Positions 1 through 64,000 of a stretch of DNA of 64,000 nt are shown in pieces. The first letter of the stretch is position 1; each line of letters starts with the position of its first letter. Below the pieces are notes generated by a model that worked only from the letters and a program-made list of their open reading frames with translations, did no database searches and was not told the origin of the DNA. The position numbers were made by a program, and so were the translations under genes. Source of the DNA: Candidatus Schekmanbacteria bacterium (lineage in GTDB: Bacteria; CSSED10-310; JACPHN01); contig JACPHN010000150.1 of assembly GCA_016188575.1 (NCBI GenBank), positions 1-64,000 of the forward strand. Direction: 5' to 3'.

Positions 1-2
1 AG

Positions 3-191
3 TATGGCAAGCAGATTCGCTACGCCGAGCGCAAGGGCATTCCGTACGTCTGGTTTGTCGAGGCTGAAGGGTCCGGCGGGCACGAGGTCCGAGACATTCG
101 CTCAGGCGTCCAGGTCGCGGCCGCGGTCGAGACCTGGACGCCCAACGCTGCGGACGTCGATGTCCGCCTGGAGGGACCTGGCGCGCGCTAG
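3..191 (+). CDS. hisS: Histidyl-tRNA synthetase, C-terminal end (5' truncated by window)
   Basis: Only the last 62 codons are present; the reading frame is open from the left edge. The residues read KQIRYAERKGIPYVWF followed by HEVRDIRSGVQV, which is the pattern of the C-terminal anticodon-binding domain of class II histidyl-tRNA synthetases (a KQ..YA...GIP stretch, then a VRD.RSG..V turn). The enzyme charges tRNA-His in the cytoplasm; its catalytic domain lies outside the window. The TAG stop shares four bases with the stop codon of the convergent minus-strand gene. The assignment rests on a short tail, so another synthetase-like anticodon-binding domain cannot be fully excluded. Confidence 0.75.
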   Translation, partial: YGKQIRYAERKGIPYVWFVEAEGSGGHEVRDIRSGVQVAAAVETWTPNAADVDVRLEGPGAR

Positions 192-478
192 TCCTTGCTC
201 ACGACAAAATAGGCGACCGGTGATGCACCGTTCAGACAAGTGGCCAACTTGTCGGTGTCAAAACTGCTGGACCGCCGCCGCGATCCCATCGAATACGCCT
301 GCGAGAAGCACCGCTCGTAGTTGTTTTCGACGACCTTGATGCAGTTTTGGTCGCCCTCGCAGACTTCGATCAGTCGCTGCTTCACGTCATCATGAGCTTG
401 TGACTTGTTGAAATATTTGAATCCGAAGGCACCCGCGACGACCAGAACAGACAAGACGGACGCGAACCCCTTGTTCAT
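188..478 (-). CDS. Small membrane-anchored protein of unknown function
   Basis: A 96-residue protein not matched to a known family. Residues 5-20 form one hydrophobic segment after MNKGF, consistent with an uncleaved membrane anchor or a signal peptide. The remainder is polar and carries four cysteines (residues about 40, 46, 57 and 81), which would allow two disulfides if the domain lies in the periplasm. The start is supported by an AGGAGG box about 7 bases upstream of the ATG. The gene converges on hisS and the two stop codons overlap in a CTAG. Coding is supported by the ribosome-binding site and the sensible signal-anchor layout, not by homology. Confidence 0.6.
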   Translation of the reverse strand: MNKGFASVLSVLVVAGAFGFKYFNKSQAHDDVKQRLIEVCEGDQNCIKVVENNYERCFSQAYSMGSRRRSSSFDTDKLATCLNGASPVAYFVVSKD

Positions 479-735
479 GAGAAACCTCCTGGTGGAAACT
501 GGTTGCGCCGGACAAGTAGCAATCTTCGCGCCAAGTCGCCTGCCGCGTGCGGCAGAGCGGATCGCTCACCCGTCACCGCGAAGCATCTCTGGTCCGCGCG
601 GATCTCGCTCCCCCTGATCAGGGTCAAGGGAAATGCTGACAGCCGACGGGCGAGCCGCCGGAGCCGGGCACCAGACCGTCTACTGCAAGGTCTATCCTTA
701 CAGTTCCCTCGCGCCTCTCTTACATCTTCGCTCAG
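479..735. other. Divergent intergenic region without a recognised gene
   Basis: The space between the small minus-strand gene and the promoter of the LolA-like gene holds no supported gene. It contains a perfect 12-base palindrome, CCCTGATCAGGG, at 612-623, which could be an operator or chance. On the minus strand, TTGACC sits at 628-623, but the matching -10 is poor. Overlapping open frames on both strands look like by-products of high GC and lack ribosome-binding sites. Confidence 0.4.
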
Positions 736-764
736 TTGACGTGCCTTGCCGCAAGCGGTATGCT
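736..764 (+). promoter_or_regulatory. Sigma70-like promoter for the LolA-like/beta-barrel pair
   Basis: TTGACG (736-741) and TATGCT (759-764) are separated by exactly 17 bases, a near-consensus vegetative promoter. It lies 35 bases before the chosen ATG at 800, leaving a short leader with a good ribosome-binding site. It also argues against a longer protein starting at 746, which would lie inside the promoter. Confidence 0.6.
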
Positions 765-799
765 TGCTGCGACACGCCGATACTCGAGGAGGCCGACAG

Positions 800-1600
800 A
801 TGGGGTTGAGGTTGTTGCGGACCGGGTCTGCCGTGGTTCTTTGTTGCCTGGCTCTGGCGGTCGATAGCTCGCTTGCGGAAGAGCTGACACCCAAGGAGCT
901 GATGCGCCGAGTCAACCGGGCGAACCGCACGAACGATGCTCGCCGCGAGCTAACCATGACGCTCGTCAGTAACAAGGGAAGCGAACGCAAGCGCAAGGTC
1001 GTAACGTGGCGCAAGAAACTCAGCGAGGAGCTGGACAAGACACTGGTGCGCTTTCTGTCTCCCGGCGATATCGCCGGAACCGGTCTATTGACCATTGAAA
1101 AAGAAGGCATGGACGACGACCAGTGGCTCTACCTGCCGGCATTGAAAAAGACCCGCAGAATATCGGCAGCGGACAGAACGGACTCCTTCATGGGCACGGA
1201 TTTCACCTATGAGGACATGTCGCCGCTCAAGCTTGAGGAATACGACTACAAGGACAAGGGCACCGAGAAGATCGAAGAGGTCGTGTGCCGCGTAATCGAG
1301 ATGATACCGAGCACCGACAAGAGGCGCCGCGAAGGGGGCTACGCGCGCACGGTGAGCTGGGTGGATCCCCGGCAGCTCGTCGCCCGCCGCGTCGACTTCT
1401 ACGATCTACAGAATGTGCTGTCGAAGACGTTGACGCTCGCGAAAATCAATAAGCATGGCGACGTCTACATGGCCGATCAGATGGAGATGACGACGCTGAA
1501 GACGGGCCACGTGACGACACTCTTGTATGAGAAGACCGAGCTTGACGTTGGCCTCGAAGATGACCTGTTCACCGAACGCGAGCTCATGCGCGGACGATAG
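800..1600 (+). CDS. Outer-membrane lipoprotein-sorting (LolA-like) protein
   Basis: A 266-residue secreted protein with a signal peptide (about residues 1-26, MGLRLLRTGSAVVLCC...). The body matches the LolA-like family usually annotated 'outer membrane lipoprotein-sorting protein': a block DDQWLYLPALKKTRRIS, then DRTDSFMGTDFTYEDM, and a late MADQMEM strand. Members are periplasmic lipid- or lipoprotein-binding half-barrels, often encoded beside RND/MMPL exporters and an outer-membrane barrel. Here the next gene, 11 bases on, is such a barrel, but no exporter is adjacent. The ATG at 800 was chosen because a GAGGAGG box lies 7-8 bases upstream; the earlier ATG at 746 sits inside the promoter. 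The cargo is not known. Confidence 0.8.
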   Translation: MGLRLLRTGSAVVLCCLALAVDSSLAEELTPKELMRRVNRANRTNDARRELTMTLVSNKGSERKRKVVTWRKKLSEELDKTLVRFLSPGDIAGTGLLTIEKEGMDDDQWLYLPALKKTRRISAADRTDSFMGTDFTYEDMSPLKLEEYDYKDKGTEKIEEVVCRVIEMIPSTDKRRREGGYARTVSWVDPRQLVARRVDFYDLQNVLSKTLTLAKINKHGDVYMADQMEMTTLKTGHVTTLLYEKTELDVGLEDDLFTERELMRGR

Positions 1601-1611
1601 CGGGGCGTCGG

Positions 1612-3021
1612 GTGCAGTCCAGACAGAAACCAGGCGAGGTTGTAGCTCGAGGCGTTGCTCCGTGGCAGGTCTGTATTCTTCTCCTTGCCGCGCTCTCGGC
1701 ACCTCGTGCTGGCGCCGTGCAGCTCAGCGACGAGCTGTCGCTAACCGGATTCGTCGAGTACGAGTACTTCGCGTACACTCACGAGGAGGGTGTCGACCGT
1801 ATCGACAGCCGCAACGAGATCCAGTTTCACTCGGAGTGGACGTTTCAGCCGAGCTCATCGGTAAAGGGCCTGGCCGTTCCGGAGCTTCGCTATGACCTCA
1901 GTGACGAGACGCGAAACCGCGTCTTCCTCGACGAGGCCTATGTGGATATTTATCGTGAGAACGCGGACTGGCGCGTCGGCAAGCAAATCGTTTCCTGGGG
2001 TCGTGCAGACACGCTCAGACCTACCGACCTGTGGAAGATCCGTGACTATACCGACTTCTTCGACGACGAGGAGGAGGGCATCGTCGGCGCTCAGGGGCGT
2101 TTCTTCTCCGCCAATCTGACGGTGAGCTTGCTGTGGGTGCCGTACTTTCAACGTCACTATTTCCCGCTGACCAGCCCGGGCAATCGCTTCTTTCTCTTGC
2201 CGTCGGCGGTACCATCGGGATATGCTATCCCGGGCTTGTCCCATCCAGGAGCCTATCGGCTCACGTATCGCGAGCTCCGCGATGCGATTCCCGATGATAC
2301 GATCGACTCCTCGGAAGGCGCCATCAAGCTTGAATACTCGCGCGGCGGCTGGGATCTCTCGCTCAGCTTCAGCAGGCTGCACGATCGTCTCCCGACCTAC
2401 GTCGACGGCATCAATTTGCCCACCGGGGGCGCTATCGTCGTGGCGGAGGAAATCGACGACCAGGAAGGCAATACCGCGGTTCTAGGTATTCGGCCCCACT
2501 ACGAGCGCATTCTCGTAGTTGGAATGGACGTGAGCACGACTTTCCGCAAGGTGGGGTTTCGCGGGGAGGCGGCCTATGTGATCACAAGCGATCGGAACGC
2601 GAGCAACTCGCGCATCGACGACCCGTACGTAAAAGCGACCGTGGGGCTGGACTACACGATTTCAAATTTCGTTGGAGATCAGGATCTGTTTGTGCTTTTA
2701 CAATACGCCGTGGATGTCCAGCTTCCGCACAGCGACACCAAAAACGTTCTGCAAAGTGATATTCGCCACTATTATGAGCACGCGGCGCTCACCTATTTCG
2801 AGTGGCAAATCTCAGATTACCTGCGTATTGGCATGCGCTCTTTTCTGAATGCGATCAATCGCGACTATCAGATCGAGCCGGAGATTACCTGGAGCCCGGC
2901 CGACAGTGTCACCCTACGTCTCGGAGCAACGATGGTCGGTGGCCGCGACACCACAGACTCGTTCCTCTCCGCATTCGAAAAGGACGATCGCGCAGAGGCA
3001 AGCGTCCGCTTCTCGCTGTAG
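1612..3021 (+). CDS. Outer-membrane beta-barrel protein (DUF1302-like)
   Basis: A 469-residue protein starting at GTG with a signal sequence ending near RAGA (about residue 34). The rest is alternating polar/aromatic beta-strand sequence and ends in RFSL, a typical beta-barrel C-terminus with terminal hydrophobic residue. The stretch RVGKQIVSWGRADTLRPTDL resembles DUF1302-like barrels that accompany LolA-like proteins and RND-type lipid exporters. The gene follows the LolA-like gene by 11 bases and probably shares its transcript. The pair may move a lipid or hydrophobic compound across the envelope. Family and substrate are inferences; a general porin remains possible. The ribosome-binding site of the GTG is weak, so the exact start is uncertain. 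Confidence 0.65.
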   Translation: MQSRQKPGEVVARGVAPWQVCILLLAALSAPRAGAVQLSDELSLTGFVEYEYFAYTHEEGVDRIDSRNEIQFHSEWTFQPSSSVKGLAVPELRYDLSDETRNRVFLDEAYVDIYRENADWRVGKQIVSWGRADTLRPTDLWKIRDYTDFFDDEEEGIVGAQGRFFSANLTVSLLWVPYFQRHYFPLTSPGNRFFLLPSAVPSGYAIPGLSHPGAYRLTYRELRDAIPDDTIDSSEGAIKLEYSRGGWDLSLSFSRLHDRLPTYVDGINLPTGGAIVVAEEIDDQEGNTAVLGIRPHYERILVVGMDVSTTFRKVGFRGEAAYVITSDRNASNSRIDDPYVKATVGLDYTISNFVGDQDLFVLLQYAVDVQLPHSDTKNVLQSDIRHYYEHAALTYFEWQISDYLRIGMRSFLNAINRDYQIEPEITWSPADSVTLRLGATMVGGRDTTDSFLSAFEKDDRAEASVRFSL

Positions 3022-3048
3022 CCGCTCCGACCACCCCCTGCCCGACGC

Positions 3049-3077
3049 TTGCCAATGATGACGCGCCGCGTTATCTT
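3049..3077 (+). promoter_or_regulatory. Sigma70-like promoter for gltBD
   Basis: TTGCCA (3049-3054) and TATCTT (3072-3077) are spaced by 17 bases and stand 66 bases before the chosen gltB start. No clear sigma54 -24/-12 element was seen, so nitrogen control, if present, is not visible here. Confidence 0.5.
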
Positions 3078-3128
3078 TAGGATTGCACCATTTATCCGGC
3101 GTCCGCCAGCATGTGCCGCGCCGCGTGT

Positions 3129-3134
3129 GAGGAG
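3129..3134 (+). promoter_or_regulatory. Ribosome-binding site that decides the gltB start
   Basis: GAGGAG lies 9 bases before ATG 3144. It directly abuts ATG 3135 and falls downstream of ATG 3111, so both earlier starts are unlikely. Confidence 0.6.
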
Positions 3135-3143
3135 ATGAATCGC

Positions 3144-7724
<4,581 letters not shown>

Positions 7725-9194
7725 ATGGGAAAGACGACAGGTTTCCTCGAATGGGAGCGGGCTCAAGCACCCAAGCGTCCCGTTGCGGAGCGGCTGCAGG
7801 ATTGGCTGGAGTTTGAGCTGCCGATGGCCGCGGTCGAGGTCGAGAAACAGGGCGGCCGCTGCATGAATTGCGGTGTCCCGTTCTGCCACCAGGGATGTCC
7901 GCTGGGGAATAACATCCCCGATTTCAATGACCTGGTCTATCGCAAAAACTGGAAAGAGGCGTATCACACACTCGCCGAGACCAATAACTTCCCCGAGCTC
8001 ACCGGCAGGCTGTGTCCCGCACCGTGCGAGGCGGCCTGCGTGCTCGCGATCAATCGCCCGGCGGTCAGCATCGAGCTGATCGAGAAAAGTATCATCGAGT
8101 ATGCATTCGACCAGGGATGGGTCACACCCCGGCCGCCTGCGGAGCGCACGGGAAAAACGGTCGCGATCGTGGGATCGGGTCCAGCCGGGCTCGCTGCCGC
8201 GGCCCAGCTCAACCAGGCGGGTCACTCCGTGACCGTATTCGAACAGAGCGCTCGCCCCGGCGGCTTGCTGCGCTACGGAATACCGGACTTCAAGCTCGAA
8301 AAGGGTATCGTCGAACGTCGGCTAGGCCTGATGACGGCCGAGGGCATCGCGTTTCGCACGGGCGTGACGGTTGGGTTGGAGCCGCGATGGGACGTCCTGC
8401 GCGAGTCGTTCGACGCAATCATTATCGCCGTCGGCGCGGGAGTGCCGCGCGATTTGCCGGTTCCGGGACGCGACCTGGACGGTGTCCACCTCGCCATGGA
8501 TTTTCTCGCGCAGCAGAATCGCCGCGTATCTGGCGAAGCGGCCGGAGCGCCGGAGATTACCGCGTCCGGAAAACGCGTCATCGTCCTCGGCGGCGGCGAT
8601 ACCGGGTCCGATTGCCTGGGTACGGCGCTTCGCCAGGGCGCCAAGTCAGTGCTGCAGATCGAGCTCTTGCCGGAACCCCCGCGCGCAAGAGGCACCCGCA
8701 ATCCCTGGCCCCAATGGCCAATGACCCTGCGCACGTCTTCGAGTCACGAGGAGGGGGGTGACAGGCGGTTCAGCATCTTGACAAAGGCGCTGAGAGGAGT
8801 CGCCGGGAAGCTGGCAGCGCTACAGGCCGTGGAGGTAGACGTCCAGAATCGGAATGGCGGCGGGCTGACGTTTGCTGAGCGGCCCGGCTCCGAGCTCGAA
8901 ATCGGGGTAGACCTCCTGCTGGTGGCGATGGGCTTCGTTGGCGCTGACGTGAAGACGCTTGTGGGTCAGCTCGGCGTGGCCCTGGACGAGCGCGGCGCAA
9001 TCAAGACGACCGGCGGATACAGCACCTCGGTCCCTGGGGTTTTCGCCGCCGGCGACGCCCGTCGCGGCGCCAGCCTCGTAGTCTGGGCGATCTCGGAGGG
9101 CCGGGAAGCTGGCCGCGCCGCCGACAGCTACCTCGCGGGCCGCCCCTCGGCGTTGCGGTCCAGAGGCGCGGATTTCAGCTTTGGCGGCCGCTGA
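7725..9194 (+). CDS. gltD: Glutamate synthase small subunit (NADPH, FAD, Fe-S)
   Basis: A 489-residue flavoprotein that takes electrons from NADPH and passes them through FAD and two 4Fe-4S clusters to GltB. The N-terminus carries the cluster cysteines (CMNCGVPFCHQGCP near residue 46 and CPAPCEAAC near residue 98). The FAD-binding fold follows at VAIVGSGPAGLAAA and the NADPH-binding fold at VIVLGGGDTGSDC. The ATG directly follows the gltB stop, with a GGAGGAGG ribosome-binding site inside the end of gltB, which indicates translational coupling. A strong inverted repeat begins at its stop codon. Confidence 0.97.
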   Translation: MGKTTGFLEWERAQAPKRPVAERLQDWLEFELPMAAVEVEKQGGRCMNCGVPFCHQGCPLGNNIPDFNDLVYRKNWKEAYHTLAETNNFPELTGRLCPAPCEAACVLAINRPAVSIELIEKSIIEYAFDQGWVTPRPPAERTGKTVAIVGSGPAGLAAAAQLNQAGHSVTVFEQSARPGGLLRYGIPDFKLEKGIVERRLGLMTAEGIAFRTGVTVGLEPRWDVLRESFDAIIIAVGAGVPRDLPVPGRDLDGVHLAMDFLAQQNRRVSGEAAGAPEITASGKRVIVLGGGDTGSDCLGTALRQGAKSVLQIELLPEPPRARGTRNPWPQWPMTLRTSSSHEEGGDRRFSILTKALRGVAGKLAALQAVEVDVQNRNGGGLTFAERPGSELEIGVDLLLVAMGFVGADVKTLVGQLGVALDERGAIKTTGGYSTSVPGVFAAGDARRGASLVVWAISEGREAGRAADSYLAGRPSALRSRGADFSFGGR

Positions 9195-9240
9195 CCCGGA
9201 GCGCGGCGGCGGGCAACGTCCGTCCGCCACGCGCCGGGTC
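9193..9240. terminator. Inverted repeat between converging genes, likely bidirectional terminator
   Basis: The arms 9193-9209 and 9224-9240 pair at 15 of 17 positions (GACCCGG at one outer end, CCGGGTC at the other) around a 14-base loop. It lies exactly between the ends of gltD and the sugar-phosphate transferase gene. There is no clear T-tract, so it may work as a transcript-stabilising hairpin or factor-assisted terminator. Confidence 0.55.
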
Positions 9241-9242
9241 GG

Positions 9243-10676
9243 CTACTTCGCCCCGCCAGCCACGGCGCGAAACGTGCGCGCAATGATGGCCAGGTCCATG
9301 CCTAGCGACCAGTTGTCGATGTAGAACAAGTCCAGACGCAGGCGCTGGTCGAAATCCGTAATCCCATCTCGCCCCGACACCTGCCACAAGCCGGTGAGGC
9401 CCTGCGGCATCGACAGCTTGCGCAACTGCTCCAACGAATAGCGGTCGACTTCGTCCGGCGTCGGCGGACGCGGACCCACGAGGCTCATGTCCCCTTTGAG
9501 TATGTTGATGAATTGGGGAACCTCGTCAATGCTCCAGCGCCGCAGCCAGCGCCCTACACGCGTCACTCGCGAATCCGCTCGAGACTTGCGGATGGGCCCC
9601 GTACATTCATTGACATTCTCGAGCAGGTGCAACATCTGATCGGCGCCGTCAACCATGGTCCGAAACTTGTAAATCGTGAACTTTCGGCGATTTCGGCCGA
9701 CACGCGTCTGGCGATAGAGGATCGGCCCTCTGGATTCCAGCTTGATCACCAGGCCCACAACTGCGTACACGAGCGGGAAGGTGACCAGCGCGAGGATGCT
9801 GGCGGCGACATCGAATGCCCGTTTCACGGCAAGCTGGAGACTGTCGGAAGGCACCGGAGAGAAGGTGATCAGCGGTTCTCCGGCGACCTCTCCGACGCTC
9901 GCTCGCGCGATCCTGAGGTCGTAGGTATCGGGGACCAGATGGACGACGATGCCCACGCTTTCGAAGAGCCGCAGGAGGACTTCTTCGGCACCCGCCGGCA
10001 GCTCAGCCCCAACAATGAAGACATCGTCCACGACATGCTCGCGGATGACCTGATCCAGGGCGTCCAATGTCCCCAAGACGCGTTGCCCGAGCACATTTCG
10101 CCCGGCGAGCTCAGGCGTGGGCGAAACCAACCCGACGACGCGATAGCCCCAGAAGCGATGGCTGGCGAGCTCACGCAACACGTTGAACGCAGCGCCACCG
10201 GTGCCGATGAGCAGAACGCTTCGCGTGTTGAAGCCGCGCCCCCGGATCAGATACAGGACGGCAATGACAAAAATTCGACCGATCGATGACAGGACGAATA
10301 AGTAAAGCGATGTCAATACGAGAATCGGCCTACTGAAGTATATATCTTTTGCAAAGAAAATGACGGTTCCGAATAGCAATGTTACAATGGCAACAGACGA
10401 AAACACTCTCCATAATATATCACTTACAAGATGAAGGCGGTGCGGGGAGTACTCGTTACGGGCTCGAAATACTATGTGTATGAGTGGCAGATATATGTAT
10501 AGGAACCAGATGTAGTCTTGAAGAGGCCCGACACCCCGAAGTTTCCCGGGGTAAAGATTCGCGATAATCTCTATACGGGTATGGTATGCCAACAAGAGAG
10601 ACGCCGCGGCAAACAACAAATCCGCCAGCATTAATAGCGTTCTCAGGGCGCGCCCTTGAGCAGTGTGCGCAATCAT
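9243..10676 (-). CDS. Polyprenyl sugar-1-phosphate transferase (exopolysaccharide initiation)
   Basis: A 477-residue membrane protein of the WcaJ/EPS-type family. Four or five hydrophobic segments lie in the first 150 residues, then a Rossmann-like cytoplasmic part (SVLLIGTGGAAFNVL). The C-terminal catalytic domain has all hallmark blocks: VKRAFDVAAS with the re-entrant hydrophobic helix, YKFRTM, DEVPQFINILKGDMSLVGPR and GLTGLWQVSGR, ending with YIDNWS. It transfers a sugar-phosphate from a nucleotide sugar to undecaprenyl phosphate, the first step of polysaccharide repeat assembly. It is the last gene of a minus-strand set with the carbohydrate-binding-like and Wzz-like genes. The N-terminal third is noticeably more AT-rich than the catalytic part. 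Confidence 0.9.
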   Translation of the reverse strand: MIAHTAQGRALRTLLMLADLLFAAASLLLAYHTRIEIIANLYPGKLRGVGPLQDYIWFLYIYLPLIHIVFRARNEYSPHRLHLVSDILWRVFSSVAIVTLLFGTVIFFAKDIYFSRPILVLTSLYLFVLSSIGRIFVIAVLYLIRGRGFNTRSVLLIGTGGAAFNVLRELASHRFWGYRVVGLVSPTPELAGRNVLGQRVLGTLDALDQVIREHVVDDVFIVGAELPAGAEEVLLRLFESVGIVVHLVPDTYDLRIARASVGEVAGEPLITFSPVPSDSLQLAVKRAFDVAASILALVTFPLVYAVVGLVIKLESRGPILYRQTRVGRNRRKFTIYKFRTMVDGADQMLHLLENVNECTGPIRKSRADSRVTRVGRWLRRWSIDEVPQFINILKGDMSLVGPRPPTPDEVDRYSLEQLRKLSMPQGLTGLWQVSGRDGITDFDQRLRLDLFYIDNWSLGMDLAIIARTFRAVAGGAK

Positions 10677-10773
10677 AGTAGTGCCGATCCGGTGTACATC
10701 CGAAATGGCTGTGCGGCCATGGTTTGGCGGCAGTTTACACCCAACGGGAACGTCCAGCGAGGGGCGGCCGCGG

Positions 10774-12231
10774 TCACTGGAGGCGGTGCTCGACGCAGAC
10801 TTCGGACAAGAAAGCGTTGCGATCCTCCTGCCGGCCGTCGGGTGCGACGGCGCCGCCGTTGTTGACGAAGGAGACCTCCAACTTCCGCCAGTCTACCGAG
10901 CTGCCGGCGATCTCGAGGCGCCACCATTCGCCACGCGTGTCGATATCGATCTTGCCGAGAGTTCTGCCGTCCATGGCAGCGACGACCCGCGGGGCAATTC
11001 CGGCCGCGGCGGTACCGGAGACGTGAAGCGATACGAGATTCCGCCCGGGCATCGTGAAGAGCCAGATCACCGCAGTCTGATTCCACCATAGCTTGCCGCC
11101 GGTCGGTCCGATCCAGTTGGTAGCCTTGGCGCACCATCTCGGGATGGCGAGCGGAGGCACCGCGGCGGAGATGGCAGTGGAGACGGCAGGACGCGGTGCG
11201 GTGGACAGTACGAGACGCTGGAGGTTGACGTCATGCGGCCGAGTGACAACCGCCCTGGCCAGTGCGATGCGTCCAGGTTCCTCTTCGCCGCGCGCAAGCA
11301 GCGTCTGTGCGGCCAGTGCCTGCAAGACGCCGTCGATCTCGCCCGAAGAGGGCGCACGTGAGCCGCCGCTGTCCACGCCTTCGAACGCAGAAAGACGTGG
11401 CTGCGCCAGGTCAGGATTTCCGTCGCGCAGCGCGGCGCTCGCCAGCAGGGCAGCCACATGCGGCTTTGAAGCCACCTTTGCCGCAAGCGTTCGCAGGCGC
11501 TCTGGTTCCGGAGCGTCGCGACCAGGCGGGGGCAAGAAGCGGCTCCACAGGACTTCTTCCAGCAAGCTCAGGGCAGGTGCAGCGCACGCGGCATCGGCGA
11601 GCAGATGTTCTACCGCGAGGAGACCTGCATGCACGCGGTCGACCCAAACCGTGTCGAGTAGCTCCCAAGCCACCGCCTGGCCAGCCCGGGACTGCTCGGC
11701 GGTAGCACCCTCGGCGAACTCCAGCGCCAGCGAGGACTCTGGCAGGAAGTGTCCCAGACGTAGCGGCAGCGCCGTTGCCGCCACGCCGCCGATACACAGA
11801 GCCGATGGCGCGGCGCTGGCACTGGCGGTGTCGCAGCTAGCAAACAGCGTGCTCGTACCATTCCAGACGATGCGCTCGCCGCGCAGCCGGAACCTCAGGA
11901 CCAGCGGCGAGTCGAAGGGGAGCAACTGGCGCACGTAGGCCACAAAAAGGTAGTCCGGGCGTGAATACATCGAAGCCCGCGAGGGGAGCGCAGCGCCTTG
12001 GTCCCAGCGCGGTGCGGTAGCAGCCGCACAACCGTAACGAGGCAACAGCGAGTAGCCGAGGATCTCGGCAGCGCCGAGGTATGCGGACGTGGAGCGCAGC
12101 GGTTGCGCCAGGGCGATGTCGACAGGCCCGAATGCCGTCTTCGCGGCAGCGGGCAGTCGCTGCTCGCCGCTGGCAGGGGCAAGAGAAAACAGCGTCAGGG
12201 CGAGCAGCGCCGCAAGACGTGTCCTTTTCAT
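10774..12231 (-). CDS. Secreted protein with C-terminal carbohydrate-binding-like domain
   Basis: A 485-residue protein with a clear signal peptide (MKRTRLAALLALTLFSLAPASG). The middle is alanine-rich and helical and resembles no family I recognise. The last ~108 residues form a distinct beta-rich domain with WWNQTAVIWLF, then WRKLEVSFVNNGG and EDRNAFLSEVCV. The 'V.FVN.....DRN' pattern recalls calcium-dependent xylan-binding modules of the CBM36/CBM60 type, so it may bind a polysaccharide. It lies between a Wzz-like gene and the priming transferase, which suggests a role in handling the exported polymer. The ATG at 12231 was chosen because it begins the signal peptide; a longer frame to 12393 would overlap the Wzz-like gene. 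Its ribosome-binding site is weak. Confidence 0.65.
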   Translation of the reverse strand: MKRTRLAALLALTLFSLAPASGEQRLPAAAKTAFGPVDIALAQPLRSTSAYLGAAEILGYSLLPRYGCAAATAPRWDQGAALPSRASMYSRPDYLFVAYVRQLLPFDSPLVLRFRLRGERIVWNGTSTLFASCDTASASAAPSALCIGGVAATALPLRLGHFLPESSLALEFAEGATAEQSRAGQAVAWELLDTVWVDRVHAGLLAVEHLLADAACAAPALSLLEEVLWSRFLPPPGRDAPEPERLRTLAAKVASKPHVAALLASAALRDGNPDLAQPRLSAFEGVDSGGSRAPSSGEIDGVLQALAAQTLLARGEEEPGRIALARAVVTRPHDVNLQRLVLSTAPRPAVSTAISAAVPPLAIPRWCAKATNWIGPTGGKLWWNQTAVIWLFTMPGRNLVSLHVSGTAAAGIAPRVVAAMDGRTLGKIDIDTRGEWWRLEIAGSSVDWRKLEVSFVNNGGAVAPDGRQEDRNAFLSEVCVEHRLQ

Positions 12232-12358
12232 GCCAGCGATGCGCGACCGCTCGACTGGTGACTCCGCGGCGTGCTTCACACGGCCGGCCCCATCCGCACA
12301 AGACGGCACTTCAGGACGCCCACCAGCGATCGCTTCCAGGGGCCTCGCGCGCTGAGGA

Positions 12359-13777
12359 TCACGACCGCGCTGCAGTATAGAGGTGGCCAACATAGGTCAC
12401 GACAAGTGCACCGCACAAGCTGATGATCACGATGAAGATGGCGGGAATCATGAGCCCACCTCCCTCTTCACGGGCTACGGTTGGCCCCTCGACAAGGCGC
12501 ACATTCTTCTCTACCGTACCCGCAACGTATTTGTCGAGCGTTTCCTCGAATCTTTGAGCGAGGCCGTTGAGCTCATCGACGGTCGTGGTCACGACGCTTG
12601 CCGTTTCTTGCGGGAGATTCGCATAGGGAAGCTCCTTGGCGTCCACGAGGATGCGCGACAACAATTGCACTTCCCACTTTTCCGCCTCAAGATTTTTTAT
12701 CTTGAACTGTAGATCTGCGATTCTGTTAACTTGAGGTCCAACGTAATCGTTTTCTATCATTTGTTCAAAGAAGGATTTATCAATGGTAGGTGAAGAGGCA
12801 TCTGTTATAGGCGCTCCTACCATTGGTCTTGACTTTATGATTATGTCGAGTAATTTTGTTGCCTCTGCGATCTCCTCGGTTCCTCTTCGAATTTTTATTT
12901 CAATATCCTGAAGCCTGTCTGCGAGTCTAAGTCTCATCAGTTGTTTGTTCTTTACAATTTTCTCCCCTAAAATAGCTGCCTTGAGCTGCTCAAATCTGGC
13001 AAGACTCCAAATGCGGAGATCATGCCTGATTTTCTGAAATCCCAGTCGATATTCGTCATAGTCGTCGTGAGAGGCTTCCTCTATCAGTAAGCCCAGGCGC
13101 CTGTCTATGTCAGTCGAAAAATCCCCGACGAGATTTGGTATGTCCCAATAATCGAATCTGAGCAGGAGATCCCTTGCATCGAGGCTTTTCCTCCCATTAC
13201 TGCCGCTTCTGGACCTCACTTCTTCACTTTTCACTCGGCTCCGATAATACCGAACAAGACTGAACATGACATCAGCTAGCTCAGATTGCCTTCCTCCCCA
13301 GCTTCTCAATATGATCTTGTATTCTGTTGGGAAATAAACATCTCTATCCTGTCCGTCTCGCTCTTGACGCTTCCACCTGTTAACAGTGCTTTCTGGTATT
13401 ACTGGAGCTATGTCAAGTGCTGAATCTAGCAGGCGGATCGCTGAAGAAACGTCAATATCTATGCCCCGGTATTCATCGGCGATCTTGTACATAATGTCAG
13501 GCGATCTCATGTCTTCAATGGAGAAAGGCTTTCCGCTCGGATACTTATGATGTTGTATGCCAGGAAAAGTAAGTAGGATCCTGGATTTTGCCGCCGGAAC
13601 TTGAAACGCCCAATACATAGCAAGCGTTGAGAAGCCGATAGACATAAAGAACACGGTCGATATCAACAATAACACTCGTCTCTTGTACAGGAACCGGAAC
13701 GAGTCAACCAGAGTTACTTCTTCCTCATATCCGGGAACGGCCGCATTCCCCGTATTTGCTACAAGAAGCTCATTCAT
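12359..13777 (-). CDS. Wzz-like polysaccharide chain-length/co-polymerase protein
   Basis: A 472-residue inner-membrane protein with the Wzz layout: one membrane segment near residues 35-57 (VLLLISTVFFMSIGFSTLAM), a long, strongly helical and probably coiled-coil periplasmic part, and a second segment near the C-terminus (MIPAIFIVIISLCGALVVTY). Such proteins set polymer length or couple synthesis to export. No Walker motifs were seen, so it is not a fused tyrosine kinase. The ATG at 13777 has an AAGGGAG box about 7 bases upstream and is preferred over the ATG six codons earlier. The gene is strikingly AT-rich compared with its neighbours, a sign of transfer, which is common for polysaccharide genes. 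Sequence match to Wzz is by architecture more than by motif. Confidence 0.65.
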   Translation of the reverse strand: MNELLVANTGNAAVPGYEEEVTLVDSFRFLYKRRVLLLISTVFFMSIGFSTLAMYWAFQVPAAKSRILLTFPGIQHHKYPSGKPFSIEDMRSPDIMYKIADEYRGIDIDVSSAIRLLDSALDIAPVIPESTVNRWKRQERDGQDRDVYFPTEYKIILRSWGGRQSELADVMFSLVRYYRSRVKSEEVRSRSGSNGRKSLDARDLLLRFDYWDIPNLVGDFSTDIDRRLGLLIEEASHDDYDEYRLGFQKIRHDLRIWSLARFEQLKAAILGEKIVKNKQLMRLRLADRLQDIEIKIRRGTEEIAEATKLLDIIIKSRPMVGAPITDASSPTIDKSFFEQMIENDYVGPQVNRIADLQFKIKNLEAEKWEVQLLSRILVDAKELPYANLPQETASVVTTTVDELNGLAQRFEETLDKYVAGTVEKNVRLVEGPTVAREEGGGLMIPAIFIVIISLCGALVVTYVGHLYTAARS

Positions 13778-14010
13778 ATTATTGCTCCCTTTCATCTCGT
13801 CGCCGCGCGAAACCTCGCCAGGTTGCTTGGCGGTCGCTATCGGGCGAGAAACGCCAAGAAGCTCGCGCCGCCCGGTTCAGAAACAAGGTCGCCCCGCCAA
13901 AGCGCCTGGACACGTGATCCGCGAGGTGATGGCGGCTGTGACTCGCGCCGCACGCCCGCGTCTCGATCAGCCGCGTACGCGCCGGAAGAAATCCCGTGAC
14001 CAGCCGGGTA

Positions 14011-14039
14011 ACGATAGCCTGGCTCCGGCAACCTGTCAA
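14011..14039 (-). promoter_or_regulatory. Sigma70-like promoter for the polysaccharide genes
   Basis: On the minus strand TTGACA (14039-14034) is followed after 17 bases by TATCGT (14016-14011). It points toward the Wzz-like gene and would give a leader of about 230 bases. Confidence 0.5.
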
Positions 14040-14092
14040 GAAGTCGGTACCGCCTGAATCCACCACCTGCGCACCTGCAAGCTGGGCGGAAT

Positions 14093-14150
14093 GCGCATCG
14101 CGCAGGCCCGCCCCCTCATCTCGCCCCGGCACGCGAGGGGAGGTTCGGGG
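14093..14150. repeat. Dispersed GC-rich repeat, degenerate copy
   Basis: This segment runs GCGCATCGCG, then C-rich blocks, then GCGAGGGGAGG. It resembles, with many differences, the two better copies at 45866-45921 and 51141-51201, and like them it lies between genes. Confidence 0.35.
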
Positions 14151-14267
14151 CGTCGCTGTGTCCGTCATGGGACACGCTCAACTGTTTCCGCAAGCGGGGA
14201 GAGGGATGGAGGGGGGCACTGTCACGCATACTGTGAATGGGGGTTGGATTCAGGCGGCCGATAGGCG

Positions 14268-14296
14268 TTGACAGCAGTCTGCGGATAGAGTATTGA
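14268..14296 (+). promoter_or_regulatory. Sigma70-like promoter for the beta-propeller protein gene
   Basis: A perfect TTGACA (14268-14273) and a TATTGA (14291-14296) are spaced by 17 bases, 87 bases before the GTG start at 14384. Confidence 0.55.
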
Positions 14297-14383
14297 AAGT
14301 ATGTAGGGACCAATGGTTTGCGCCCAGTCATGCGGCTTGAATGCTTGGTGTGACGGTCAACACGATTCAACTCTGGGGGTCAG

Positions 14384-15808
14384 GTGCGGGGCTTTCCTAC
14401 TATTCTCGCCAGCGCGGGACCATGGTCCTTGATGATTGTGCTGGCAGGGGGTGCGGCGCTTGTCCCGACCCATGCGGTGCCGGAATCCGCCTGCTGGACG
14501 CGGCAGAGCGGGACCGCCGCCAACGAGTTTGCGCGTGCCGCCGTTACCGACGAGGCCGGAAACATCTTCGTAGCCGGCATGAGTTACGGCGACTTTGCGG
14601 GGCAAGGCAACAGCGGCGACCGCGACTACCTCGTCGCGGGGTATGACCGTAATGGCGAGCCAAGCTGGGCGCGCCTGAGCGGAACAGCGGCCTTCGATCA
14701 TGCTCAGGCCATCGCGATCAATGCCTCCGGAGACCTGCTCATCGCTGGCCAGACTCAGGGCGACCTGGAGTCACAGACGAACCAGGGCGGATTCGACGCC
14801 TTTTTGGTGAAGCTGGATAGCGCCGGGAACCACCGGTGGACGCGGTTATTGGGTAGCGGCGGCGGCGAAACGGGGCACGCCGTGGCAGCCGATTCCAGCG
14901 GGAACAGCTACCTCGTCGGCTGGACCAACGGCAGCCTGGACGGCCAGCCGACTGCGGGCGGCAACGACATCTTCGTCTCCCGCCATGATTCCGCCGGGAT
15001 CAAGGAATGGACGAGGCTCCTGGGGACGAGCCGTGACGACGTCGCCTACGGGGCGGCGTGCGACGGCACGGGTAACGTGTACGTTGCCGGTGCGAGCAGT
15101 GGCGCCCTGGGAGGCGCGAGCAGTGGCGGCGCGGATATCGTGCTCGCGAAGTGGGATAGCTCCGGAGCGAACCTGTGGACGAGACAATGGGGAACGGCCG
15201 GTGAGGACGTTGCGATCAGCGTCGCGGTCGCCGCGGATGGGACGATCTTCGTGTCCGGGAACACCGACGCAAACCTCGAGGGCGAGAGCAGTGGAGGGGC
15301 GATCGACGCCTTCCTGGCGAAGGTAACGCCGGCAGGGGAGCGAATCTGGACGCGGCTGCTCGGTGGCACCGGTAACGACTTTGGCTACAGCGTGGCTGCC
15401 GGGCGCGAGGGGAACGTTTACCTGGCGGGCTACACGGACGGCGATCTGGACGGCATGACGAGCTCGGGGGGCTACGACTTCCTGGTGGCGCGCTTCGACG
15501 CTGGCGGTGGCAAGCTGTGGAGCGAGTTGGTGGGAACGGGCGAGGCGGATAACGGGTATGCCGTGGCCGTGGATCGCGACCTCGCGGTAACCGTGGTAGG
15601 GGCGACCCGCGGCAGCCTGAATGGCCAGACGCATCTTGGTGGCCAGGACGTCCTAGTGCGCCACTACTGCGCACCGGGCGTCACGCCGACTCCCACGGCC
15701 ACACCGGTGCCGTTGCTGGTTCCGATTGGCGGCGGCGGCTGGGCGGCGCTGTTTCTCATCCCGGCGCTCCTTGCATCTTCTCGACGCTTGCAGCGCTGGC
15801 GAAGGTGA
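14384..15808 (+). CDS. Secreted SBBP-type beta-propeller protein with C-terminal sorting tail
   Basis: A 474-residue protein with a signal peptide (about residues 1-36) and about seven repeats of some 52 residues. Each reads approximately W-x-R-x-x-G-T then D-x-x-A then GN-x-YVAG then GG-x-D-x-F, as in SBBP beta-propellers. The C-terminus has a Pro/Thr linker (PTPTATPVP), then GGGG, a hydrophobic stretch (WAALFLIPALLASS) and a basic end (RRLQRWRR). That order, Gly-rich, hydrophobic, Arg-rich, is the layout of GlyGly-CTERM tails processed by rhombosortases. The start is GTG preceded by a G-rich ribosome-binding site. It is probably a surface or secreted protein; ligand unknown. The next gene follows after 23 bases and probably shares the transcript. 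Confidence 0.75.
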   Translation: MRGFPTILASAGPWSLMIVLAGGAALVPTHAVPESACWTRQSGTAANEFARAAVTDEAGNIFVAGMSYGDFAGQGNSGDRDYLVAGYDRNGEPSWARLSGTAAFDHAQAIAINASGDLLIAGQTQGDLESQTNQGGFDAFLVKLDSAGNHRWTRLLGSGGGETGHAVAADSSGNSYLVGWTNGSLDGQPTAGGNDIFVSRHDSAGIKEWTRLLGTSRDDVAYGAACDGTGNVYVAGASSGALGGASSGGADIVLAKWDSSGANLWTRQWGTAGEDVAISVAVAADGTIFVSGNTDANLEGESSGGAIDAFLAKVTPAGERIWTRLLGGTGNDFGYSVAAGREGNVYLAGYTDGDLDGMTSSGGYDFLVARFDAGGGKLWSELVGTGEADNGYAVAVDRDLAVTVVGATRGSLNGQTHLGGQDVLVRHYCAPGVTPTPTATPVPLLVPIGGGGWAALFLIPALLASSRRLQRWRR

Positions 15809-15831
15809 GAGACGCCTGAACGGAGGTTCAC

Positions 15832-16989
15832 GTGGGGCATTTTCCGATCAGCAGGTTGCTCATTCCCGACCACGGCCTCTTCCCGATCTCGCATCAGCGC
15901 ATGGTGACGAGCTTTCACGCCGGACGGCACGGCACGGGCCTCACGTTCGATCGGTTTTTCGACAAGTGCGTGCGTATCGGTGCCGGCGAAACCCACTCAG
16001 TGGCAGAGATCGATGGCCCCGGGCTCATCGTGAGGCTGTACTTCACTTTCCCGATCCTTCCCCTGTTGAAGGTCCCACTGCGCGATCTGATCCTCAGGGT
16101 CTTCTACGACGGCGCCACGGATCCGTCGGTCGAGGTCCCCGTCGGCGACTTTTTCGGACTGCCCTTTGGCCGCTATACCCGGTACGGCGCCTTCTTCCTG
16201 GCCTGCCTTTCCGGTGGCTACCTCAGCCAGTTTCCCATTCCCTTCCGGAAGTCAGTCCGCATAGCGCTTTCAAACCTCTCGGACCGCGCCGCCCACATGG
16301 TCTTCCATCAGGTCAACTGCTTCCGGCTGGAATCGTTACCCGAGGGGTGCCCGTACTTCATGGCGAGCTGGCGGCGCGAGAACCCGACCCGGCGCCACGT
16401 GCCGTACGCGATTCTCGAGCGCCAGGGCGCCGGCTGGTACGTCGGCTGCAACTTGCAGACACAAGCCCGCGAGAGTTTCTTGCTTAGACCCTGGCGCGAC
16501 CTGGTGTGGCCACAGGGCTGGGGTCTTGGAAACCTCGAAGGATGCGAGCGCGTCTTTATTGACGGGGAGGAGGCGCCTTCGTTTCACGGCACGGGGCACG
16601 AGGAGCTGTTCAACGCGGCATGGTACTATACGTGCGGGAAGGACGCGGGCCTCTTCGCAGGCAACCTTCACAGGTCCTATCTGCAGGGGCGTGCCGCGGC
16701 GTACCGGCATCATCTGATGGACCCCATCCCCTTCGCGAAGGGGATCCGCGTCGAGATCGATCACGGAATCCAGAGCACCCTTGAAGCCGATTACGCGAGC
16801 ACGGCCTATTGGTATGAGGCGCTCCCTCATCGTCCCCTGCCTGCCCTCGGGGCAGCACGCGATCCCTCGCCGTGGCTCGGTCACGCGGTACAGGCCCTGG
16901 CTCTGCCGATCGCGGCGCCACTCGGGCTCGTCGCGGCCGTACCGAGCTTCCTCACGTTTCTGTGGAGAGGGAATCGCTCGACCCGTTAG
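15832..16989 (+). CDS. DUF2961 / GH172-like protein
   Basis: A 385-residue protein resembling the DUF2961 family, which includes glycoside hydrolases of family GH172 that act on fructofuranose or arabinofuranose linkages. Shared features are the early IGAGETHSVAEIDGPGLIVRLYF strand pattern, a DPSVEVPVGDFFG block, IPFRKSVRIALSN, and the late FHGTGHEELFNAAWYY block corresponding to the family's GTG-E-Y/D-F-AW motif. The GTG start has a GGAGG box about 5 bases upstream. There is no signal peptide, but the last 45 residues are hydrophobic, which could anchor the protein. It follows the beta-propeller gene, so it may act on the same surface glycan. Catalytic residues cannot be assigned by eye, and the substrate is unknown. 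Confidence 0.7.
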   Translation: MGHFPISRLLIPDHGLFPISHQRMVTSFHAGRHGTGLTFDRFFDKCVRIGAGETHSVAEIDGPGLIVRLYFTFPILPLLKVPLRDLILRVFYDGATDPSVEVPVGDFFGLPFGRYTRYGAFFLACLSGGYLSQFPIPFRKSVRIALSNLSDRAAHMVFHQVNCFRLESLPEGCPYFMASWRRENPTRRHVPYAILERQGAGWYVGCNLQTQARESFLLRPWRDLVWPQGWGLGNLEGCERVFIDGEEAPSFHGTGHEELFNAAWYYTCGKDAGLFAGNLHRSYLQGRAAAYRHHLMDPIPFAKGIRVEIDHGIQSTLEADYASTAYWYEALPHRPLPALGAARDPSPWLGHAVQALALPIAAPLGLVAAVPSFLTFLWRGNRSTR

Positions 16990-17111
16990 GTTACTTTACC
17001 CAAGAAACATGAAAGAACATTGCCATGGAGACGATCTATCGACCCCACAAGTCACCAAGCTCGTTGGCCGGCGTATTCAGACTCTGCTGCGCCGGGACAA
17101 CGAAGGTCGGC

Positions 17112-18035
17112 TCACAAGCTCGCGCGCGCCTCCTCTGGCGAGGCCACCTCTCGTCCGACCTCCCGCACGATGCGCACGAGCGCTTCCACCAGCGCCCCAT
17201 TGCTCGCAGCGCGCGTGCCGTCGGGCAGGTAGAACGTATCCTCCAATCCGGTGCGGACGTTGCCGCCGAGCTCCACGCAGCGCCGGTGCAGCGACCAGAC
17301 CTCCTCGCGGCCGATGGCGATCACTTGCCAGTGCGCGCGCGGCGGCATCTCGTCGGTGAGGATGGGAAGCAGATCGGGCCGCGCCGGCATGCCGCTAGGC
17401 ACGCCCATCACCAGTGAGATGTGGGGATCACCGTCAAACATGCGGGCTTGTTGAAACAGGCCGACGCTACGGACAATGCCGGTATCGAAGCATTCGAACT
17501 CCGGAACCACGCCGTGCGCGCGCATCGCCTGCAGGTATTTGCTCACCTTTTCAATGGGGTTATCGAACAGCATGGGCGGCCAGGCCCAGGCGCCGTCGTC
17601 CTTGATCTTCAGGTAGTTGAGCGAGCCCGCGTTGCACGCCGCCATCTCCGGCCTGCACCGCTCCAGGCAGGCGAGCGGCCCCGTGATGTCGGGTCCAATC
17701 ACTCCGGTCGAGAGGTTGACGATGATGTCGGGGACGCGCTCCCGGATCGCGAGCACAATGCGCGCGGCGATGTCCGGATCCCAGCTCGGCAGATGACCGA
17801 GGCCGGGTTCCTGGCGGCGAAAGTGGCAGTGCACGATGGCGGCGCCGGCGTCGCGGGCCTGCCGTGCCCCCTCGGCCATTTGCTCGGGTGTTACGGGGAC
17901 GTTGAAGCGCACCGGGTCCGTGAGCACCCCGGTAAGCGCGCAGCTAACGACAACCTTGTTCGACGGTTCCAACTGGATCTCCTTTTCTTGCCGTGCCGGC
18001 AGCGGCTCGAGCCAATCACCTATCGGTGTTTCCAC
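17112..18035 (-). CDS. Beta-keto acid cleavage enzyme (BKACE, DUF849)
   Basis: A 307-residue TIM-barrel enzyme of the BKACE family, which condenses a beta-keto acid with acetyl-CoA to give acetoacetate and a new acyl-CoA. Visible family marks are the zinc-binding HxH (IVHCHFR near residue 68), VNLSTGVIG, the EFECFDTGIVRS block, LVMGVPSGMPA and GLEDTFYLPDGTRAASN. It is the last gene of the carboxylase operon and overlaps the upstream hydratase gene by 16 bases, which implies coupled translation. The substrate is not readable from sequence. The context (a methylcrotonyl- or geranyl-type carboxylase and a hydratase) points to breakdown of a branched acyl-CoA. Confidence 0.88.
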   Translation of the reverse strand: METPIGDWLEPLPARQEKEIQLEPSNKVVVSCALTGVLTDPVRFNVPVTPEQMAEGARQARDAGAAIVHCHFRRQEPGLGHLPSWDPDIAARIVLAIRERVPDIIVNLSTGVIGPDITGPLACLERCRPEMAACNAGSLNYLKIKDDGAWAWPPMLFDNPIEKVSKYLQAMRAHGVVPEFECFDTGIVRSVGLFQQARMFDGDPHISLVMGVPSGMPARPDLLPILTDEMPPRAHWQVIAIGREEVWSLHRRCVELGGNVRTGLEDTFYLPDGTRAASNGALVEALVRIVREVGREVASPEEARASL

Positions 18036-18799
18036 TCCGGAGCCTTTTTTTGCAGGAAGCTCGCCACCCCTTCCTTGAAGTCCTCGGTCTGCATAACGTT
18101 GCCGAGGCTGAGCTGAAGCAGCTCGATCGCCTGTGCATCGATGCCTTCGATCGCACTGTAGGCCGCCTTTCCGAGCCGCGTGACCATCCCCGGTTTCGCC
18201 GCCAGACGCGCGCCAAAGGCCGCTGCCTGCGCCGCGAAGTCTTCCTTGGGAAAAACCCGGTTGAGCATTCCGCAGGCGAGGGCTTCCTCGGCGCCGAGCT
18301 TGTCGCCGAGCAACAACAGCTCCATGGCCTTCTTGCGCCCGACGCTGCGGAAGAGCACCGCCATGACCATCATGGGGAACAGGCCCACGTTGATTTCGGG
18401 GAGCCCGAAGCGCGCATGGCCCGACGCCACGGTAAGATCGCAGGCGAGAAACAGGCCCAGCCCGCCGGCCAACACGTCGCCGTTGGCCATGCCCACGACG
18501 GGGACCATCGCTCCGGAAAGTGCTGCCAGCGTCTGGCTGTAACGCGCGCGCGCGAAGTGCATCGCCAGAGGTCCGAAGTCGGCGTTGAGCTGCATACCCT
18601 TCAGGTCGCCGCCGGAGCTGAAGGCGACGTCGCCCGCTCCGGTCAGCGTGAGCAGGCGGATCGCGGGGTCGCGATTGGCCCTGGCGACGGCGTCCAGGAT
18701 GCCTTCGAGCACCGCATCGTTCAGGGCGTTGCGTTGCTCGGGCCGGTTGATGACCATGCGACCAACGCCGTCCTCGACTGCAAACAGGAAATCGGCCAT
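18020..18799 (-). CDS. Enoyl-CoA hydratase/isomerase family protein
   Basis: A 259-residue crotonase-fold protein. It shows the standard landmarks: VINRPEQRNALND, the CoA-binding FSSGGDLKGM loop, the oxyanion-hole region VVGMANGDVLAGGLGLFLACDL, and FGLPEINVGLFP with its Glu at the usual catalytic position. It probably hydrates an unsaturated acyl-CoA produced by the carboxylase encoded upstream, in the way that methylglutaconyl-CoA hydratase follows methylcrotonyl-CoA carboxylase in leucine breakdown. The gene lies 48 bases after the biotin-carrier gene and overlaps the cleavage-enzyme gene. Exact substrate is inferred from context only. Confidence 0.88.
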   Translation of the reverse strand: MADFLFAVEDGVGRMVINRPEQRNALNDAVLEGILDAVARANRDPAIRLLTLTGAGDVAFSSGGDLKGMQLNADFGPLAMHFARARYSQTLAALSGAMVPVVGMANGDVLAGGLGLFLACDLTVASGHARFGLPEINVGLFPMMVMAVLFRSVGRKKAMELLLLGDKLGAEEALACGMLNRVFPKEDFAAQAAAFGARLAAKPGMVTRLGKAAYSAIEGIDAQAIELLQLSLGNVMQTEDFKEGVASFLQKKAPEWKHR

Positions 18800-18847
18800 C
18801 TCGATCTTCTTCCTCTCCGTAGCGTTTCCCGGAAGCTGTTCCGGCTT

Positions 18848-19342
18848 TCAGGCGATGACGACCAGCTCGTCCCCGGGCATGACCTGGGCGTCGACCGACG
18901 CATTCACTGCGACCACGCGGCCTTTTCTCGGTGCGGTTAGCGTATGCTCCATCTTCATGGCGGTGACCACGAGCAGCGGGGTGCCGCGTTCGACTTCGCG
19001 GCCGACCTCGACCAGGATCTTGCTCACGGTAGCGGGCATCGGCGGTGAGACGATGCCCGACTCCGCGCCGCCGCCGCCGCTGCCGCGAGCCGCCCTGCGG
19101 CCGCGCTCCGCGTCCTCGACGAGGTAAGTGCGGCCGGAGATGAATACCAGGCGCCCGCGCGGGTGATCGGCGACCAGCGCGTTCGTCATGCGGCCTTCGC
19201 TGCGCAGCTCATATTCGCGGTCGCCGCCTTCGCTCCAGGTGCCGGCGGTGGTCTCCGCACCGATCTGGATGACAAACGTGCCGTCCGGTTCGGCCTGAAC
19301 GACGTTCAGCTCGTAGGTTTCATCGCCAAGTCGCGCTCGCAT
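18848..19342 (-). CDS. Biotin carboxyl carrier subunit of acyl-CoA carboxylase (split)
   Basis: A 164-residue protein ending in a biotinyl domain: VTAMKMEHTLTAPRKG carries the biotinylated lysine (MKM) and is followed by the usual GD-rich closing strands. The first ~90 residues (RARLGDETYELNVV onward) match the beta-barrel that joins the biotin carboxylase and biotinyl domains in single-chain methylcrotonyl/propionyl carboxylase alpha subunits. Here that chain is divided: the biotin carboxylase is a separate gene ending 14 bases upstream. The ATG at 19342 has a GGAGGAG box about 6 bases upstream, so this is an ordered gene split and not a frameshift. A longer frame to 19393 would overlap the carboxylase gene. 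Confidence 0.88.
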   Translation of the reverse strand: MRARLGDETYELNVVQAEPDGTFVIQIGAETTAGTWSEGGDREYELRSEGRMTNALVADHPRGRLVFISGRTYLVEDAERGRRAARGSGGGGAESGIVSPPMPATVSKILVEVGREVERGTPLLVVTAMKMEHTLTAPRKGRVVAVNASVDAQVMPGDELVVIA

Positions 19343-19356
19343 CCGCTGCTCCTCCG

Positions 19357-20865
19357 TCAGGAATCGATTCGCCACGTGCCCAGCACGTCCCACGGTCCCA
19401 GGGCGGCTGACGGCGCGCCTGGACCACCCGCCCCTGCTGCCGCGCCGCGCTTGCCGGCGGTGCGGCGCTGGTCGAGCACGTACGCGATCAGCGCCGCCTT
19501 GCGGTCATCGTCACCCTGCGACCATGGCGTGAAGTGCTCGGCAATGAGCTCGGTGTGAATGTCCCCGGCGGCGAACGGCGCGGAACGGATGACGTCGAGC
19601 AAGAAGGGGATCGGCGTCTGAATACCGAGGACAGCATAGTCTTCGAGCGCGCGCGCCAGGCGCTGGATCGCCGCCGGCCGGTCCTCGGCGTGCGCCACGA
19701 GCTTGGCGACGATGGGGTCGTAGTGGAGAGGCACCTCCGAGCCGCTGGTGACACCGCTGTCGACGCGCAGGCCGGGCCCGTGGGGCTCGCGATAGGCGAC
19801 GATCCGGCCAGGCGAGGGGATGAAACCCGCAGCCGGATCTTCGGCGTAGATGCGGCACTCGATCGCGTGGCCGCGCGCCGCAATGTCGGCCTGGGAAAAG
19901 CGCAGTGGCGCACCGGCGGCGATCTCGAGTTGCTGGCGCACGATGTCGATGCCGGTGACCATCTCCGTGATGGGATGTTCGACTTGCACGCGCGCGTTCA
20001 CTTCCAGGAAGTAAAATTCTCCCTCAGGCGTGAGCAGAAACTCGACGGTGCCGGCATTGACGTAGCCGGCGGCCTTCACGGCCTGAAGCGCCGCGGCGCA
20101 AACACGGTCCCGGAGCCTCGGGGTGAGCGCCGGCGAGGGGGTTTCCTCGATGATTTTCTGATGGCGGCGTTGAATCGAACACTCGCGTTCGTGGAGGTGA
20201 ACAGCGTTACCGTGAGCATCCGCGAGCACCTGAACTTCGATGTGGCGCACGCGCCGGAAGTAGCGCTCGAGGTAGAGCGTGCCGTCGCCGAACGCCTTGG
20301 TGGCCTCGCGCGCCGCGCTTTCGAAAGCGTCCGCCAACGCACCGGCCTCGTGCACGATGCGCATGCCCTTCCCTCCGCCGCCGGCCGTCGCCTTGAGCAG
20401 CAATGGGAAGCCGATTTCTCTCGCGGCCTCGAGAACCTCGGCGGCCTCGGTCGCCTTGGCCATGGTGCCCGGAATGACGGGAATGCGGCTGTCGCGCATG
20501 AGTAGACGCGCCTCGATCTTGTTGCCGAGCGCGCGCATCGCGGCCGGCGGCGGGCCAATGAAGACGCGGCCGGCGTCCGCGCATCGTTGTGCGAAGTCCG
20601 GGTTTTCGGCGAGGAAGCCATACCCGGGATGGATGGCCTCGGCGCCGGTTTGCTCGGCCGCGGTGAGAATCGCATCCATGTCGAGATAGCTGTGCGCCGG
20701 TTCGGGGCCGCCGATGCGGACCGCCTCATCAGCGCGGCGCACGTGAAGCGCGCGCGCGTCGGCGTCCGAATACACGGCCACAGACGAGATGCCCATTTCG
20801 CGGCACGTGCGCAGGATGCGTACGGCGATCTCGCCGCGGTTGGCAACCAATACTTTGCGAAACAT
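19357..20865 (-). CDS. Biotin carboxylase subunit of acyl-CoA carboxylase
   Basis: A 502-residue ATP-grasp enzyme that carboxylates biotin with ATP and bicarbonate. It starts MFRKVLVANRGEIAVRI, carries the glycine-rich ATP loop KATAGGGGKGMRIVHE, ERECSIQRRHQKIIEE, and the metal-site segment FLEVNARVQVEHPITEMVTG. It ends with an Ala/Gly-rich linker and GPWDVLGTWRIDS, which looks like the start of the linker barrel found in fused alpha subunits. The carrier domain is encoded by the next gene. The carboxyltransferase gene lies 17 bases upstream. Together they form a methylcrotonyl-, geranyl- or propionyl-type carboxylase. Confidence 0.93.
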   Translation of the reverse strand: MFRKVLVANRGEIAVRILRTCREMGISSVAVYSDADARALHVRRADEAVRIGGPEPAHSYLDMDAILTAAEQTGAEAIHPGYGFLAENPDFAQRCADAGRVFIGPPPAAMRALGNKIEARLLMRDSRIPVIPGTMAKATEAAEVLEAAREIGFPLLLKATAGGGGKGMRIVHEAGALADAFESAAREATKAFGDGTLYLERYFRRVRHIEVQVLADAHGNAVHLHERECSIQRRHQKIIEETPSPALTPRLRDRVCAAALQAVKAAGYVNAGTVEFLLTPEGEFYFLEVNARVQVEHPITEMVTGIDIVRQQLEIAAGAPLRFSQADIAARGHAIECRIYAEDPAAGFIPSPGRIVAYREPHGPGLRVDSGVTSGSEVPLHYDPIVAKLVAHAEDRPAAIQRLARALEDYAVLGIQTPIPFLLDVIRSAPFAAGDIHTELIAEHFTPWSQGDDDRKAALIAYVLDQRRTAGKRGAAAGAGGPGAPSAALGPWDVLGTWRIDS

Positions 20866-20882
20866 GGCCCGTCCCTCCTGCG

Positions 20883-22484
<1,602 letters not shown>

Positions 22485-22579
22485 GAGGAGTCCTGCTCGG
22501 GTGGTTTCGCTCGCACTCGTGAAGGCATGGCCAGGGACGGAGCGGCGCGGCACCCCGCGCCGCTATTGGTCCCGGCCGA

Positions 22580-22608
22580 TCTATACCGTCGATCGCGCGG
22601 CGCGTCAA
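22580..22608 (-). promoter_or_regulatory. Sigma70-like promoter of the acyl-CoA carboxylase operon
   Basis: On the minus strand TTGACG (22608-22603) is followed after exactly 17 bases by TATAGA (22585-22580), 95 bases before the carboxyltransferase ATG. The -35 overlaps the last codons of the upstream methyltransferase gene. Confidence 0.6.
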
Positions 22609-24020
22609 GAAACGCCCGCAGCGGCGTGCCGCATGGCGCCGTGCTCTTCGAGCTGCGCGCACAGGCTCACCAGATGCTCGAGCACATCGATGTCGGCCCG
22701 ACCGTCAGCGGTGATCGAGCGCAACAGGGACTCGACCGTCGTCTGACCATTGATCGAGCGCAGAAACGGCGCGTCGCTCTGCAGCACCGGAACCACCGCG
22801 CCGTCGGCCAGGTGGAGCTCGAAACGCTGGGCAACGTCGGGACGGTAGCACCACTCGGGCACCGAACCCGGGTGCCAGGCGCTGAAGGCGCGGATCACCT
22901 CGAGCCTTCCGCGCCGGGGCGGTGCCACGTCCGAATCGAGCTCCAGCAGCGCATTGGGATAGGTATGCGTGAAGCCGAGGCGGAGGAAATGGCGGTAAAC
23001 GCTTTCCCCGACTCGCTGCATCTCCGCGTCCCCGAGGCCGGAGTACATGAGGATGGTCAGGCCCAGGCGCGCGAGGAAAGAGTCCGTAACCAGCGTGCGG
23101 CACGGCAGGTACAGAGCCGCGCCGAATTCCGGGTTTTCCTTCAAGAACCGCCGTACCAGCTCGTCCACTCCGGTGCCGGCCTGATCGCCGTAGCCATCGA
23201 AAACGAGGCGAACGCGGCCGGGGCGCGCCAGCACGCGCGGGAGCTCGGTGAGAAACCGCGCCATGAAGTCGGTGCCGGTGGGACCGCTCCCCGAGTACTC
23301 CGGCAGGGCCAGGTCGGGCGGGCAAGGCACGAACGGGGGGTTGCACAGGATCAGGTCGAAGGTCTCACCGGGAGCCAGCGCCGCGAACAGATCGCTACGG
23401 CGAAACTGCACGCGCGCCGCCACGCCGTTGAGCGCCGCGTTGATTTCGGCCACACGGATGGCTTCGGGAAGCAGCTCCAGGCCCACGACGGTCTCCACGC
23501 CCATGCGGGCCGCGGCAGTGATAGCTTGAACCCCACTGCCGCTACAGACGTCCAGCACTGACTTGCCGGGACAGGCCGGAATTCGCTGCGCGAGCGCGTA
23601 GGAATCGGGGCCGAGGTAGACGGCAAAATCGTCCCGTTTCTCCCCGCCCAGAAACCGGTTCACCCAGAAAAATTGCCCTTGATAGGGAACGAGCCTGAAC
23701 GCCTCGAACGAGACGCGATTGGCCTCGCGCGCCACGAGTCCCAGCGAGACGAGCGCCGCCAGGGCTTCCTCTCCGATCAGCGCTGCGATCTCCTCCGCCT
23801 CGGCCGCCTCGCCGAGATAGAAGGTGCGCAGCAGGGCCTGGGCAGTCGGCGACATCCGGTCCAACCCTGCACCGTAGGTGCGCCCGTCCTTTGGCCGAAT
23901 CATGGGACTCTCGAAGTAGGCGGCGCCCCGAAGCGCCTGGTGCATGCCGTCGAAGTGGTTGCTGACCAAGGCGCGGCGAAGCGCATCGAGTGCGGTGATG
24001 GTGGTCTCGGAATACGGCAT
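22605..24020 (-). CDS. Class I SAM-dependent methyltransferase (HemK/RsmC-like fold)
   Basis: A 471-residue protein with an N-terminal ~140-residue domain of unknown role, a central Rossmann methyltransferase domain and a C-terminal extension. Motif I reads VLDVCSGSGVQAITAA and motif IV reads LILCNPPFVPC; the NPPF tetrad is typical of enzymes methylating a nitrogen in nucleobases or glutamine amides. The C-terminal ~130 residues match nothing I recognise. The ATG at 24020 has a GAGGTG box 6 bases upstream. The carboxylase operon follows in the same direction but has its own promoter, so the link may be only positional. The target (rRNA, protein or small molecule) cannot be told from sequence. 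Confidence 0.8.
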   Translation of the reverse strand: MPYSETTITALDALRRALVSNHFDGMHQALRGAAYFESPMIRPKDGRTYGAGLDRMSPTAQALLRTFYLGEAAEAEEIAALIGEEALAALVSLGLVAREANRVSFEAFRLVPYQGQFFWVNRFLGGEKRDDFAVYLGPDSYALAQRIPACPGKSVLDVCSGSGVQAITAAARMGVETVVGLELLPEAIRVAEINAALNGVAARVQFRRSDLFAALAPGETFDLILCNPPFVPCPPDLALPEYSGSGPTGTDFMARFLTELPRVLARPGRVRLVFDGYGDQAGTGVDELVRRFLKENPEFGAALYLPCRTLVTDSFLARLGLTILMYSGLGDAEMQRVGESVYRHFLRLGFTHTYPNALLELDSDVAPPRRGRLEVIRAFSAWHPGSVPEWCYRPDVAQRFELHLADGAVVPVLQSDAPFLRSINGQTTVESLLRSITADGRADIDVLEHLVSLCAQLEEHGAMRHAAAGVS

Positions 24021-24423
24021 GCGGCACACCTCTGTTGGGAGAGCTCGGCCAGGCCAGCGCGCGGCCTGGGCACGAGCCGCCTAATAGCACCGCCTGCGCG
24101 ATGCTGTCGATTACCGCCGCCCGTTTCTCGGTTCGGTCACGCCAGCGGAGAACAGGCGGGGGATTCAGGGGTCGAAGCCTCTTGATTTTCTTCGCGAAGG
24201 CGACTAATTATTTTCGAGTGCGCATGTAGGGCTCGACGTGAAGTGCCCAAGCGCGGAACCGAGTGTGGACGGCCGGCGAGGCGAAGAAGCTCGCAACTCC
24301 GGTCAGATGTGGTCATGTTGTTGTTGTGGTCAAGCCGTCGGGCAGGTGCGCGAAGAAGGGTGAAGGATTCTCTGTACACCCAGGGTGCGTCTGTGCTCCG
24401 CCGGCTGGACGAAGGAGGCGCCC
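24021..24423. other. Divergent intergenic region upstream of the decaheme operon
   Basis: About 400 bases without a gene. It contains GGGGGATTCAGGGG (24164-24177), a weaker relative of the GGATTCAGGCG motif at 14246 and 51233, the palindrome CTTCGCGAAG (24190-24199) inside a candidate promoter, and a leader of over 200 bases before the cytochrome gene. The leader was compared by eye with the cyclic-di-GMP riboswitch consensus and does not match. Confidence 0.4.
24182..24210 (+). promoter_or_regulatory. Possible promoter of the decaheme/porin operon
   Basis: TTGATT (24182-24187) and TAATTA (24205-24210) are 17 bases apart, and the spacer contains the palindrome CTTCGCGAAG. It would leave a 210-base leader before the ATG at 24424. 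It is moderate in quality, and the AT-rich hexamers are unusual for this region. Confidence 0.4.
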
Positions 24424-25353
24424 ATGGGATTTCGAAGCACGGCTATCGTCGGAACGATAGCGCTGGTGCACCTTTTCACCATGTCCGCGGCAACCGCCGC
24501 GGATGACGAGTACGCCGGCGACAAGAGCTGCCTCGAGTGTCACGAAGCTGAGTACAACAGCTATCAGCGGAGTCAGCACGCCGTAACGGCCGATCCTCGC
24601 ACCCCGGCGTCGGAGCACGGGTGCGAGAGCTGCCACGGTCCCAGCAAGAAACATGCCGACAATGACGGCGAGCTAAACGTCGGCGGATTGGTCGGTTTTG
24701 GCGAGCGCGCCGCGGCCTCGGCCGAGACCAAGAGCTCCATGTGCATCAACTGCCATAGCAGCTCCGCGAAGCTGGCGATGTGGCCGGGAAGCACGCACAT
24801 GGGTAACGGCGTCACGTGCTCGAACTGCCACAATCCGCACACCGACAACCCGAAGTCGCTCAAGTACGAAACCGCCGAGGAAGTGTGCAGCGGTTGCCAT
24901 GCCAATGTCGGCTTCGACTTCCAGCGCGTTTCGCATCACCCCGTGCCGGAAGGTCAGATCGGCTGCAACGACTGCCACAACCCCCACGGCACCTCGAACG
25001 ACAAGCTGTTGGTCGGCACAACCACCAACGAGACATGCTACACCTGCCACGCCGACAAGCGCGGACCGTTCCTCTGGGATCACTCGCCGGTGACCGAAGC
25101 GTGCACCACGTGCCACACGCCGCACGGCTCGTCCCACGATCAGCTCCTCGCCGAGAAGGCGCCGCTGCTGTGCCAGCGCTGCCATTCGAACTCCCGCCAC
25201 CCGGGCACCCTGTACGCGCTCAACGCCGACACGACGGCGAACGACTCGGTCTACGTGTCGCTCAACAACCGCGCTATATACCGCGGTTGCGTCAACTGCC
25301 ATAGCGCGATCCACGGCAGCAACCACCCGTCCGGCAAGACGCTGGCCCGTTAG
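24424..25353 (+). CDS. Periplasmic decaheme c-type cytochrome (MtrA/DmsE/PioA-like)
   Basis: A 309-residue protein with a signal peptide (MGFRSTAIVGTIALVHLFTMSAATA) and exactly ten CXXCH heme motifs (CLECH, CESCH, CINCH, CSNCH, CSGCH, CNDCH, CYTCH, CTTCH, CQRCH, CVNCH). Size and heme count equal those of MtrA/DmsE cytochromes, which insert into an outer-membrane barrel and carry electrons across the outer membrane. The barrel is encoded 16 bases downstream. The ATG at 24424 has a GGAGG box about 7 bases upstream and is preferred over an earlier in-frame ATG at 24385 because it starts the signal peptide. The electron direction (out to minerals, or in from iron) cannot be read from this gene. 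Confidence 0.92.
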   Translation: MGFRSTAIVGTIALVHLFTMSAATAADDEYAGDKSCLECHEAEYNSYQRSQHAVTADPRTPASEHGCESCHGPSKKHADNDGELNVGGLVGFGERAAASAETKSSMCINCHSSSAKLAMWPGSTHMGNGVTCSNCHNPHTDNPKSLKYETAEEVCSGCHANVGFDFQRVSHHPVPEGQIGCNDCHNPHGTSNDKLLVGTTTNETCYTCHADKRGPFLWDHSPVTEACTTCHTPHGSSHDQLLAEKAPLLCQRCHSNSRHPGTLYALNADTTANDSVYVSLNNRAIYRGCVNCHSAIHGSNHPSGKTLAR

Positions 25354-25369
25354 GTAGAGGAGGTAAGAC

Positions 25370-27616
25370 ATGAAGTCATACAAGATCGTTTCGATTCTTG
25401 CAGCCCTCGTCCTTCTCGCCGGAACGGTCGTGGCCGCCGAGGAAGAGAAAAAAGAGGGAGACGAACAGGCCGCAGCGGCAACCGAGGAAACCCAGATCTG
25501 GGGCGAGCAAACTCTGGACATCACCGGCATCGACTCGGAAGGTGACGAGGCCAAACGCCAGGAATTCGCCGACGAGACGGACGGCGTCCACGGCAAAACC
25601 AAGGTCGCTTCGCGCAACAACAAGAACGGCTACTACTCCAGCGCGCGCGCCAAAGTCGGCACCGAGAACGACAGCTCGCTGTCGGTGCGCGTCGGCAAGC
25701 AAGGCAAGGTCGCCCTGGCGGCGGACTACAAGAAGGCGCCGCACCACTTCGCGTCGGACGCGCAAACACTCTATGGCGGCGTGGGCACGGCCAACTTGGA
25801 GCTTCCCGACGGCATGCAGGCGGACCTCGCGGCCACGCCCGCGGCGGATCGGCCCGCCAAGATGCTCAACATGTACCTCCCGGCAGTGCACCACTTCGCC
25901 GTCGAGAGCTTCCGGGAACGCGGCAATCTCGAGCTGAGAATCGCCGCCACCGACCCGGTACAGCTCACGTTCGGCGTGAAGAAGGAACGCAAGTCGGGGA
26001 CTCGGCCCATGTTTGCGAGCTTCGGATTCGGCAACACGATCGAGGTGCCGCTACCTGTCGAGTACTCGACGCTGACGCCGTCGCTAACCGCGGCATACGC
26101 CACCTCCTTCATGCAGGTGAGCCTCGGTTACACCATCTCCCAGTTCGATAACCGCAACGACGCCTTCACCTGGGACGATCCTTACCGCGCGGATACCTTT
26201 GGCCGCCTGGCGCCCCCGCCGGACAACGAGGCCTCGATGCTCAAGCTGACCGCGGCGTTCAACAAGATCCCCGGCAACAGCGCGCTGATGGTCGTGGCCG
26301 CCATGGGCGAGAACAAACAGGACGAAAAGCTCCAGGCGTACACCAGCGTGCCCACGACGATCACCGGAACGGAACTGGACGCCTCGGACCCGGCGAATCT
26401 TCCCGCCGATTCGGCGAACGCCAAGGTCGACACCAAGCTGTATCAGCTCCGCTTCACCTCTCACCCGGTCAGGCTCGTCAGCTTCACGGCCGGCTTCCGC
26501 CGCTACGAGTACGAAAACAAGTCCGAGCACATCACCTTCCCGGGAAACGTCCGCATGGACGGCGGCACATGGACGGCCTCCGAGGCCTCGACCGAGCCGA
26601 TCAGCCGCACGTTCGATTCGTTCAAGCTCGGCGCCGACCTTCATCTGACCAACAAGACCGCCGTGCAGGCGGGCTACGAGCTGGCGAAGATCGAGCGCGA
26701 GGGGCAGGAAGTCGAGCAATCGGACGAGAACATCTTCCGTCTCGGTCTGTCATCCCGGCCGGCCGACTGGTTCTTCCTGCGCACCTCGCTGTCCTACGGC
26801 GACCGAACCGGTGACTACGACTTCCGTGTGCCCTTCGAGCACCTGACCGGCAACCCGCCGCAGCTTCCGTGGTTGCGCAAGTACGATCAGGCCGATCGCA
26901 AGCAGACGGACTTCACGGTGATCACTACCGCGTCGCCGAACGAGTTCCTGCGACTCAACGCCACGATCAACTGGCTGAAGAACGACTTTGCCGACTCGAG
27001 CTTCGGCTTGCTTGACGACCAGACCCAGGGGATCACCCTCGGACTGGACTGGTCGCCCGCGGAGACCGTGAGCCTCATGGCGTCGGTGGCGTACGACAAC
27101 GCCGAGAACAACCAGAAGGCCCGGCAGTGGACGCCGAATGGGCCCGCCGATCCGTACACGGGAACGACCGATGAGGAGTCGCCGAGCAACTGGACCGCCA
27201 AGACGACGCAGGACACCACGACGCTGGACGTCGGGCTGCGGTGGGGCGTGAGCCAGGACGTGGTGGACCTCAACCTCGGGTATACGTACTCGACGACAGA
27301 TGGCCAGATCGACATCGCGAGCGCCGTGGGCGGCACGACGGACACCAACAATTTCCGGCCCGCCAACTTCAGCGCCGTCGACGATGCTGACTATCAGCGC
27401 GCCGGGGCTTCCGTCGATTTTCACGCCGCGGAACGCGTCACGCTCACCTTCGGCGTGCGCTACGAGGAGCTCGACCTGTCGGATTACAACCTGAACGGCG
27501 TCACGCTTCTGCCGCTTACGAAGACGGGTGGCTCCCAGTCCATCCTGACCATGAACACCCTGTCCAACGACTTCGAGGCGAGCAGCGTCTTCGGAGCGCT
27601 CAAGGTCGGGTTCTAA
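25370..27616 (+). CDS. MtrB/PioB-family outer-membrane porin for the decaheme cytochrome
   Basis: A 748-residue beta-barrel with a signal peptide (cleavage near TVVAAEE) and an acidic N-terminal segment. The rest is long amphipathic strands typical of the 26-stranded MtrB/PioB family, with recurring strand pairs such as SLGYTISQFDNRNDAFTWDDPY and a terminal KVGF. It houses the decaheme cytochrome so that electrons cross the outer membrane. The N-terminal CXXC found in Shewanella MtrB is absent, as I see no cysteine pair there. The GAGGAGG box and 16-base gap to the cytochrome gene show a two-gene operon. No outer-surface cytochrome follows. Confidence 0.9.
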   Translation: MKSYKIVSILAALVLLAGTVVAAEEEKKEGDEQAAAATEETQIWGEQTLDITGIDSEGDEAKRQEFADETDGVHGKTKVASRNNKNGYYSSARAKVGTENDSSLSVRVGKQGKVALAADYKKAPHHFASDAQTLYGGVGTANLELPDGMQADLAATPAADRPAKMLNMYLPAVHHFAVESFRERGNLELRIAATDPVQLTFGVKKERKSGTRPMFASFGFGNTIEVPLPVEYSTLTPSLTAAYATSFMQVSLGYTISQFDNRNDAFTWDDPYRADTFGRLAPPPDNEASMLKLTAAFNKIPGNSALMVVAAMGENKQDEKLQAYTSVPTTITGTELDASDPANLPADSANAKVDTKLYQLRFTSHPVRLVSFTAGFRRYEYENKSEHITFPGNVRMDGGTWTASEASTEPISRTFDSFKLGADLHLTNKTAVQAGYELAKIEREGQEVEQSDENIFRLGLSSRPADWFFLRTSLSYGDRTGDYDFRVPFEHLTGNPPQLPWLRKYDQADRKQTDFTVITTASPNEFLRLNATINWLKNDFADSSFGLLDDQTQGITLGLDWSPAETVSLMASVAYDNAENNQKARQWTPNGPADPYTGTTDEESPSNWTAKTTQDTTTLDVGLRWGVSQDVVDLNLGYTYSTTDGQIDIASAVGGTTDTNNFRPANFSAVDDADYQRAGASVDFHAAERVTLTFGVRYEELDLSDYNLNGVTLLPLTKTGGSQSILTMNTLSNDFEASSVFGALKVGF

Positions 27617-27640
27617 CCCCCCCCACCCCAACCCTCCCCC

Positions 27641-27738
27641 CTCCTGCGGTGGGAGGGGACTCAAGTAGCTCCTCTCGCCTGCGGGGAGAGGGGGACTCAA
27701 GTGCCTCCTCTCGCCTGCGGCGGGAGGTACTTGAGTCC
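27641..27738. repeat. Tandem GC-rich repeat ending in a hairpin, likely terminator
   Basis: Three imperfect copies of a unit CTCCTCTCGCCTGCGG-GGGAGG-ACTCAAGT lie between two converging genes (starting near 27641, 27669 and 27705). The end of copy two and the inverted end of copy three form a perfect 10-base stem, GGACTCAAGT (27693-27702) with ACTTGAGTCC (27729-27738), with an inner CCTCC/GGAGG stem. It probably ends transcription from both sides. No T-tract is present. Confidence 0.5.
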
Positions 27739-27764
27739 GCAGCTTCCAGCCGGCCGGACGGCGC

Positions 27765-29006
27765 CTAGACGTGGCGCACGTGGATGACGGTCACGTCGTC
27801 CCCCATTGCCTGGGAGCGCTCGACTTTCGCGCAATAGCCGCCCTCGCCCTTGAACAGCCGATCGTAGAACGTCTCGTCCAGCGTCGGTTTCGAGGCGATG
27901 TCGCCATAGTAGACGAGGTTCATCAAGCCGATCGCGCCGCCTTCGGCCAGGTACGACACGTTATTCTGGGCACGGCCATACATGCCCAGGTGCCCGATGC
28001 TTTCGTAGTCATCGTGGAGGATGAACTCCGCGCCGCGCGTGGAGACCTCGCGGACCTGCCACCGGCCCCACCCCAGGGCGTTTGCCGCCGCCGTCATGCC
28101 GTGAACCCAGTGCTCGCGGGTCGTCAAGTTTGGGCGAATCAGCGCGTCCCACTCCGATGAGGTCATGATGCCGCCGAAGGTATTGAAGGCGCACACGTGG
28201 CCGGCCTCGATCAGCAGCGGCTCGACGACTTCACGCCCCGCATCGCCGAACTGCGCGATCGCCGAGCGCAGGAACTCGAAGCTGATGCGATTGTAGTAGT
28301 TGGCGTAGTGCCGCGTTAGGAAAACCCCAAATGCCGGGATGACGCCGTTCGCGTCGCCGACGATTTCCATTCCCGTAAGCGCCCCAAAGATCCCCTCGTA
28401 GTCCACGGGGGCGGTATCGATGGACCGGGGCCGATGCTCCGTGAGCGGCCCGGCACCGACCGGCGCAAAAACGGGATAGTTGGCGGCAGCGCGCGCCAGC
28501 TCAAAGATGCAGGTCGGGCTCTCGCTACTGGCGCGACAGGTTTCATGGCTCACGTTGAAGGAGCCGTTTGGCAGGCCGAAAACGGCGGCCGCGGCGCCGG
28601 CCAACCACCCCGACGCGAACAGGCACACGGGCGAAGAGGCGCCGTGCCACTTGGCCCGCCACGCCATCGCATAGTGTGAGCTCGTCGTGGCGACCGACCC
28701 CCCGTCCGGTCCGAGACTCGAAAGATCGAAGGTGCCGAAACCCGCCCACCGGTAGAGCTCCGAAGCCACCGCCATGCGCTCAGCGGCGGACTCCAGGTGC
28801 AGCTCGCGGAACAGGGACAAAAGCTGGGCGTGCGCGACTTCGGCGGCGCCACCGATCAGGAAGGGGCGGCTCTCGATATAGTAAGCGTCCTGTATGGAAC
28901 GTTGCAGGAACGTATTGTAATGGTGGCAGTGAAATAGCATCGGCTCACCGCCGACAAAGCAACGGCGGTGGGCGGCGTCGAGAATTGCGGGGAAGCTGGT
29001 CGACAT
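27765..29006 (-). CDS. Protein with two V4R (4-vinyl-reductase-like) domains
   Basis: A 413-residue soluble protein. The first domain (residues about 80-175) shows the V4R pattern: a glycine-rich start GFGTFDL, a PVCLFASGWLAGAAAAVFG strand-helix, and an ETCRASSESPTCIFEL end with two cysteines. The second half (residues about 300-413) repeats a related fold and ends ERSQAMGDDVTVIHVRHV. V4R domains bind small molecules or metals; they sense aromatics in XylR/DmpR regulators and occur in bacteriochlorophyll enzymes. No DNA-binding or output domain is present here. The ATG has a GGAGAG box 7 bases upstream. The gene converges on the decaheme operon, so a shared job is only a guess. Confidence 0.6.
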   Translation of the reverse strand: MSTSFPAILDAAHRRCFVGGEPMLFHCHHYNTFLQRSIQDAYYIESRPFLIGGAAEVAHAQLLSLFRELHLESAAERMAVASELYRWAGFGTFDLSSLGPDGGSVATTSSHYAMAWRAKWHGASSPVCLFASGWLAGAAAAVFGLPNGSFNVSHETCRASSESPTCIFELARAAANYPVFAPVGAGPLTEHRPRSIDTAPVDYEGIFGALTGMEIVGDANGVIPAFGVFLTRHYANYYNRISFEFLRSAIAQFGDAGREVVEPLLIEAGHVCAFNTFGGIMTSSEWDALIRPNLTTREHWVHGMTAAANALGWGRWQVREVSTRGAEFILHDDYESIGHLGMYGRAQNNVSYLAEGGAIGLMNLVYYGDIASKPTLDETFYDRLFKGEGGYCAKVERSQAMGDDVTVIHVRHV

Positions 29007-29079
29007 TTATGACTCTCCTGATTCGGGTCGGTTATACCTCGTGCTCCTCTCGGTTCGGTGAGACGAGCTCACCTCGCGA

Positions 29080-29292
29080 CTAGTTGGGGCAGGGCTTGCC
29101 CACAACAGCCTCGGCGGCCTTCCTCACTTCCGCGAGGAACTCGCGCGAACAAGCGGTTTTCGGGTTCACCGCGGCGAGGATGACTCCTTCTCTGAGAGCA
29201 TTGGGCAGCACGAAGACTCGTATGCGGTCGACGGCTTTCACCTCTCCGTTTTCCTTGGCCCACTGCAGCACCTCGTACAGCGTCTTTGGCAT
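29080..29292 (-). CDS. Small protein of unknown function (70 residues)
   Basis: A 70-residue soluble protein: MPKTLYEVLQWAKENGEVKA, a hydrophobic strand RVFVLPN, a second strand GVILAAVNP, and a helix ending VGKPCPN with one other cysteine upstream. I recognise no family. The start is well supported by GGAAGGAG about 7 bases upstream of ATG 29292. It lies 73 bases downstream of the V4R gene start, on the same strand but upstream in transcription, so it may be the first gene of a two-gene unit with the V4R gene. Confidence 0.55.
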   Translation of the reverse strand: MPKTLYEVLQWAKENGEVKAVDRIRVFVLPNALREGVILAAVNPKTACSREFLAEVRKAAEAVVGKPCPN

Positions 29293-29512
29293 GAGAACGC
29301 TCCTTCCGATTGGGGATTTCTGGGGGAGTGGACGCCTGTCGGCGGCTATCATATTCCGTGTGCCGCGGGCGCGCAAACAGCGCGCGCAGGCAGTGGACAC
29401 AGGCCGCCACGGCATCTTGCGCAGGCGCGGACATGTCAGTAGAGTCAGCAAGACGCGGCGCACTGCTACGTCACTTCTTCGATACGCGACTTCCGTCTTC
29501 CCCGAGCAAGCC

Positions 29513-31810
29513 ATGGATGAGCTCGTCGTCGAATTCCTGACCGAGAGCAAGGAAATGCTCGACACTGTCGAGAATGACCTCATCGCCCTTGAGAACGACC
29601 CGAGTCAGAGCCGGCAACTGATCCCCGCCATTTTTCGCGCCGTCCACACGGTGAAGGGAACGACGGGCTTTTTCGGCTTCAGCAAGCTCGAGTCGGTGGC
29701 CCACGTGGCTGAAAACCTGCTCAGCGCGTTACGTGATGGGGTCATTCCCTTGACCGCCGAACGTTCCACGCTCCTGCTGCGCTTTGTGGACTCGGGCCGA
29801 AAGCTGCTCCAGAACATCGAGCAGTGCGGCGCGGAGGGCGATTTCGACTTCTCGGAGCTCGAGGAACGGCTGACAGCGGCGGTGTCGAACCGGGCGGACG
29901 GCGGTGCGGCGAGCGCCGCTCTCATACCCGCAACGGCACCGGCAGTCGCTCGGCCAGCCGAGGCCGCAGCCGTATTCGCACCGGAAACCGCCGTCGCCCC
30001 GGTGCCCGCGCAAGCTCCGGTATCCGCGCCGGTGACGATCGAGGAAGAAGCCGACGAGGCGGCCGCGCCGGAGCAACGAACGGACGCGGGAGACGGCGGC
30101 GGGGGCGCCAGGAAAGGTCCCCAGTCCGACGGCACTGTCCGCGTCAGGGTGGAAATTCTGGACAAGCTCATGAATCTCGTCGGGGAGCTCGTCCTGGCGA
30201 GAAACGAGCTCCTGGAGCTGACCACCATCCATGAGGCGGAGCCGTTCCAGGCCACGGCGCAGCGCCTCAGCCTGGTCACCAGCGAGCTCCAGGAGCAAGT
30301 CATGAACGCGCGGATGCAGCCCATCAAGGGGCTGTTCAACCGTATCCCCAGGATCGTGCGGGATGTCGCGTTCAAGAGCCAGAAGCTCGTAACCCTGGGC
30401 ATGGAAGGCGAGAACACGGAGCTCGACAAGGCACTGCTCGAGGCCCTGGCTGATCCACTCACACATCTCGTGAGAAATTCCGTCGATCATGGCATCGAGA
30501 CCCCGGAGACGCGGGCGCAGCTCGGCAAACCGCTCGAGGGGCATCTGCTGCTGCGCGCCAACCACGAAGGCGGACAAGTCGTCGTCGAAGTGGTCGACGA
30601 TGGCGCGGGCATCGACACGGACAAGATTCGCCGAAAGGCCGTGGAAAAGGGATTGCTCTCGGCCGAGCGCGCTGCGCAGCTCAGCAACCGGGAAGCGCTC
30701 GACATTATTTTTCTCGCAGGGTTCTCCACGGCAAAAGCGGTGACGAACATCTCCGGCCGCGGTGTCGGCATGGACGTCGTGCGCTCGAATATCGACCGCA
30801 TCGGCGGCAGCGTCGAGCTGTCGAGCACCCCTGGACAGGGAACGAACGTGCGGATCAACCTGCCGCTGACCCTGGCGATTATCCCGGCGCTGATCGTAAT
30901 CAGCGACGAGCAGCGCTTCGCCATACCCCAGGCCAGCGTGCTCGAGCTCCTGTGCCTCGGGCAGGGCGGCAGCCATTCGGAGATCGAATACATCCACGGC
31001 ACGCCGGTGTACCGCCTGCGCGGGAAGCTGCTGCCGCTGGTCCATCTCAATCGGCTGCTCGGGCTGGACAAGAGCGGCGAGCCGGCGGCGGCGCGCGAGG
31101 TCGGCGCCACGATTGTGGTGCTCCACGCCAATGACAGCAAGTTCGGCCTGGTCGTGGATGACGTCCTGGACACGGTCGAAATCGTGGTCAAGCCGCTCTC
31201 GCGACAGCTCAAGCGACTCGCCATCTACTCCGGCGCCACGATCATGGGGGACGGGAAGGTGGCGTTGATTCTGGATGTGCACGCGCTGGGCCGGCGCGGT
31301 GGCCTCGCCGCAGGCGCGCGCGAACATTTGTTCGCGGAGCACGCGGGCGCGGTGGTCGCCGAGCACGACGAAAAGCATGCGATCGTGCTTTTTCGGGGGC
31401 CAGACGACGCGCGCATGGCGATCCCGCTCGGCGTCGTGTCCCGACTCGAGGAAATCCCCGCCAAGTCGGTGCAGACCATCGGCGGCCAGTCGTACATCCA
31501 GTACCGGAATCGCATTCTTCCCCTGGCACGCATCAATGACGTGGTCGTGGAGCGTCGCCAGGCTCCAAGGCTGGCGGACGGCGCCAACGAGAACAAGGGA
31601 CCCGATCTCGTCCACCTGGTGGTGCTCGCCGATCGCACCCGGATGGTCGGGCTGGTCGTCGACGCCATCCTGGATGTTTCCGACGAATCCCTGGCGGTGC
31701 GCGGTCCGTCCAGCCGCGGTGGTGTCGTCTTCACCGCGCTGGTACAGGATCGCGTCACGGAGATGCTGGATACCGAGATCATTCTCGGGTTCGCCGGAGC
31801 GCGGGCGTAA
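29513..31810 (+). CDS. cheA: Chemotaxis histidine kinase CheA with two CheW-like domains
   Basis: A 765-residue kinase. The N-terminal Hpt domain has the phosphorylated histidine at residue 45 (AVHTVKGTTGFF). An Ala/Pro-rich linker (about residues 140-200) takes the place of a recognisable CheY-binding P2 domain. Then come the dimerisation helices, the ATPase domain (HLVRNSVDHGIETPE, DDGAGID, GFSTAK, SGRGVGMDVV) and a CheW-like domain, followed by a second CheW-like domain (SRLEEIPAKSVQTIGG, ILPLARINDVV), so the protein carries two in tandem. It phosphorylates response regulators in answer to receptors. It begins the cheA-cheW-receptor-cheB-cheR set. The ATG at 29513 starts the Hpt domain; its ribosome-binding site is weak, so an upstream start is possible. 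Confidence 0.9.
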   Translation: MDELVVEFLTESKEMLDTVENDLIALENDPSQSRQLIPAIFRAVHTVKGTTGFFGFSKLESVAHVAENLLSALRDGVIPLTAERSTLLLRFVDSGRKLLQNIEQCGAEGDFDFSELEERLTAAVSNRADGGAASAALIPATAPAVARPAEAAAVFAPETAVAPVPAQAPVSAPVTIEEEADEAAAPEQRTDAGDGGGGARKGPQSDGTVRVRVEILDKLMNLVGELVLARNELLELTTIHEAEPFQATAQRLSLVTSELQEQVMNARMQPIKGLFNRIPRIVRDVAFKSQKLVTLGMEGENTELDKALLEALADPLTHLVRNSVDHGIETPETRAQLGKPLEGHLLLRANHEGGQVVVEVVDDGAGIDTDKIRRKAVEKGLLSAERAAQLSNREALDIIFLAGFSTAKAVTNISGRGVGMDVVRSNIDRIGGSVELSSTPGQGTNVRINLPLTLAIIPALIVISDEQRFAIPQASVLELLCLGQGGSHSEIEYIHGTPVYRLRGKLLPLVHLNRLLGLDKSGEPAAAREVGATIVVLHANDSKFGLVVDDVLDTVEIVVKPLSRQLKRLAIYSGATIMGDGKVALILDVHALGRRGGLAAGAREHLFAEHAGAVVAEHDEKHAIVLFRGPDDARMAIPLGVVSRLEEIPAKSVQTIGGQSYIQYRNRILPLARINDVVVERRQAPRLADGANENKGPDLVHLVVLADRTRMVGLVVDAILDVSDESLAVRGPSSRGGVVFTALVQDRVTEMLDTEIILGFAGARA

Positions 31811-31848
31811 CGCCAGCGCCTCGGAGTCGCCACACAGGGAGACTGCGA

Positions 31849-32328
31849 ATGGCAACCATGTCAACACTCTCGGCGGGCGGCACAAAATCCTCCGGTGCCG
31901 GCGCTATCCGACATTACTGCACGTTTTGGGTGGAAAGCCTTTACCTCGGCGTCGAGTCGATCCGGGTTCAGGAGGTCGTCCGCCATATTCCGACGACGCG
32001 AGTACCGCTCGCGCCGCCGGCGGCCAAGGGTCTCATCAACCTACGCGGACAAATCGTGCTGACAGTAGACCTGCGCACCCGACTGGGTCTGAGCCCGCGG
32101 GACGAAACCCTGCTGCCCACCAACGTCGTCGTCCAGACCGACGACGGCGTGGTCAGCTTGCTCGTTGACGACATCGATGACGTCCTCGATCTCGATGACT
32201 CCGTTTTCGAAGCGACTCCCAGCACCTTGACTGCCCATCTTCGCGCCCTGCTGCTTGGCGTCTGCAAGCTCGAAAAGCGCCTGCTGCTCGTTCTCGACAT
32301 CGACAAGGTATCACAGTTAGAAGATTGA
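31849..32328 (+). CDS. cheW: Chemotaxis coupling protein CheW
   Basis: A 159-residue protein consisting of one CheW domain: [21 protein letters not shown], then [19 protein letters not shown], then [14 protein letters not shown] and a C-terminal [10 protein letters not shown] strand. It links the receptor to CheA. It follows cheA by 38 bases and precedes the globin-coupled receptor gene by 37 bases, so the three are probably one transcript. Confidence 0.92.
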
Positions 32329-32365
32329 ACCTGGTTCCCCGATCCCCCCACGGAGAAGCTTCGCC

Positions 32366-34174
32366 ATGGTTGGAGAAGTCTCGTATTGCGACCTGTTTGG
32401 AATCACGGAGGAAAGTCTGGAGCTCCGGCGGCAGTTCATCCGCCTCGACGACTCGGATCGCGAGCTGATCGAGCGGCTGATTCCGTGGGCGGAGGAGGTC
32501 GCCGCCAAGATCGCAAGAGAGTTTTACGACTGGCAGTTTGCGTTCCCGCCCACGCGCACCTTTTTCGAGCGCTTCGCGCAGGTGCGCGGTCTGACGATCA
32601 AGCGGCTGCGCGCCCAGCTCGAAAAGACGCAAGCCAGCTACTTCAAGGGAGTCTTCCTGGGGGCGCAAAGCAACTGGGGGTTGGACTACATCGAAAGCCG
32701 GCTGCAGGTAGGCAATGTTCACGACAGAATCGACCTCCCGTTCAAGTGGTACGTCGGAAGCTATGCGGAGTACGCGGCGCTGACCCGGAAGCACCTGGCT
32801 TCGGCCAAGCTGGACGAGGAGACGGCGCAGCGCGCTCTGGTCGCGATCGAGAGAGTGTTCAACCTCGACATGCAGACAGTCGGCGACGCGTATCTGCTCA
32901 GCGTGCTCGGTTCCATGGGGCTCGCGGTTGATCAGATCGCAACGACCGCCGACGAGGATCGCACCGAGCATCTCGCGACGACCAAAAGCTGGATCACTAC
33001 TCTGGTGCGGCAGGCGGACGCGATCGCGGCCGACCATCTCGACGATCAGGCGTTAGCGACGCGGGTACCGGGCCGCCTCGGCGATTCCTTCGGCACCATG
33101 GTCGCCAACTTGCAAGGGTTTGCGGGCCAGTTGAAAGCGGTGGCAAGCGGGGATTTCGCTGCCAGTGACCCCCGCACGGGCAGCGCCACGGATGGCACCG
33201 TCGGCGTGCTGATGTCGGCGACCCGCGACACCGTGAGGGTGCTTTCCCGGCTCCTGGAAGAGACCAATCACCTCATCGCGGCCGCGCGTGAGGAAAAGTT
33301 CTACGTCCGCCTCGATCCCAAGGGCTTCCTGGGAGGGTACGCGCGCCTGTGCGAGGGGCTCAACGGCCTGCTCGATACCGTCATGGAGATCATCGGACAG
33401 GGCGCCACGCGCCTGGGGGGCTCGTCCGAGGAGCTGGCGGTCATCATCGACGAGATGGCCGTGGCCACCGGCGAGACGTCCAAGCGCGCCGGCTCAGTCA
33501 GTGCCACGATCCAGCAGGTGCGCGAAGCGAGCGTGCAGATTGCCGCAGCGGTCGAGGAGCTCAGCGCTAGTACGCAGGAGATCTCACGGAACACGGCCGA
33601 GGCGGCGCGTGAAGCCGGGTCCGCCGTGGACTTCGCGCGGCAAACGGAAGAAGCCATGACACGGCTCGGCCAGAGCAGCCGTGAGATCGGCAAGGTGGTC
33701 AACGTCATCACTTCGATTGCACAGCAAACCAAGCTCCTGGCGCTGAACGCCACCATCGAGGCGGCCCGGGCGGGCGAGGCTGGTAAGGGTTTCGCCGTCG
33801 TCGCGGGAGAGGTGAAGGAGCTCGCCAAGGAGACCGCGGCCGCCACCGACGAAATCGGCGAGAAGATCGAGGTGATTCAAGAAGATGTGCGCATGGTGGT
33901 CAGCGCCATGGGCGAGATCACCCAGAAGATCAACCTGATCAACGACATGCAGACCGGCATCGCCGGAGCCGTCGAAGAGCAGGCCGTCACCTGTGGTGAA
34001 ATCGCGCAAAACCTGGGTGAAGCCAATCAGGCGATTACCAGCATCGCCGAGAGCAGTGACAACATGGCCAATGCAGCGCGCAAGGCGAGCACGGCCACGG
34101 AAGAGACCCGCAAGGCCGCCGGCGAGCTCGCGAGCATGGCGTCGCAGCTCCAGCAGCTCGTGACGCGCCACTAG
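32366..34174 (+). CDS. Soluble globin-coupled chemoreceptor (HemAT-like, oxygen/gas sensor)
   Basis: A 602-residue methyl-accepting protein without membrane segments. Residues 1-190 form a protoglobin-type sensor: [19 protein letters not shown] is followed by [19 protein letters not shown], where the histidine is at the proximal heme-ligand position. A HAMP-like linker follows, then the signalling hairpin with the conserved tip [20 protein letters not shown] and [19 protein letters not shown]. The asparagine usual at QTN is lysine here. It likely senses oxygen or another gas and sets CheA activity. No C-terminal pentapeptide for CheR binding is visible. Its place between cheW and cheB ties it to this pathway. 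Confidence 0.88.
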
Positions 34175-34188
34175 GCGAAGGAACCGAC

Positions 34189-35259
34189 ATGAACGATGCA
34201 ATCCGCGTGTTTCTCGTGGACGATTCTGCGCTCGTCCGCCGGCTCTTGCGCCGGACGATGGATGAGCAGAGTGATCTCGTCGTTTGCGGCGACGCCGCGG
34301 ATGGGCGGATGGCCGTCGAGATGATCGGGCGAAACGTTCCTGACCTTGTCGTGCTCGACGTGGAGATGCCCGTCATGGACGGGATCACCGCGCTCGGCCT
34401 CATCAAGAAGCAGCACCCCAAGCTCCCCGTCATCATGTTCAGCACGCTGACATCGCGCGGCGCCGCGGTGACGATCGAGGCGCTCAGTCGCGGAGCGGCG
34501 GACTACGTCACCAAGCCAACTGGAAAGGCGAGCCTCGAGGAATCGATCGCGGGTATTCGCGACGATCTCATCCCGCGCATCCGCGCGCTGGTTGGCACGG
34601 CGCGTAGGGCAGCGAGCCCCGACCGCGCTGCGGCCGCAGCAGCGATACCCGCACTGCTTCCCAAACGCCGGCTCACGTGTCAGCCCGCGGCGATCGTTGC
34701 CATCGGCGTCTCGACCGGAGGCCCCGATGTGCTGCGGCAAATTCTTCCCGCCCTGCCGGCGACCTTGGCCGCGCCCGTGGTCGTCGTGCAACACATGCCC
34801 AAGATGTTCACAACGCTGCTGGCATCGAGCCTCGACGCGCGCTGCCCCCTGACCGTCCGCGAGGCGGCCGGTGGGGAAACAGTCGCCGCCGGCTCCGTGT
34901 GGATCGCCCCAGGCGGGTTGCATCTCGAAGTCGAGCGGAAGGATCGGACCGTGCTGTTGAAAACGCACACCGGCCCGCCGGAAAACTCATGTCGCCCCGC
35001 TGTCGACGTCTTGTTTCGCTCCGTGGCCAAGGCCTACGGGGAGCGCGCGCTGGCGGTCGTGTTGACCGGGATGGGCAGCGACGGCGCCAGTGGTGCCACG
35101 CACATCTACAACGGCGGTGGCCAGGTCCTCGTGCAGAACCAGGAGACCAGCGCCGTCTGGGGCATGCCCGGCGCCGTCGTGGAGAAAGGTGTTGCCGACG
35201 CCGTGTTGACACCCGCCGAGCTTGGCCGCGAAATCATCAGACGCGTCGCCGGCGCGTGA
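34189..35259 (+). CDS. cheB: Chemotaxis protein-glutamate methylesterase CheB
   Basis: A 356-residue response regulator with an enzymatic output. The receiver domain (VFLVDDSALVRRLL, LVVLDVEMPVMDG with the phospho-accepting Asp, and the later SRGAADYVTKP) is followed by a linker and the methylesterase domain with its catalytic triad: Ser in GVSTGGPDVL, His in VVVQHMPKMF and Asp in VLTGMGSDGA. It removes methyl groups from the receptor, giving adaptation. It lies 14 bases after the receptor gene and 16 bases before cheR. Confidence 0.95.
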   Translation: MNDAIRVFLVDDSALVRRLLRRTMDEQSDLVVCGDAADGRMAVEMIGRNVPDLVVLDVEMPVMDGITALGLIKKQHPKLPVIMFSTLTSRGAAVTIEALSRGAADYVTKPTGKASLEESIAGIRDDLIPRIRALVGTARRAASPDRAAAAAAIPALLPKRRLTCQPAAIVAIGVSTGGPDVLRQILPALPATLAAPVVVVQHMPKMFTTLLASSLDARCPLTVREAAGGETVAAGSVWIAPGGLHLEVERKDRTVLLKTHTGPPENSCRPAVDVLFRSVAKAYGERALAVVLTGMGSDGASGATHIYNGGGQVLVQNQETSAVWGMPGAVVEKGVADAVLTPAELGREIIRRVAGA

Positions 35260-35275
35260 TCATGGGAGGCGGTCG

Positions 35276-36121
35276 ATGAGCATGCTGCCGCTGTTCAGCG
35301 CGTCTGAGGATGCGGCGGCGTTCATTCGCCGCATCGTGCGCGAGGAAACCGGCGTCAACCTTGGACCGGACAAACAATACCTCATCGACACCCGTCTTCA
35401 GCCCATTCTGCGCCAATACGGGCTGGCTTCGCACGGAGACCTCGTCGGCAAGCTCAGAAACGGCGCCGCCCGTGACGTCCTGCGGCGCGCGGTCATCGAG
35501 GCGCTGTTGACCCCGGAGACTTCCTTCTTCCGCGACCGGCACGTTTTTTCTTACCTCGAGAATCTCCTGCTTCCCAGTGTGATCGCGTCGCGCGCGGCGG
35601 AACGACAGCTCCGGATCTGGAGCGCGGCGTCGTCGAGCGGCCAGGAGATCTACAGCCTGGCCATGCTGCTCGCCGAGAAATTCCCGCAGCTTCGCGGATG
35701 GACAGTTTCGCTGCTGGCGACGGACGTCTCGGAACGGATTCTCGCGTATGCCAGGGCGGGGTGTTATACGCGATTCGAGGCGCAGCGCGGCCTCACGGAA
35801 GAGCAGAGGCGCAAGTACCTCATGGAGCGGGATGGGGACTTCCAGGTGCGCAAGGACTTGCGGCAACTGGTGGATTTCAGGATTCTCAACCTCACCGCGA
35901 AATGGCCGCCGCTGCCGCCGATGGACATCATCCTGCTGCGCAACGTGCTGATTTACTTCAATGACGAGACGCGGCGGGATATCTTTGCGCAGGCTGCCTG
36001 TGCGCTACGGCGCGATGGGGTGTTGATCCTGGGCGCCAGCGAGACGATCGTGCGGTCGGAATTCGGGTTCCGCCCGCGCCTGGGCACAGCGCCTGGGGTC
36101 TACGAGCGCACGGACGGTTGA
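35276..36121 (+). CDS. cheR: Chemotaxis protein methyltransferase CheR
   Basis: A 281-residue enzyme that methylates receptor glutamates with S-adenosylmethionine. The N-terminal helical domain (IRRIVREETGVNL, LLTPETSFFRD) is followed by the Rossmann domain (RIWSAASSSGQEIYSLAML, LLATDVSERIL) and MDIILLRNVLIYF. The ATG at 35276 was chosen because a GGGAGG box lies 7-8 bases upstream and the protein then has the normal CheR start. It ends the chemosensory gene set; no cheY or cheD is found next to it. The end faces the hybrid kinase gene 28 bases away. Confidence 0.93.
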   Translation: MSMLPLFSASEDAAAFIRRIVREETGVNLGPDKQYLIDTRLQPILRQYGLASHGDLVGKLRNGAARDVLRRAVIEALLTPETSFFRDRHVFSYLENLLLPSVIASRAAERQLRIWSAASSSGQEIYSLAMLLAEKFPQLRGWTVSLLATDVSERILAYARAGCYTRFEAQRGLTEEQRRKYLMERDGDFQVRKDLRQLVDFRILNLTAKWPPLPPMDIILLRNVLIYFNDETRRDIFAQAACALRRDGVLILGASETIVRSEFGFRPRLGTAPGVYERTDG

Positions 36122-36148
36122 GCCGTCGCGCGCGAGACTCCGAGACCG

Positions 36149-37885
36149 TCACTGCTGCCAGCGGCTGACCAGCTCGCGGAGCTCTTTCGGCGATACGGGT
36201 TTGGTCACGAAGTCGTCCATGCCCGCGGCCAGACACCGCTCGCGATCTTCCGGCAGGGCGTGCGCAGTGAGGGCGATGATAACCGCCCTGCGCCGGGGTT
36301 CCCGCGCTCGGATCTGGCGCGTGGCCTCGTAGCCGTTCAGCACCGGCATCTCGCAGTCCATGAGCACCAGGTCGAAGTCGCCGCTGCCGGCCGCGTCGAC
36401 GGCCTCCCGGCCATCGGCAGCCATCGCGACCTGATGTCCGGCTCGCTTCAGAACCGCTGCGACCAGTTCTCGCGACGTTCCGTTGTCTTCGGCGACGAGG
36501 ATGCGCCACGGCCGCGCCGCGACCTTCGCGGCAACGCCCGTCGAGGGCGCGGACGGCGCCGCGGCAGCCGCCGGCGGCCGGCGAAAAGGGAGCACTACCG
36601 CGAAGGTGCTGCCGGCGTCGGGAAGACTGCGCACGGAGATCTCCCCCCCCATGAGCGCGACGAGCTCCCTGGCGATGGCGAGCCCAAGGCCGCTCCCCCC
36701 CGCCGGGCGCGGCGCCGCGCCGCATGCCTGGGCAAACGGCTCGAAGACAGCGGCCTGGTCCGCTTCGCAGATTCCGATTCCCGTGTCGCTGACCGTGAAA
36801 CGCACCAAGACCTCATCCGCGGCCTCCGCTTCGAAATCGGTCCGGAGGGTAATCTCTCCCTTGTTCGTGAACTTCACTGCGTTACTCACCAAGTTCGCCA
36901 GCACTTGCCGGAGGCGCCCGGGGTCGCCGAGCACCGTGGCAGGGGCGGGGTAGCCCGCAGATGTCCTGAGCGTGAGCCGCTTGCGGGCCGCCACGGGGCC
37001 GTACAGCATCGCGACGCCCTCGACCACCTGCGCGGGGTCGAATGGCTCACTCGCTACGGCCAGGCGATGCGCTTCGAGAGCAGAAAGGTCGAGGACATCG
37101 TTGAGAATGGACAAGAGGCTCCCGGAAGACGCCACGATGGCCTCTCCCCAGGCCTGCTGCTCGGCGCGCAGACCGCTTTCGACCAACAGCTCGGCCATCC
37201 CCAGCACGCCGTTCATGGGCGTGCGAATCTCATGGCTCATGTTGCGCAGGAACGCGCTCTTGGCTCGGGTCGCGGCGTCGGCGGCTTCCTTCGCGCGGGC
37301 CAGCTCCTCGGCCTCTCTCTTGCGCTCGGTGATGTCCTCTTTGAAGCTGATATATCCCAGCACCGTGCCGTCGGCGGCGCAAACGGGGGAGATGGAGGCC
37401 ATCTCCCAGTAGAGCTCGCCGCTCTTCTTGCGGTTGAGGAGCTCTCCGCGCCAAACCTGCCCGGCCGACAGGGCGCGCCACATCGCCTCATACACTGCGC
37501 GGTCCATCAGGCCGGACTTGAGGATGCGCGGGTTCTTCCCCACCGCCTCCGCTGCGGAGTAACCTGTGGTCCTGGTGAAGAAAGGGTTGACGTACTCGAT
37601 GCAGCCGGCGGCATCGGTCATGACAATGGAGGCGGCGCCTTGCTCGACGGCCGTCCACAGCTTGGCGCACAGGCTTTCCATGCTCTGACGTGCGGCGACC
37701 TGTGCGCGCAGCGACGCGTCGCGCGCCGCGCGCTGGCTACGCAACACCCGCGTTGCCTCGCGCTCTCCCGAGGCCTCCGAAATGTCGACGACGACGCACG
37801 AGTCCGGCGCAGCCGCCGCCGAGCCGGAGCCATCTGACCCGCCGCCGGCGCTCGTGGTCTCGGAAAAAAAGGATTCTTCACTCAT
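36149..37885 (-). CDS. Hybrid sensor histidine kinase (PAS, HisKA, HATPase, REC), soluble
   Basis: A 578-residue kinase with no membrane segment. It has an N-terminal Ala/Gly-rich region, a PAS domain at residues about 75-190 (AASIVMTDAAGCIEYVNPFF, then GYISFKEDITERK), the phosphorylated His218 in FLRNMSHEIRTPMNGVLGM, an ATPase domain (VSNAVKFT, DTGIGI, GGSGLGLAI) and a C-terminal receiver (RILVAEDNGTSREL, DLVLMDCEMPVLNGYEA). It converges on cheR and may modulate the same behaviour. The start codon is remarkable: its ATG overlaps the TGA of iscB in an ATGA, with the ribosome-binding site inside the iscB coding sequence. The start was chosen from this overlap and the absence of kinase sequence upstream. 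Confidence 0.9.
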   Translation of the reverse strand: MSEESFFSETTSAGGGSDGSGSAAAAPDSCVVVDISEASGEREATRVLRSQRAARDASLRAQVAARQSMESLCAKLWTAVEQGAASIVMTDAAGCIEYVNPFFTRTTGYSAAEAVGKNPRILKSGLMDRAVYEAMWRALSAGQVWRGELLNRKKSGELYWEMASISPVCAADGTVLGYISFKEDITERKREAEELARAKEAADAATRAKSAFLRNMSHEIRTPMNGVLGMAELLVESGLRAEQQAWGEAIVASSGSLLSILNDVLDLSALEAHRLAVASEPFDPAQVVEGVAMLYGPVAARKRLTLRTSAGYPAPATVLGDPGRLRQVLANLVSNAVKFTNKGEITLRTDFEAEAADEVLVRFTVSDTGIGICEADQAAVFEPFAQACGAAPRPAGGSGLGLAIARELVALMGGEISVRSLPDAGSTFAVVLPFRRPPAAAAAPSAPSTGVAAKVAARPWRILVAEDNGTSRELVAAVLKRAGHQVAMAADGREAVDAAGSGDFDLVLMDCEMPVLNGYEATRQIRAREPRRRAVIIALTAHALPEDRERCLAAGMDDFVTKPVSPKELRELVSRWQQ

Positions 37886-39222
37886 CGGGTCTCCGGCGCG
37901 GAAACCTCGGCATTCATGCCGGGGAGGAAGCGCCTCTTTCCTTGGTTGTAGGTGTAGCCGTCGGCTCGTTGGAGCAGGCGGCAGTGTTTGTGCGAAATGC
38001 CCTGGACAGTACCAGCGACCGTTTGGATGTTGAAGCTGCCCGTAGCACGTATCGCAACGCGCCCAACGTACGTGCCGACTTTTTTGCCTTGTGATACAAC
38101 CGCGCGGACCAAATCGCCGGTTGCAAAACCGTGTACACGCTTCTGCCGCATCAAATAGCCGCGCGGAAAGCCAAACTTGTCGACGCGCGTTCGCTGATAG
38201 CTGCCACGGCCACTGGCCTTGATCGCCAGTACGGGCTGCTGCCAACCCACGACGCGCTCGACCTCGCCCACGCAGACTGCGTCTAGCACGTGCGCCTTCG
38301 GGATACCGAATCGTGTGCGGTTCCACTTGGTTCGGCCGCCGCTACCGACCTGGAGGTCCAGGCCGGTGCTTGCGAGCGCTTGCCAGAGAACACGCCGTGT
38401 GACATTGACCGCGGCCGCGGTTGCCAGCGGCGCTTTCGCGGTCGCGAGAACATGCGCCAGTCGCTTGCTGTCGCGTTTGAGGAGCTCGCGGACGTCGTGA
38501 CTGCCCTTGCGTTCGTTACACGGCCGACAGGCGAGCGTGAGGTTGCACGCCCGATCGCTGCCACCACGTGACTTCGGCACGATGTGCTCGATCTGTAGCG
38601 GTACGTTTTCGGCGTCGCAATAAGCACAGTGCCGACCCCACTTTTCGAGCAGGTACTCGCGCAGCTCGTAGCCGGCGAGCTCGCCTTGCTGGTACTCGAC
38701 ACCCGCGATCTCTGGGTTCTGCATCGCCTGGGTATCGAAGCGCACGGTTTCGACGGACACGGCGCTGATCGGGCAAAGCTTTCGATAGCGTCCAACCCAG
38801 GCCAGCACGTTGTCGAGCCGGCAGCGAAGACTTGGTGGCAACCATCCCTCGCGCCGGCGCCGGTTGTTGAATCGCGGTGCTCGATAGCGCAGGTTGGTCG
38901 ACCGCCGGCGCCGGCGATAGTTGCTCCGCTGCTCGACGTGCTTGCGCACGACCTCACCCCGGTGCTCGATCTCGGCCAGATGCAGAACATGTTGCGTGCT
39001 ACCGTCCTCACGGGCGAGCGCCACCCCGGTCGTCTTGGCCCCCGGATCGAGTTTCAGTCGCACCGGCTCTACCACGCTGTCCTCGAGGACGCGATCGACC
39101 AGGCGGATCGTAAACGGGTGCAGGCGATGCACCCGTGCCCGGCCCGCCGCGAGCAGCTTGCGCGCTCGCTTCTCCGTGCACGGCATCAGCGGCCGTTTGC
39201 GCCTGTCTAACACGAAAACCAT
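37882..39222 (-). CDS. iscB: IscB RNA-guided nuclease (OMEGA system)
   Basis: A 446-residue protein with the full IscB layout. The N-terminal PLMP domain (RRKRPLMP, residues 7-14) is followed by RuvC-I (KLDPGAKTTGVAL, Asp59), an arginine-rich bridge helix (about residues 88-124), RuvC-II (SAVSVETVRF, Glu158), an HNH domain (CAYC at 199-202, His213 in IEHIVPKSRGG, Asn227, CRPC at 232-235), RuvC-III (HVLDAVCVG, Asp314) and the C-terminal LLQRADGYTY region. All expected catalytic residues are present, so it should cut DNA when guided by an omega-RNA. IscB proteins are IS200/IS605-type passengers and ancestors of Cas9. No TnpA transposase is nearby. The ATG at 39222 begins the PLMP domain. The stop overlaps the kinase start. 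Confidence 0.93.
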   Translation of the reverse strand: MVFVLDRRKRPLMPCTEKRARKLLAAGRARVHRLHPFTIRLVDRVLEDSVVEPVRLKLDPGAKTTGVALAREDGSTQHVLHLAEIEHRGEVVRKHVEQRSNYRRRRRSTNLRYRAPRFNNRRRREGWLPPSLRCRLDNVLAWVGRYRKLCPISAVSVETVRFDTQAMQNPEIAGVEYQQGELAGYELREYLLEKWGRHCAYCDAENVPLQIEHIVPKSRGGSDRACNLTLACRPCNERKGSHDVRELLKRDSKRLAHVLATAKAPLATAAAVNVTRRVLWQALASTGLDLQVGSGGRTKWNRTRFGIPKAHVLDAVCVGEVERVVGWQQPVLAIKASGRGSYQRTRVDKFGFPRGYLMRQKRVHGFATGDLVRAVVSQGKKVGTYVGRVAIRATGSFNIQTVAGTVQGISHKHCRLLQRADGYTYNQGKRRFLPGMNAEVSAPETR

Positions 39223-39550
39223 CGTTACATCCAATGCCTCCGAAGAGGCCCCCACAAAGGGCTCGTGACGCCGCCAAGCTGGCTTGCTCGACGGTCTCCC
39301 CTCGACCCTGTTGGACAGCAGCCCTGTGTGCACGCTCGTTTCGGACCGACCCTACGGCTTGTCTGCAACGCGCACTTACAGAATCCGAGGCTGAGGAAGC
39401 ACCTCGGAGTGTTACTTTTGCTCTGTGTCCAACGTAGATGTTTCAACGATTGCCAATCTCAACAACTTGGTCTGGTCAACATGCAAGCCTCGCGGCTTGC
39501 GACCTTCCTCCGGAGCAAGCTCCGGCCTTCAGGCCGGGGTAGTTGACCAT
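39223..39550 (-). ncRNA. Candidate omega-RNA (HEARO-type) of IscB
   Basis: The stretch directly upstream of iscB on the same strand, where IscB guide RNAs are encoded, folds well. An 8-base closing stem, TGGTCAAC (39549-39542) with GTTGACCA (39480-39473), encloses a GC stem CCGGCC/GGCCGG with loop TGAA (39537-39522) and a perfect 7-base stem with GCGA loop (39500-39483). A third stem, CGGAGC/GCTCCG (39524-39511), overlaps the first and may be an alternative fold. In known systems the guide is the host sequence just outside the element, 5' of the scaffold; here that would be the bases just right of 39550. The left and right limits are estimates. Confidence 0.65.
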
Positions 39551-39777
39551 AGCGGTCATCCATCTCCATCGTGCACGTCATGAATGGAGGTCCAGACTGC
39601 CACGACAGGAGCAGTAGGCTTGCCCATGCGGGCTGTGAGGGTGTGCCACGTTGCCCGGGCCAACACGGTGCTGCACCTGACTGCCTACAGCGTCCGCTCA
39701 TCCCTCCCTCCCGCTTCCGGCAGCAGGTGAGCTTCGACGTTCTACGCACGCGTGTTCGCGGCTCTCTGGCGGCGATC

Positions 39778-39895
39778 CTATCGCGTGGCGGACAGGCTGT
39801 CAATCTCGAGCCGCCGGTACGCCTCGAGGAATCGATCGAGGTTGCCTCGCACAACGTCCCCTGGTCCTTTCGGCGCTCTGCAATCTGTGCAAGAC
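39778..39895 (-). pseudogene. Possible 3' remnant of an unknown gene
   Basis: One minus-strand frame reads CTDCRAPKGPGDVVRGNLDR and then a helical end FLEAYRRLEIDSLSATR before a TAG at 39780-39778. It has the look of real coding sequence, but it is out of frame with the hsdM fragment just upstream and has no start. It could be the tail of another gene joined here by deletion. The remaining bases from 39551 to 39777 hold no recognisable gene. Confidence 0.3.
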
Positions 39896-39929
39896 CGAAG
39901 CAGACCGTTCCTGGAAAGTCGGAGCAGGA

Positions 39930-40292
39930 GTCGAAGTCGAGCTGCTCGAGCACCTCGCGCATGTTCGGCGAGAAGCCCGCGAGGTAATTGCGGAGGTTCG
40001 CGGCGAGGTGAGGCGCGTCGCCGAGCAGTGCGTCGAAGTCGTGGAGCGAGGTGTTGTAGAAGGCGTAGCCCGACGCCTTCCGGAGTTGCGGCTCGCGGTT
40101 CTGGAGGCCCAATGCCTGGAGCTTGGCGTTCACCTCGCGCACCTTGGTACGCGTCGGCTCGCGGACGCAGTCGATGCGGCGGAGCACCGTGAATGGCAGG
40201 ATGACGTCCTGGTACTTACCGCGCTTGAAGTGGTCGCGAATGAGGTCGGCGACCGACCAGATGAAGGTGACCTTCTCGGCGAAGTTCCCCAT
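39930..40292 (-). pseudogene. hsdM: Truncated type I restriction-modification methyltransferase (hsdM fragment)
   Basis: The first 121 residues match the N-terminal domain of HsdM: MGNFAEKVTFIWSVADLIRD, then KRGKYQDVILPFTVLRRIDC, ASGYAFYN, DAPHLAANLRNYLAGFSPNM and REVLEQLDFDS. At that point the match ends and the frame runs on into unrelated sequence. The catalytic methyltransferase domain (NPPF motif) is absent, as are hsdS and hsdR. It is therefore a dead remnant, probably left after deletion or insertion at this spot. It lies on the same strand as the IscB element, about 380 bases upstream of the candidate omega-RNA. Confidence 0.8.
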
Positions 40293-40439
40293 GGGCGCCT
40301 TCTCTCAGCTCTCCGCGCCGGTCGAGCTCGCCGTCGAGGTGCTCTTGATATCACGGGACCGGTGCGGATGTCTACCGGTGCGGCGCGCAGTGCTCCACTT
40401 ACGGCCGAATAGTCGGTGGTATCAGGAAGACGGCGCCCC

Positions 40440-42731
40440 CTACTCCTCCAGGCGAAAGCGCGCGGCGGACTCTCGCAAGCCCCGAGCCATGTCGCTGACG
40501 AGCTGCGCAGATGCGGCAACCTCGGCCACCTGCCCGCGCATGTCGCCACTGATGTTGGCGATACGCTCGATGTCGCCCGCGACCTGGCTCGACGTGGTGG
40601 CCATCTCCTCGGCCGCGGCAGCGTTTTGCTCGGCAACCTCGCTCACGTTGCCGATCGCGGCAACCAGCATCTGCGCCGAGGAGCTGATCTGGCCCGCGGC
40701 ATCAGAGATGGCGTCGAGCTGCGTCTGCACCGCCTCGGCGGCCTGCAGGATCTCGCCGAGCGACTGACCGGCGCGGCGCGCGCCGCTCACTCCGTGGTCG
40801 ACCTCGCTCAGGACGTTGTCCATTGCGGCCAGCACATCCGCCACGGAGGAGAGCGTGCCGCGGATGATGCCGGCGACGTCACCCGCCTCGGACGCGGACT
40901 TCCTGGCAAGATTGCGGACCTCGCCGGCAACGACGGCGAAGCCTCTGCCGTACTGCCCCGCCCGGGCCGCCTCGATGGCGGCATTGAGCGCCAGCATGTT
41001 GGTTTGCGAGGCGATGTCGTCTATGGTTTCGACAATCTGGCCGACGCGGGCGGTGTGCGCGCTCATCGCCTTGATGTGTTGCGCGGCCTTGTCGACGCTG
41101 CTGCGGATGGCATCGAGCCGCTGCATGTTGCTGTGCACCATTGCCGCGCCGGCGCGGGCGAGCTCTGCTGCGGCCGTCGCGTTCGCCGCGCTGGAACGTA
41201 CGCTGCGCACCACCTGCTGGACAACAGCGTCAATCTCACCGGTGAGCTCGGAAAGATCGTGAATGGACGCCGTTTGCACGTAGGTGCCCTTGGCGACACT
41301 ATGGATGGCGAGCGACAGTTGCTCTACCGACACCGCCGATTGCCCGAGGTTGCGGGATTGCTGGCCCATGGCGGCATCCGCCTGCACGGCGGTGCCTGCC
41401 AACTGCACCGCCGCAACCTGCAGGGCATGGGCATTCCGGGTGAGCTGTGCCGCCAACTGGTGCAGATTTCTCGTCATCTCCTGAAACGCTCGACCGAGAG
41501 CATCGCGGGTGTTTTGGGGAGCGACGTCCACCGTGAGGTCGCCGCCGGCAATTTGCGCGGCGGCCTCCGCCATCGCGCCGAGATAGCGCGTCATGCGCGC
41601 CAGCGCCTGCCCCAGAGCATCGTCTTGCGAGCGCGATTGGACGGCCACGGCCACATCGCCTCGGGCCACGTCGTCGGCGATCGCCGCCATCGCGTCGAGG
41701 TACTCATGCATGCGGGCGAAGGCATTTCCAAGCGCGTCGCGATCCGAGCACGGCCGCGTTTTCGCCGAAAGATCGCCGTGGGCGATGCGATCCGCGGCCA
41801 CGGCCATCGCCTCGAGGTATGCGGCCATGCGCTGAAAGGAGTGCCCCAGGACATCATGTTCCGAACGCGGCTGCAGCTCCACGCGCAAGTCCCCGGTTGA
41901 AATGCGCTCGGCCGCCGCCGCCGCTTGCCGCATGTACGCCACCAGCCCCCGAAAGGCGCCCGCAACGTTCGCGAATTCGATGCCGCCGCGCAAGCGGATG
42001 TCGTGGTCAAAACGGCCGTCGCTCAGGATCCGCGCGTCCTGTTGCAAGCTGTTGAGCGGGCGCAGCACCGCGAGGGTGATGCCGGCAAAAGCCAATGCGA
42101 CAAAGGCCGCCGCACTGCCGACCACCACCCCGAGCAGATTCAGAAAAGCGGCCCGCCGGTCCAGGTGCCGGCTGCTTTGATCGATCAGCGCTTCGACGAG
42201 CCCCAATGCGATGCGCTCACCGGCGCTGTCCCTGGCCAGGATCGGGTAGACGAACCCGTACCACTCTCCGTATTCGTCCGCGTACTCCACGCGGTGTGCG
42301 GAGGCGAGCTGCAAAAAGTCGTCGCCGAGGTGCTCGACGGCCGCGTGATGAGCCGCCGTGGCCGCAAAGAAAGGGTAGCCGACGCCCGTGGAGCTGTCGT
42401 CAACCCAGTAATAGAAGAAACTGTTCTCGCGGTAGTAGATCCCCAGCCACGCCAGGCCTCCCACGGTGACACATTGGTGCAGTACCGCCTTGACCGCGTT
42501 GTAGTCCGCCGTGTCGAGGTCAAGCGGAGCGCGGACGCGGCGCAGCGCGCTCTGATCGACCTCTTGAGCGGCCAGTCGCGCCGCCGCGAAGAGCCGTGCG
42601 TCGAGGTCGCGTCGCCATTGCTCGTCGTCATATTCGTACACGCGATATCCCGCGACGCTCACGGTGGCCACGCATAGTAGCACCAGCGGCGGCATGACCT
42701 TGGCTACGAGGGGCAGGCGGAGGCGACTCAT
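40440..42731 (-). CDS. Methyl-accepting chemoreceptor with a five-unit HAMP array
   Basis: A 763-residue receptor. A first membrane segment (about residues 8-28) is followed by a periplasmic sensor of roughly 150 residues rich in Tyr/Trp ([19 protein letters not shown]) and a second membrane segment ([20 protein letters not shown]). Then come one classical HAMP ([20 protein letters not shown]) and four further HAMP-like units of ~39 residues, each with the pattern A..I..GDL.V....S..D.LG.AF..M..YL. The signalling hairpin has the tip [20 protein letters not shown] and [20 protein letters not shown]. Its ATG overlaps the TAA of the NHL lipoprotein gene (TAATG), so the two are translationally coupled. 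Ligand unknown. A longer frame to 42851 is an overlap artefact. Confidence 0.9.
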
Positions 42732-43714
42732 TACGGACCCAGCTTTCGCCGCAACGTCCCGTCGGGCGCAAAAACCCACACCGCGTTTGCCAGGGCATCC
42801 ACCGCATAGACCTCGCCCTTGGCGCCCACGGCCAGATTCACGATCTGCCACTCTTGTTTTCGCGGCAGTGCGAGCTCACGCAGGAACTGCCCCGCGGCGG
42901 AAAAAGCCTGAATGCGCCGGTTCGCCATGTCTCCAACGTACACCGTGCCGGACGCGCGATCGACCGCCAGGGCAATGGGGTGCGCGAGCTCGCCGGGACC
43001 GCGGCCGTAGGCGCCGACGGTCTGCCGGTACGTCAGCTCCAGCTCGCCTGCCGGCAGGATCTCCAACTGGAACTGCTGGTAGTAGCTATTGGTGGAATCG
43101 AGCACGTAGACGAGGTGGCCGGGAGAGTGGACGGCCACGTCCGTCACTTGCAGAAACAGGCCCGCGCCGGTTCCCGCCTTGCCGAAAAATGTGCGCTGCA
43201 ACGTCCCGGCTGCAGCGAAGACGCGCAGCGTATTTGTCCCATTGTCCGCCACATAGACCCGCCCGTCGTCGTCGAGCGCGATCCCATAAGGATGCCGCTG
43301 CACGTCATCCTTGCCGTAATCGGCTCCCCCGATCTCGCGCAGAAGCTCGCCTTCGGGCGAAAAAACCAGAGCGCCGTCGTGCGCCCGATCTCTGCCGCCA
43401 TCGGCGGGGATCTTGTTGCACAGGTAGAGATTCCCGCGCGCATCGAGAGTCAGATCCCACGACTTGAACAGGTCGCCGCCGCGCGTGCCGAGCCGCCCGA
43501 AGGCGCCGAGCAGCTCGCCGCTCGCCGCGAGTCTTACGACGCGGTGATTGCCATTATCGAGCACATAGACGCTGCCGTCCGGCACTGCAGCGACGCCCGT
43601 GGGGCGATTGAGCGGCAGCGGTTGCCAGCAGGCAGCGCTCACCGCGCAGAGAAGCACAGCCAGTCCCGTACCCCTTCTGACTTTCGCCGCTGCAGCGCTT
43701 TCGCCGCTGCCCAT
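42731..43714 (-). CDS. NHL-repeat beta-propeller lipoprotein
   Basis: A 327-residue protein with a lipoprotein signal (hydrophobic [13 protein letters not shown]; the last cysteine would be lipidated). The rest is about six NHL repeats, each like [20 protein letters not shown] and [20 protein letters not shown], forming a beta-propeller. NHL propellers bind proteins, sugars or RNA; in the periplasm this one would be a binding module. Its stop overlaps the start of the chemoreceptor gene by one base, so the products are made together and may form a receptor-ligand-binding pair. The ATG start has no strong ribosome-binding site. Confidence 0.8.
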
Positions 43715-43804
43715 AACCGGCAGCGGGGAGCGCGGGCCCGATGGCAGCCGAACCCGCGGTCGCCTCGAGAATGATGCGATCAGCAGCAGATCGGTCTCCT
43801 GGTC

Positions 43805-45577
43805 TCAGTCTGCGCTGGTGGATTCGATGGCGTCGATCTTGATGCCGATCTTGTCGCCCGCTCCCCCGGCGCTGTAGGCCGTGCCCTTGATGATGACCTC
43901 GGCACCTTCCTGTTTGGCCTGCTTGAGCAGGCTGTGGGCTTCGGTGCCACTCTGCACGTACAGCAGGATATCTCGGCTCTCGTCGCGGAACGCCAGCCAG
44001 CCCTTGTCGCGGGCGACCCCCGAGGCTGCCGGTAGGTAGTATGAAGACATGTCCTGGTCGCCGACTTTTGCCGTGACCATGACGCTCATGCCCTTGTCAG
44101 CGGCGGCGACGATCGGGCCGACCATTTTTTGAGCGCGCTTGAGATCGGCCCACTGCACTTCCTGGTATTCCTTCGCAGCGGCGACCACCGTCTGGCTCTG
44201 GTACTCCTGGAACTTGCCATCGACGCCATTGAGCTGGGCGCCCTTGCCGGGGAGGTTTTCAGCGAACAACATCAGGCCGGCAAGGTCGGCTCCGGGATCC
44301 CAGACCGGGGCAAAGTTGACCTTCCCGGTGCCGGCAGAGCCGGCCAACGGCATGCCCAGCATGGAGCGCCACGAGGTCATGGTATCCATGGTGACCTTGC
44401 CACCGCCTTGCGACGCAATCTGGTTGAAGAACTTGTCGAGGAAGAAGGTGTCTACCGACTTGAGCTTGGGCTCACCATTCACGTTGCCGCGGCTCTGCTT
44501 GCTGCACTGATACTGCTTCTTGCACTTCTCGCCTTCGAGCTGCGTGACGTCGTCGAGAATCAATACGCCTTTGGTGGCGGCGGCATCGAGATAGTGGTAC
44601 GCACCCGAAGCGTGGCCGAAGAAGACGTTTCCAACATAGCGCCCGAAGCGGTTATCGAACATGTTGCCTATACCATAACCGGAGAAGCCAAAGATGTTGT
44701 CTATGACTGTGAGCTGGGTTTGGCGTCCCTGGTATAGGTTATAGTTGTGGCCGTTCATCTCCCAGTCAAAGAGCAACGTGTTGTTCTTGATCAGCGCACA
44801 TCCACCCTTGGGGGCGGTGGCCTGATCAAAGTTTCCAACGGTGAGGTCGATACTTTCCATCAAGGTATTGACGATGATGGTGTTTGACACCTCGCTCCAG
44901 TCGTCGCTCATGACGCCGAGCTCGTCTTTGTCGGGTTTGGTGCCGAGGGCGTTGATCCGGATGCCTGGTCCGCCGGTGTTGACAATGATGCAGTTGCGCA
45001 CCTTGGCGCCGGGCTTGCTGAGCTCGATGGCCGGCGTGCCCAGGGGGCCATCCTTCAGGCTGAGGTCCTCGTTGGGCTTGTAGCGGTAGCGCGTGAAGGA
45101 ATCAATCACGAAGCCATCGATGATGGTGCCGGTGTGGTCACCCTCACCGCGTACCATGGCGGTGCCGTCGTAGGAGCCCTTGTAGCCGGGGACCTGGTAG
45201 CGTTCAATGAGCGCCTTGCAGCGCGCGCTGTCCCGGCACATGGTGGGGTCGGGGTCCTCGCCCTGCATCAGGCGCGTGAGGTGCTTGAACGGGTGCCGCT
45301 CGGTAAAATCCTTGTTGTAGCCGCCCACCATGGTGAGATTCGGCTTGGCGATCTTCCACTTGCCGGAGCTCGCAGCCCCAAAGTACAACCCCGCGGCCAC
45401 GTGAATGACGTCACCCGAATACGCATCCCGCAAGGCGAGGTCGGGGTCTCCGTAAGGATTCTCCTTGGTCCCATTGCCGTTGGAACCGGCGCGCACGTAG
45501 ATATCTTTCGCCACGGCTGCTTGGCTGAGGCACAGGATCGCCAGGCTGCTCAACAAGGCAACGCTCATCCTTCGCAT
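43805..45577 (-). CDS. Secreted right-handed beta-helix protein
   Basis: A 590-residue protein with a signal peptide (MRRMSVALLSSLAILCLSQAAVA). After it comes KDIYVRAGSNGNGTKENPYG and GDVIHVAAGLYFG, the standard entry of right-handed parallel beta-helix (pectin-lyase-like, DUF1565-type) proteins. Helix turns follow (GTIIDGFVIDSF, AKVRNCIIVNTGGPGIRIN, SNTIIVNTLMESIDLTVG, ALIKNNTLLFDW, LTVIDNIFGFSGYGIGN). Cysteine pairs (MCRDSARC and KCKKQYQC) suggest disulfides. The C-terminal ~170 residues form a separate domain, perhaps an OB-like fold (MVTAKVGDQDMSSYYLPAA). It probably binds or cleaves a polysaccharide; catalytic residues cannot be assigned. The ATG at 45577 has a GGAGGAG box. Confidence 0.75.
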   Translation of the reverse strand: MRRMSVALLSSLAILCLSQAAVAKDIYVRAGSNGNGTKENPYGDPDLALRDAYSGDVIHVAAGLYFGAASSGKWKIAKPNLTMVGGYNKDFTERHPFKHLTRLMQGEDPDPTMCRDSARCKALIERYQVPGYKGSYDGTAMVRGEGDHTGTIIDGFVIDSFTRYRYKPNEDLSLKDGPLGTPAIELSKPGAKVRNCIIVNTGGPGIRINALGTKPDKDELGVMSDDWSEVSNTIIVNTLMESIDLTVGNFDQATAPKGGCALIKNNTLLFDWEMNGHNYNLYQGRQTQLTVIDNIFGFSGYGIGNMFDNRFGRYVGNVFFGHASGAYHYLDAAATKGVLILDDVTQLEGEKCKKQYQCSKQSRGNVNGEPKLKSVDTFFLDKFFNQIASQGGGKVTMDTMTSWRSMLGMPLAGSAGTGKVNFAPVWDPGADLAGLMLFAENLPGKGAQLNGVDGKFQEYQSQTVVAAAKEYQEVQWADLKRAQKMVGPIVAAADKGMSVMVTAKVGDQDMSSYYLPAASGVARDKGWLAFRDESRDILLYVQSGTEAHSLLKQAKQEGAEVIIKGTAYSAGGAGDKIGIKIDAIESTSAD

Positions 45578-45787
45578 CGTCTCCTCCTCCGCATGGGCCA
45601 GCGCCGCGCCGGAGCGCCACATCTTGTGGCGCAGGTTCGCCAGAGTCCACGGCCGCACGATGGCGCGCGCCGTCCGCAACGTCGCTACCACAGTAACTCA
45701 TGAACACCTACGCCTCGTCTTCTGGCAGGAGCCCTGCGACGACCGTTCCTCACCGAGGTGGCGATGGTCGCGCGGTTCAAGGCCCGA

Positions 45788-45816
45788 TTCGTAGCTGCGC
45801 CGGGAGGGCGTGTCAA
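45788..45816 (-). promoter_or_regulatory. Possible promoter of the beta-helix protein gene
   Basis: On the minus strand a perfect TTGACA (45816-45811) is followed after 17 bases by a weak -10, TACGAA (45793-45788), about 210 bases before the start at 45577. Confidence 0.35.
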
Positions 45817-45865
45817 GTCCTCCGACAATCCTGGATTCACTGCTTGTTTGACCGCGAGCGGCGGG

Positions 45866-45921
45866 GAAAACGCATCACGAAGACCCTCCACTACCTTCCC
45901 CCGCACCCGGCGGGAGGGAGG
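45866..45921. repeat. Dispersed GC-rich repeat, copy A
   Basis: GAAAACGCATCACGAAGACC followed by a C-rich block with CTTCCCCCGC and a GCGGGAGGGAGG end. It is about 80 per cent identical by eye to 51141-51201, also in an intergenic space ahead of a plus-strand gene. No coding sequence crosses it convincingly. Confidence 0.55.
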
Positions 45922-45949
45922 ACGGCGGGCGGCCGTCCCCGCCGCGACC

Positions 45950-45978
45950 TTGCCTCGCCGCCGCGGCGGCGGTATACC
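45950..45978 (+). promoter_or_regulatory. Sigma70-like promoter of tyrS with palindromic spacer
   Basis: TTGCCT (45950-45955) and TATACC (45973-45978) are 17 bases apart, 43 bases before the tyrS ATG. Sixteen of the 17 spacer bases form a perfect palindrome, CGCCGCCGCGGCGGCG. Confidence 0.5.
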
Positions 45979-46021
45979 GCTCGCAACCTGTCACGGAAGG
46001 ATTGCTCCAAGGAACCTGCCC

Positions 46022-47263
46022 ATGCTCTCGATCGATGATCAGATTGCCGTCTTTCGCCGCGGCGCGACCGCGATCCTGCCGGACGAGGAAGCGCTGCGCA
46101 AGAAGCTCATCCAGGGGCGGACCCTGCGCCTGAAGCTCGGCGTGGACCCTACCAAACCGGACCTGCACCTCGGCCACACCGTGCAGCTTCGCAAGGCCCG
46201 GCAGTTGCAGGATCTCGGTCATCACCTCGATTTCATCATCGGCAACTTCACCGCGATGGTGGGAGATCCAACGGGGCAATCGGCGACTCGCCCGGCGCTC
46301 GGCGCCGCAGATGTCGACGCGTGCGCCCGGACCTACGTCGAGCAGGCCTTTCGCATTCTCGACCCGGCGCGCACGACCGTCTGGTACAACGCGGACTGGC
46401 TCGCGCCGCTGACGATGCGGGAAGTCATCGATCTGGCCAGTCGCGTCACTGTCGCCCGCATCCTCGAACGCGACGACTTTCTCAAGCGCTTTCAGGCCAG
46501 TCAGCCGATTCACCTTCACGAGCTGCTGTACCCGCTCTTGCAGGCCTACGATTCCGTGCATCTGCGCTCCGACGTGGAGCTCGGCGGGACCGATCAGACC
46601 TTCAATCTCCTGACCGCGCGCACGGTGCAGGAACGTTTTGGGGGCGAGGCCCAGGTGGTGCTCACGATGCCGCTCCTGCGCGGCACCGATGGGGACAAGA
46701 AGATGTCCAAGAGCCTCGGGAATGCCGTCGGTATTACCGATGCGCCACTGGAGATGTATTCAAGAGTGCTGTCGATACCCGACGACGTGATGCGGGAGTG
46801 GTTCGAGCTGGTGACTGAGGCGCCGCTGGCAGATATCGAGGGGCTTTTCGCGGCGCTTGCCGCCGGGTCGCGGCACCCCAAGGACGTCAAGAAACTGCTG
46901 GCGCGCAGCATCGTCGCCATGTACGCCGGACCGGACGAGAGCGAACCGGCGGAGCGCGAGTGGGAGAAGATCCACGAGGTGCGCGCCTTCCACGCCCCCG
47001 AGGACACGCAACCCTTTGCCCCGCCGGCGGTGGGCGAAGCACCGGCTGCTGCGCTGCGGTTGCTCGACCTCGCAGCGGCTGCCGGGTTTACCGCCAAGAG
47101 CGGGGAACCGCTTTCCCGCAGCGAGCTTCGCAGGCTCATTGAACAGGGCGGAGTCGCCGTCGATGGCGAGGCGGTTCGCGACTTTTCCGCGCAAATCGCG
47201 CTCCGTGACGGGCTCGTGCTCTCCAAAGGCAACAAGGTTTTTCGCCGTCTTCGCTTGCCGTGA
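46022..47263 (+). CDS. tyrS: Tyrosyl-tRNA synthetase
   Basis: A 413-residue class I synthetase that attaches tyrosine to tRNA-Tyr. The class signature HIGH appears as HLGH in PTKPDLHLGHTVQL, the KMSKS loop as DKKMSKSLGN, and the tyrosine pocket region as DVELGGTDQTFNLL. The C-terminal 70 residues are an S4-like RNA-binding domain (SRSELRRLIEQGGVAVDGE). Length and motif spacing fit the proteobacterial long-type (TyrZ-like) subgroup. The ATG at 46022 was chosen because the family N-terminus begins there (MLSIDDQIAVFRRG) and an AAGGAA box precedes it; an open frame extending to 45758 runs through the repeat and promoter. It is transcribed alone and faces a methyltransferase gene. Confidence 0.95.
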   Translation: MLSIDDQIAVFRRGATAILPDEEALRKKLIQGRTLRLKLGVDPTKPDLHLGHTVQLRKARQLQDLGHHLDFIIGNFTAMVGDPTGQSATRPALGAADVDACARTYVEQAFRILDPARTTVWYNADWLAPLTMREVIDLASRVTVARILERDDFLKRFQASQPIHLHELLYPLLQAYDSVHLRSDVELGGTDQTFNLLTARTVQERFGGEAQVVLTMPLLRGTDGDKKMSKSLGNAVGITDAPLEMYSRVLSIPDDVMREWFELVTEAPLADIEGLFAALAAGSRHPKDVKKLLARSIVAMYAGPDESEPAEREWEKIHEVRAFHAPEDTQPFAPPAVGEAPAAALRLLDLAAAAGFTAKSGEPLSRSELRRLIEQGGVAVDGEAVRDFSAQIALRDGLVLSKGNKVFRRLRLP

Positions 47264-47293
47264 GCGGCCCTGGCGGTGGGCGCGCCGCCGCGG

Positions 47294-48109
47294 CTACGAA
47301 CGAGCCTTCAAGACCGTAATCATCCGCCAGCTCTTCGGGTCGTCGTCAAACGGCGCGCCGGCCGCATAGCGACCATGCTGGGAGGCAATATCGAACGCCG
47401 CGGAGAGCTCCACCGCCGCGGCCATCTCCGTCGCGAGCCATAGCTTTGTAGCCACAAGGTCCGTGCAGGTCTGCGGCTCGCACCCCGGCGCCTCGATGCG
47501 ATAGGTAACCGTGTTGCGGCAAACCAGGGTGATGGGGTCCAGGTAGTCGTCCGGGCTTCCCCAGCACGTCGTCACGCGCAGGTGTTCATCCTGCTGCGTC
47601 CACTCCGTCAGGACGGTGGAGCCCGGCTGAAATACCCCGCGAGGATGGGATTGCTCGATGATGTAGATCCCGCCGGGGATCAGGGCGCGGCGCACTGCCC
47701 TCAGGTGGCGCACCATGTCGGCGACGGAGAGGATGTGCGCGGCGGAGTCCAACAGGCACAGCGCCAGTGCGAACGGCGCATCCTGCTCCAGGTCGAAGTC
47801 AATCATGTCCGCGCGGTACACGGCCAGCGCCACGCCGGCGGCCGCAGCGCGGGCGCGCGCGAAGTCACACATTTCCGCCGAGAGGTCGAGCGCTGCCGCG
47901 CGCAGTCCCCGCCTGGCCGCTTCGACCGCGTGCCGCGCCGGCCCCGCGGCCAACTCCAGCACGGAGCCCGGTTGCTCGAGGCCCGCCGCCGCTGCCCAGG
48001 CGAGATGCACGCTGAGCTCGGCAGGCACGTCGCGATACCCAAAGGCCACGTCGTAGATGTCCGGGCGAGCGTACAGGGTCGCCTCCGCTTCCCGCTGTGC
48101 GCGCATCAT
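47294..48109 (-). CDS. SAM-dependent methyltransferase (class I)
   Basis: A 271-residue methyltransferase. Motif I reads VLELAAGPARHAVEAARRG, motif II LRAAALDLSAEMCDFARARA, the acidic motif IV region ALALCLLDSAAHIL, followed by LIPGGIYIIEQSHP. These place it among small-molecule class I methyltransferases; the substrate is unknown. The double ATG at 48109/48106 follows GAGG by 7 bases. The first ATG overlaps the stop of the preceding small gene in an ATGA, so the two are coupled, and the M19 peptidase gene lies further upstream in the same operon. Confidence 0.8.
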   Translation of the reverse strand: MMRAQREAEATLYARPDIYDVAFGYRDVPAELSVHLAWAAAAGLEQPGSVLELAAGPARHAVEAARRGLRAAALDLSAEMCDFARARAAAAGVALAVYRADMIDFDLEQDAPFALALCLLDSAAHILSVADMVRHLRAVRRALIPGGIYIIEQSHPRGVFQPGSTVLTEWTQQDEHLRVTTCWGSPDDYLDPITLVCRNTVTYRIEAPGCEPQTCTDLVATKLWLATEMAAAVELSAAFDIASQHGRYAAGAPFDDDPKSWRMITVLKARS

Positions 48110-48321
48110 GCCGTTGCCTCGCCTTTGGGCCGCATCATGACCGCGTAAAACACCGTAGGATCCGTCGTGCCCTCGGCGAAGTGCGCGTTGACCATCTGCC
48201 AGCCGTCCTCGCCGAGCTTGTTCAGGTACGCTTCGATGTCCTCGATGCGCCGCGCCTTGAACATTCCGGGCTTTTCGACCTCGAGTGAGCTGACCAGGCG
48301 ATACTCCCACTTTGCTGCCAT
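48106..48321 (-). CDS. Small DUF4177-like protein
   Basis: A 71-residue protein: MAAKWEYRLVSSLEVEKPG, then a helix EDIEAYLNKLGEDGWQMVNA and a strand TTDPTVFYAVMMRPK. The WEY start, the LN.LG.DGW helix end and a final strand resemble DUF4177 proteins, which are small and of unknown function. It sits 5 bases after the stop of the M19 dipeptidase gene and its stop overlaps the next methyltransferase start (ATGA). That tight packing supports it as a real gene in a three-gene operon. Confidence 0.65.
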   Translation of the reverse strand: MAAKWEYRLVSSLEVEKPGMFKARRIEDIEAYLNKLGEDGWQMVNAHFAEGTTDPTVFYAVMMRPKGEATA

Positions 48322-48326
48322 GTCCA

Positions 48327-49328
48327 CTACTCCGCTGTGAATGTAGTTCGGTTCCTGACGCCGAGCGTCCGGCGCAGCAGGCGAACCGCGTTGTCGCCCG
48401 CGATCTTGCGGGCAGGCTCGTCGCCGAGTCGCTTGGCGAGCTGCTCCACCAGGAGCGGCAGACCCGTGACGTCCCTGATCGGATCGACGGTCGATATGAA
48501 TGCGTCCATGTCGCTTCCGATACACACGCAGTCAGGGCCGCCGATTGTCGCGATGTGCTCGGCGTGGCGGACCACGTCCGCGATCGTGCCGCGCCACAGC
48601 TTACCCGTAAGATACCGTTTGAAGAGAATGAGACCGATCAGCCCTCCGCGGTCTGCGATCGCACGAATCTGCTCGTCACTGAGGTTGCGCGGGTGGTCAC
48701 AAAGGGCGCGGCAGCCGCCGTGCGAGGACAGCACCGGCCCCGCCGTCAGGTCCAACACCTCCCAGAACGCACCGGACGCGAGGTGCGCGAGGTCCGGCAG
48801 GATCCCCGCCGCGTCCATGGTGGCCACGACCTTTCTGCCGAATGCCGTCAGTCGCCGCTTACCGTGCGGGTCTGTGTGGCAAGATGGACCGATGAGGTTA
48901 TCCGTGAAATGGAGCAACGTCATGTACCAGGCGCCCCATTCGGCGAGGTGCCAGACGCGGCTCGCGTCGTCGCCGATCGCGTGCCCGCCCTCGACGCCAA
49001 GAATCCCGGCGATCTTGCCAGCGGCGAGGCAGCGGTCGAGCTGGCCCGCGCTCCGCACCCAGCGCAGCCGCTCGGGATTGCGTTCGGCGAGATCACCGAA
49101 TGCCCCGAAGTTGGCCAGCGTCCCCTCCCAGCAGTCTCTCCATGGGTAACTCCACGGGACGTACGTCGCGAAACCGAGAACGTCGACGCCGGCGTCCCAC
49201 GCCCTCGCCAGATCCACCTGGTTGCCACCGGGGTGCAACACGCTCGGTGGCCGCCGCCGATAGGAGAGGTCCCGGCCAAAGAAGACCGAGCTCACGAGAG
49301 CATGAGTATGAATGTCGGCGAGGATCAC
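48327..49328 (-). CDS. Membrane-dipeptidase-like (M19) amidohydrolase
   Basis: A 333-residue TIM-barrel metallo-enzyme of family M19 (renal dipeptidase-like). Metal ligands are visible as DIHTHA near the N-terminus and the bridging Glu in ILGVEGGHAIGDD; later come PDLAHLASGAFWEVLD, VLSSHGGCRALCDHPRNLSD and CIGSDMDAF. It hydrolyses dipeptides, including D-amino-acid ones, or related amides. There is no signal peptide, so it is cytoplasmic. It heads a minus-strand operon with the DUF4177-like and methyltransferase genes and diverges from the thioredoxin-fold lipoprotein gene. Confidence 0.87.
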   Translation of the reverse strand: MILADIHTHALVSSVFFGRDLSYRRRPPSVLHPGGNQVDLARAWDAGVDVLGFATYVPWSYPWRDCWEGTLANFGAFGDLAERNPERLRWVRSAGQLDRCLAAGKIAGILGVEGGHAIGDDASRVWHLAEWGAWYMTLLHFTDNLIGPSCHTDPHGKRRLTAFGRKVVATMDAAGILPDLAHLASGAFWEVLDLTAGPVLSSHGGCRALCDHPRNLSDEQIRAIADRGGLIGLILFKRYLTGKLWRGTIADVVRHAEHIATIGGPDCVCIGSDMDAFISTVDPIRDVTGLPLLVEQLAKRLGDEPARKIAGDNAVRLLRRTLGVRNRTTFTAE

Positions 49329-49380
49329 GTCCGCGCTTTCCGGTTCGAGGATCTCGCGACATTAGCATCCAGCGTCCTGC

Positions 49381-49409
49381 TTGGCAATGGCGCGAGGCCT
49401 TGCTATACT
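49381..49409 (+). promoter_or_regulatory. Sigma70-like promoter of the thioredoxin-fold lipoprotein gene
   Basis: TTGGCA (49381-49386) and TATACT (49404-49409) are spaced by 17 bases, 40 bases before the ATG at 49449. This is one of the best promoters in the window. Confidence 0.6.
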
Positions 49410-49448
49410 TTCCCACTGCACAATTCTGAATGCAGCAGGAGCCCTCCC

Positions 49449-51032
49449 ATGTTCACCGATCCCTCGCGTTTTCCTTCCCGGCCCGTCCCGTCGCGGCGGG
49501 GAAGCCCCCGTGCTGTCTCCTTGGCGCTGCTTGCGGCGACCGCCACCCTCGCTTTGGTCATGACCGCGGCATGCGGAGGTGAGGCACAGCAGGGCAGCGC
49601 GGGCGGTCAGGCTTCGGGCGCTTCCGCGGCCGCGGAAACGACGACCGGGACCGCTTCTGTCGGGGCGCTCGCGGGCGCGGCGAGCGCCGCCACCGCTGTG
49701 GCGCCCGTAGCTTCCGGCGCGGCGGTCACGATCGAAGCCTATCTCGACCCGTCGGATCCCGCCGGCAAGATGTATCTCGCCGAAACCATGCCGAAAATCG
49801 CCCAGCGGTATTCCGGACAGGTGGCGACCAACGTGCACGCGCTGCCGCGGCCTCAGCTCCAGGAGTCCATTCAGATCGCCGAAGCGCTCTTCTGCGCCGG
49901 CGAGCAGGGCAAGTACGACTCCTTTCTTGACAAGATCATCGCGTCCCAGGAGCTACCGAGCGAAGAGTGGGTGAAAAAAACCGGCACGGCCGCTGGCGTC
50001 GACCCCGCGGCGCTCCAGGAGTGCATCGGCAAGGGAACTGGGCGAGAGCTCGTAAAGAAGGCCTTTGCAGCCGCGCAGGAGGCGCGGATCCGAGCGCTGC
50101 CGACGTTCATCGTCGCAGGTGAGCGCATCGAGTCGATGTGGGCGACCGAGGTGGCCCTGAACACCCTCGACCGCCTCCTTGGCAGGGAGTCGGAGATTGA
50201 GCCGATCAAGCTCACGGTCGTCTACGACCCCGCCTGCCAGTCGTGCAAGGACGAGGACTTCCTCGCCGAGATCCAGCGCAACGTCTACCCGAAGCTCGAT
50301 GCCAAGCGGCTGGCGTCAGACTCCATGGAAGGCGCGTCGCTGCTCAAGCAGGCTGGCATTACCGCGCTTCCCGCCTTTCTGTTCGATCCGGCGATCGAAT
50401 CGGTTTCCTCCTTCGCGGGCATTCGGCCCATGTTCGAGAAGCGCCCCCAAGGTCTCTACATCACTCCGGCACAGTATCCGGGGCCGATCACGCTGGCCGC
50501 GACTCCGAGCATCGAGCTCGCGGTGAACCGCGGGTCGGCCGAAGCTCCTGTGGTGGTTACCGAGTTTTCGGATTTCCTCTGCCCGCACTGCAAGCACTTT
50601 GCGGAGACGATTGCCCCCGGGCTGATGGAGAAATTCGTCGACACGGGCAAGGTCAGATTTCAGTTCTTTCCCTTTCCGCTCGGCGACAATCGCGTGGTTT
50701 ACTCACAGGCGGCGCTTTGCGTAGGAAAGCTCAAGAGCGATGCGTTTTGGGGGTATCACGACGCGCTGTTTGCAAATCAGGAGCGCCTGGACCGGAACGT
50801 CGCAATCGAGCTGGCCGAAAAGGCCGGGCTGGCCAGGCCGGCGTTCGAGCAATGCCTGGAGGACAAGGGGCTGACCGAGCAGATCAAGACCACCAAGAAC
50901 AAGATTGCGGACGAGCAGTTCGTGACGTCGACTCCGACGCTCTACGTAAATCGCCTGCGGGTGAAGGGAATTCACTCTGTCGACGAGCTCGCCCGCTATA
51001 TCGATGAGCAGGCGCCGCGCGGCGGCAAGTGA
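49449..51032 (+). CDS. DsbA-like lipoprotein with three thioredoxin-fold domains
   Basis: A 527-residue lipoprotein (signal LALLAATATLALVMTAACGG with the lipid-accepting Cys). A low-complexity Ala/Gly linker precedes three consecutive thioredoxin-like domains. The first (VTIEAYLDPSDPAGK) lacks a CXXC. The second has CQSC (LTVVYDPACQSCKDEDF), and the third is a standard DsbA domain with CPHC (VVVTEFSDFLCPHCKHFAE) and the cis-Pro region TSTPTLYVN. It probably shuffles or isomerises disulfides in the periplasm, perhaps for the tetraheme protein encoded next, since heme CXXCH cysteines must be kept reduced. That link is inference from position. A longer open frame upstream crosses the promoter and is rejected. 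Confidence 0.8.
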   Translation: MFTDPSRFPSRPVPSRRGSPRAVSLALLAATATLALVMTAACGGEAQQGSAGGQASGASAAAETTTGTASVGALAGAASAATAVAPVASGAAVTIEAYLDPSDPAGKMYLAETMPKIAQRYSGQVATNVHALPRPQLQESIQIAEALFCAGEQGKYDSFLDKIIASQELPSEEWVKKTGTAAGVDPAALQECIGKGTGRELVKKAFAAAQEARIRALPTFIVAGERIESMWATEVALNTLDRLLGRESEIEPIKLTVVYDPACQSCKDEDFLAEIQRNVYPKLDAKRLASDSMEGASLLKQAGITALPAFLFDPAIESVSSFAGIRPMFEKRPQGLYITPAQYPGPITLAATPSIELAVNRGSAEAPVVVTEFSDFLCPHCKHFAETIAPGLMEKFVDTGKVRFQFFPFPLGDNRVVYSQAALCVGKLKSDAFWGYHDALFANQERLDRNVAIELAEKAGLARPAFEQCLEDKGLTEQIKTTKNKIADEQFVTSTPTLYVNRLRVKGIHSVDELARYIDEQAPRGGK

Positions 51033-51140
51033 CGCTCTTGGCGATTCCGAGTGCCCCGGCAGTACCGTGACCGCGCCTGAGTCCAGCGCTTCGTACCTCT
51101 CGTCCGTGAGTCCCCCGCCTGTTCGCCTAGCGACTGTTCG

Positions 51141-51201
51141 GAAAGCGCATCACGAAGACCCCCCACCTCACCTTCCCCCGCCACCGAGGGGAGGGACGGA
51201 A
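51141..51201. repeat. Dispersed GC-rich repeat, copy B
   Basis: GAAAGCGCATCACGAAGACC followed by C-rich sequence with CTTCCCCCGC and an end CCGAGGGGAGGG. It is the best partner of copy A at 45866-45921. A short GGATTCAGGCG follows near 51233, as it does after the 14093 copy, and a GC-rich inverted repeat (CGCCCCCCGCCTG with GGGGGGCGGGG) lies at about 51247-51275. Confidence 0.55.
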
Positions 51202-51324
51202 GGGGGTGCAGTCGCCTGGACTCTGACCCGGCGGTGGATTCAGGCGCCGCCCCCCGCCTGCGGGGGGCGGGGCATAGGGGGGCGCGGTCGCGTCGACATC
51301 AGGGCGGCGGCGGTCGGCGCCGCG

Positions 51325-52608
51325 GTGATCATGGCCGCTGTCGGCGCAGTGCTGTGCGCCTGTGGTGGCGCGAGGCCGGGACCGCCAGTGCCATTCCGAC
51401 TGGTCTACACGGCGGGCACTCATGGCTACGCCGAGCCGTGCGGCTGCTCAACGATGCAGACGGGTGGTCTGGCCCGGCGCGCGACGATTCTCGCCGAGTT
51501 GACGGGGCCGCGGATTCTTCTGGATGCCGGTGGCATCTTGCCGCCCGCCGAGCACCTGGCGTATGCCCTCAGGAAAAGCCAGACCTTGGCGTACTATGCG
51601 GCCGCGGGATATGACGTCGCTAGCCTGGCCGCGGACGATGCGGCGCAGGTCGAAGCGGCGGCCGAGCTTGCTCGTTCCGTGCCTCTGGTCTGTTTGGGGC
51701 GTGAGAGCCTCGGCGCCATTCCGGTGCCCGACTATCGCCTGGTGCGCCCGCAGGGAGCGGACAGGCCGGTGCTGGCCGTCTTCGGCTACGGGGTCACCAG
51801 CAGCGCGCTGTCCGCCGAGGCGCTCGCCCGGCGCCTCGACACCCAGATTCCCGCCGCCCGCTCGCAGGCCGCCGATGCGATCGTCGTGCTGGCCGACGCC
51901 ACAGTGGCGGGAGAGCTGCCCGATCTGGGCGCCGAGCTGCGTGTCGGCGACCTCGTTTTGGCTTATGGCGGGGCCTCCGTGACGCTGCTGTCCGGCGTCG
52001 AGGTTGTCGGTGTGCCGCGCGATTTCGGCGATCGCGTGGGGGTGATCGCGGCCACACCCGTGACCCGCGCCGGCGGATCGTCGACGCTGCGCTGGTCTCC
52101 GCCACAGATCATTGCGCTCGGCGCCGAAGTAGCCGGGGATGAGGCGACGCGCGACCTGCTGGTGCGCACCGCCGACGCTGTTGTTCCCACCTTGCCCAAG
52201 CCGGCGGTGCTCGCCCGCCCCGCCGGCATGGCCGGCTCGCCCGCGTGCGCGGGTTGCCACGCCTCCGCATTCGCTACCTGGAGCGCTTCCAAGCACGCCA
52301 CCGCGTTCACGCCGCTGGTGGAGAAGGGCAAGAGCACCCGCCCCGACTGCGTTCCCTGCCACACTATCGGTTTCTCCCGCAGCCCCGTGCTCGGCTACGT
52401 TGCCGAGAATGTTCAGTGCGAGACCTGTCACGGTTTGGGCGCCGACCACGTCAGCTCCGGCGGCAAGACCCTGACGGTGCTGCGCGAGCCGCGAGCGCTG
52501 TGCGGAGGATGCCATGACAAGGCCGAGAGCCCCGAGTTCTATTTCCCCACTTATTGGCGCACGATCGAGCACGGTCGGGAAGCGCCGAAGGCCGCCGACG
52601 TCCCATGA
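51325..52608 (+). CDS. Phosphoesterase-like domain fused to a tetraheme cytochrome domain
   Basis: From the first usable start the product is about 427 residues. A lipoprotein-type end of a signal, VIMAAVGAVLCACGG, is followed by a domain like 5'-nucleotidase-type metallophosphoesterases: TAGTHGYAEPCGCSTMQTGG, LARRATIL and ILLDAGGILPP. Several metal-ligand positions appear changed (AGTHG, DAGG where DAGD is usual), so catalysis is doubtful. The C-terminal third has four CXXCH hemes (CAGCH, CVPCH, CETCH, CGGCH) in a cytochrome c554-like order (ACAGCHASAFATWSASKHAT). It is probably exported and lipid-anchored. The start is unresolved: GTG 51325 or ATG 51331 give a signal lacking a charged n-region, and upstream codons fall in a repeat. 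It overlaps thiI by four bases (ATGA). Confidence 0.7.
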   Translation: MIMAAVGAVLCACGGARPGPPVPFRLVYTAGTHGYAEPCGCSTMQTGGLARRATILAELTGPRILLDAGGILPPAEHLAYALRKSQTLAYYAAAGYDVASLAADDAAQVEAAAELARSVPLVCLGRESLGAIPVPDYRLVRPQGADRPVLAVFGYGVTSSALSAEALARRLDTQIPAARSQAADAIVVLADATVAGELPDLGAELRVGDLVLAYGGASVTLLSGVEVVGVPRDFGDRVGVIAATPVTRAGGSSTLRWSPPQIIALGAEVAGDEATRDLLVRTADAVVPTLPKPAVLARPAGMAGSPACAGCHASAFATWSASKHATAFTPLVEKGKSTRPDCVPCHTIGFSRSPVLGYVAENVQCETCHGLGADHVSSGGKTLTVLREPRALCGGCHDKAESPEFYFPTYWRTIEHGREAPKAADVP

Positions 52609-53777
52609 GATACGACAGCATCATCGTCCATTATCACGAAATCGCGCTCAAGCAGAACAACCGCCAGCGGTTCGAGGAGCAGCTCCGGCGCAACATCGAG
52701 AGCACGCTTGTCGGACTGGTCCGCGGGCCGGTTCGGCGCAAGCGGGGTAGTATCGAGGTCGTCTTGCGCGAGGAATCGCCCGTGGAGACGATCCTCGAGC
52801 GCTTGCAGTGGGTATTCGGGATTCGCTTTTTCGCGCCGGCGCTGCACGTCGATCCCGACATCGAACCGATCAAGGAGCGCGCCTGGGAGCTTGTGAAAGA
52901 GCGCCCCTTCAAGTCCTTTGGAGTGCGCACCCAGCGTACCAACAAGGCGTTTCCAATGAATTCGATGGAGATCAGCGGGGAGGTCGGCGCGCACATCAAG
53001 GAGCTCAGCGGTGCCGCCGTCAATCTCACCAATCCGGACCTCTGGTGTAACATCCGCCTCGCGGAGAACCGCGCCGTAGTCTTCGCCGAGCGCGTGGAAG
53101 GGGCCGGCGGCTTGCCGGCGAAGTCGGGCGAGCTCGCCGCCAGCTTGCTCTCCTCCGGCATCGACTCCCCGGTCGCCGCCTATCGCATCATGCGGCGGGG
53201 CGAGCGGCTGATTTTCATCCACTTTCACAGCTATCCCTACACTTCGAAGCGCTCCCAGGAAAACGTCGAGTCTCTCGTCAAGATTCTCGCGCGCCATCAA
53301 GGGGATTCACGCCTGTTCCTGGTGCCGCTCCTCGAGATCCAGAAGAAAATCGTGGAGCGCGCCGACCCGGCGCTCCGGGTGCTCCTGTATCGGCGCGCCA
53401 TGGTGCGTCTGGCGGAACGTATCGCCATACCGCTCGGCGCGGCGGCGCTGGTTACCGGCGAAAACGTGGGCCAGGTGGCGTCTCAGACGCTCAGCAACAT
53501 CCGCGCCATCGATGACGTGGCCACACTGCCGATCCTGCGGCCCGTGGCTGGCGACGACAAGGAGCAGATCATCAATTCCGCCCGCCGCATCGGGACGTAC
53601 GACATTTCCATCGAGCCGGACGACGACTGCTGTTCGCTGTTCGTGCCCCGCCGGCCAGAGACTCGCGCCCGACTCGAGATTGTCCGGGCGGAAGAGGCGC
53701 AGGTGGGTCTCGATGCCGAGCTCGACCGCGCCTTGGCGGCCGTGGAGGAGCGCCTCGTGCCGTTCAGTCCGTCGTGA
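52605..53777 (+). CDS. thiI: tRNA 4-thiouridine synthase ThiI, without rhodanese domain
   Basis: A 390-residue enzyme that adenylates U8 of tRNA for thiolation and, in many bacteria, helps supply sulfur for thiamin. It has the NFLD/THUMP domains (IIVHYHEIALKQNNRQRFEE, RTNKAFPMNSMEISGEVGAHI) and the PP-loop ATP site (ASLLSSGIDSPVAAYRIM), then VTGENVGQVASQTLSN and a CCSLFVP segment containing the cysteine pair. The C-terminal rhodanese domain of E. coli ThiI is missing, as in many shorter homologues, so another sulfur donor must act. The ATG overlaps the stop of the upstream cytochrome gene. That overlap and the family N-terminus fix the start. Confidence 0.93.
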   Translation: MRYDSIIVHYHEIALKQNNRQRFEEQLRRNIESTLVGLVRGPVRRKRGSIEVVLREESPVETILERLQWVFGIRFFAPALHVDPDIEPIKERAWELVKERPFKSFGVRTQRTNKAFPMNSMEISGEVGAHIKELSGAAVNLTNPDLWCNIRLAENRAVVFAERVEGAGGLPAKSGELAASLLSSGIDSPVAAYRIMRRGERLIFIHFHSYPYTSKRSQENVESLVKILARHQGDSRLFLVPLLEIQKKIVERADPALRVLLYRRAMVRLAERIAIPLGAAALVTGENVGQVASQTLSNIRAIDDVATLPILRPVAGDDKEQIINSARRIGTYDISIEPDDDCCSLFVPRRPETRARLEIVRAEEAQVGLDAELDRALAAVEERLVPFSPS

Positions 53778-53820
53778 CGGAGGGGACCCGCCGGTGGCGG
53801 CACGGCGCTCGCGACCGCCC

Positions 53821-54657
53821 TCACCGCGCTTGCCGGCCGAGCGCGGCGAAGCTCACCAGCTCAATGTCGGGTGCCGCCAGCGCCGCCGCCACCCGCGCGT
53901 CCAGCAGCGCTCGCAAATCCGCCTCTCGCCACGGTTCGCCGCGGCCAGGGTGGCAAAGTATCTCCGTTGTCCATCCCGGCCGCAGCGCGCCCAGCAGCGA
54001 AATCAACGATTCCGCCGTGCGCTGGCCGTCAGTCGAAAACTCGTGTCGAAACGTACTGGGGTGCGCGACGCCGGCCCGGCGCACATGAGCTCTGAAGTAC
54101 CACCCGAGCAGCCTGACGGGAAGCGCGGGAAAGCGGAAGCGCGCCGCGGCGGCTCGCGATCGCTCCCACCAATCATCCCCGAAGGGCAGCCGGATCGGTA
54201 GGCCGTACTCCGCTGCCAGGCGGATCGTCGCGCGAAATGCTGCCGGGCGAGCGTACGATATGGCGCAATGGTTGTCGAGATGGGTAGGTCGGTTCCCCGT
54301 GTCGGCGATGAAACGCTCGATCTGGGCTCTGAGCTCCGCGACGAGCGCCCGTTCGAGGTCAGAAGAGAGCCGCCTGAACAACACGCGGTCCGGAAGAAAA
54401 CGCCCACCGCTGTCGACAAGCGGTGCCACGCGATCCGGCGGCAGCACTGGACGGCCCTCGTTGCAGACCAGGTGTACGCCTGCGGCGATCTGTGGCCGCT
54501 GTCGCAGCAGTGCCGCGGCCTGCGGCCATCCGGGCATGTTCGTCATGCACGAGACGCTCGAGATGGTTCCGGCACCGAGCGCCTCGCGGACGCCATCGTT
54601 GACAGCCTCCGCCATGCCGAAGTCATCAGCGTTGATGATCACCCGGCGCACGGTCAC
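53821..54657 (-). CDS. ChbG/YdjC-family deacetylase (HpnK-like)
   Basis: A 278-residue protein of the carbohydrate deacetylase family. The N-terminus reads VIINADDFGMAEAVNDGV with the metal-binding Asp pair; AAGVHLVCNEGRPVL and THLDNHCAISY supply the His ligands, and EILCHPG the late catalytic region. Family members deacetylate chitooligosaccharides; a subgroup (HpnK) is tied to hopanoid lipid synthesis. No other hopanoid genes are in the window, so the substrate is open. The GTG at 54657 is about 9 bases after GGAGGAG; a GTG six codons earlier is possible. Confidence 0.85.
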   Translation of the reverse strand: MTVRRVIINADDFGMAEAVNDGVREALGAGTISSVSCMTNMPGWPQAAALLRQRPQIAAGVHLVCNEGRPVLPPDRVAPLVDSGGRFLPDRVLFRRLSSDLERALVAELRAQIERFIADTGNRPTHLDNHCAISYARPAAFRATIRLAAEYGLPIRLPFGDDWWERSRAAAARFRFPALPVRLLGWYFRAHVRRAGVAHPSTFRHEFSTDGQRTAESLISLLGALRPGWTTEILCHPGRGEPWREADLRALLDARVAAALAAPDIELVSFAALGRQAR

Positions 54658-54742
54658 TCGGTCGCGCTCCTCCACCTTGACGCCTGATGCACATTGTCGG
54701 GCATGCGCACGCGTTGCGGCGCGATGAATCGCGCCGCCCTCG

Positions 54743-56002
54743 TCAGCGGGCGCCCGCCGCCGTCGCTACCGGCGCCGTCGCGGAGCTCGGTTGCATCCGC
54801 GGAGTCGGGTCCGTCTTGGCCAGATAGGCCTCCGCCTCGTCCACGAAATCGGCGATCTTCGGAAACACCTCATCCGCCGCCCGCAGACCCATGACCATGT
54901 CGACGTGGCCATAGTCCGCGCTGAAACCGTAGTTGCGGCCGAGCTGCAGATATCGCTTCAGCGGCGAGCGCAGCAGCTCAAATCCAGGCTCCACGTGAGT
55001 CGGCGGCGCCAGACCGTCGAGCGATCCGGCGACGATCAGCGCCGGGGTGGTGATCCGCTGTAGGTTTGCCCGAAAGTCAAAGCTATCGTCCACGTTCATC
55101 CATTGACCTGTCTTGAGCCACTTGATGAACTCCAGAGCGACACCGCGCGAGATATTATTGACCGCGTTTGCCGCTGCGTATTTTATCGTCTTTCGGTCCA
55201 TGTTTTTTTTGTTCCAGATCAACAGGTCCCAGAACGTTTCACCCCAGGCGCTGAACGGTGCGATCATCTTGGTGCCTATGTTTCCGGGGACAAACGGCAT
55301 GGTCTTGACTACAGTTTCGAAGGGGACGATGAACTGCAGGACCTTGCTTTCGCGATCGATCGGACCTTTTTTCGTCGGCGATCCGAGGGTCACGACCCAG
55401 CCGAGAGGCGGTTCGGACGCCGGTGGCAGGGGCGCCTTCGCCGCCTGTTCGGGGCCCGCGGGGTAGGACGCCATGTAGGCGAGAATGATCATGCCGCCCA
55501 TGCTGTGCCCGATCCAGTTGACGCGCGCCTTGCCCGTCGTGGTGCGGACGTAGTCGATCGCGGCCGGAACGTCGTACTGGACATAGGTGTCGAAGCTCCA
55601 GTCGTAGTCCTTGCCACCGAACGCCTCCGGCCACTCGCTTTCGCCGGCCCCGCGCAGCTCCAGCAGCCAGACGTCGTGACCGCGCCGGCTGAGGAACACG
55701 GGCAGGCTGTTCTCGGCGTCGACGCCCCAGTTGAAACGGTTGGACGAGATGCCGTGACAGAAGATGATTGGATCGCCGGCCGGCGCCGTGCCGGTGACGG
55801 GGTAGCGATGCAGCGCCAGTTTCCAGCCATCGCTGGTCTGCGCCTTGTGGACCACGGGAGCCGTGTTCTTGACGGACTCCATGCGGTACAGACAACCCGT
55901 GTTGGCGGCAACAAGAGAGAGCGCCAGTAGCGAGAGGATCAGGGAAGGGCCAAGTCTGGCGCGGTGCTGGCCACGCGCCTGCAGGTTCGGGGAACGGTCC
56001 AT
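54743..56002 (-). CDS. Alpha/beta-hydrolase lipoprotein
   Basis: A 419-residue protein with a lipoprotein signal (ILSLLALSLVAANTGC). The hydrolase fold is clear: oxyanion strand IIFCHGISSNRFNWG, VWLLELRGAGESEW, nucleophile elbow NWIGHSMGGMII with the catalytic Ser, an acid near VAGSLDGLAPP, and the His in SADYGHVDMVMG. It resembles PHA-synthase/acid-lipase relatives of the alpha/beta family and is probably a periplasmic esterase or lipase. The ATG at 56002 has an AGGAGG box 6 bases upstream. It is transcribed apart from the ChbG-like gene, with an 85-base gap and the same direction, so co-transcription is possible. Confidence 0.85.
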   Translation of the reverse strand: MDRSPNLQARGQHRARLGPSLILSLLALSLVAANTGCLYRMESVKNTAPVVHKAQTSDGWKLALHRYPVTGTAPAGDPIIFCHGISSNRFNWGVDAENSLPVFLSRRGHDVWLLELRGAGESEWPEAFGGKDYDWSFDTYVQYDVPAAIDYVRTTTGKARVNWIGHSMGGMIILAYMASYPAGPEQAAKAPLPPASEPPLGWVVTLGSPTKKGPIDRESKVLQFIVPFETVVKTMPFVPGNIGTKMIAPFSAWGETFWDLLIWNKKNMDRKTIKYAAANAVNNISRGVALEFIKWLKTGQWMNVDDSFDFRANLQRITTPALIVAGSLDGLAPPTHVEPGFELLRSPLKRYLQLGRNYGFSADYGHVDMVMGLRAADEVFPKIADFVDEAEAYLAKTDPTPRMQPSSATAPVATAAGAR

Positions 56003-56237
56003 GAGCAACCTCCTGAGCGGAATTGACGCCGTGCATCATAGCTCGACGTGCGAACGACCGCACGTTATCCTAGTTCGCAATCGGGGCACCGTGCTATACT
56101 CACGAGAGATGCCTGCGCGCTCATGACCACGCCGGCAAGAGAAGAGAGGAAGCGGGGGGTGGCAGGGAGCGCATGCGAGCCTGGATTCGTGGGACAACTC
56201 GTCATGAGCTCGAGCGAACCGCTTCCATCCTGGACTG

Positions 56238-57356
56238 ATGACCATGATAGTCGATGCAAAGGCAAAGCTGGCGCGGTTACTCATCCATTACGGCGCCGAG
56301 GTGCACAAAGGCGATTTGGTCAGCCTGCAAAGCGAGATCGCCGGGTCGCCGCTCATCCGCGAGTTGTATCGCGAGACCGTGCGCGTCGGTGCGTACCCCG
56401 TCTGCCGGCTGTCGCTGCCCGATCAGCAGGAGATCTTCCTACGAGAAGCGCCGGAAGAGCTGCTGCGGCACTGCCCGGAGTACCTGCTGCGCGAGGTGCG
56501 CTCCTTCGATGTCAGCATTCGCATCCTCGCCAAGGAGAACACGCAGCAATTGGCGGGAGTGGACCCGGAGCGCGAGGCGATTCACCGCCAGGCGCTGAGC
56601 TCGGTAAATGACGCGTTCTGGAAGCGGATGGCGCCCAACGCCGAGCATCCGTTGCGCTGGGCCATCAGCCTTTACCCCACCAACGCCGTGGCGCAGGATG
56701 CCGGAATGTCGCTGTCCGGCTTCTACGACTTCGTCTGGCGCGCGTGTTTCGTCGACCAGGATGACCCCGTGGCCGCCTGGGTCGAGCTCGGCCGGCAGCA
56801 ACGCGAGCTCATCGATCGTATCAAGGGGGGGCGCAAGCTGCGGATCGTCGGCGACGGCACGGACCTCGTCGTCAGCATCGATGGTCGCCGTTGGGTCAAC
56901 GACGATGGCCGCAAGAACATGCCGGGAGGCGAGATTTTTACCTCTCCGGTGGAGAGCTCCGCCAATGGCCGCATTCGCTTCACGCCTCCCGCGAGCATGT
57001 TTGGCCGGCGCGTCGAAGGCGTTGACCTGGAGTTCCGCGACGGCCGCGTCGAAAAACACTCCGCGCGATATGAAGAGGCGTTTCTCGGGCAGATGCTGGC
57101 GCTCGATGCCGGTGCGCGCTACGTCGGCGAGATCGCCTTCGGGAATAATCCGAACATCAACCAGTTCACGGGTAATGTCCTGTTCGATGAAAAGGTGGCC
57201 GGGACCATGCACCTGGCGATCGGCGCGAGCATCCCGGAATGTGGCGGCAAGAACCAGTCGCTGCTGCACTGGGACATGGTTTGCGACCTGCGCTCAGGCG
57301 GTGAGGTCTATGTCGACGGGGAGCTGTTTCAGCGGGACGGGGCGTTCGTCACCTGA
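56238..57356 (+). CDS. M29-family aminopeptidase
   Basis: A 372-residue metalloaminopeptidase of the thermophilic aminopeptidase (M29) family. The C-terminal half carries the family signatures: NMPGGEIFTSPVESS, then GRVEKHSARYEE, YVGEIAFGNNPNI, LFDEKVAGTMHLAIGASIP and SLLHWDMVCDL, which contain the Glu, His and Asp residues of the two-metal site. It removes N-terminal residues from peptides in the cytoplasm. The first ATG at 56238 is close to a second two codons later (MTMIVDAKAKLARLL); the choice is uncertain. A TATACT at 56095-56100 could be its -10 box, but no good -35 is seen. Confidence 0.88.
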   Translation: MTMIVDAKAKLARLLIHYGAEVHKGDLVSLQSEIAGSPLIRELYRETVRVGAYPVCRLSLPDQQEIFLREAPEELLRHCPEYLLREVRSFDVSIRILAKENTQQLAGVDPEREAIHRQALSSVNDAFWKRMAPNAEHPLRWAISLYPTNAVAQDAGMSLSGFYDFVWRACFVDQDDPVAAWVELGRQQRELIDRIKGGRKLRIVGDGTDLVVSIDGRRWVNDDGRKNMPGGEIFTSPVESSANGRIRFTPPASMFGRRVEGVDLEFRDGRVEKHSARYEEAFLGQMLALDAGARYVGEIAFGNNPNINQFTGNVLFDEKVAGTMHLAIGASIPECGGKNQSLLHWDMVCDLRSGGEVYVDGELFQRDGAFVT

Positions 57357-57413
57357 TAATCCGGCCGCGGCGCGGCCGCCGCAACCGCCACTGCCGGCCC
57401 CACGGAGGACGTC

Positions 57414-59672
57414 ATGAGCCAGGCGCGAAAGTTTCTCGAAGATGCGGCCCACACGGTCCACGAGTCGTTCGTCGCGGATCGCACCATTCTCTCATTCGAC
57501 GAGTACCTGGAGCTGCTGTGGAACGACCCGGTGCGCCAACTGCGCGACTCCGCCTGCTACCTTCGCGACGTTTTCGATTTCGGTGGCACTGAGCAGGTCC
57601 GCACGCCGCTCGGCGAGCACCGCAGGTTTTGCCTGTTTGACGCTGCCACCGACGGCGATGCCGTCCCCCTGTTTGGTCAGGAGGGCGCCCAGGAGGCGGC
57701 CTACCGCCACCTGAACGGCTTCGTGCAGCTTGGCCGCGTCAATCGCCTGATCCTGCTCCACGGCCCGAATGGCTCGGGCAAGTCCACACTGGTCAACCTC
57801 CTGGTGCGTGCCATGGAAAACTACTCGCACACGCCGGAAGGCGCACTTTATCGATTTCACTGGATCTTGCCGAACGAGCGGCGCATGCGTTCCGGCATCG
57901 GTTTCGGCCAGCGAGGCCGCAACGACAGCGCGGAGTCTGCCGAAGTCGTTCTGGGTATCCACTCCTATGCGCGTATGCGCGGCGAAGAGCTCGATGCGCG
58001 GATCCGCTGCGATATGAAGGATCACCCCTTGCTGCTGCTGCGGCCCGAGGAACGGCAGCACCTGGTCGCGGAGCTCAAGGGGGCCGAGCGCCTTCCCGAG
58101 GATTTCGAGCTCCCCAACTATCTCGCTCGCGGTGATTTGTGTCACAAGTGCCGTGAGATCCACGACGCGCTGCTGGCCACCTACGACGGCGACTATCTCC
58201 AGGTGCTCGCGCACGCCCAGGTGGAGCGCTTCTACATCAGCCGGCGCTATCGCCGCGGGGCAGTGACCGTCGAGCCTCAGCTCGGTGTCGACGCGGACGT
58301 TCGGCAGGTCACCGCCGACCAATCTCTGCACCGACTGCCGGCCCCGCTGTCGCATACGCCTCTGCTCGAGGTGCTCGGCGATCTCGTCGATGCGAATCGT
58401 GGGATCATTGAGTTTTCCGACATTCTCAAGCGGCCCCCGCAGTCCTACAAGTACCTTCTGACCAGCATCGAAACCCAGCGCGTCAATCTGGGCGCGTGCC
58501 TGGTCTACCTCGATATGGTGCTGGTCGCCTCCACCAACGATGCACAGCTCTTCGAGTTCAAGGCGTCGCCTGAGTTCGCGTCGTTCAAAGGGCGAATGGA
58601 GCTCGTGCGCGTGCCATATTTGCTGCGCTGCGGCGACGAACGACGCCTTTACGAAAAGCAGCTTGAGCCCGCAGCCCTGCGCAAACACCTCTCGCCGAAC
58701 GTCGGCCGCGTCGCCGCACTGTGGGCGGTGCTCACACGGATGCGCAAACCCGAAAAAGACGCCTTTACGCCCGACGTGCGCACGCTCGTCGATGGCCTGA
58801 CGCCGCTGGAGAAGGCCCGGCTCTACGATCGGGGCGAGACGCCTAGGCGGCTGTCATCGGGCCAGGCGAAGCTGTTGTTAGCGAACTTGCGGACCGTCCA
58901 CGATGAGGGCGTTCAGCGCCTCGACTATGAGGGCGCCATCGGCGCGTCGGCGCGCGAAATGTCCACCGTCTTGCTCGCCGCCGCGCAGTCCGCCGAGCAT
59001 AGCTGCGTCAGCGTTCCCGCGCTGCTCAAGGAGCTCGAGCGCCTCGTGCAGGACCGCACGCTGTTTCCGTTTTTGCGCCAGGAGGTGCTCGGGAGCTATT
59101 ACGACAACGCGAAGTTCATCGACCTCGCCCGCCAGGAGTGGCTCGACATCGTCGACGAGGAAGTGCGCACCAGCTCGGGATTGGTGGAAGACGCGCAGCA
59201 CATCGAGCTGCTTCACCGCTACCTGCGCCAGGTCTCGGCGTGGCTCAAGAAGGACAAGATCCTCGATACGGTCACCGGCCAGCTCATACCTCCTGACGAG
59301 GCGTTCATGAAGCGCGTGGAGAGCGCTGTTGCTCCCCAGGGCGAGGACGTCAAGGACGTGCGACAGTCGCTGGTGTCGCGGGTCGCCAACTTCTCCGTGT
59401 CCCACCCCGGTGCGGTGCTTGACCTCGAGCAGGTGTTTGCTGCCGAGCTCACGCGCCTCAAGAGCGACTTCTACGAGCAGCACAAGAAGCGGCTAGCGAG
59501 GCTTCTGAAGTCGTTTCTCGAGCTCACCTCGGATCCGGACAAGGAGCTGTCCACGCCCGAGCTTCGGGAGGCGGCCCGCTTCCGCGAGACGTTTCTTTCC
59601 GCCAGAGGCTACTGCCGGTCCTGCGGCGCCGAGGCCGTGGGCTATCTACTGCGGCACCGCTACGAAGCTTGA
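57414..59672 (+). CDS. prkA: PrkA-family serine protein kinase (AAA+), long form
   Basis: A 752-residue protein. The AAA+ part has a Walker A loop LILLHGPNGSGKSTLVNLLV (about residues 113-132) preceded by the PrkA N-terminal domain (DEYLELLWNDPVRQLRDSAC), followed by CHKCREIHDALLATYDGDY and IIEFSDILKRPPQSYKYLLT, which are PrkA hallmarks, and the C-terminal PrkA domain. It exceeds the ~640 residues of E. coli YeaG by about 100. PrkA proteins act in stress and stationary-phase control, usually beside yeaH and spoVR genes, which are absent here. The ATG follows GGAGGACGTC. It lies 57 bases after the aminopeptidase gene and may share its transcript. Confidence 0.88.
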   Translation: MSQARKFLEDAAHTVHESFVADRTILSFDEYLELLWNDPVRQLRDSACYLRDVFDFGGTEQVRTPLGEHRRFCLFDAATDGDAVPLFGQEGAQEAAYRHLNGFVQLGRVNRLILLHGPNGSGKSTLVNLLVRAMENYSHTPEGALYRFHWILPNERRMRSGIGFGQRGRNDSAESAEVVLGIHSYARMRGEELDARIRCDMKDHPLLLLRPEERQHLVAELKGAERLPEDFELPNYLARGDLCHKCREIHDALLATYDGDYLQVLAHAQVERFYISRRYRRGAVTVEPQLGVDADVRQVTADQSLHRLPAPLSHTPLLEVLGDLVDANRGIIEFSDILKRPPQSYKYLLTSIETQRVNLGACLVYLDMVLVASTNDAQLFEFKASPEFASFKGRMELVRVPYLLRCGDERRLYEKQLEPAALRKHLSPNVGRVAALWAVLTRMRKPEKDAFTPDVRTLVDGLTPLEKARLYDRGETPRRLSSGQAKLLLANLRTVHDEGVQRLDYEGAIGASAREMSTVLLAAAQSAEHSCVSVPALLKELERLVQDRTLFPFLRQEVLGSYYDNAKFIDLARQEWLDIVDEEVRTSSGLVEDAQHIELLHRYLRQVSAWLKKDKILDTVTGQLIPPDEAFMKRVESAVAPQGEDVKDVRQSLVSRVANFSVSHPGAVLDLEQVFAAELTRLKSDFYEQHKKRLARLLKSFLELTSDPDKELSTPELREAARFRETFLSARGYCRSCGAEAVGYLLRHRYEA

Positions 59673-59874
59673 CGGTGCCGCGGCCTTCCGAGGGTCCGGC
59701 GACACGAGTTCGTCTGCCCGGACCGGGGTCGTTGCGCGTGGTATCGCGTCGGGGAACGCGCTTGCGCCGGGCGGGGTTCGGTGATAGGCGTCATCTGGCA
59801 CGAGAGTGCGTTCGCCGGTCAACGCCGACGCCGATGCTTGAGCTGCTCGCTGAGCGTACACGACGGAGGTACGG

Positions 59875-60264
59875 ATGAGGTTTGCGATTCGGCGCGATTC
59901 GCTGCTGAAGCCGCTTTTGGTCGTATTCGGCGCAGTCGGGGCCAGGTCATTCGTCGAGATGACGGGTGAGGGCTTGCGTTGTCGCTTCGGTTTCCTCTTC
60001 GACGAGATGATTCCTTACAGCGAGATTGTCGCGGTGGAAAGGGACAATTGGCCCTGGTATGGTGGCGCCGGCTGGCGCATGAACTTTGTTGGGACGGTTG
60101 CGCTTATCGGTTCCTTTAGGGGTATCGTGCGGATCGACATGCGTCGGGGGAGACGGGCGCGGCTATTCTTCCGGGTGGCGTGTCGACATCTTTTCGTGTC
60201 CTTGGAAAGGCCGGACGACTTCGTCGGAGAGTTGTCGCGCCGCAGTGAGCTTCCGCGCGCCTGA
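59875..60264 (+). CDS. Small protein of unknown function, PH-like
   Basis: A 129-residue protein. MRFAIRRDSLLKPLLVVFGA begins a hydrophobic strand, not a full membrane helix. The rest alternates short strands (GLRCRFGFLFDEMIPYSEIVAVERD, VALIGSFRGIVRIDM, RLFFRVACRHLFVSLERPDDFV), a pattern like bacterial PH-type domains. I do not recognise a family. The ATG has a GGAGG box about 6 bases upstream. It stands alone between prkA and the REC-kinase gene. The 200 bases on either side hold no recognisable gene. Confidence 0.55.
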   Translation: MRFAIRRDSLLKPLLVVFGAVGARSFVEMTGEGLRCRFGFLFDEMIPYSEIVAVERDNWPWYGGAGWRMNFVGTVALIGSFRGIVRIDMRRGRRARLFFRVACRHLFVSLERPDDFVGELSRRSELPRA

Positions 60265-60472
60265 ATCGCTCCGCGCCGCGGCGTCGAATGCAAAATACAG
60301 GTGCGGGCGCGGGGTTTGCGCGGCCGCGGCAAGTGCGTTAGAGTCACGCGAAGGTGCCTAGCTCGGCGGTGCCCAACGCCTGGGTCATCGAGTACCGACC
60401 GGGAGCGGGCGTTGCTGCCGGTACCTGGGTGGCGGGTACGGGCGGACGACGCGAAGGAAGGTCGAGTCACAC

Positions 60473-61636
60473 GTGGATAGCCCCGGAGATGATGGAGAAG
60501 GGCGGGTTGGTGTAGCTCCCGTGAGAGTGCTCGTGGTGGAGGACAAGGAGCGCGACGTTGCGCAGGTTGTCGGCATGCTCAACGCGTACGGTTCTGCTCG
60601 CTTTGACGTGCGCTTTGCTACGACTGTAGGCGGCGCGAGCGCTGAGCTGGCCAAGCTGGACACTGACGTGGTGCTGCTGGACTTGTCGCTTCCCGACTGC
60701 TCGGGGCTAGAGACGGTACAGCGGGTGGCGGTGGCCGCGCCGGGCGTAGCAATCGTTGTGCTGACCGGTCTGGCCGACCTCGAGCGGGCCATGGAGGCGC
60801 TGCGGAGGGGCGCTCAGGATTATCTGATCAAAAACCGGGCGGACAGTGACTTGCTCGGGCGCGCGATCTGCTACGCGATTGAACGGAAGCGCGTGGAGCA
60901 GGAGCGGAACGAAGCGCTGGAGCGGCTGCGAATGGCGAGCCGGCAGAAAGACGAGTTTCTGTCGACAGTATCCCATGATCTGCGCTCCCCGTGCACCAAT
61001 ATCTGCGTGGCGACCGATATTCTTCTGACCGGAGTCGCTGGTGAGCTCAGTGAAGACCAGCGCAAGGTGGTTGAGCAGATCGATCGTAACGTTCGCCGCC
61101 AGGTGCGCCTGATCAGTGACCTCTTGGATTTGTCGCGGATGGAGTCCGGGACCTTTAGCGTCTTGATGGGCACATTTGACCTTCGCCGCTGTCTCCGCCA
61201 ACTCGTGGACGAGCTGGCGCACGTCGCCGGCTCTCGCGGCGTGACTCTGCACCTCAACTGCGCCGAGGACAGCGTGCCTGTCGTTGGCGACGAAGACCGC
61301 CTCGTGCAGGTGTTCACCAATCTGATGGAGAACGCGATTCGCTTTGCCGAGAAGGAAGTCTCCTGCACGCTTCAGCCATCAGGCGCCAGCGTGGTGGTGC
61401 ACGTTGACGACGATGGTCCAGGGGTCCCTGCGGAGATCCGTGAGCGCGTATTCGAGCGGTTCTTCAAGGGCGAAAACCAGGCTTACCGGGCCGGAACGGG
61501 CCTCGGCTTGACCATCGTGCGTGGGATTGTCTCCCACCACGGCGGAACCGTCGGGGCTGGAGATCGGCCGTGGGAGAGCGGAGACTCGGCTCCTCACGGG
61601 GCGCGCTTTTCGGTCGAGATCCCGATCCGCTCCTGA
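60473..61636 (+). CDS. Response regulator-histidine kinase fusion (REC-HisKA-HATPase)
   Basis: A 387-residue soluble protein in which a receiver domain comes first (VRVLVVEDKERDVAQVV, phospho-accepting Asp in VVLLDLSLPDCSG, later RRGAQDYLIKNRAD). A coiled linker is followed by the kinase: FLSTVSHDLRSPCTNICVA with the phospho-His, NLMENAIRFAEKE, DDDGPGVP, and GTGLGLTIVRGIVSHHGG. Such proteins relay phosphate from another kinase to control their own output, often in light or redox pathways. The GTG start at 60473 is about 12 bases after GAAGGAAGG; a GTG at 60521, just before the receiver, is an alternative. No partner regulator is adjacent. Confidence 0.85.
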   Translation: MDSPGDDGEGRVGVAPVRVLVVEDKERDVAQVVGMLNAYGSARFDVRFATTVGGASAELAKLDTDVVLLDLSLPDCSGLETVQRVAVAAPGVAIVVLTGLADLERAMEALRRGAQDYLIKNRADSDLLGRAICYAIERKRVEQERNEALERLRMASRQKDEFLSTVSHDLRSPCTNICVATDILLTGVAGELSEDQRKVVEQIDRNVRRQVRLISDLLDLSRMESGTFSVLMGTFDLRRCLRQLVDELAHVAGSRGVTLHLNCAEDSVPVVGDEDRLVQVFTNLMENAIRFAEKEVSCTLQPSGASVVVHVDDDGPGVPAEIRERVFERFFKGENQAYRAGTGLGLTIVRGIVSHHGGTVGAGDRPWESGDSAPHGARFSVEIPIRS

Positions 61637-61675
61637 CGGAGTGGCCGCGTCACGCTGGTCCGATGCCCGGGGGGC

Positions 61676-64000
61676 TCAGTCCTGCCATCGGGCGATGAAG
61701 ATGTTGGTGTCGTGGCTGTCGGGCTGCGCTCGGTTCGAGCCCCAAACGAGCCATCTTCCGTCGGGGCTGAACACCGGGAAACCATCGAATCCTGCGGTGA
61801 AGGTAATGCGCTCCGGAAGTCCGCCTGACTTTTCGAGGAGCCACAGGTCGAACTCCCGGGGTTCGGCTCCGAGGTTTGAGCTATAGATGATGTGACTGCC
61901 GTCGGGGTGAAAGTAGGGAGCGAAATTTGCCGCGGCGTTGTTTGTGAGCTGTTTCGTGTTTGTCCCGTCCGCGTTCATGAGGAACAGCTCGAGTGTCCCC
62001 GGGCGCACAAGACCGCGGGCAAGCAGCTCGCGATATTCGACCAAGGCTTCGCCCTGCGGCCGGCTTGCGCGCCACACGATCTGCGAGCAGTCGGGACTGA
62101 AAAACGCGCCACCGTCATAGCCGGGAGTATTCGTCAGCCGGCTGACGTCGCCGGCTTCGTTCATGGCGTACAGGTCCAGATCGCCGTCGCGGGTGGAGGT
62201 GAACACGAGCTTGCCGCCGCGGTGACACCAGGTGGCCTCGGCATCGTAGCCTGGTGTCTCTGTGAGGCGTCGCGGCATAGCCCCGTCCGGCGAGACCTCG
62301 TACAGATCGAACGTGTCGTAGACGGCCCAAGCGTACCCTCGTGACTGGTCGGGTTTCGGGGGGCACTCGCTCCCGGCATGCTCGGTCGAGGCGTACACGA
62401 TCCGGTCTGCCTCTGGCCAGTCGAAGTAGCCGCAGGTCGTGCGGCCGCGCCCGGTTGAGACCAACTTCGTCGCGCCGGTGGCGAGATCGAGGACGTACTG
62501 CTGATCGCAGTTGGCACTGGGAGGCGTTGCCTGGAAGATGAGCCGGCGGCCGTCCGGGGAGAAATAGGCTTCTGCGTTTTCCCCTCCAAAGGTCAGTTGG
62601 CGCACTTGTGAGAGGTGTGTTTCGGCGGAGTTGTCGTGAAATGGTTTGCCGGCGGACACGACAAACGAAGCACCGGGTCGGTTGTCGTAATGAGATTTCG
62701 GGAGTGCGTAGCGGGCCATTTCTTGCGGTGTTGGCCCTTTCGGTGCTGCGGTTGGGGCCGTCTTGTCCCTGGTTTCGGTGGTAACTTGATGAGGTCCGGT
62801 GGCTGGCGCGCCAGCGGGCGCGGTGCGGCTGCCGAGTGTCGCTCGCAGGGCGACGGCGGCACCTGCGCGCAGCACCGAAATGTCTATTGTTTCCCCGGGC
62901 TTGTGGTCACGCAGCACGAAGGTCATGTCGTATAGGTTTTGAACGCTCACACCGGCCATGGCGACAATGCGATCGTCTCTACGCAATCCGGCCAGTTCGG
63001 CGGGGCTTCCCGGGCGGACATCAGCCAGCAACACCCCACCCGTTTCCGCCCCCATTGACAGGTAGTTCGGAACGCTCCCGAGGTACGCGCCATAGCTGCG
63101 CTCATCTCCGGGCAGGGGTGGACTCGATTGCGCCCTGGCGATGTGGGGAGTGACCTGACCGCGTGCCAGGAACATGATCAACGAGGCGGTTAGCTCGGCA
63201 ATGCGGCCGGCTCCTTGCGCGTTGAGCAGGGCGACGTCGTCGTCCGGGGTATGATACTGCTCGTGAGCCCCCGTGAACAGGTGAACCACCGGAATATTCT
63301 TGGCGTAGAAGCTCATCTGATCCGATGGCCCATAGCCGTCGCCACTGCTTGAGAGCTCGAGACCGGTCGCCCGTGCCGCTGCTTTCAGCGCCTCTTTCCA
63401 CTCGGGTGCGCTGTCGGCGCCGAGTGCCGCAAGGTGGTTGTCGCGGAGCCTGCCCACCATGTCGAGGTTGATCATTGCGACAGTCCTGTCGAGCGGCAAA
63501 GGGGGAGTGGCGACAAAGTGACCCGAGCCCGCCAGCCCGGTCTCCTCAGCGGAGAAGAGGACGACCTGGACCGTTCGGTGGTTGTCGGCGGATGCCAACA
63601 TCTCCTTGACCGTGGCTGCCGCGAGCAGGGCCACGGCGGTTCCCGAGGCGTTGTCGTCTGCGCCGTTGTGTACCGCAACCGCGTTTGGCCGCAAGGAGCC
63701 GGCGCCTCCCATGCCGAGGTGATCGTAGTGGGCGCCAATCACGATAACCTCGCGGGCGAGGTCACCGCGTCCGGGAATCACGCCGGCAACATTCGCAGTG
63801 CTGGCATAGGTTGCCTGGAGCGCTACCCGTCCGGCGAGGCGCAGTCCTCTAACCGGGGATGGGCGCGGGGTGAGGTCGAAGTCGATCTGCTCCTGTATCG
63901 CTTTCAGGTCAATGCCGGCGTCGGCGAGCAGCCGCTTTGCCACCGAGGTCCGGAGCTGCACCACAGGGATGCCCGCTGGGCTTTCCGGTCCGTCGTTCTT
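61676..64000 (-). CDS. M28 peptidase with PDZ and WD40-like (PD40) repeats (N-terminus outside window)
   Basis: The frame is open to the right edge, giving at least 774 residues of the C-terminal part. The M28 domain shows the zinc ligands: IGAHYDHLG (His, Asp), NGADDNASGTA (Asp), SAEETGLAGS (Glu pair), MINLDMVG (Asp) and EQYHTPDDD (His). A PDZ domain follows (GVLLADVRPGSPAELAGLRR, DRIVAMAGVSVQNLYDM). Then come about five PD40/TolB-like propeller repeats, each with ..FSPDGR.L.F or ..LTNTPGYDGGAFFSPD. It is most likely an exported aminopeptidase; the signal peptide would lie off the window. The run of domains is unusual but is one continuous frame. The end faces the REC-kinase gene 39 bases away. 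Confidence 0.9.
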   Translation of the reverse strand, partial: KNDGPESPAGIPVVQLRTSVAKRLLADAGIDLKAIQEQIDFDLTPRPSPVRGLRLAGRVALQATYASTANVAGVIPGRGDLAREVIVIGAHYDHLGMGGAGSLRPNAVAVHNGADDNASGTAVALLAAATVKEMLASADNHRTVQVVLFSAEETGLAGSGHFVATPPLPLDRTVAMINLDMVGRLRDNHLAALGADSAPEWKEALKAAARATGLELSSSGDGYGPSDQMSFYAKNIPVVHLFTGAHEQYHTPDDDVALLNAQGAGRIAELTASLIMFLARGQVTPHIARAQSSPPLPGDERSYGAYLGSVPNYLSMGAETGGVLLADVRPGSPAELAGLRRDDRIVAMAGVSVQNLYDMTFVLRDHKPGETIDISVLRAGAAVALRATLGSRTAPAGAPATGPHQVTTETRDKTAPTAAPKGPTPQEMARYALPKSHYDNRPGASFVVSAGKPFHDNSAETHLSQVRQLTFGGENAEAYFSPDGRRLIFQATPPSANCDQQYVLDLATGATKLVSTGRGRTTCGYFDWPEADRIVYASTEHAGSECPPKPDQSRGYAWAVYDTFDLYEVSPDGAMPRRLTETPGYDAEATWCHRGGKLVFTSTRDGDLDLYAMNEAGDVSRLTNTPGYDGGAFFSPDCSQIVWRASRPQGEALVEYRELLARGLVRPGTLELFLMNADGTNTKQLTNNAAANFAPYFHPDGSHIIYSSNLGAEPREFDLWLLEKSGGLPERITFTAGFDGFPVFSPDGRWLVWGSNRAQPDSHDTNIFIARWQD

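What the first reader, a model, noticed from the sequence alone, without database searches (positions are those of the whole stretch)
37882..39550. Intact IscB OMEGA element with a foldable guide-RNA locus and no transposase
The protein keeps every RuvC and HNH catalytic residue (Asp59, Glu158, His213, Asn227, Asp314). Upstream, where the omega-RNA should lie, an 8-base closing stem (39549-39542 with 39480-39473) encloses a 6-base GC stem and a perfect 7-base stem with a GCGA loop. If the scaffold starts near 39549, the guide would be about 16 bases outside it, GAGATGGATGACCGCT read on the minus strand from 39566 to 39551. No TnpA gene is near, so this may be a domesticated or stranded copy.
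Basis: partly seen in the sequence, partly recalled or inferred. Interest (0 to 1): 0.75.

Follow-up and report, generated by a model that had tools for sequence, protein, structure and literature searches.

The report
IscB element seated at start codons
An intact RNA-guided IscB mobile element, one of more than a dozen related copies in this genome, whose copies nearly all sit exactly at the start codon of a host gene, so that the stop codon of the element's own gene overlaps the start of the gene behind it.

Summary
In detail: an intact IscB with all named catalytic residues, and a HEARO omega-RNA upstream (91.5 bits, gathering score 83). The "domesticated or stranded" reading does not: the genome carries 15 omega-RNA matches and 33 IscB pieces, and one other copy shares the window's last 75 bases exactly, beside a different gene. 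Aligned copies place the element at 39547-37886, so the scaffold starts at 39547 (not 39549) and the predicted guide is ATGGATGACCGCTATG (39563-39548).

The interest lies at the other end. All 16 readable right ends in this genome abut ATGA or GTGA, and in 13 that ATG opens a real host gene (crude null 10.6%, p about 9e-11). The target's ATGA is at once the iscB stop and the host start; in 12 of 16 the element brings its own GGAG just before it. In other lineages 18 of 34 junctions are start-like against 7% by chance, but left-flank Shine-Dalgarno motifs are not enriched. The TAM published for IsrB, NTGA, is the same motif. I propose that start codons serve as target and TAM, so that guide, omega-RNA, iscB and host gene share one transcript. 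Transcription, coupling and cleavage are untested.

The parts
37886..39547 (-). whole IscB/HEARO element, 1662 bp (left end at 39547, right end at 37886)
   Evidence: left boundary from 9 aligned copies; right boundary from 16 right ends in the genome
39290..39547 (-). omega-RNA scaffold (HEARO, RF02033)
   Evidence: cmscan 91.5 bits, gathering 83, model 1-211
39548..39563 (-). predicted 16-nt guide ATGGATGACCGCTATG, host DNA just outside the left end
   Evidence: left boundary; only exact copy in the genome; the guide length of 16 nt is general knowledge of IscB, not measured
37882..39222 (-). iscB, 446 aa, RuvC and HNH residues intact; its stop codon TGA lies in the target ATGA
37905..37927 (-). 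right-end hairpin around CCCCGGCATGAATGCCGAGG, inside the iscB 3' end
   Evidence: sequence; hairpin kept with different stem letters in other copies
37891..37894 (-). GGAG, Shine-Dalgarno-like, 5 nt before the host ATG, carried by the element
   Evidence: sequence
37882..37885 (-). ATGA: target site and predicted TAM; iscB stop and histidine kinase start in one
36149..37885 (-). host gene downstream: PAS hybrid histidine kinase (PAS, HisKA, HATPase_c, REC)
   Evidence: Pfam
39459..40292 (-). upstream ORF beginning with an HsdM N-terminal domain; truncated hsdM remnant whose frame runs into the element
   Evidence: Pfam HsdM_N, residues 10-121; ORF list

Best explanation
Shown: this is a copy of a multicopy, transposase-less IscB element (omega-RNA then iscB) that lies exactly in front of an ATGA start codon. 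The last iscB codons run into the target, so the four bases ATGA end iscB (TGA) and start the host kinase (ATG), and the element's own GGAG sits 5 nt before that ATG. Related copies do the same at other genes. Inferred: NTGA is both the transposase target and the IscB TAM, as published for IsrB. The 16 bases left of the element (the stretch in front of the old start codon, often holding its Shine-Dalgarno) become the guide, so IscB would cut any allele in which that stretch still abuts ATGA, and repair would copy the element back in. A start codon suits such an element because the guide lies outside it and must be transcribed from a host promoter, and because iscB and the host gene can then be read from one message by stop-start coupling, so the host gene survives. 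Movement is probably by a Y1 TnpA acting in trans.
For: HEARO match and IscB domains. 33 IscB pieces and 15 omega-RNAs in the genome. Sharp left boundary with unrelated flanks. All 16 readable own-genome right ends reach ATGA/GTGA within 3 nt; 13 open genes with Pfam domains, signal peptides or other complete-looking N-termini; an M50 paralogue aligns from residue 1. p=8.8e-11 against the window's start-like null of 10.6%. Left flanks of own copies have AGGA/GGAG/GAGG at -16..-5 in 9 of 14, against 3, 2 and 1 in three control windows. Empty sites in Pseudomonas plasmids; at one of them the start codon is annotated at the same ATG in the empty allele (L166, L167). Other lineages: 18 of 34 start-like vs 7.0%, p=1.2e-12. 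IsrB TAM NTGA or NTG (PMC9581776). dN/dS 0.14.
Against: No empty allele for the window site itself (no relative nearer than phylum). In other lineages about half the junctions are not start-like, left-flank Shine-Dalgarno is not enriched (6 of 42 vs 4, 3, 4), and one plasmid insertion sits at an internal in-frame ATG, codon 19. One plasmid insertion shows an apparent 4-bp ATGA duplication, which Y1 transposition would not predict. The window's left flank has no well-placed Shine-Dalgarno and adjoins an hsdM remnant, so its two flanks may not come from one insertion event. No RNA or protein data.
Confidence: 0.7

Rival explanations
1. Start-codon seating is only survivorship: the transposase inserts at any ATGA/GTGA, and insertions inside genes are purged, leaving start codons and intergenic sites. 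The anatomy is the same, but nothing aims at start codons.
For: Other lineages show many junctions that are not start-like (16 of 34), and one at an internal in-frame ATG that leaves most of the gene readable.
Against: Intergenic ATGA sites should also survive, yet only 2-3 of 16 own-genome right ends lack a gene at the junction. The number of intergenic ATGA sites was not counted, so this argument is qualitative.
Confidence: 0.45
2. Domesticated or stranded single copy with a host function.
For: No transposase on the contig; intact protein under purifying selection; the stop-start overlap with a chemotaxis-cluster kinase could look like an operon.
Against: More than a dozen copies at unrelated genes, one with an identical right end at another gene; the stop-start overlap is a property of the element, not of this kinase.
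Confidence: 0.05
3. The ATGA is the element's own end rather than target DNA, so the element creates a new start codon wherever it lands.
For: All readable right ends show ATGA/GTGA.
Against: Empty alleles hold the ATGA without the element, and the genes have natural N-termini such as signal peptides; an M50 paralogue aligns from residue 1.
Confidence: 0.05

Closest known systems
HEARO / IscB (ISC) OMEGA elements
   Same: HEARO RNA, IscB with RuvC and HNH, guide taken from the left flank, usually without TnpA (PMC9755519). From memory, not verified here: Weinberg et al. 2009 reported ATGA/GTGA as HEARO integration sites.
   Different: Here the ATGA is mostly the start codon of a host gene, the target completes the iscB stop, and the right end brings a Shine-Dalgarno-like GGAG. 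I found no statement of this in the held papers, but three founding papers are not held.
IsrB nickase OMEGA systems
   Same: TAM NTGA or NTG, i.e. the letters of ATG/GTG/TTG start codons (PMC9581776)
   Different: IsrB lacks HNH; that paper does not mention start codons
IS900 (IS110 family) of Mycobacterium avium subsp. paratuberculosis
   Same: insertion motif CATGNNNNNNTCTCCTT, which reads as ribosome-binding site plus start codon on the other strand; PMC8141618 cites Doran et al. [quoted passage not shown]
   Different: unrelated DEDD transposase, no IscB, no omega-RNA; its hed gene depends on host start signals, whereas here the element's gene ends on the host start

Membership tests
IscB / HEARO OMEGA element | IscB protein with split RuvC, bridge region (RRXRR) and HNH | tested here: met
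   Pfam RRXRR and HNH, catalytic residues, alignment to solved IscB chains
IscB / HEARO OMEGA element | omega-RNA (HEARO) directly upstream, above Rfam gathering score | tested here: met
   91.5 bits vs 83
IscB / HEARO OMEGA element | mobile: several copies with sharp ends at different sites | tested here: met
IscB / HEARO OMEGA element | guide taken from the DNA left of the element, TAM on the right side | tested here: inconclusive
   anatomy and plasmid empty sites fit; no cleavage assay
IS200/IS605-type transposon with its own TnpA | Y1 TnpA gene inside the element | tested here: not met
   no PF01797 match on contig C5; eight elsewhere
domesticated OMEGA protein (TldR-like) | lost nuclease residues or fixed host linkage | tested here: not met
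   residues intact; copies at many genes

The most novel reading that the evidence does not exclude
A branch of IscB elements uses the translation start signal itself as its address: start codon as target and TAM, the stretch before it as guide, with the element built to end its own gene on the host's start codon. Insertion would then be near-silent, and guide, nuclease and host gene would share one transcript.
Probability: 0.4. Interest if true: 0.7.

Novelty: new variant of a known kind. Interest (0 to 1): 0.5.

Why it matters
IscB is the likely ancestor of Cas9. How such elements persist without a transposase of their own, and how a guide that lies outside the element gets transcribed, is not settled as far as I know. 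Start-codon seating would bear on both: the TAM is the host's start codon, and the host supplies promoter and message. It predicts which IscB copies are expressed and predicts TAMs from annotation alone, and it can be tested by a transposition assay and RNA sequencing.

Tried and rejected
Relatives: none closer than phylum, so no empty site for the window copy. Empty-site searches for three further plasmid insertions found no uninterrupted allele. Guide search: only the own site matches exactly; with up to 3 mismatches there are 63 matches against 44 for the reversed control, so no second target is claimed. The first right-end pattern mis-set several Allochromatium junctions at an upstream ATGG and was corrected by hand; the window junction is one base off and its row should be ignored. 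One own-genome right end (C136, L181) is too diverged to read and was left out of the 16. PGAP start calls on inserted alleles proved unreliable as evidence, since one insertion was inside a gene. The null is a crude ORF test, not gene annotation. Cyanobacterial and Streptomyces IscB loci did not show a clear ATGA right end, so the rule is not claimed for all IscB. Literature: no held paper found links IscB or HEARO with start codons, but Weinberg 2009, Kapitonov 2016 and Altae-Tran 2021 are not held.

Full report
Observation. The minus strand 39222-37882 encodes a 446-residue IscB; Asp59, Glu158, His213, Asn227 and Asp314 are present as stated, with RRXRR and HNH Pfam matches and alignment to solved IscB chains. 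The region upstream matches the HEARO covariance model over its full length, 39547-39290, 91.5 bits against a gathering score of 83.

Boundaries. The genome (9.2 Mb, 275 contigs) holds 15 HEARO matches and 33 IscB pieces, many at contig ends, as repeats do. Nine copies aligned in register share sequence from G39547 (GTCAAC) on and nothing to the left. The guide has no second exact copy in the genome. A second IscB subfamily, with left end GTCACCTTCTCC, is also present.

Right end. In the window the element ends at 37886, and the next four bases, ATGA (37885-37882), are both the stop of iscB and the start of a PAS hybrid histidine kinase. The same holds elsewhere: 16 right ends could be read, all reach ATGA or GTGA within 3 nt, and 13 open a gene with a recognisable, complete-looking N-terminus: hybrid kinase, glutamate-cysteine ligase, rhomboid, M50 protease, porin-like, radical SAM, cyclase-like, SnoaL-like, M64 peptidase, lipoprotein-like, phosphonate-binding-like, DUF4386 and response-regulator kinase. 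The M50 protein has a paralogue aligning from its first residue. Two right ends (C92, C66) do not open a gene and one (C142) is unclear. In the window 10.6% of [AG]TGA sites pass a crude start-like test; 13 of 16 has p=8.8e-11 against that. The 13 rests on my reading of N-termini while the null rests on an ORF test, so the p-value is indicative.

Left flanks. In this genome 9 of 14 left flanks carry AGGA, GGAG or GAGG at -16..-5 from the element, against 3, 2 and 1 in three windows further out, as expected if the element split a ribosome-binding site from its start codon. The element's own right end supplies GGAG before the ATG in 12 of 16 copies. The C152 copy shares the window's last 75 bases exactly and abuts a different gene, so the window's own element, or a very near one, moved recently.

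Other lineages. Among 80 genome loci and annotated plasmids, the right end has a hairpin and then, usually within about 15 nt, ATGA or GTGA. Of 34 loci with both ends, 18 are start-like against 7.0% of control sites, p=1.2e-12. Left-flank Shine-Dalgarno motifs are not enriched there (6 of 42). In one locus, L076, the pre-insertion sequence looks like a 4-base ATGA overlap between two genes, with a 797-codon frame running into the TGA.

Empty sites. For two Pseudomonas plasmid insertions, uninterrupted alleles exist (5 and 15 records). The TraU-nuclease site shows the element at the annotated start codon of the nuclease gene, with an apparent extra ATGA. The other insertion lies at an internal in-frame ATG, codon 19 of the annotated gene. 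So start codons are favoured, not obligatory.

Mechanism. The TAM published for DtIsrB is NTGA, and NTG for several relatives (PMC9581776). By the logic established for the related TnpB elements (PMC11870625), excision rejoins guide and TAM, the nuclease cuts there, and repair copies the element back. The IscB guide lies outside the element, so its RNA needs a host promoter; a start codon lies in a transcribed region in the sense direction by nature. That step is inference, as are coupling and mobilisation in trans. The genome has eight Y1 TnpA matches, none on this contig, and some of those elements have an end hairpin resembling the IscB right end.

Comparison. It is an IscB/HEARO element by the sequence features tested. 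ATGA/GTGA integration of HEARO was, as I recall, reported in 2009; I could not check this. IS900, an unrelated element, also targets translation start signals (PMC8141618), so the strategy has a precedent. What appears new is the link between the IscB target/TAM and start codons, and the element-borne features that suit it. Survivorship remains a serious rival to targeting, and only fresh insertions would separate them.

Noticed in passing
window 39459-40292 (-): Truncated hsdM remnant (HsdM N-terminal domain only) between a chemotaxis receptor and the IscB element; the left flank may come from a rearrangement between IscB copies.
   Followed up: no
window 32366-36121 (+) and 36149-42851 (-): Chemotaxis cluster: protoglobin-containing receptor, CheB, CheR, hybrid kinase, second receptor with HAMP domains.
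   Followed up: partly
L036, L038, L041 (Y1 TnpA loci, contigs C154, C160, C265): IS200-like TnpA elements; L038 and L041 carry an end hairpin resembling the IscB right end (CTCCCC...GGGG...GCGGCGAGACTT), a candidate transposase in trans.
   Followed up: partly
L076: IscB inserted in an ATGA overlap of two genes; the left end offers a TGA seven codons on in the frame that lost its stop.
   Followed up: no
L153 near 2212 and 3888: Apparent 4-bp ATGA duplication at the two ends of a plasmid IscB insertion, compared with empty alleles L166 and L167.
   Followed up: partly
L182 and L183 (contigs C142, C92): Short right-end remnants of the element (about 53 bases) next to ATGA, without the rest of iscB.
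   Followed up: no
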